This document shows positions 1 through 23,838 of a stretch of 23,838 nucleotides of DNA, piece after piece. The notes under the pieces are model-generated. The model saw nothing but the letters and a program-made list of their open reading frames with translations, was not told the origin of the DNA and searched no databases. The DNA lies in contig CALIUX010000197.1 in NCBI GenBank assembly GCA_938048505.1, forward strand, positions 1 to 23,838, in the 5' to 3' direction. How positions within the stretch are numbered: the stretch's first letter is position 1; each line of letters begins with the position of its first letter. The position numbers were made by a program, and so were the translations under genes. The stretch is from an uncultured Pseudomonadales bacterium. Lineage in GTDB: Bacteria; Pseudomonadota; Gammaproteobacteria; Pseudomonadales; Cellvibrionaceae.

Positions 1-61
1 GAATACTTTTACCGGCATCAGAGGTTGTGCCTTGTACCATGAGTGTTGAAGGGTTTTTCAT
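1..61 (-). CDS. cobQ: Cobyric acid synthase, N-terminal fragment (cut by window edge)
   Basis: Only the first 20 codons are inside the window, read on the minus strand from an ATG at 61-59. The visible peptide contains MVQGTTSDAGKS, the N-terminal P-loop that opens CobQ/CbiP (E. coli-type proteins start with a few residues and then a very similar M-x-QGT-x-SD-x-GKS stretch). CobQ amidates the adenosylcobyrinic acid diamide corrin ring in cobalamin biosynthesis, using glutamine and ATP. The start is chosen because the 7 residues before the second Met match the usual N-terminal length; the ribosome binding site is weak. It lies 109 bp downstream of fpr on the same strand. The rest of the gene is outside the window, so intactness cannot be judged. 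Related P-loop amidotransferases such as CobB or BioD are less likely given the exact motif. Confidence 0.8.
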   Translation of the reverse strand, partial: MKNPSTLMVQGTTSDAGKSI

Positions 62-170
62 AAACGCCAATTGTAGAAGCCATCGGTTCAGAGTGAATAC
101 GTGGCCAATATACACAAATGCTAAGGTGAGTCACGGTAAAAGCGTATGACTTCATAAAAGCCGCTATTAA

Positions 171-947
171 TTAGCTTTCAACAAATGCACGCTCAATAAC
201 GTAGTGCCCAGAGTGACCTTGGCGGACTTCTTTAAAGCCTCGCTCATCCAGTATTTGGCAGGTGTCTTTCAGCATGCTGGGGCTGCCACAAATCATGAAT
301 CGGTCGTCTGCTGGGTTGATTTCGGGCAAACCAATATCGCGTGTTAGCCTGCCACTATTGATTAAGTCAGTCAGTCTGCCCTGATTGCGGTACTGTTCGC
401 GTGTGACGGTGGGGTAGTAAATGAGCTTTTCTTTGACTTCATCCCCAAAGAAGGGGTTATTAGGCAGCTCTTGGGTAATGAAGTCTTGATAGGCCAGTTC
501 ATCAACGTTGCGTACACCGTGTGTCAGAATGACTTTGTCGTACTGCGCGTAGACCTCAGGGTCTTTAATGATGCTTAAAAAGGGCGCTAAGCCCGTACCG
601 GTACTTAACAGGTATAAGTGTTTACCCGGTAGCAGTTGGTCAGTGACGAGTGTGCCGGTTGACTTGCTATTAACAAAGACACTATCACCTGGTTTAATGT
701 TTTGAAGCTGTGAAGTCAGCGCGCCATCGGGTACTTTGATACTAAAAAACTCTAACTCGTCTTCATAGTTCGCACTACTAATAGAGTATGCGCGCAGTAG
801 TGGGCGGCCATCGGGCTGCTCGATGCCAATCATTGTGAAATGTCCGTTGCGAAAGCGAAAGCCAGACTGGCGAGTGGTTTTAAAACTGAACAGTGTGTCA
901 TTCCAGTGATGCACATTGGTAACGGTTTCAGTATGTAAGCTGCTCAT
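171..947 (-). CDS. fpr: Ferredoxin/flavodoxin-NADP(+) reductase
   Basis: A 258-aa FAD enzyme that exchanges electrons between NADPH and ferredoxin or flavodoxin in the cytoplasm, and supports Fe-S repair and oxidative-stress responses. Seen in the sequence: an N-terminal FAD-binding beta-barrel with the R-A-Y-S FAD motif at residues 52-55, a G-A-L-T-S segment near 75-79, and a C-terminal NADP-binding domain opening with STGTGLAPF at about 115-123. The length is normal for the bacterial subclass-I FNR family. The start ATG at 947 has a good AAAGGAG site about 9 nt upstream. The gene is divergent from a FinR-like LysR regulator, the same arrangement known in Pseudomonas, where FinR is needed for fpr induction. 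Recognition is confident. Confidence 0.93.
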   Translation of the reverse strand: MSSLHTETVTNVHHWNDTLFSFKTTRQSGFRFRNGHFTMIGIEQPDGRPLLRAYSISSANYEDELEFFSIKVPDGALTSQLQNIKPGDSVFVNSKSTGTLVTDQLLPGKHLYLLSTGTGLAPFLSIIKDPEVYAQYDKVILTHGVRNVDELAYQDFITQELPNNPFFGDEVKEKLIYYPTVTREQYRNQGRLTDLINSGRLTRDIGLPEINPADDRFMICGSPSMLKDTCQILDERGFKEVRQGHSGHYVIERAFVES

Positions 948-1041
948 GGGCGTTTGCTCCTTTTAATTAGGCCGTATTGGGCTTGAGTGCATCTAGAGTA
1001 GTGGATCAGCAAAAATAGGTAAAACGGGTTATTCTTATAAT

Positions 1042-1064
1042 CATTATCGGAATTTCCGATAATG
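1042..1064. promoter_or_regulatory. Perfect 23-bp palindrome, candidate LysR (FinR) operator
   Basis: Arms CATTATCGGAA and TTCCGATAATG are exact inverse complements separated by one base. The site sits in the 139-bp divergent region between fpr and the LysR gene, ending 22 bp before the regulator's ATG. LysR regulators bind interrupted dyads (T-N11-A type) and often control themselves and the divergent gene, so this is the natural operator for both. Binding is inferred. Confidence 0.65.
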
Positions 1065-1086
1065 TCAGCTTAAGAGAAACATAACC

Positions 1087-1962
1087 ATGCGTTTTACACT
1101 CAGGCAATTACAGGTCTTTACGGCCGTTGCACACCACCAAAACGTGAGTCGCGCAGCAGAATCGTTAGCGATGTCGCAGTCTGCTTGCAGTGGTGCATTA
1201 AAAGAACTGGAGCTGGTTTATGCCATGCAACTGTTTGATCGTGTGGGTAAACGCTTGGTGATTAATGCGACGGGGCGTGAAGTGCGTGCACAGGCACAAG
1301 CTTTGCTTGATCGCGCAGCGGCCCTTGATCAGACATTATTAAGGCATCAAGAAAGTCCGCGCCTCACCGTTGGTGCAACACTCACCATTGGAAATTATTT
1401 AGCGGTTGAAATGATTCAGCGCTTTATGACAGAGACCAATGGCATTGCCCGCTTAGTGGTTGAGAATACGCAGCATATTATTGAATCGTTATTGAATTTT
1501 GAGTTGGATATTGCCTTGATTGAAGGGGAGGTGAATCACCCTGATTTAGAGGTTATCCCTTGGCGTGACGATCATCTAGTGTGTTGCTGCCACCCTGCCC
1601 ACCCTTTGGCACAACACACTTTGCTCACGGATGAAGACCTTATTGGTGAAAAATGGATTCTACGGGAGCCGGGTTCGGGTACACGCCAAGCCTTTGATCG
1701 TGCGATGCAAGGTGTCTTACCAAAACTATCAATTTTGCTAGCCTTACAGCATACCGAGGCAATTAAAAGAGCCGTGAAGGCGCAGCTCGGCATTGCTTGT
1801 CTCTCGGCCATTTCGCTTGAAGAAGAATTCCAACAGGGTACTTTATTGCCTCTTTCAGTCCCTCATCGAGATTTTTCGCGCAAGCTTTATATTGTTTTGC
1901 ATAAGAAAAAGTATCGTAGCCATGGCATTGAACAATGGCTTCGGCTGTGTGAAAAAATGTGA
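1087..1962 (+). CDS. finR: LysR-family transcriptional regulator, FinR-like
   Basis: A 291-aa LysR-type regulator. Residues 1-60 form the winged helix-turn-helix (FTLRQLQVFTAVA, then SRAAESLAMSQSACSGALKELE, then LFDR), followed by a linker helix. Residues about 90-290 form the periplasmic-binding-like effector domain (TVGATLTIGNYLAVEMI). The N-terminus and the 'GATLTIGNYLA' stretch closely resemble FinR of Pseudomonas, which activates the divergent fpr gene under superoxide stress and sulfite. The divergent position next to fpr supports this role. The ATG at 1087 has only a weak AAGAG-like site. The regulator's perfect palindrome candidate lies just upstream, which suggests autoregulation. 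The symbol is assigned from resemblance and context and is fairly, not fully, secure. Confidence 0.85.
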   Translation: MRFTLRQLQVFTAVAHHQNVSRAAESLAMSQSACSGALKELELVYAMQLFDRVGKRLVINATGREVRAQAQALLDRAAALDQTLLRHQESPRLTVGATLTIGNYLAVEMIQRFMTETNGIARLVVENTQHIIESLLNFELDIALIEGEVNHPDLEVIPWRDDHLVCCCHPAHPLAQHTLLTDEDLIGEKWILREPGSGTRQAFDRAMQGVLPKLSILLALQHTEAIKRAVKAQLGIACLSAISLEEEFQQGTLLPLSVPHRDFSRKLYIVLHKKKYRSHGIEQWLRLCEKM

Positions 1963-2334
1963 TTCCACTTTTTTATTAACGTATTTTATCTCGGTTGCTC
2001 ATAGATGATGTGCTGAATTGATAAGGACTCAGCTCGGTTCTTTTCATGGCAGAAGTGGGAGATATGCCCCTATCTTAAGCTTGCTATTACAGCGCACAAA
2101 GCTGTCTAATAGTCGCCCAGAAAATATAGTCTTATTTGGTTGTTTTTACATCAAATACAACTATTTTTTAATACTATTCTCTGTCGCTTTGCCTATTTCT
2201 TTATGCCCTAAGTATGGGTCGAATCAGTACAGATCTAAAAAGGTTTGTGCGAGTGTGCGACTTTACTCTTCAGCTGAGACCCTTTAATGCGCTCTTTTCA
2301 GAAAAAAACCTCAAGATTTATATCGCCAGCACCT
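1963..2334. other. Gene-free stretch before the lipoprotein gene
   Basis: About 370 bp with no convincing gene, terminator or RNA. Short open frames here lack ribosome binding sites and family resemblance. It probably holds the promoter of the following lipoprotein gene, but no strong -35/-10 pair was found. Confidence 0.4.
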
Positions 2335-4191
2335 ATGAAGACCAACCCGCTCAGCTCAGCACTTACTGCTTTGCTTGTTGCATCGACGTTAGTGGCTTGT
2401 ACTGGTCAACCAGTTGATACATCACTGTCTCAATCCTCTGCACCTGTCTCCTTAAGTTCACCTTCTGTAAGTTCTGTGTCTGTCAGTGTGTCTTCGTTAA
2501 ACTCAGCCCCTTCTGCTACAAACTCATCAAGTACGATGTCTCGTCATTCTGCTTCCAGTATTTCCCTGGCTGAAAGCTCTTCGAGCCTATCGTCTTCAAG
2601 TGCTATATCGTCAATTGCGTTGGTGAACAGTGCACCGACGTTAAGCGTTAGTGTGCCATCGGTGTTGCGTCTCAATGGTGAGGGCGTGTTATCGATGGAA
2701 AGTCGAGCGGTGATTGCGACGGTGGATGATGCAGAAGATAACCTTGAGCGTGTTGAATTACGTATTGATGGCGCTTTAATTGGCCAGCCTTTAACGCAGC
2801 CGCCTTATGAGTGGTCTGAAGCGGCTTTCACGGGCTTGAATGCAGGGGAATATAGCGTTGAGGTAACGGCTTTTGATGCGCAGACTTCAACGGTAAAAAG
2901 CACATCGGCTAAGCTCGTACACAATAATTTGCCTCAGATAACAATTGATAACCTTGAGGTTGATCAGGTTTTCTCTGTTGGTATTGATTTGGACATTCAA
3001 ATTTCAGCGAATGACTCTGATGGAACTGTTAGCACGGTAGAAGTACGGCTAAATAACAATAGCTTAGGCATTAAGTCGCAGCCGCCTTTTACATGGTTAG
3101 CATCTGACTTAACGGAGTTAATGAATATCCGTGAAACCGGTGACTACACCATCACTGCAACGGTGACAGATAACGAAGGAGATTCCTCTACGGTTGATAC
3201 ACGCTTTACGATTAAAGCCGATACTGCATTAACATTGGGTGAGGTCTATACCCCTAATATTTTTGCACCCGGCCTTTATGGCGGGTGCTTTATTAATCGT
3301 GAGCAAAAAGCGCAGTGCTGGGGTGGTAATTACTTGAAAGGGTGTAATGGTAAAGCAGAAGGCGAAGGCAATTGTGTTGGCCGTGCAGTCGCGCCCAATA
3401 ACTTGGGTAAAGTGGTTGCGTTAGCCGGTATGCATACCGGCGCATGCGCTGTGCTCGATACAGCACGTAATAAGGGCAGTAATCTGAGGTGCTGGGGCCC
3501 AGAAAATACCAACAAAATACCTAAATGGTCTGACGCAGTGAGCGTCGTGGGTGGTGATCGCCATTTGTGTGCTTTGCGCGTAAATGGTGAGGTGGCCTGC
3601 TGGGCATCGACTCATCAATCAGAGTCGAGTAATCATAGTAAAAAATGGGCCGGTAAATTTCCTAAACCACCGGCTAATTTAAAGGCAAAGTTTATTACCA
3701 GTAATAATAACTTAGCGTGCGCTATTAAACAGGATGATACCTTTACCTGCTGGAATGGTGATTACAATAAAAGTCCTGTTCCCAACCTGCCCTCTGATCT
3801 TAAAGTGCAAGCCATATCAACAGGCGGCTCTAATGACTTAAGTGATCATGTTTGCGCTATTACCTTACAGGATACTATTCAGTGTTGGTCTCAAGGAGAG
3901 AATGCAGCAGTTAAGTGGTTCCCAAAAGATACGCCAGTAAAAAGTATTGGTAGTGGAGGGGAGATGAGCTGTGCCGTTAAGTTGAATGGCGAAGGAATCT
4001 GTTGGGGTAAGGGCAATAATGTCAATAAAGTGCTTGGGACGGATTTTGTGCATGTCGGTGTACGTGGTAGTGGTGGAGAGTCTTCACGCGCATTTTTTGT
4101 AAAGTCTGACGGAACGATTTTTGTTCACCATGATTATGGCAAAAATAAAAAGAAAAATATCCCTAGTAAAAGTCAGGTTTATTCATTTTAA
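2335..4191 (+). CDS. Secreted lipoprotein with poly-Ser linker, two Ig-like domains and RCC1-like repeats
   Basis: A 618-aa exported lipoprotein from the ATG at 2335. This start gives a clean signal peptide (MKTNPLSSALTALL, then VASTLVAC) with the lipobox cysteine at residue 22; an upstream in-frame ATG at 2287 would add 16 residues before the signal. Order: a Ser-rich linker (about 29-95), two bacterial Ig-like domains (about 99-196 and 197-295, with VELRIDG and VEVRLNN strands typical of carbohydrate-active enzymes), then about 300 residues with six repeats, each carrying a C-A/C-W cysteine pair (CW at about 328, 386, 422, 472, 517, 556), which resemble RCC1-type beta-propeller blades. The paired cysteines suggest disulfides outside the cytoplasm. 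No catalytic motif was seen. Position beside GH16 agarases suggests polysaccharide or cell-surface binding; the function is unknown. Confidence 0.82.
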   Translation: MKTNPLSSALTALLVASTLVACTGQPVDTSLSQSSAPVSLSSPSVSSVSVSVSSLNSAPSATNSSSTMSRHSASSISLAESSSSLSSSSAISSIALVNSAPTLSVSVPSVLRLNGEGVLSMESRAVIATVDDAEDNLERVELRIDGALIGQPLTQPPYEWSEAAFTGLNAGEYSVEVTAFDAQTSTVKSTSAKLVHNNLPQITIDNLEVDQVFSVGIDLDIQISANDSDGTVSTVEVRLNNNSLGIKSQPPFTWLASDLTELMNIRETGDYTITATVTDNEGDSSTVDTRFTIKADTALTLGEVYTPNIFAPGLYGGCFINREQKAQCWGGNYLKGCNGKAEGEGNCVGRAVAPNNLGKVVALAGMHTGACAVLDTARNKGSNLRCWGPENTNKIPKWSDAVSVVGGDRHLCALRVNGEVACWASTHQSESSNHSKKWAGKFPKPPANLKAKFITSNNNLACAIKQDDTFTCWNGDYNKSPVPNLPSDLKVQAISTGGSNDLSDHVCAITLQDTIQCWSQGENAAVKWFPKDTPVKSIGSGGEMSCAVKLNGEGICWGKGNNVNKVLGTDFVHVGVRGSGGESSRAFFVKSDGTIFVHHDYGKNKKKNIPSKSQVYSF

Positions 4192-4265
4192 GAGTACTTA
4201 ATTGATAGATGCCGTAAAGCAATACGTTTTTTAGACGCTTTTTATTTCCTGAATCTAGCGCAAGG

Positions 4266-4297
4266 ATGCGCAATAAAAATTGATTATTTTTGCGCAT
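4266..4297. repeat. Inverted repeat between lipoprotein and GH16 gene
   Basis: Arms ATGCGCAA (4266-4273) and TTGCGCAT (4290-4297) are exact inverse complements around a 16-bp AT-rich spacer. It lies 75 bp after the lipoprotein stop and about 170 bp before the GH16 start. It could be an operator or a weak terminator; no T-tract follows. Confidence 0.4.
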
Positions 4298-4468
4298 ATA
4301 AAAATCAAATTTATACTTGTTTTTTTGCTCGTGAACTGCGCTTATTTATATTGATTATTTCTCATTTTACTCAAATTACTTGATCGTCCTAAAATTTTTC
4401 ATGTAGGGTTATAGTCCGTTTGATTTTAATGGTTTGCTCATTGTCATTCTATAACCGTGGGGGGAGTT

Positions 4469-5359
4469 ATGTCTTTTAAAGTATTTTCTTTTAGTTATAT
4501 GGCAGAATCACTGATATTAGTATTGATCGCATGGTCTTTTTTTTCTGATGCAGAAGCGGGTCCTGTAGGGGGACCAGACAAAGTGGCTTCTTGGCGCTAT
4601 CAAGGGCATATTTCTAATGAGTTTAATTACGCCAACTTAGGGCAAGCAGGCTTTAATTCAATATGGAAGCGAGGTTATATCAACTCATCACCAGGCCCCA
4701 ATAGGAGCATCTACAGTGGTGCGCAGGCTTACATTTCAAATGGAGGTCAATTAGCTTTAACTGCGGCACGCCAAGGCAATAGACTTTTTGGTGGCACCGT
4801 ACATTCTAAAAATAAAGTTCGTTATCCCGTCTATGTTGAGGCGCGTGTCAAAGTCAGTAATTCGTCATTGGCATCGAATGTTTGGATGTTGAACTCTCAA
4901 TCAAATCAAGAGATCGATGTTTTAGAGTCATGGGGTAATAAAAATAATCGTTACTTCTCGCGTGTATTACACCTAAGTCATCATATTTTTTGGCGAGATG
5001 GCGAGGCAATCTTAGGTGATTATCAGCCAACGTCGGGCGCAACCTATTATCAAAGACCGAATGGTCAAGGTGATTATGTAGTCTGGCCTGATGATTACCA
5101 TGTGTATGGCATCTTATGGGATGGCCCATATTCATTGCATTACTATATTGATGGGCAATGGGTGAGAACAACGCCGCCAGGTGAAATTGACCCTTATGGA
5201 TGGTCTGCAGGTCTTAACGATAGTATGCATTTAATCCTCAATACCGAAGCGCAAAAATGGCGTGAGTCGCAAGGCATTAACTACTTTAACGATGCATCCG
5301 TATCGGATCCTACTCGTAATACGATGTATGTTGATTGGATTCGTGTTTGGAAGCCTTGA
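4469..5359 (+). CDS. Secreted GH16 family glycoside hydrolase, beta-agarase/porphyranase-like
   Basis: A 296-aa exported single-domain enzyme of glycoside hydrolase family 16, which cleaves beta-1,4 linkages in marine galactans with retention of configuration. Start chosen at the ATG at 4469, after a GGGGGAG purine block; a GTG at 4457 is an in-frame alternative. The signal peptide ends near ...SDAEA. The catalytic E-x-D-x-x-E motif (QEIDVLESWG) has its nucleophile, helper Asp and acid/base at E148, D150 and E153. The agarase-like stretches VYVEARVKVS, HLSHHIFWRD, DYQPTSGA and YVDWIRVWKP are also present. There is no carbohydrate-binding module. It is clearly divergent from the second GH16 enzyme downstream, so its exact galactan (agarose, porphyran or another) is open. 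Intergenic gaps on both sides suggest its own promoter. Confidence 0.87.
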   Translation: MSFKVFSFSYMAESLILVLIAWSFFSDAEAGPVGGPDKVASWRYQGHISNEFNYANLGQAGFNSIWKRGYINSSPGPNRSIYSGAQAYISNGGQLALTAARQGNRLFGGTVHSKNKVRYPVYVEARVKVSNSSLASNVWMLNSQSNQEIDVLESWGNKNNRYFSRVLHLSHHIFWRDGEAILGDYQPTSGATYYQRPNGQGDYVVWPDDYHVYGILWDGPYSLHYYIDGQWVRTTPPGEIDPYGWSAGLNDSMHLILNTEAQKWRESQGINYFNDASVSDPTRNTMYVDWIRVWKP

Positions 5360-5535
5360 TCTACACATGACATGACTTGTTTCTCTAAAATTATCAAAAC
5401 CGTAGCGCAATATAGGATTTGCAGCACACCACCCTTGCATCTATAGCGTTATTATGGCGCCTAATGCATCGGGGTGTATCGCAAGTCTTTATTGCCCCGC
5501 TCTTACATGATATCCGATAGAGCGATTTTCAAAAT

Positions 5536-6627
5536 ATGAGAAACAGCAATACATTACACCCGTTTTTTAATGCAAAGGCGGTTAAAAAGTGCTTGCCTTC
5601 ATTAGCCGTAACAATGAGCTTACTCTTCACTGTTGGCTGCGATGGTGACCCGACTAATAATGAAGTCGACTTGTCGAGTGTTGATCTCGAGAATAGCGTA
5701 GAGGTGATTTGGCCCCAGCGAAACCTTGCTTTTGCAGAGTGCATGGCAATTGCTGCACGCGAAGCGTATTCAGAGTTGAGTGAAACGAAAGGTCGGGTTT
5801 GTGACGAGTTGCTGACAGAACCTTTTGCGCATCTACCACAATACGGAACGGACGTTCTCCGAGTGTTTAAACGCGATGTAGCTGCTAACAATGCTGTACA
5901 TACAGATTTAATTATAGCTTTTACGGGAACGAGAACACCTGATGTAGGTGATATTGCCCGTGACCTCGAAAGCCAAATTCTTCTTAATTATAATAATGAA
6001 TTTGATGCTGACCATGCCGATGCTTTAGCCCTGAGTGGTGAAGAAAAGGTGGGTGGTGGTTTTGATAGCCGCTGGGAAAATCATGCTGCTATTGTGAAAG
6101 ATGCCATCGATTCCATTAGCGTTGAGCCTACTGAATCGGCGCAAATCAAAACACTGTCTATTATCGTAACGGGGCATAGCTTAGGTGCGGCAACAGCTAC
6201 CCGTGCGGCATTTGATTTAGATCGAAGCTTACAGAATAATCGCATTACACTATGGTCATTTAATTCACCTAGAGTCGGTAATGAAGCCTTTGCCCAAGCT
6301 TATACGAATGCAATCACATCATGCTCTGTTATTGACGAGGGTTGTTTTATAGTGCGTCAATTCACTCGCTCGGGTGATCCCATACATAAACTTCCTTTGC
6401 TGATGCATCACCCTATTTGGAACCCGGATCAAGATGAAGAAACGCGCCAGAGCACAGGTGATGTTACACAAAGAACATTAGATTATTGCGCACATTATCA
6501 TGCGCCCAGAGCGAGCACGCTTAATTTGGCTCAAAACCACAAGCTGGATCTTTGGCGTACAAATCTTTATGAAATTCCTTCTGACCACATTGAATGTATG
6601 TTAGGTAAAGATTTCAATAAATTATAA
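5536..6627 (+). CDS. Class-3 lipase-like alpha/beta hydrolase, lipoprotein
   Basis: A 363-aa predicted exported lipoprotein. The N-terminus has basic residues (KK at 17-18), a hydrophobic run and a lipobox-like FTVGC with Cys35. The body matches the Lipase_3 fold: FTGTRT at 129-134 (oxyanion region, usually FRGT), the nucleophile elbow VTGHSLGAA with Ser215, the SFNSPRVGN strand at about 241-249, a GDPIHKLP segment with Asp281, and a C-terminal SDHIEC with His351 as the likely third triad residue. The expected activity is ester hydrolysis (acylglycerols or other esters). It lies between two GH16 genes on the same strand. Whether it acts on algal esters or lipids is not shown. The ribosome binding site before the ATG is weak, but later starts would truncate the signal sequence. 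Confidence 0.8.
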   Translation: MRNSNTLHPFFNAKAVKKCLPSLAVTMSLLFTVGCDGDPTNNEVDLSSVDLENSVEVIWPQRNLAFAECMAIAAREAYSELSETKGRVCDELLTEPFAHLPQYGTDVLRVFKRDVAANNAVHTDLIIAFTGTRTPDVGDIARDLESQILLNYNNEFDADHADALALSGEEKVGGGFDSRWENHAAIVKDAIDSISVEPTESAQIKTLSIIVTGHSLGAATATRAAFDLDRSLQNNRITLWSFNSPRVGNEAFAQAYTNAITSCSVIDEGCFIVRQFTRSGDPIHKLPLLMHHPIWNPDQDEETRQSTGDVTQRTLDYCAHYHAPRASTLNLAQNHKLDLWRTNLYEIPSDHIECMLGKDFNKL

Positions 6628-7183
6628 GCTTATTCCAAACAGCGCCTTCTCTTTTTGCATACAAGGAATTATTAATTTTTGTAAAATTGATAAGGCGTTT
6701 TTCTTGAGACTTCTCTCCCAATAATTTCTTTTTAATTGCTTCTTTTTCTTATTGTCATCATGAGTTTAATGCTTGTCAAATAAAGCATTTCTGTCATTTT
6801 TTTTACAGAAAAATCATTCTTATAGTAGCTTTGAAAGTAAGCAATTTAATTACCTCCTATTTCATTTTGTTATAGATATTAACTATCGATATCAGAATTT
6901 AATACCTCTTTTTTTTCATTTTTAGTCCAGACTGTTATCGGCTTAGCGAGTTGTTTAATTTTCCGACATGGCTATTTTGCCATCGAAAAATATTATGCAT
7001 GTCGTTGCCTTGTTTTTATCTGTATCGGTTTTGAAAACGAATACTCTGTAGATAAAACACTGGTCATATATAGCGGCTAAAGCATTTTAAATTTTTACCT
7101 GTTTTTGCTCTGTTGTGTATGTTTATTGCTCTTTAGTGATGTGTTGTGCTAACACAAATAATAATAAAGATAAGGTGCACTTT
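6628..7183. other. AT-rich gene-free stretch upstream of the CBM13 agarase
   Basis: About 555 bp, very AT-rich, no gene seen. It contains a small hairpin with arms TTTCTGT (6788-6794) and ACAGAAA (6805-6811), and another with arms ATGGC (6968-6972) and GCCAT (6979-6983). Probably the regulatory region of the agarase gene; the promoter could not be fixed. Confidence 0.4.
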
Positions 7184-8584
7184 ATGCGTTTTATGCGATA
7201 TTCTTTTGGTTTATTGATGTCAGTTTGCTGTTCAGCAACACTGGCTGCAGACTGGGATGGAATACCTGTACCTGTAGATCCGGGGTCAGGAAAACAATGG
7301 CAGCTTCAAGAGGGTGGTTCAGATCGTTTTAACTATACTGCGCCTCCTACAAATAAGCCCAGCCAATTTACAAATAAATGGAAAGATACTTTTATTAACG
7401 CTTGGTTAGGCCCTGGCTTAACAGAATATAACCCGGGTCATTCTTATACCACGGGTGGCATGCTAGGCATTGATACAAGCCGTAAGCCTGGAACAAACCG
7501 TGTATTTGCGGGTATCATTTCATCCAAGCAGGCCTTTTCATATCCACTTTATCTTGAAGCTCGCGTTAAAATCATGGATATGGTGTTAGCAAATGCCGTC
7601 TGGATGCTCAGTGCGGATTCAACGCAAGAAATTGATGCAATGGAGGGCTATGGTAGCTGTGAGCAAGGCCGAGAATGGTTTTGTCAACGCATGCATGTAA
7701 GCCACCATGTTTTTATTCGTAACCCTTTCCAAGATTACCAACCTAATGATGGCGGTGGTTGGGTCTTTAGTGATACACCTTGGAAAAATGATTTTCATCG
7801 CTACGGTGTTTACTGGAGAGATCCATGGCATTTAGAGTATTACATTGATGGGGTTAAAGTTCGTACACGCAGTGGCCCATCACAAATTGACCCATTAGGT
7901 CATACGGGTGGTCAGGGTCTGAATAAGCCTGAGCACATTATTATCGATGCCGAAGATCAAGACTGGATTTCTGATCAAGGTATTGTCGCATCTGATGCTG
8001 ATTTAGCTAACCAAGATAAAAGTATTATGTGGGTTGACTGGATTCGTACTTATAAGCCCGTTGATGGTGGTGGCAACTCAGGAGGCGGCAACTCTGGTGG
8101 TGGTAACAATGGTGGTGGTAACAATGGTGGCGGTGGCAGCAACGGCGGCACTATCACACCACCAAGCGGTGTCACTTCCTTGCAATTACGCCACAGCAAT
8201 AAATGTATGGATCTTCAGGCTGGCTCCAGTGCTAATGGCGCAAATATTCATCAGTGGGGCTGTAATGGTAATAATACTAACCAAGATTTCAACCTAGTTT
8301 CTGCTGGTGGTGGCTATTATGAAGTGCGCACAAAGCATAATAAGTGTTTAGGTATTGCAGGCGGCTCTAATGATAATGGTACAAACGCTATTCAGTGGGA
8401 TTGCGTTGGTGCATTTGATCAACAATATCGTTTAGAAGACCGTGGCAATGGGTGGTTCTCATTGGTCGCCCGTCATAGCAATAAGTGTGTAGATGTATCG
8501 GCTCGATCATCGAATAATGGTGCGAATATCCATCAATGGCAATGCATTAATAATGCGAATAATCAGCAATTTAGATTCCGCTAA
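7184..8584 (+). CDS. Secreted GH16 beta-agarase with C-terminal ricin-type CBM13
   Basis: A 466-aa exported enzyme that hydrolyses beta-1,4 bonds in agarose. Start taken at the ATG at 7184, preceded by AAGGTG about 8 nt upstream; an in-frame ATG at 7115 would add 23 residues ahead of a normal signal peptide (MRFMRYSFGLLMSVC, then CSATLA, cut before ADWDG). The mature N-terminus ADWDGIPVPVD is the hallmark of GH16 beta-agarases. The catalytic motif TQEIDAMEGYG puts E149, D151 and E154 in place, and HVSHHVFIRNPFQDYQP and WVDWIRTYKP match the same family. A Gly/Asn linker (about 295-322) leads to a beta-trefoil CBM13 (about 329-466) with three repeats of the LRHSNKC...HQW type. A strong terminator follows. 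Confidence is high for agarase. Confidence 0.94.
   Translation: MRFMRYSFGLLMSVCCSATLAADWDGIPVPVDPGSGKQWQLQEGGSDRFNYTAPPTNKPSQFTNKWKDTFINAWLGPGLTEYNPGHSYTTGGMLGIDTSRKPGTNRVFAGIISSKQAFSYPLYLEARVKIMDMVLANAVWMLSADSTQEIDAMEGYGSCEQGREWFCQRMHVSHHVFIRNPFQDYQPNDGGGWVFSDTPWKNDFHRYGVYWRDPWHLEYYIDGVKVRTRSGPSQIDPLGHTGGQGLNKPEHIIIDAEDQDWISDQGIVASDADLANQDKSIMWVDWIRTYKPVDGGGNSGGGNSGGGNNGGGNNGGGGSNGGTITPPSGVTSLQLRHSNKCMDLQAGSSANGANIHQWGCNGNNTNQDFNLVSAGGGYYEVRTKHNKCLGIAGGSNDNGTNAIQWDCVGAFDQQYRLEDRGNGWFSLVARHSNKCVDVSARSSNNGANIHQWQCINNANNQQFRFR
8066..8149 (+). repeat. Tandem 15-bp repeats coding a GGGNS/GGGNN linker
   Basis: Several in-frame 15-bp units encode GGGNS or GGGNN and then a GGGGSNGG tail. They form the flexible linker between the GH16 catalytic domain and the CBM13. 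Such repeats are prone to copy-number change by slippage without breaking the frame. Confidence 0.85.
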
Positions 8585-8646
8585 AAGCCATTATTAAAAT
8601 TGGTTTAAAAGAATATGCATTATTAATATTCGCTAAATCAGATAAG

Positions 8647-8687
8647 AAAAAGGCCAGCGCGTTTTGCGAGCTGGCCTTTTTATTTTT
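8647..8687. terminator. Bidirectional intrinsic terminator
   Basis: Stem arms GGCCAGC (8652-8658) and GCTGGCC (8670-8676) are perfect, with an A-tract on the left and a T-tract on the right. It ends the plus-strand agarase gene and the minus-strand allophanate hydrolase operon, which converge here. Confidence 0.9.
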
Positions 8688-8718
8688 AGATTTTTTATAT
8701 TATTTTTTAATGTGCTTT

Positions 8719-10533
8719 TTAAGGTCGGTTTTTAAGCCAATTTCGCCACCCTTTATATTCACTGATGTTTTGTGCGGCACTTATCGCATAGGCGTCACAA
8801 ATAAAACCACTGATCCACTCGCCCGATGCAAGCTCGACTTTTCCTATACCTAGAGGTGCAGGAATTTGAGTAATAAAGCTGCCTAAATGATGCGTGGGAA
8901 CAGACCAAACCTCGACTTCAATTTCACAACCATCTTTTTCAACGCGAATCATCGCAGGACGTTTGCCGTCGGGTAATGCATATAACGCATAATGCGCTGA
9001 GCTAGTCGTTTGAGATTTGAGTTGACCGCCGCGCTCTGCCAGTTGCCAGTTGAGTGGCTGACCTTCTAGGTGTGCGCCACAGACAACAATATCTGTCAAT
9101 GCGGCTTCTTGCATAGGAAGCGGTAAGCCCGTGGTAGGTGCTTGCTCTAATGAAGGGCTAAAAGGGAGGTTAGCCCCACAAGGTAATTGTGTTTTTTCTT
9201 GCAGCGCTTGAGCAAAATTTAATAATTTAATATCAGAAAAGGCCTGATGGAATAATGTAATACCCCAATGCACACCGCTACTCAATGAACCAATAGGAAC
9301 GGCTGTGGCAGTGTAATCGAGTAAATTCATAAAGTTGGTATAGGTGCCTAAAATAGAATTATTTTTAATAGGCTCTGCGTCAATTTCAGCACGAGTAAAG
9401 ACGGTTGGCGTAGTTGGCGCGATTGCAATATCGACACTTGCAAGAATCTTATCGCATCGGCGCTTCAATTCGGCAAGGCGATACTGCGCGCTAAAGGCAT
9501 CAGACGCTCGCCCGTTGTTGCCATTGCCAATAATCGTTTGAATTTCTGGCAGCATGGTATCTAGCGCAACAGACTGAGTGGCCAGATAGCGCTCAGCAAC
9601 CCAAGGGCCTTCATAAAGCAGCTTGGCTGCTTCAATAAAGGGTGCCATATCAAATGTTATAGCTTGTCCGCCTAATGATTCTAATAATGTAATAGACTTT
9701 TTGAAGAGCGCCTCGCACTCAGTATTGCCAAAAAATTCGGTTTGATTAGGCACGCCAAAGGTAAAGGTCGTTGGTGCTTTACCACTGAAATAGCGCTGGC
9801 GATTATCAAAGCGATTGGGTCGTGCAAAGGCATCATCTGCATCAAAGTGTGCAGCAATATCAAATAGGCTCGCTGCATCATGTGCATTGAGGGTGAATAA
9901 ACTGACGCAATCCAATGTCTTGCATGCCGGTACCACACCGGTACAGCTTAATAGCCCTTTTGTGGGTTTATGGCCAATGAGGTTATTGAGGGCAGCCGGT
10001 ACACGCCCCGAGCCTGCGGTATCGGTACCCAATGCAAAGGTGACTTGCCCTAACGCTGTGGCAATGGCCGAACCGGCACTTGAACCACCTGAAATATAAT
10101 CGCGATTAAAAACGTTTTTACCTTGCCCATAAGGCGAGCGTGTACCCACTAAACCGGTAGCAAATTGGTCAAGGTTGGTCTTACCTAATGGCACTGCACC
10201 AGCGGCAATAAAGCGGGCCACAACATGTGCGCTTTGCTGGGCAGTATGGCGAAACGCCTCGCACCCCGCTGTTGTTGTAATGCCAGCTAGATCAATATTA
10301 TCTTTGATGGCAAAGGGCACGCCATATAAGGGAAGTGTATCGGGGCTTTGGCTCTCAAGCGCCTTAAAATATGGTTCTAATTGTTCTGGTGTGAGCAGTG
10401 TAACCCAGGCGTTGTAATCCTTGCTTTGCAGCGCTTTTTCTCGCAAGCCTAAGATGAGTTCTCGTGGCGTAGCACGGCCCTGAGTATAAACGTGTTTTAA
10501 GTGAGTGAGCGTTAGGTTATCGCAGTTATTCAT
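8719..10533 (-). CDS. atzF: Allophanate hydrolase
   Basis: A 604-aa cytoplasmic amidase that hydrolyses allophanate (N-carboxyurea) to ammonia and CO2, the last step of carboxylase-based urea or guanidine use. The amidase-signature triad is visible: Lys77 in GVPFAIKDN, cis-Ser151 in the GGSSAGSA loop and the nucleophile Ser175 in GTDTAGSGRVPA. The C-terminal ~125 residues (from about 478, DIVVCGAHLEGQPLNWQL onward) form the separate domain found in AtzF/DUR1-type allophanate hydrolases and absent from simple amidases; the full length therefore fits the family. It is the last gene of the operon, 149 bp after the carboxylase, with a strong hairpin in the gap. Its substrate here would be made by the carboxylase and DUF1989 proteins. 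Confidence 0.95.
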   Translation of the reverse strand: MNNCDNLTLTHLKHVYTQGRATPRELILGLREKALQSKDYNAWVTLLTPEQLEPYFKALESQSPDTLPLYGVPFAIKDNIDLAGITTTAGCEAFRHTAQQSAHVVARFIAAGAVPLGKTNLDQFATGLVGTRSPYGQGKNVFNRDYISGGSSAGSAIATALGQVTFALGTDTAGSGRVPAALNNLIGHKPTKGLLSCTGVVPACKTLDCVSLFTLNAHDAASLFDIAAHFDADDAFARPNRFDNRQRYFSGKAPTTFTFGVPNQTEFFGNTECEALFKKSITLLESLGGQAITFDMAPFIEAAKLLYEGPWVAERYLATQSVALDTMLPEIQTIIGNGNNGRASDAFSAQYRLAELKRRCDKILASVDIAIAPTTPTVFTRAEIDAEPIKNNSILGTYTNFMNLLDYTATAVPIGSLSSGVHWGITLFHQAFSDIKLLNFAQALQEKTQLPCGANLPFSPSLEQAPTTGLPLPMQEAALTDIVVCGAHLEGQPLNWQLAERGGQLKSQTTSSAHYALYALPDGKRPAMIRVEKDGCEIEVEVWSVPTHHLGSFITQIPAPLGIGKVELASGEWISGFICDAYAISAAQNISEYKGWRNWLKNRP

Positions 10534-10602
10534 ATTACAGCCTGTCTATAAAGACCTTTCTTGATGGGTCGTTTATGTCTTGTGTTTGATCAACGATCTT
10601 GC

Positions 10603-10641
10603 ATAAACCGTTCCTTATCGTATGAGTCAGGAACGGTTTAT
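10603..10641 (-). other. Intercistronic hairpin between carboxylase and allophanate hydrolase
   Basis: Arms ATAAACCGTTCC (10603-10614) and GGAACGGTTTAT (10630-10641) are perfect 12-bp inverse complements around 15 bp. No T-tract follows on the minus strand, so it is more likely an mRNA-stability or processing element, or an operator, than a terminator. Confidence 0.7.
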
Positions 10642-10682
10642 ATCGCGTTATTTATGCAGCGCGCTAAAATCAAATGAAGAGG

Positions 10683-13600
10683 TTAGCTGGGTGCCAACCA
10701 AATGACACTTTGGCCTTGAGTAATAGCTTGTCCCTGTTTTTTGAGCACCGTATGAATGCTGCCCGCGGAGGGTGCGGTTATCTCGATTTCCATTTTCATC
10801 GATTCGATAATCGCGACAACATCACCTCGTTCAACCTGATCCCCTGGCTCGACGGATACCTTCCAGACACTCCCCGATGCCGGGCTAGCGATAACTTTGC
10901 AGTTTGAAGGTGCTTGCTCGCTGCTTTGACTTTGCGTGTCTTGTTCCGGCTCTTCGTATGTGAGTTGGCCCGTTTCGCGCCAGTGTGCCAGCTCAGCGTC
11001 AAAGGCCTGTTGGCGAGTAGTTTGAAAGGCGTCGATAGCCCCTTTTTGCTCGCGCATCATGGATTGGTAAGCACCGAGGTCAAATTCGGTTTCTTCTATT
11101 TTTAGGGGGTAACGCCCTAGCGGGAAGCGCTGGCGAATAGTAGCCAGCTCTTCAGCTGACACTTCATAGAATTGTATTTGATCAAAAAAGCGCAATAGCC
11201 AAGGTTGAGTGAATTCCCGCGTTTGATGGTAGCGGTTCCACATCTGCAACGTGCGCCCGACAAACTGGTAACCACCAGGGCCTTCCATGCCGTAAATGCA
11301 AAGATAGGCACCGCCAATCCCCACAGAGTTTTCGGCTGTCCAGGTTCGTGCTGGATTGTATTTTGTTGTCACTAAACGGTGGCGAGGGTCAATGGGCGTC
11401 GCGACTGGAGCGCCAAGGTACACATCCCCAAGCCCCATGACTAAATATCGCGCGCCAAATACGGTCTGTTTAACGGCTTCAATATTGGGTAAACCATTGA
11501 TACGTCGAATGAATTCTAAATTACTCGGGCACCACGGCGCATTAGGTCTGACGGACTGTTCGTATTTTTCGATTGCTTCGCGGCAAGCTGCATCATCCCA
11601 ACTTAGCGGAATGTGCACAATACGTGATGGAATCTTTTGCGGTAGCTCACCGGCCAGTGCGACGGCCCCTTTTTGCACTTGCTTGATAAGCGACTGAGCA
11701 CTGATGATTTGCGCATTGTAATGCAGTTGTAAGGAGCGAATGCCAGGTGTCATTTCGTACAGGCCTTCGAGGCGATTCTCTTCTAGCCATAGCATGAGCG
11801 CATGTATTTTAAAGCGGCGCTCAATATCCAACTCCATGGGGCCGAGCTCGATCAGTAAAAAGTGATCTCCACAGGCTCTAAATACCAGTGGTTCACCTTG
11901 GAAGTCGGCCTCTTTTAAAATGGGTGAACGTAGCGTTTGTGTGACTTCTCCGGCAGGCGCAGGCACAAAGCTATTAGTAAAATGACCTTCTGACAGCCCT
12001 GTGATTTGTTCTGCTTCTATTTGTACTGCTTCTTCAAGCGTAACCGGTACAAAAGAAACGGTCGCACCGGCTTTGAGTTGACCCAAGCGCCAAAGATCTG
12101 CACTGATAACCGTAGCCGGGCAAACAAAGCCACCCAGTGAGGGGCCATCTGGGCCGAGTATGACGGGCATATCCCCCGTGAAATCAATGGCGCCAAATGC
12201 ATACGCGTTATCATGAATATTGGAGGGGTGTAAGCCGGCCTCACCACCTGTATCACGAGCCCATGTTGGCTTAGGGCCAATAAGACGGACGCCAGTACGG
12301 CTTGAGTTGTAATGCACTTCCCACTTGTGCCCAAAAAAGGTCTCGATGTCTTGCTCTGTGAAAAAGTCCGGTGCGCCATGCGGACCATAAATGACGCGCA
12401 AAACCGTATGATTTTGAATGGGTGGTTGTTGCAAAGGGGCTTGTAGGGGAATGCAGTGTGTTGCGTGGTATTCGCTAGACCCCATGGGCAGTGTATCGCC
12501 TGTTGTGAGCGCACGGCCATTGTGGCCGCCAAACTGACCCAGGGTAAAGGTCGAGCGCGACCCTAAGTACTCAGGGCAGGGAATACTGCCTCGAATAGCC
12601 AAATAAGCGCGTGCTCCGGCTGAACTGATTTTACCTAATGTGAGCGTTTGTCCCGATTTAACCGAGTAGGTGCAGTACATTTCAAGGGGTTTATCGCCCA
12701 AGTGAATATCAAGGGTTGCGCCAGTGACTGCAATGATCGTATCACTGTGAAATTTGAGCGTTGGCCCGTTTAATGTGATCTCAAGTGCGGTACAGCGACT
12801 GGCATTACCGACTAAATAGTTAGCTTGCTGGTGTGAAATAGCATCCATCGGCCCTGAGGGTGGAATGCCAACATGCCAATAACCTTGGCGTGCAGGATAG
12901 TCTTGTATGGTGGTTTGTGTGCCGCCATCGAGTACACTAATGGAGCGTGATTTGAAGACAAAGCGCGATAGGCTTCGGGTGAGTAATCCGCCTTGCCGAC
13001 ACGCATCGCTCTGGCTAATGGCTTGCACATAATCGAGATTGGTTTCGATGCCATAGAGTGATGTTTTACTCAGCTGTTCTGACAGTAAACGATTAGACGC
13101 TGCGCGGTCTTCGCCCCAGCAAATGACTTTTGCTAACATCGGATCAAAAAACGCCGGTACATCAATGCCGCTTTCAACCCATGTATCTACACGCGTATGC
13201 TCACCTTGTGCAAAGTCAACCCAAGAGAGTTTACCTGCGCTCGGTAAAAAATTGGCATTGGGGTTTTCGGCATAAATGCGTGCTTGCATGGCATGACCAT
13301 GCGGCTTTAAGCGGCTGTGTAGTTGCTGCAACGGTGCAAGCTGTCTAGCAGCAAGTTTGACCATCCACTCAACTAAGTCCACTTGCCATACAGTTTCGGT
13401 TACACCGTGCTCAACTTGTAAGCGAGTATTCACTTCTAAGAAGTAAAACTCTTTGTCATCATCGTCATAGATAAACTCAACTGTGCCTGCATTACGGTAG
13501 TTGACGGCTTGCGTGAGCTTGATGGCAGTTTTCCACAGCAGGTTGCGTGTGCGATCATCAATATTGGGGGCAGGTGTTTCTTCTAAGACTTTTTGGTTGC

Positions 13601-14297
13601 GGCGCTGGGCCGAGCAGTCGCGCTCACCAAGGTGAACAACTTTACCTTGACCATCACCAAAAATTTGCACTTCGATATGACGCGCATTAACAATAAATTT
13701 TTCTAAGAAGACGCGATCGTTTGAAAAGTAATTAGCGCCTAATCGCTTGACCGTACCCCAAGCATCTTTGAGCTCGTCTTCTGTGCGGCACATTTGCATA
13801 CCAATACCGCCGCCGCCAGCCGTGCTTTTGAGCATGACAGGGTAACCAATGCCATCGGCTGCTGCTAAGGCCTCTTCGAGGCTATCGAGGAGTGGCGAGC
13901 CAGGAATAAGCGGCACATGGTTCTTTTCGGCTAACTCACGCGCGGTATGCTTAAGGCCAAACGCTTTGATTTGCTCGGCCGTAGGCCCAATAAAGATCAG
14001 GCCTTCTGCTTCACAGCGTGTAACAAACTCGGTGTTCTCGCTTAAAAAGCCGTAGCCAGGGTGAATCGCTTCTATGCCTTCTTGCTTGGCAATATCAATA
14101 ATTTTATCGATATTCAGGTACGTATCACTGACGCTACCTTCGCCAAGTGAGATGGCTTTATCGGCTTGTTGTACGTGGAGGGAATCTTGATCGGCCGTAT
14201 GGTAAATCGCTACAGCGGTGATGTTCAGAGTTTTGAGGGTACGAATAATACGCGTCGCAATCGCTCCGCGGTTCGCAATAAGCACTTTAGTAAACAT
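10683..14297 (-). CDS. Biotin-dependent urea-family carboxylase, probably guanidine carboxylase
   Basis: A 1204-aa cytoplasmic enzyme that uses ATP and bicarbonate to carboxylate its substrate on a covalently bound biotin arm. Domains in order: biotin carboxylase (1-450; ATP-grasp Lys157 with glycine loop STAGGGGIG at 158-166, GERDCSAQRRNQK at 224-236, EVNTRLQVEHG at 288-298); KipA/AHS2-type carboxyltransferase half (about 452-760, with GGTQTTIQDYPARQGYW); KipI/AHS1-type half (about 795-1030, with PWCPSNLEFIRRINGLP); and biotinyl domain (about 1130-1204) with the modified Lys1168 in ESMKMEIE. This is the urea carboxylase architecture. Enzymes of this type next to UAAP1/UAAP2 genes are now known to prefer guanidine, giving carboxyguanidine. 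The guanidine-II-type riboswitch in its leader supports that. Substrate choice is inferred; the family is certain. Confidence 0.95.
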   Translation of the reverse strand: MFTKVLIANRGAIATRIIRTLKTLNITAVAIYHTADQDSLHVQQADKAISLGEGSVSDTYLNIDKIIDIAKQEGIEAIHPGYGFLSENTEFVTRCEAEGLIFIGPTAEQIKAFGLKHTARELAEKNHVPLIPGSPLLDSLEEALAAADGIGYPVMLKSTAGGGGIGMQMCRTEDELKDAWGTVKRLGANYFSNDRVFLEKFIVNARHIEVQIFGDGQGKVVHLGERDCSAQRRNQKVLEETPAPNIDDRTRNLLWKTAIKLTQAVNYRNAGTVEFIYDDDDKEFYFLEVNTRLQVEHGVTETVWQVDLVEWMVKLAARQLAPLQQLHSRLKPHGHAMQARIYAENPNANFLPSAGKLSWVDFAQGEHTRVDTWVESGIDVPAFFDPMLAKVICWGEDRAASNRLLSEQLSKTSLYGIETNLDYVQAISQSDACRQGGLLTRSLSRFVFKSRSISVLDGGTQTTIQDYPARQGYWHVGIPPSGPMDAISHQQANYLVGNASRCTALEITLNGPTLKFHSDTIIAVTGATLDIHLGDKPLEMYCTYSVKSGQTLTLGKISSAGARAYLAIRGSIPCPEYLGSRSTFTLGQFGGHNGRALTTGDTLPMGSSEYHATHCIPLQAPLQQPPIQNHTVLRVIYGPHGAPDFFTEQDIETFFGHKWEVHYNSSRTGVRLIGPKPTWARDTGGEAGLHPSNIHDNAYAFGAIDFTGDMPVILGPDGPSLGGFVCPATVISADLWRLGQLKAGATVSFVPVTLEEAVQIEAEQITGLSEGHFTNSFVPAPAGEVTQTLRSPILKEADFQGEPLVFRACGDHFLLIELGPMELDIERRFKIHALMLWLEENRLEGLYEMTPGIRSLQLHYNAQIISAQSLIKQVQKGAVALAGELPQKIPSRIVHIPLSWDDAACREAIEKYEQSVRPNAPWCPSNLEFIRRINGLPNIEAVKQTVFGARYLVMGLGDVYLGAPVATPIDPRHRLVTTKYNPARTWTAENSVGIGGAYLCIYGMEGPGGYQFVGRTLQMWNRYHQTREFTQPWLLRFFDQIQFYEVSAEELATIRQRFPLGRYPLKIEETEFDLGAYQSMMREQKGAIDAFQTTRQQAFDAELAHWRETGQLTYEEPEQDTQSQSSEQAPSNCKVIASPASGSVWKVSVEPGDQVERGDVVAIIESMKMEIEITAPSAGSIHTVLKKQGQAITQGQSVIWLAPS

Positions 14298-14360
14298 TGC
14301 TACCTGTTGGCGGGCCGTCCCGCAACGCTAATACAGCTATCTCAGGTCGTCCTGAGATAG
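14298..14360 (-). promoter_or_regulatory. Guanidine-II (mini-ykkC) riboswitch
   Basis: Read on the minus strand, hairpin P1 has arms CTATCTCAGG (14360-14351) and CCTGAGATAG (14346-14337) closed by the tetraloop ACGA. After a 10-nt linker, hairpin P2 (14326-14306) has arms GTTGCGGG and CCCGCCAAC with one bulged C, closed by the tetraloop ACGG. An AGGTAG ribosome binding site starts immediately after P2, 8 nt before the carboxylase ATG. Two G-C-closed hairpins with ACGR loops placed just upstream of the ribosome binding site are the defining pattern of the guanidine-II class, in which each loop binds guanidinium, the loops kiss through their C-G steps, and translation is switched on. Ligand binding is inferred from this pattern; the structure is seen directly. 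Confidence 0.92.
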
Positions 14361-14448
14361 GGGTTCATCATGTCTTAGAAGTAGTGTAGTTGAAGAGCAT
14401 TATTGTAGTAGAAGTTGTGACAAAAGACCGGCCTTAGATAAAACCGTT

Positions 14449-14467
14449 TGATCTCATAATGGGATCA
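14449..14467. promoter_or_regulatory. Quasi-palindrome, possible operator
   Basis: A 19-bp near-perfect palindrome beginning TGATCTCAT and ending ATGGGATCA, with a single mismatched pair (T/G). It lies between the tandem repeat and the riboswitch, upstream of the carboxylase gene. It could be a repressor operator or a small hairpin. Confidence 0.4.
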
Positions 14468-14483
14468 GTTCATTGGCGCTATG

Positions 14484-14573
14484 TAGCTATTAATTATGTA
14501 GTTCTTAATTATATCGCCTTTAATTGCATAGCTCTTAACTGTGTAGCCTTTAATTATATAGCTCTTAGTTATG
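14484..14573. repeat. Six tandem degenerate 15-bp repeats (minisatellite)
   Basis: Six head-to-tail 15-bp units fill 14484-14573, for example TAGCTATTAATTATG, TAGTTCTTAATTATA and TAGCTCTTAACTGTG. Units with CTCTTA and with CCTTTA alternate over the last four, which gives a 30-bp higher-order period. The array overlaps the stop codon of the second DUF1989 gene and ends about 120 bp before the riboswitch. It is AT-rich and has no obvious coding role. Confidence 0.85.
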
Positions 14574-15213
14574 CATCCCATACAATAAGTTCAACGGGGG
14601 TGGGGTTGTATCCGTTGCAAGGGTTATTCAGCTGTGGGCAGTTTGAGATCAAAATAATAGTATCCATCAATGCCTCAAGCTCGACGTATTTCCCAGCACC
14701 TGAAATCCCATCTTCAAACGTTAGTCCACCCGATGGCGTGACAGGGACATTCATAAAGAAATTAATATTGTGTGTAATATCGTCTTTATCAAGCCCATAT
14801 TGTTCATGCTCTTGAATAGCGAGCATCCAGCTGTCTCGACAGGCATGCATGCAGCGCTTTTCTAAATCATACCGCACAGTATTCGATTCGGTTGCACAAG
14901 CACCGCCAAGGGTATCGTGCCGACCGCAGGTATCGGCTACGATTTTGAGAAGATCATTATTGTCATTGGTTTTGAGTACACTGCCCGTTGTCAGGTACAC
15001 ATTACCTTGCTCACGAATGGTATCCATCGCGCTGTAGCGTTCCGCAGGGTCATTCGCATTGTAAAAGAGCGTATCGGCTGCTTGATTGCCTTCTAAATCT
15101 AAAATGCGAAAGGTAGCACCTTTGGGCACGCGCCCAATAAAGTAGTCTCCAGCATCAATAATATGGCGTTCAGTTGCGTTGAGGCTATCGCGTGAGCTAG
15201 TCGTCAGAGTCAT
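14569..15213 (-). CDS. DUF1989 protein, UAAP2 type; probable carboxyguanidine deiminase subunit
   Basis: A 214-aa member of DUF1989, the urea carboxylase-associated proteins. Conserved blocks seen: [11 protein letters not shown] at 96-106, CMHACRDSW at 121-129, [10 protein letters not shown] at 149-158, and [11 protein letters not shown] at 191-201; the Cys/His content suggests a metal site. In guanidine-degrading bacteria two such proteins (CgdA and CgdB) together deiminate carboxyguanidine to allophanate and ammonia, which links the carboxylase to allophanate hydrolase. Its ATG overlaps the stop codon of the preceding DUF1989 gene by 4 nt (ATGA), so the pair is translationally coupled, as expected for partners. 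Which subunit name applies cannot be told from sequence alone. The stop codon lies inside the 15-bp repeat array. Confidence 0.88.
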
Positions 15214-15929
15214 TTTGGGGCTCCCAAGTGATAAAGGGCGTTGTTGTCAAAGCCCCTTTGATTTTCGGCGCAAGCATTACGGCAAAAGTCATCTTCTGTG
15301 ATGGCGGCAGCGGGGCTCAATGTGAGGCCAACTTGAGATGTTGGGTATTGGCTATCTTGGTTCAGTGGGTGCGGGCAAGTATGCAGTACGACTAATGTAT
15401 CCATTTCAAAGCGCAGCGTGACGCTATCGTTCGCTTGGGCGCGACGTGTCAGCGCCAGTTTGCCGTTTGCATCGCTGCTCACTTCAGAAAACCAATTGAT
15501 ATTCGCTGCCATCGAACGTTTGGTTAAATTGTATTTTGCCAGCTCAACTAAGAAGCTGTCGTAGCCATTTTGTTGCCAGCTGTTGCGTGCTTGCTGGTAA
15601 TCACGGCTTCCCCATTGCGCTTCAACATGGCTTGCATGGCTGTTACCACAGATTGTTTCGTGCCAGCCAAAAGTATCCTCTGTTACCGAACAAAAAATAC
15701 GCCCCATATCGGAATATAAGCAGTGCCCACGTGTCAGCTTAAAGGTATGTTGGCACTTGAGCGTATCGGGTGCATTGTATTTTTCGTTGAGTAATGTGGG
15801 GTTGTAAAACAACATGCCTACATTACTGCCGCCGGTTAAATCGGTTAATTCAAGCTGCATACCGCGCCGGACAACAAGTGACCAGTGGCTGCCAGCATCC
15901 AGTTGGGTTGTATAAGTGTCTGTAATCAT
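15210..15929 (-). CDS. DUF1989 protein, UAAP1 type; probable carboxyguanidine deiminase subunit
   Basis: A 239-aa DUF1989 protein, the longer partner of the pair. Visible family blocks are [21 protein letters not shown] at about 76-96, NINWFSEV at 143-150 and HTCPHPLN at 183-190, each with a counterpart in the next gene, so the two are distant paralogues. Together they are expected to convert carboxyguanidine to allophanate plus ammonia. It starts 15 bp after the ABC ATPase and overlaps its partner by 4 nt, placing transporter and catabolic genes in one operon. Older annotation calls it urea amidolyase-associated protein; the deiminase role comes from knowledge of guanidine-utilising bacteria and was not shown for this protein. 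Confidence 0.88.
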
Positions 15930-15944
15930 GTCTTGGGTGTCGTA

Positions 15945-16799
15945 TTAATTGCTTTTAAGAGCACTTTTAAGAGCCGTGGGCTGTTGCGTGACCGGGTGGC
16001 TGTAAGCCATGTCACTAACGGGTAAATCATAAGTGATTGTCGCACCGTAGCGCTCGGCGTTGTTTGCATCCTCTTTGTCTTTATCAAAGACCCAAAGCCG
16101 GGTGCCCAGATAAAAGCCTTCTTGCAGGTCATGCGTGACCATAAAGACGGTTAATTCATATTCACGCCAAAGCGATAAAATCAGCTTGTGCATATCTTTT
16201 CGGATGCCTGGATCAAGTGCTCCAAACGGTTCATCTAAGAGTAGAACGCTCGGGCGTTTGATCAAGGCTTGGGCAATGGCTAATCGCTGCTGCATGCCCC
16301 CTGATAATTGATGCGGGTATTTATTTTTTGCATCGGTTAAACCGACTGCTTGCAGCCAATGCTCAGCTTGGGCTCTTGCCTGTTTTCTCGCTTGCCCTAA
16401 CAGGCGCCCCCATACTCGGCTTTGGGTAAATTCTAAGCCGATCATAATGTTATCTATGACGCTCAAGTGAGGGAAAACAGAATACTTTTGAAACACTATG
16501 CCGCGTTCTGGTGATGGCTCCTGCGCAATAGGCTTGCCATTAAATAATAGCTGGCCTTCAGTTGGGCTTTCTGTGCCGAGTAACATTTTTAAAAAAGTAC
16601 TCTTTCCACAACCAGATGTCCCAACCAATGTGACGAATTCGCCTGCATTCACGGAAACATTCAAGCCTTCTAAGACGGTATGGTCTCCGTACCGTTTGAC
16701 AATATTATTCGCTATCACCAAAGGTGATGACGATGATGAATGAGAAGCCGACCCTTTGGCTATGGGACTATCCGCTAGATCTGATACGTTTGAAGTCAT
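15945..16799 (-). CDS. ABC transporter ATP-binding protein (guanidine/urea-type uptake)
   Basis: A 284-aa ATPase subunit of the nitrate/taurine/sulfonate-type importer group. Motifs: Walker A GTSGCGKST at 60-68, Q-loop Gln104 in VFQKYSVFPH, signature LSGGMQQR at 165-172, Walker B VLLLDEPFGALD at 185-196, and the H-loop His223 in VTHDLQE. A Ser-rich N-terminal extension of about 25 residues precedes the core fold; a later start is possible. It begins 7 bp after the permease stop and ends 15 bp before the first DUF1989 gene, so it is clearly in the operon. It energises uptake of the substrate delivered by the binding protein encoded upstream, here most likely guanidine or a related amidine. Confidence 0.92.
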   Translation of the reverse strand: MTSNVSDLADSPIAKGSASHSSSSSPLVIANNIVKRYGDHTVLEGLNVSVNAGEFVTLVGTSGCGKSTFLKMLLGTESPTEGQLLFNGKPIAQEPSPERGIVFQKYSVFPHLSVIDNIMIGLEFTQSRVWGRLLGQARKQARAQAEHWLQAVGLTDAKNKYPHQLSGGMQQRLAIAQALIKRPSVLLLDEPFGALDPGIRKDMHKLILSLWREYELTVFMVTHDLQEGFYLGTRLWVFDKDKEDANNAERYGATITYDLPVSDMAYSHPVTQQPTALKSALKSN

Positions 16800-16806
16800 A
16801 AATCGA

Positions 16807-17628
16807 TTACCGCGCTTGGTTTTGGTGGTACCAAGGAAAACTCAACTGGCTTAGTTTGAGTAATAGCCAATCTGAAACAAAAGCGAGAAGGGCAATCCAT
16901 GCGACATAAGGCAAAATGACATCCATTGACATATAACGTCTCACCAAGAAAATGCGATAGCCCAGACCATCAGTTGCTGCGATGGCTTCAGCCGCAATCA
17001 AAAAGAGCCATGCCGTACCCAGTGTGAGACGTACGGCATCAATGAGCCGTGGTGCAATCTGAGGGAGTAAAATACGGTGCAAAATATGAAAACTGTGTGC
17101 GCCTAGCGTTTGTGCCTTGACGAGTTGCTCTGAAGGGATTTCAACAACTCGTTGGTAAAGGTCTCTGGCCATAATGGGCGTAATGCCAATAACGATCAAT
17201 ACAACCTTGGCGGTCTCGCCCAAGCCAAAGACAATAAATAATATAGGTAGAATGGCCATCGGGGGAATGAGTGAGATAGCGGTTATTGTTGGCGTTATAC
17301 CGGCACTAACTAGTGGTATTGCACCGGCTAGTAGTCCCACGGTTAACGCAATGACCGCAGCAATAGAAACGCCCTTGAGTAAGCGAACTAAGCTGCTTTT
17401 GGTATCTTCCCAAAACGGATATTCACCGGTGCGCTTACTGGGTGTTGCGGCAAGCCTAACCATAGCGGTTTTAATTTCGGTAAAGCTAGGGAGAAGTTTA
17501 TCTTGTGGGTTTTCGGCTTTGCGAGCACTGGATGCTGCTTGATAGATAAATAATGCAACAATGAAAGGGAGGAGACCTAAGCACAGTGCTAGCCATTTGG
17601 TGGGGCGTTTATTGATCAATTTAGTCAT
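16807..17628 (-). CDS. ABC transporter permease (guanidine/urea-type uptake)
   Basis: A 273-aa inner-membrane permease of the binding-protein-dependent family (SsuC/TauC/NrtB-like). Hydrophobic segments are visible at about 10-30, 90-110, 112-138, 140-152, 205-225 and 237-256. The cytoplasmic EAA-type loop that contacts the ATPase is seen as SEQLVKAQTLGAHSFHI, then LHRILLPQIAPRL, near residues 168-197. It lies 411 bp downstream of the binding-protein gene, a large gap filled by three hairpins, and only 7 bp from the ATPase gene. Probably a homodimer in the complete importer. The substrate is inferred from the operon. Confidence 0.9.
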   Translation of the reverse strand: MTKLINKRPTKWLALCLGLLPFIVALFIYQAASSARKAENPQDKLLPSFTEIKTAMVRLAATPSKRTGEYPFWEDTKSSLVRLLKGVSIAAVIALTVGLLAGAIPLVSAGITPTITAISLIPPMAILPILFIVFGLGETAKVVLIVIGITPIMARDLYQRVVEIPSEQLVKAQTLGAHSFHILHRILLPQIAPRLIDAVRLTLGTAWLFLIAAEAIAATDGLGYRIFLVRRYMSMDVILPYVAWIALLAFVSDWLLLKLSQLSFPWYHQNQAR

Positions 17629-17768
17629 AGAGATAACATCTAAAATAAGCTCTATTCCGTTGTAAGCTTACCCATACTCACTGATATGTTGGTTGTTGGT
17701 GTTGGCTTCTCGCCTAGAGCGGCTGCACATGATTAATAGGCAATATCTATGTGTCAGGGCAACCTAAT

Positions 17769-17785
17769 CTGTCGAGGGACGACAG
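17769..17785. other. Small hairpin upstream of permease gene
   Basis: Arms CTGTCG and CGACAG with a 5-nt loop, in the 411-bp gap between the binding-protein and permease genes. No T-tract, so not an intrinsic terminator. Its function is unknown. Confidence 0.45.
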
Positions 17786-17838
17786 TAGCATGATGCCTAC
17801 GAGAACACGATGCTTTTTAGAGTCATGTTCGTTAGTCG

Positions 17839-17864
17839 GTGACCAATGCAGCCTTATTGGTCAC
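17839..17864. other. Hairpin in the gap between binding protein and permease
   Basis: Arms GTGACCAAT (17839-17847) and ATTGGTCAC (17856-17864) are perfect 9-bp inverse complements. It sits just after the terminator-like hairpin in the direction of transcription. Possibly an mRNA-processing or stability element. Confidence 0.5.
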
Positions 17865-17875
17865 AAAATGCATCA

Positions 17876-17914
17876 GCCATAAAAAAGCACTCATAAAGAG
17901 TGCTTTTTTATGGC
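17876..17914 (-). terminator. Strong hairpin after the binding-protein gene (partial terminator)
   Basis: Arms of 17 bp, perfectly complementary (GCCATAAAAAAGCACTC and its inverse), around the loop ATAAA. A run of six T follows the GC-rich core GCACTC on either strand. Placed between the periplasmic binding-protein gene and the rest of the operon, it would let only part of transcription continue and stabilise the 3' end of the binding-protein mRNA, which is the usual way such operons make excess binding protein. Confidence 0.85.
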
Positions 17915-18039
17915 TGTTTTTTAACCTTGCTTGCAAGAAAGTGCTTAACAATGTGGCAGTTGATGCAGCTGAGTTAGTAAGACCCAATCGCTCAGCTTAA
18001 GTATTAAGCTTTAACAATCTGCCACAATCGTCGTTAAGC

Positions 18040-19089
18040 TTATAGCTTGCCTTTAGCAGCCATTTCCATATAGGTTGGATCAAAGCGCAGCTTAACATTT
18101 TTAGGGTTACCAAAAACGCCGGCTGGTGTTTCGATACCAATGAACTTCTCATCAGGCGCGCCTTCACCGAGCAAGCCGTGGTCAAACGAGAACTTTGCTA
18201 CATATTCCATTGTTTTGACGAGGTCTTTACTCTTAACAAACTTAACCGCGTCTTTTGCTTTGTAGAACATTTTGGTTGAGTCGAGCTGTGACTCATAGCC
18301 TGCTAAGTCAGTACCAGACGCTTTACCCATATGTTCACGTACTTTGGCATCCTTGTTCATAGAGGCCATGATTTCATACCAAGCGCCTACTAAGGCTTTA
18401 CCAAAGTTGGGGTTCTCTTTTAATGTCTTAGTATTCACCATCAAAGTATCGATGATTTCACCTGGGATCTGTGAGCTATCGAATACTTTGTTGCTTTTTG
18501 GCATAGCCAAGATTTCAGAAACGAGAGGGTTCCAAGTCGTTACAGCAGTAACGTCTTTGGTTGTGTAGGCCGCTACTAAATCTGCATCAGAGGTATTCAC
18601 AACTTTGATGTCTTTTTCAGAAAGGCCAACGCTCTCAAGACCGCGTGCAAGTAAGTAGTGAGAAACACTCAGTTCAACCAAGTTGACCGTCTGGCCTTTG
18701 ATATCTTTCAGTTTCTTTTTATCTTTTAAGATAACGGCATCGTTACCATTAGAAAAGTCACCGACAATCAAAGCCGTTGTATCAATACCACTTGCAGATG
18801 GAATAGTCAGCGCATCCATATTGGTCATGGTGCAGCCATCAAAACCGCCGGCGGTATATTGGTTGATTGATTCGATGTAATCGTTGATTTGTACAACATC
18901 AATATCAATGCCGTAACGTTTTGCCCACTTGTCGATGATGCCGTTCGTATCACCGTACTCCCAAGGCATCCAACCAACATAAATTGACCAACAAATTTTA
19001 AACTTGTCTTTTGCTAATGCAGGTTGCGCTGCTACTGCAAGAAACAACGACATAATAATGACCGAAGACTTAAGCATTCGCTTGAACAT
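18040..19089 (-). CDS. Periplasmic substrate-binding protein of ABC importer (guanidine/urea-type)
   Basis: A 349-aa exported binding protein, first gene of the operon. The signal peptide (MFKRMLKSSVIIMSLFLAVA, then AQPALA) is cut before KDKFKICW. The mature protein begins with FKICWSIYVGWMPWEYGD and continues as a two-lobed fold of the nitrate/sulfonate/taurine (NMT1-like) group; it belongs to the subfamily usually named putative urea ABC transporter binding protein because it travels with urea carboxylase genes. In this setting the more likely ligand is guanidinium, but no ligand residues were assigned. An AAAAGGA site lies 10 nt before the ATG. A candidate sigma-54 promoter sits about 310 bp upstream and a strong hairpin follows the stop codon. 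Confidence 0.9.
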   Translation of the reverse strand: MFKRMLKSSVIIMSLFLAVAAQPALAKDKFKICWSIYVGWMPWEYGDTNGIIDKWAKRYGIDIDVVQINDYIESINQYTAGGFDGCTMTNMDALTIPSASGIDTTALIVGDFSNGNDAVILKDKKKLKDIKGQTVNLVELSVSHYLLARGLESVGLSEKDIKVVNTSDADLVAAYTTKDVTAVTTWNPLVSEILAMPKSNKVFDSSQIPGEIIDTLMVNTKTLKENPNFGKALVGAWYEIMASMNKDAKVREHMGKASGTDLAGYESQLDSTKMFYKAKDAVKFVKSKDLVKTMEYVAKFSFDHGLLGEGAPDEKFIGIETPAGVFGNPKNVKLRFDPTYMEMAAKGKL

Positions 19090-19412
19090 GGGTTTCTTAT
19101 CCTTTTAAAAAATATAATTAAAGAGGTTAGTGATTTGAGAGGTACTTTAAATTACCGTTAATTATTTTGTTGGTGCTTTTATCTCGTCGTGCAGCAATTA
19201 TGTCAAGTGATTATTTATTACAGCGCCAAAAGGAGAATAAACAAGCCGGCCCATCAAAGCTTAAAATTCAACCCGCTTATATTCATTATTACTTCTAGTG
19301 ATAGTGAATAATATGCACCCTAAATTGCTTGCATTAATGAGTATACTGGTGGCGCCAAAGAGTGCTTTTTGGTGGGTTAATTGCCTATGCGGCGCCTGAA
19401 TAATCATTCATG

Positions 19413-19430
19413 AAGCACGGCATATGCCAA
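19413..19430 (-). promoter_or_regulatory. Candidate sigma-54 promoter of the guanidine operon
   Basis: On the minus strand TTGGCAT and GTGCTT are placed so that the diagnostic GG and GC dinucleotides are exactly 10 nt apart, as in the -24/-12 elements of RpoN promoters. The predicted start is near 19403, about 310 bp before the binding-protein ATG. A possible NtrC-like half-dyad with GCACC and GGGC lies at 19515-19529, about 120 bp upstream of that start. A perfect TATAAT at 19430-19435 with TTGGCT 16 bp upstream offers an alternative sigma-70 reading. Confidence 0.5.
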
Positions 19431-19431
19431 T

Positions 19432-19460
19432 TATAAAAAAGGCTTCAAACAAGCCAAAAT
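19432..19460 (-). terminator. Terminator-like hairpin upstream of the operon promoter
   Basis: On the minus strand GGCTT and AAGCC form a 5-bp stem with a 5-nt loop followed by six T. It is short, and the same bases could instead belong to a sigma-70 promoter ending in TATAAT. If real, it would shield the operon from upstream transcription. Confidence 0.35.
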
Positions 19461-20132
19461 GCCCCGATAATGCAGTAAATGTTTACCATTTTGAGCCCTT
19501 TCTCTGCTTGCTTTGCCCTATTATGGTGCTAGATGATCGAATTCATTCCCGTTACGAAGTCTTAAGTTCGGCCTTTAGTTGATTCATCAATAAGTTATGG
19601 TGTGTGAAAAAAATAATGACTTTTTTGTGTCACACTCATTATTTCAAAAGCCCCTACTTACTGTTGAAATCAGTTCAATAATTTAACCTTTAAGTACTCA
19701 TTTTGATCTTGTTGGGTGTATTTTGATCCTTTGTGATGCGGTTATCATTTTTGCAAAGGGGCTGATTTTTTGAGCCAAAAAGACAGCCTAGGCCGGAGTT
19801 TAAAGAAAATGAGCGCGGGTGTTTTTGAGCAATTTTTCTAGTGCAATTTTTCTGGTAGTAGGGGCGAAGTTTCTATCAGTCAGTAAGGCTGGCCTTAATT
19901 AAATAGTTGGCACCGGATTGGGGGGAGACAAGTTGATGCTTAGTGTTAAATATCCACTATTTGTTAGATTTTTGATGATTGGATTGCACCAAATGCGCTT
20001 GTGTGGGTCTGCTTTGAGGTAAATTAGCAGGTGATAACCCCGCTTTTTGCCGTGCTGACGCATTACCGTCTTTATTTGACGGTGTCTGTTATCATCGGCT
20101 TTATCTCTGTATTGTGACGTGGTGTGAGTGGC
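19461..20132. other. Long gene-free region between guanidine operon and hemC
   Basis: Part of a 1.1-kb stretch without genes. It holds two overlapping hairpins at 19602-19644 (arms GTGTGA with TCACAC, and AAATAATGA with TCATTATTT) and two copies of TTTTGATC near 19700-19730. No tRNA or coding frame with a ribosome binding site was recognised. Confidence 0.4.
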
Positions 20133-20161
20133 TTGCTCTACTGTACGCCACGTTTCATATA
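20133..20161 (+). promoter_or_regulatory. Possible sigma-70 promoter of hemC
   Basis: TTGCTC (20133-20138) and CATATA (20156-20161) are 17 bp apart, 41 bp before the hemC ATG. The -10 match is only moderate. An inverted pair GTGG/CCAC flanks the region. Confidence 0.3.
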
Positions 20162-20202
20162 CCCTATCAACTTTTATTGCTTAATTATGTAAGGTTCCGT
20201 TT

Positions 20203-21141
20203 ATGACCTCGCCTCTCACCCTCCGTATTGCAACTCGAAAAAGTGCCTTAGCCCTTTGGCAAGCTGAGTATGTTAAAGCTCGCCTTGAGGGCTTGCACAG
20301 TCATATTACGGTCGAGCTAGTCCCTATGGTGAGTCGCGGAGACAAAATCCTTGATGTACCGCTTGCTAAAGTGGGGGGTAAAGGCCTATTCGTAAAAGAA
20401 CTAGAGCATGCCCTACTCAATCATGAGGCCGATATTGCCGTTCACTCGATGAAAGACGTGCCGATGGAGTTCCCTGAGGGTTTAGGGTTATCGGTTATTT
20501 GCGAGCGCGAAGACCCGCGTGATGCTTGGGTGTCAAATACCTTTGATAGCCTGGAGTCTCTACCCGAGGGCAGTATTGTTGGTACCTCAAGCTTACGCCG
20601 CCAAAGCCAACTCATGGCGCGCCGCCCCGACCTCAAAATCAAATTTCTAAGAGGCAATGTGAATACCCGCTTGGCAAAACTTGATGCGGGTGAATATGAC
20701 GGCATTATTCTGGCTGCGGCAGGTTTGATTCGACTGGAAATGCCTGATCGTATTCGCCAATTTATTTCGCCTGAAGAGAGCCTTCCGGCAGGTGGTCAAG
20801 GTGCGGTAGGTATTGAATGCCGAATGGATGATCAGCAAACAATTGATTTAATCAAACCGCTGCATCATACCGTCACGGCTGAGCAAGTTTTGGCAGAGCG
20901 TGCGCTCAACCGCCGATTAGAAGGCGGGTGCCAAGTGCCCATTGCTTGTTATGCTATTCAGAAAGACAACCAGTTATGGTTGCGTGGCTTAGTCGCTGAT
21001 CCTGATGGAAGCAAAGTCATTTATGATGAAATCACCGGCTCACCCGCCGAGGCTGAAGTCATGGGCGTTACATTGGCTGAGAGGCTTCTTGATAGCGGTG
21101 CAGATGCGATCTTGAAAGCCGTATATGCTGGAGCTAACTAG
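20203..21141 (+). CDS. hemC: Porphobilinogen deaminase (hydroxymethylbilane synthase)
   Basis: A 312-aa cytoplasmic enzyme of tetrapyrrole synthesis that joins four porphobilinogen molecules into hydroxymethylbilane. Family motifs: [13 protein letters not shown] at 8-20, HSMKDVP at 81-87 with catalytic Asp85, [11 protein letters not shown] at 127-137, RGNVNTRL at 150-157, and the cofactor attachment site LEGGCQVP at 239-246, where Cys243 carries the dipyrromethane primer. The length is normal. An AAGG site lies just before the ATG. Unlike the common gammaproteobacterial hemC-hemD-hemX-hemY order, no hemD follows; the next gene is convergent. The product feeds haem, sirohaem and cobalamin synthesis. 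Confidence 0.97.
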
Positions 21142-21164
21142 CTCGGCATTAAATGAGAGTGCCT

Positions 21165-21190
21165 TACCTCATGCTTAAAAGCATGAGGTA
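21165..21190. terminator. Perfect 12-bp-arm hairpin between convergent genes
   Basis: Arms TACCTCATGCTT and AAGCATGAGGTA are exact inverse complements around AA. It lies 24 bp after hemC and 12 bp before the stop of the convergent lipoprotein gene. T-tracts are poor on both sides, so it is probably a shared 3'-end stabiliser or weak terminator. Confidence 0.65.
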
Positions 21191-21201
21191 TCTTTAGATT
21201 G

Positions 21202-21603
21202 CTATACCGCTTGGTAGCGCTCAATAAGGCATTCATACACACGCTTATTCCTATTGAGCTGTTCCAGTTGCTGATTATTTCTGTCAATTTTCTTATTCAC
21301 TGCATTCAGCTTTTTCCCTTCTACCCCGCGGCAATGCTCGCCTGCCCAAGCTGGCTCACAGGCCCAAACTGATTCTTTTGCAGCATGCAGAGCATGCTCT
21401 TCTCTTTTCTGGATATCTTCGAGTTTAGTAATAGATTGAGTAATACGCGCTAACTCTGTCTTAAAGTTCGGTACAGAGACCTCTCCTTGTATTGAAATGT
21501 CATCACAATTGATTTCAGACGTGATGATCTCGGTTTTTTTCGGTGTGTTTGCGCAGGCAGAAAAAAAAGTAGCCAATAGTAATAGAGTAAAAATTTTAAT
21601 CAT
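21202..21603 (-). CDS. Small lipoprotein with coiled-coil segment, unknown function
   Basis: A 133-aa predicted lipoprotein. The N-terminus (MIKIFTLLLLATFFSAC) has a clear lipobox with Cys17. Residues about 45-70 and 95-125 are charged and heptad-like (KTELARITQSITKLEDIQ; NKKIDRNNQQLEQLNRNK), suggesting coiled coil, and four further cysteines (about 34, 82, 90 and 124) could form disulfides in the periplasm. No family was recognised. It starts just after a tandem duplication of GTTCTACGTT (21608-21627), and no good ribosome binding site is visible there. It is convergent with hemC and follows the small basic protein gene on the same strand. Confidence 0.7.
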   Translation of the reverse strand: MIKIFTLLLLATFFSACANTPKKTEIITSEINCDDISIQGEVSVPNFKTELARITQSITKLEDIQKREEHALHAAKESVWACEPAWAGEHCRGVEGKKLNAVNKKIDRNNQQLEQLNRNKRVYECLIERYQAV

Positions 21604-21607
21604 ATTC

Positions 21608-21627
21608 GTTCTACGTTGTTCTACGTT
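21608..21627. repeat. Tandem 10-bp direct repeat upstream of small lipoprotein
   Basis: GTTCTACGTT is repeated twice, exactly and head to tail, ending 5 bp before the lipoprotein start codon, in the place where its ribosome binding site should be. Confidence 0.7.
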
Positions 21628-21731
21628 AAAGTCATCATCGGTGGCTTTGTTAGAGCGAATAAAATTCGCTTTCAGGCAAGGTAGACTGATCTTTTAGAAT
21701 TTTGTTTCTAACGTTTTTATCCCTATTTGCT

Positions 21732-21938
21732 TCATGGCGGTGATGTCCTTTCAAGCCTCCAATAATTATTGCGATTTAACGTGTATGCAAAGGGGCGACC
21801 AAGCCACTCACTCGCTTTTTGTCGAGTATCGCGTTTGGTCGCTGCGCGTTTTGCACTTTTTGATTTTTCATGTACACCGCCTTTTCTCATAATAGGGTGG
21901 TGTGCATAAGGGTTTCGTAAAGCCTGTTTTTTTCGCAT
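21732..21938 (-). CDS. Small basic protein, unknown function
   Basis: A 68-aa, strongly basic protein (MRKKQALRNPYAHH, then PIMRKGGVHEKSKSAKRAATKRD). The start is well supported by AAAGGA 7 nt before the ATG. The Lys/Arg-rich middle suggests nucleic-acid or ribosome contact. No signal peptide or membrane segment. It lies 94 bp downstream of rtcB on the same strand and may be co-transcribed. I recall similar unnamed small proteins in marine gammaproteobacteria but cannot name a family. The RNPYAHHP stretch faintly recalls the start of ArfA-type ribosome-rescue factors, but the rest does not fit. Confidence 0.6.
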   Translation of the reverse strand: MRKKQALRNPYAHHPIMRKGGVHEKSKSAKRAATKRDTRQKASEWLGRPFAYTLNRNNYWRLERTSPP

Positions 21939-22032
21939 AGTGATATCCTTTTAAAGGTAAAGTCGATATGAAGTGCCTCATTTTGAAATTGATAACCAAT
22001 ATAAATAATAAATTTTATGCGTGTATAAGAAC

Positions 22033-23241
22033 CTAACCCTTCACACAGAGAACTTGTTTTAATGTGTGTTCTATAGTGACAAGGTCTGTTTGATTTTCCA
22101 TGACCTGATCAATATCTTTGTAAGCAGCTGGGATTTCATCAATTACATGTTTGTCTTTTCGGCATTCGACACCTTGAGTTTGTGTAATCAAATCGTCTTT
22201 TCGAAATCGTCTTTTTGCTTCGGTACGGCTCATTATACGTCCTGCACCATGGGAGCAAGAGCAGAATGATTCTTCTGAACCTAAGCCGCGCACAATATAT
22301 GACTTTGTTCCCATGCTGCCAGGAATAATGCCGAGTTTACCGCGTTCAGCATTGATGGCGCCTTTGCGTGTGACATAAACTTCTTTTCCATAGTGATGTT
22401 CTTTTTCTACATAGTTGTGATGGCAATTAATGGCTTTTTTCTCAAGATTAAAATCTGGCAGATGTGGCTTAATCGCTCGCAAAACTAATTTCATCATTTC
22501 TTCGCGGTTAAGCCGTGCATATTCCTGAGCAAAATTGACTGCATCAATATAATCTAAAAAATGAGGGTTTCCCTCTTGAAAATAAGCAAGATCTTTGTCT
22601 GGTAAATTATGCATGTGCCCTTGCATATCTTTTTTAGCTTGTTGAATAAAGTAGCGCCCAATACTATTGCCAATACCTCGACTACCAGTATGCAACATCA
22701 CCCAAACCTTTTTATATTCATCAATACACACTTCAATAAAGTGATTGCCACTACCTAAGGTTGCCATCTGCTTTGCCCACATTTGGCGTGGATTTTTTTG
22801 CATTTTTAGTAATGTAGGATGCTTATCGAACAGCCTATTAACATCTGACTCTATTTTTTTACAAGCACTCTCACGGATGGATACGGTTTTATGTGCACTG
22901 AGTCCAACGGGTATGGCACGCTCAATGGCAAAACGCATATCTGTTAAGCTATCTGGCAGTTGTGCTGAGGTGAGAGAAAGCTGTACAGCCATCATTCCGC
23001 AACCAATATCAACACCCACCGCAGCAGGGATAATAGCGTTTATTGTTGGAATGACGGATCCAACAGTTGCACCAATACCAGCATGTGCATCAGGCATGGC
23101 AGCTATATGAGAATGAATGAACGGTAATTGAGAAATATTTTTTAACTGCGTTAATGCAGTGTTATCAATATTGCGCGTATAGATCTTAACTGGTTTGATC
23201 CCGTTCTTTGAATTTTTATTTAATTCCATTTTTACAGGCAT
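22033..23241 (-). CDS. rtcB: RNA-splicing ligase RtcB (3'-phosphate/5'-hydroxyl RNA ligase)
   Basis: A 402-aa GTP- and Mn-dependent ligase that joins RNA 2',3'-cyclic-phosphate or 3'-phosphate ends to 5'-hydroxyl ends, repairing cleaved tRNA and rRNA. Family features: AAVGVDIGCGM with metal Cys81, GSGNHFIEV with His167, LHTGSRGIGN with His184, INCHHNYVEKE around His274/275, GSMGTKSYIVRG, and the guanylated His331 in CSCSHGAGR. It resembles E. coli RtcB nearly end to end, including the C-terminal VKG. Start: ATG at 23241 with AGGGG 7-10 nt upstream. No rtcA or rtcR gene is adjacent. Its 280-bp leader holds a promoter, a mini-ORF and tandem terminators, which suggests attenuation instead of the sigma-54/RtcR control known in E. 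coli. Confidence 0.97.
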   Translation of the reverse strand: MPVKMELNKNSKNGIKPVKIYTRNIDNTALTQLKNISQLPFIHSHIAAMPDAHAGIGATVGSVIPTINAIIPAAVGVDIGCGMMAVQLSLTSAQLPDSLTDMRFAIERAIPVGLSAHKTVSIRESACKKIESDVNRLFDKHPTLLKMQKNPRQMWAKQMATLGSGNHFIEVCIDEYKKVWVMLHTGSRGIGNSIGRYFIQQAKKDMQGHMHNLPDKDLAYFQEGNPHFLDYIDAVNFAQEYARLNREEMMKLVLRAIKPHLPDFNLEKKAINCHHNYVEKEHHYGKEVYVTRKGAINAERGKLGIIPGSMGTKSYIVRGLGSEESFCSCSHGAGRIMSRTEAKRRFRKDDLITQTQGVECRKDKHVIDEIPAAYKDIDQVMENQTDLVTIEHTLKQVLCVKG

Positions 23242-23294
23242 GACTGGCCCCTACCAAATTTGGCATAAGTTAAATTTTATGGGGTTTCAGGCAT

Positions 23295-23330
23295 AAAAAA
23301 ACCCCAACTGGATATCCGGTCAGGGTTTTT
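23295..23330 (-). terminator. Second terminator-like hairpin in rtcB leader
   Basis: On the minus strand CCCTGACCGGAT pairs with ATCCAGTTGGGG (two wobbles, one mismatch), flanked by an A-tract and seven T. Its 3' arm GGGGTTT can alternatively pair with AAACCCC at 23281-23287 on the same transcript, so the hairpin could be remodelled. Confidence 0.75.
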
Positions 23331-23348
23331 CTGACTCAGAAAGTTATT

Positions 23349-23380
23349 AAAAAACCTTCCGAGAAAAAGAACTCGAAAGG
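23349..23380 (-). terminator. Intrinsic terminator directly after the leader ORF
   Basis: On the minus strand CCTTTCGAG (23380-23372) pairs with CTCGGAAGG (23363-23355), 9 bp with one G-U, followed by six T. It begins 2 nt after the stop codon of the 9-codon leader ORF, so a ribosome on that stop codon would cover its 5' arm. Confidence 0.85.
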
Positions 23381-23382
23381 GG

Positions 23383-23412
23383 TTAGATTTTTTGTCTCAC
23401 TGGCTTAATCAT
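23383..23412 (-). CDS. Nine-codon leader peptide ORF upstream of rtcB (putative)
   Basis: Minus-strand ORF encoding MIKPVRQKI, with a strong AAAGAGGAG ribosome binding site 9 nt before the ATG. It is enclosed between a good promoter and an intrinsic terminator, which is the layout of attenuator leader peptides. No run of one regulatory codon is present. The ribosome binding site region (23434-23424) can pair over 10 of 11 positions with the terminator 5' arm (23382-23372), giving a possible antiterminator. Translation is not shown. Confidence 0.55.
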   Translation of the reverse strand: MIKPVRQKI

Positions 23413-23442
23413 TTTTAAATACTCCTCTTTCGAATGTGAATG

Positions 23443-23466
23443 GGTAAGATTGGCGCGCATCTTACC
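23443..23466. promoter_or_regulatory. Inverted repeat covering the -10 box of the rtcB leader promoter
   Basis: Arms GGTAAGAT (23443-23450) and ATCTTACC (23459-23466) are exact inverse complements around 8 bp. One arm contains the predicted -10 box. The position fits a repressor operator; as RNA only part of it would be transcribed. Confidence 0.5.
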
Positions 23467-23486
23467 TCTGCCTTTTTATTTGTCAA
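23452..23486 (-). promoter_or_regulatory. Sigma-70 promoter for the rtcB leader transcript
   Basis: A perfect -35 TTGACA (23486-23481), a 16-bp spacer and a -10 TAAGAT (23464-23459), followed by a GC-rich discriminator GCGCGCC. A GC-rich discriminator is typical of promoters repressed by ppGpp in the stringent response. Predicted start near 23451. The gene's own promoter here means the leader is not just the 3' end of the tex mRNA. Confidence 0.7.
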
Positions 23487-23525
23487 TAAATAATTTGTGA
23501 TATTTTTTTGGGGAGATAAGCGGTA

Positions 23526-23838
23526 TTACTTTTTCTTCATCGCTTGCTGAAATAGCGCAGCCATTGTGCCTTGTTGGTTGTTGCCACTATTACGAGACGG
23601 ATTACTGTTTTTAGAATATTTATTGGATTCTTTACGCGGTGCTTGGCGTCGTGTGTTGTCGCCTGATTTAGCCGTTTCACTGGCTTTATCATCTAAACGC
23701 ATAGACAGCGCAATGCGCTTGCGCTGTACATCCACTTCCATCACTTTGACTTTAACAATATCACCTGCTTTCACAACACTATGGGGGTCTTTCACAAAAC
23801 TATGGCTCAGTGCAGAGATATGCACTAAACCGTCTTGG
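23526..23838 (-). CDS. tex: Tex family RNA-binding protein, C-terminal S1 domain (cut by window edge)
   Basis: The last ~104 residues of a protein that continues beyond the window's right end; the frame stays open through the last base. The visible part starts QDGLVHISALSHSFVKDP and continues VVKAGDIVKVKVMEVD, then RKRIALSMRLDD, which is the S1 RNA-binding domain that closes Tex/YhgF. Tex is a conserved transcription-accessory, nucleic-acid-binding protein that associates with RNA polymerase. After the S1 domain comes a basic, Asn/Ser/Lys-rich tail ending MAALFQQAMKKK, usual for Tex. The stop codon is at 23526-23528; the first Val before HISAL is internal, not a start. Confidence 0.85.
   Translation of the reverse strand, partial: QDGLVHISALSHSFVKDPHSVVKAGDIVKVKVMEVDVQRKRIALSMRLDDKASETAKSGDNTRRQAPRKESNKYSKNSNPSRNSGNNQQGTMAALFQQAMKKK

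What the first reader, a model, noticed from the sequence alone, without database searches (positions are those of the whole stretch)
14298..14360. Guanidine-II riboswitch inside an operon, in front of the 'urea' carboxylase
Two hairpins with G-C-closed ACGA and ACGG tetraloops, joined by a 10-nt linker, lead directly into the ribosome binding site of the carboxylase gene. This matches the guanidine-II (mini-ykkC) class closely. Guanidine-II elements are better known in front of transporter genes such as SugE/Gdx; here it sits internally, after transporter and deiminase genes, so it would tune only the ATP-consuming carboxylase (and perhaps allophanate hydrolase) by guanidine.
Basis: partly seen in the sequence, partly recalled or inferred. 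Interest (0 to 1): 0.82.

Follow-up and report, generated by a model that had tools for sequence, protein, structure and literature searches.

The report
Guanidine riboswitch before guanidine carboxylase gene
A short RNA switch of a kind known to sense guanidine sits inside a guanidine-breakdown operon just ahead of its key enzyme gene; this layout is already known in related bacteria, and the slightly unusual point here is that the second guanidine switch normally found at the head of the operon is not recognisable.

Summary
Rfam's Guanidine-II model matches 14358-14310 (-) end to end (42.3 bits, cut-off 32). P1 is 14360-14337 (10 bp, loop ACGA), P2 14323-14310 (5 bp, loop ACGG); P2 ends 12 nt before the ATG of the 'urea' carboxylase. 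That enzyme has the aspartate (D705) reported for guanidine carboxylases, not the asparagine of urea carboxylases. Two such hairpins precede the carboxylase in 63 of 67 same-family loci and 70 of 74 named loci. An internal Guanidine-II between cgdB and gca is already published, with in-line probing in Vreelandella (PMC12508155) and reported in enterobacteria (PMC12186494), so this is a new member of a known arrangement. Two smaller points: the Guanidine-I switch that heads 53 of 53 same-transporter loci of the family and 78 of 80 named loci is not recognisable here; and carboxylase leaders as a group lack the linker pairing to the ribosome site seen in exporter (SMR) leaders, so the published anti-Shine-Dalgarno model finds no support for this gene class. 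Ligand binding and direction of control are inferred, not shown.

The parts
14337..14360 (-). P1 hairpin of Guanidine-II, 10 bp, loop ACGA
14324..14336 (-). linker, 13 nt
14310..14323 (-). P2 hairpin of Guanidine-II, 5 bp (8 with a bulged C), loop ACGG
14302..14305 (-). weak Shine-Dalgarno-like AGGT before the carboxylase ATG
10683..14297 (-). carboxylase annotated as urea carboxylase (TIGR02712), guanidine type by D705
8719..10533 (-). allophanate hydrolase
   Evidence: TIGR02713, 708.8 bits
14569..15213 (-). UAAP2, carboxyguanidine deiminase subunit (cgdB position)
   Evidence: TIGR03424
15210..15929 (-). UAAP1, carboxyguanidine deiminase subunit (cgdA position)
   Evidence: TIGR03425
15945..16799 (-). 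ABC transporter ATPase
16807..17628 (-). ABC transporter permease
18040..19089 (-). ABC substrate-binding protein (TIGR03427), putative guanidine importer component
19090..19260 (-). leader of the first gene; Guanidine-I, present here in most relatives, is not recognisable

Best explanation
A Guanidine-II (mini-ykkC) riboswitch in the cgdB-gca leader of a guanidine-assimilation operon (importer, carboxyguanidine deiminase, guanidine carboxylase, allophanate hydrolase). Guanidinium is expected to dock the ACGA and ACGG loops as a kissing pair and raise translation of the ATP-consuming carboxylase, perhaps with allophanate hydrolase. Shown here: the RNA element, its conservation, the gene order and the guanidine-type active-site residue. 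Inferred from published members of the class: the ligand, the docking and the ON direction. How docking would free the ribosome site of carboxylase leaders I found neither in my tests nor in the passages I read.
For: Rfam 42.3 bits against a cut-off of 32. Two ACGR hairpins before gca in 63 of 67 family loci and 70 of 74 named loci. In 119 distinct leaders the loop-closing pair is G-C in all, and P1 pairs 3-6 occur as G-C, C-G, A-T and T-A (the rule imposes the ACGR loop and four pairs, not their variety). Asp at position 705 here and in 135 of 135 carboxylases from such loci, Asn in 26 of 26 carboxylases of a second group without a listed riboswitch, aligned with N1330 of K. lactis urea amidolyase 5i8i. 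Precedent: Guanidine-II before gca binds guanidine with KD 93 uM in V. boliviensis (PMC12508155, passages).
Against: No binding or expression data for this RNA. Nearest-neighbour folding shows little change in the opening cost of the ribosome site when P1 and P2 are locked (98 of 119 leaders tested). Linker complementarity to the P2-start stretch is below shuffles in carboxylase leaders. A 303-nt fold is not better than shuffles.
Confidence: 0.93

Rival explanations
1. The element is a decayed relic in an operon that has become constitutive.
For: Guanidine-I at the operon head is not recognisable in this genome, so guanidine control may be fading.
Against: Both loops, their G-C closing pairs, the spacing and a 10-bp P1 are intact.
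Confidence: 0.04
2. It is the 5' leader of a separate gca-atzF transcript from a promoter in the 271-nt cgdB-gca gap, not an internal switch of a long mRNA.
For: The gap is AT-rich with about six 15-bp repeats; a strong terminator-like hairpin lies further up, between the first two genes.
Against: No promoter-like site was listed on the - strand of the gap by a simple consensus scan; the gap length is not exceptional, relatives run from about 65 to about 300 nt by tblastn ends, one about 1.1 kb.
Confidence: 0.2
3. The natural ligands include substituted guanidines such as methylguanidine as well as guanidine.
For: The Vreelandella gca leader binds guanidine and methylguanidine alike (PMC12508155); Guanidine-II tolerates some variants (PMC5486947).
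Against: No gene lies between gca and atzF here (149 nt), so no mgdH/mgdL at the place they occupy in Vreelandella.
Confidence: 0.3

Closest known systems
Vreelandella boliviensis guanidine carboxylase operon (PMC12508155, passages read)
   Same: Guanidine-II in the cgdB-gca gap; importer, cgdA/B, gca and atzF in the operon
   Different: There a Guanidine-I heads the operon and mgdH/mgdL lie between gca and atzF; neither is seen here
Guanidine operons of Raoultella, Erwinia and Klebsiella (review PMC12186494, passages read)
   Same: Guanidine-II directly before carboxylase and allophanate hydrolase, after importer and deiminase genes
   Different: A Guanidine-I is associated with importer and deiminase genes there
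Guanidine-II before SMR exporters (sugE/gdx), e.g. P. aeruginosa (PMC9561414, passages read)
   Same: Same aptamer with two ACGR hairpins
   Different: SMR leaders have a pyrimidine-richer linker that pairs better with the stretch before the start (median -6.95 against -3.5 kcal/mol, 48 and 153 leaders)

Membership tests
Guanidine-II (mini-ykkC, RF01068) | Covariance-model score above Rfam's gathering score | tested here: met
   42.3 against 32 bits, model positions 1-48 of 48
Guanidine-II (mini-ykkC, RF01068) | Two G+C-rich hairpins with ACGR loops closed by G-C | tested here: met
   ACGA and ACGG, GG-CC next to each loop
Guanidine-II (mini-ykkC, RF01068) | Loops and closing pair kept in relatives while the stems vary by paired changes | tested here: met
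   63 of 67 and 70 of 74 loci, overlapping sets; pair types in 119 distinct leaders
Guanidine-II (mini-ykkC, RF01068) | Close to the ribosome site of a guanidine efflux or guanidine-modifying gene | tested here: met
   12 nt before gca, which has the guanidine-type D705
Guanidine-II (mini-ykkC, RF01068) | Binds guanidinium with loop-loop docking | not testable with these tools
   needs in-line probing or ITC
Guanidine-II (mini-ykkC, RF01068) | Ligand exposes the Shine-Dalgarno site (translational ON switch) | tested here: inconclusive
   no support from folding or complementarity; these methods do not model docking
Guanidine-I (RF00442) at the operon head | Covariance-model match in front of the first transporter gene | tested here: not met
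   no Rfam match up to E 10 in 14000-20300; own model R1 gives 3.9 bits there, E 0.3 in 801 bases, 9th of the 10 matches listed for the whole window

The most novel reading that the evidence does not exclude
Guanidine-II comes in two expression-platform types: exporter leaders whose linker (with the P1 strand) pairs with the ribosome site, and carboxylase leaders (this one) most of which do not and must work by another route, for instance docked hairpins acting on the 30S footprint, RNA decay or Rho. In this genome, and in two others (L156, L165), the operon-head Guanidine-I has gone or decayed, so that the second type alone would carry guanidine control of the pathway.
Probability: 0.3. Interest if true: 0.5.

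Novelty: new member of a known kind. Interest (0 to 1): 0.3.

Why it matters
It adds a clear gammaproteobacterial example of the guanidine operon with an internal switch, and a natural case in which the operon-head switch is unrecognisable while the internal one is intact. Such a locus would let one measure what the internal Guanidine-II does by itself, which two-switch operons do not allow. The contrast between exporter and carboxylase leaders asks whether the anti-Shine-Dalgarno mechanism, tested on an exporter leader (P. aeruginosa, PMC9561414), holds for the carboxylase half of the class.

Tried and rejected
Chance hairpins: rejected. A true urea carboxylase: rejected by D705, with a second group of carboxylases as internal control. 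Guanidine-I elsewhere in the window: none at Rfam's gathering score, none up to E 10 in 14000-20300, no convincing match with model R1 without filters (best 10.9 bits, E 0.18, at 21127 on the + strand, away from the leader). A Guanidine-I relic at 19191-19175: a 17-nt resemblance with 2 mismatches (0.04 expected in the window at up to 3 mismatches; 8 such places in the genome against 3 for the reversed pattern) that the covariance model does not support. I chose those 17 nt after seeing the resemblance by eye, and a 22-nt pattern found nothing, so the match is selected and remains unproven. Mechanism tests without result: opening cost of the ribosome site with hairpins free or locked (98 of 119 leaders with a recognisable site); 5'-flank (P0-type) pairing, not above shuffles in either class, although single leaders can form one (this window: -5.4 kcal/mol). 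Against a strict two-type reading: 53 of 153 carboxylase leaders still have a flank or linker pairing of -6 kcal/mol or better, against 37 of 48 exporter leaders, and the excess over shuffles in exporter leaders is only 2 sd.

Full report
What is there. On the - strand, the 63 nt before the start codon of a 1204-aa biotin-dependent carboxylase hold two hairpins with ACGA and ACGG loops (14360-14337, 14323-14310), a 13-nt linker and 12 nt with a weak AGGT site. Rfam's Guanidine-II model matches end to end at 42.3 bits, cut-off 32; nothing else in the window reaches a gathering score. Two of 20,000 dinucleotide shuffles of the 140-nt leader give two such hairpins.

The operon. Substrate-binding protein, permease, ATPase, two UAAP-type subunits, carboxylase and allophanate hydrolase run in one direction from 19089 to 8719. 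UAAP1/UAAP2 I take, from recall, as the carboxyguanidine deiminase subunits called cgdA/cgdB in PMC12508155 (passages). The carboxylase has Asp at position 705, where 26 of 26 carboxylases of a second group in the same family have Asn and 135 of 135 from guanidine-type loci have Asp (the 135 include genomes present in both sets, and 13 of 148 loci gave no full frame and were dropped). The residue aligns with N1330 of K. lactis urea amidolyase 5i8i. PMC12186494 (passages) states that Asp marks guanidine and Asn urea carboxylases. None of the Guanidine-II places lies next to those 26 genes (compared by eye).

Comparative evidence. Of 144 genomes of the family, 65 have a Guanidine-II match at E 0.001 (46 over the cut-off), 63 a Guanidine-I match and 71 a carboxylase over the cut-off. 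I fetched 68 carboxylase loci. The gene start is included in 67; in 63 of these two ACGR hairpins of 3 bp or more lie within 140 nt before it. The exceptions: L077 (none), L078 (P1 and P2 about 170 nt apart, with an inverted repeat between), L127 (second loop ACGC) and L134 (Guanidine-II in front of cgdA instead). Of 80 named loci found with the substrate-binding protein (a capped list of the best 80), 74 include the carboxylase start and 70 of these have both hairpins; L158, L168 and L209 show one and L192 none. The sets overlap: contig lengths of L163, L166, L187 and L209 equal those of G086, G051, G137 and G062. By these names the family includes Microbulbifer, Marinagarivorans, Teredinibacter and Marinimicrobium; from recall I take it to be GTDB Cellvibrionaceae. 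Among 119 distinct leaders the loop-closing pair is always G-C, and P1 pairs 3 to 6 are spread over G-C, C-G, A-T and T-A. The rule itself demands an ACGR loop and four pairs, so only the success rate and the variety of pair types are evidence.

Known or new. PMC12508155 describes this position, an internal Guanidine-II between cgdB and gca, with in-line probing (KD 93 uM guanidine, 83 uM methylguanidine), and PMC12186494 reports it for Raoultella, Erwinia and Klebsiella (passages). The arrangement is known; this is a new member.

What differs here: no recognisable Guanidine-I. All 53 family loci whose substrate-binding protein is of this type carry a Guanidine-I core upstream of gca, as do 78 of 80 named loci before that gene. 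Of nine family loci with another type of substrate-binding protein, three have it and six do not; of six without a detected one, one has it and five do not, four of these with truncated contigs. In the window neither Rfam nor a lineage model built from 22 relatives and run without filters finds one in the leader. A 17-nt stretch 85 nt before the first gene resembles the core, at about the usual distance, but it scores only 3.9 bits and I do not claim it as a relic. Two named loci, L156 and L165, also lack Guanidine-I at the gathering score while keeping Guanidine-II. L165 keeps a 5' piece (18.4 bits, E 0.008); L156 has no model match in its leader, only a short 5' stretch seen by eye against its relatives L150 and L157. 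The held genome is a 72.5% complete assembly, so an assembly error cannot be excluded.

How it works. By class knowledge guanidinium docks the loops and raises translation. Published models put an anti-Shine-Dalgarno in the linker (PMC9094411) or in flank plus linker (P0 helix, PMC9561414; passages); the leader tested in PMC9561414 controls an exporter. I compared 48 distinct exporter (SMR) leaders with 153 distinct carboxylase leaders, from 117 loci (11 of them unclassified) plus the first set. Linker pairing to the stretch before the start is -7.35 kcal/mol in SMR leaders (shuffles -6.69 +/- 0.33) and -3.87 in carboxylase leaders (shuffles -4.19 +/- 0.13): weakly enriched in the first, below shuffles in the second (the first run on 119 leaders gave 60 of 60 shuffles at or below the observed energy). 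The classes differ at p = 3e-8, not corrected for relatedness. A ribosome-site motif is present in 46 of 48 SMR but 90 of 153 carboxylase leaders. Locking the hairpins changes the opening cost little, and 5'-flank pairing is not above shuffles. Against a strict split, 53 of 153 carboxylase leaders still reach -6 kcal/mol with flank or linker, against 37 of 48 SMR leaders. The platform of carboxylase leaders is therefore unresolved; the ON direction stays an inference.

Verdict. Observation confirmed, interpretation supported, novelty low. What is worth following is the difference in platform and what an isolated internal switch does.

Noticed in passing
window 14480-14573: About six imperfect 15-bp repeats in the cgdB-gca gap; a 16-nt probe for the unit (1 mismatch) matches only here in the held genome.
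   Followed up: partly
window 14429-14446: A terminator-like stem with T-rich tail on the - strand between cgdB and the riboswitch; the scan found 17 such sites against 13.7 expected, so it may be chance.
   Followed up: no
window 17874-17916: Perfect 19-bp inverted repeat between substrate-binding protein and permease genes, terminator-like on both strands; its core occurs once in the held genome.
   Followed up: partly
window 19175-19191: 17 nt resembling the Guanidine-I core before the first gene; not supported by the covariance model.
   Followed up: yes
L076 5206-7203 (G112): A second Guanidine-II (41.7 bits) stands before a fatty-acid-desaturase-family gene and a TIM-barrel gene, beside creatininase and glutamine-synthetase-like genes; the desaturase-family gene was found in 1 of 148 loci. 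Possibly a membrane hydroxylase for substituted guanidines.
   Followed up: partly
L078 8650-9034 (G062): P1 and P2 of the gca Guanidine-II lie about 170 nt apart with an inverted repeat between them, which might still bring the hairpins together.
   Followed up: no
L134 (G123): Guanidine-II sits before cgdA rather than gca, with Guanidine-I at the operon head.
   Followed up: no
L071 about 4560-5780 (G056, same genus): The substrate-binding protein gene is interrupted near its 3' end by an insertion of about 1.2 kb that looks transposase-like by eye (not tested).
   Followed up: no
L156 and L165, leaders of the first gene: Guanidine-I missing or partly deleted with Guanidine-II intact downstream.
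   Followed up: yes
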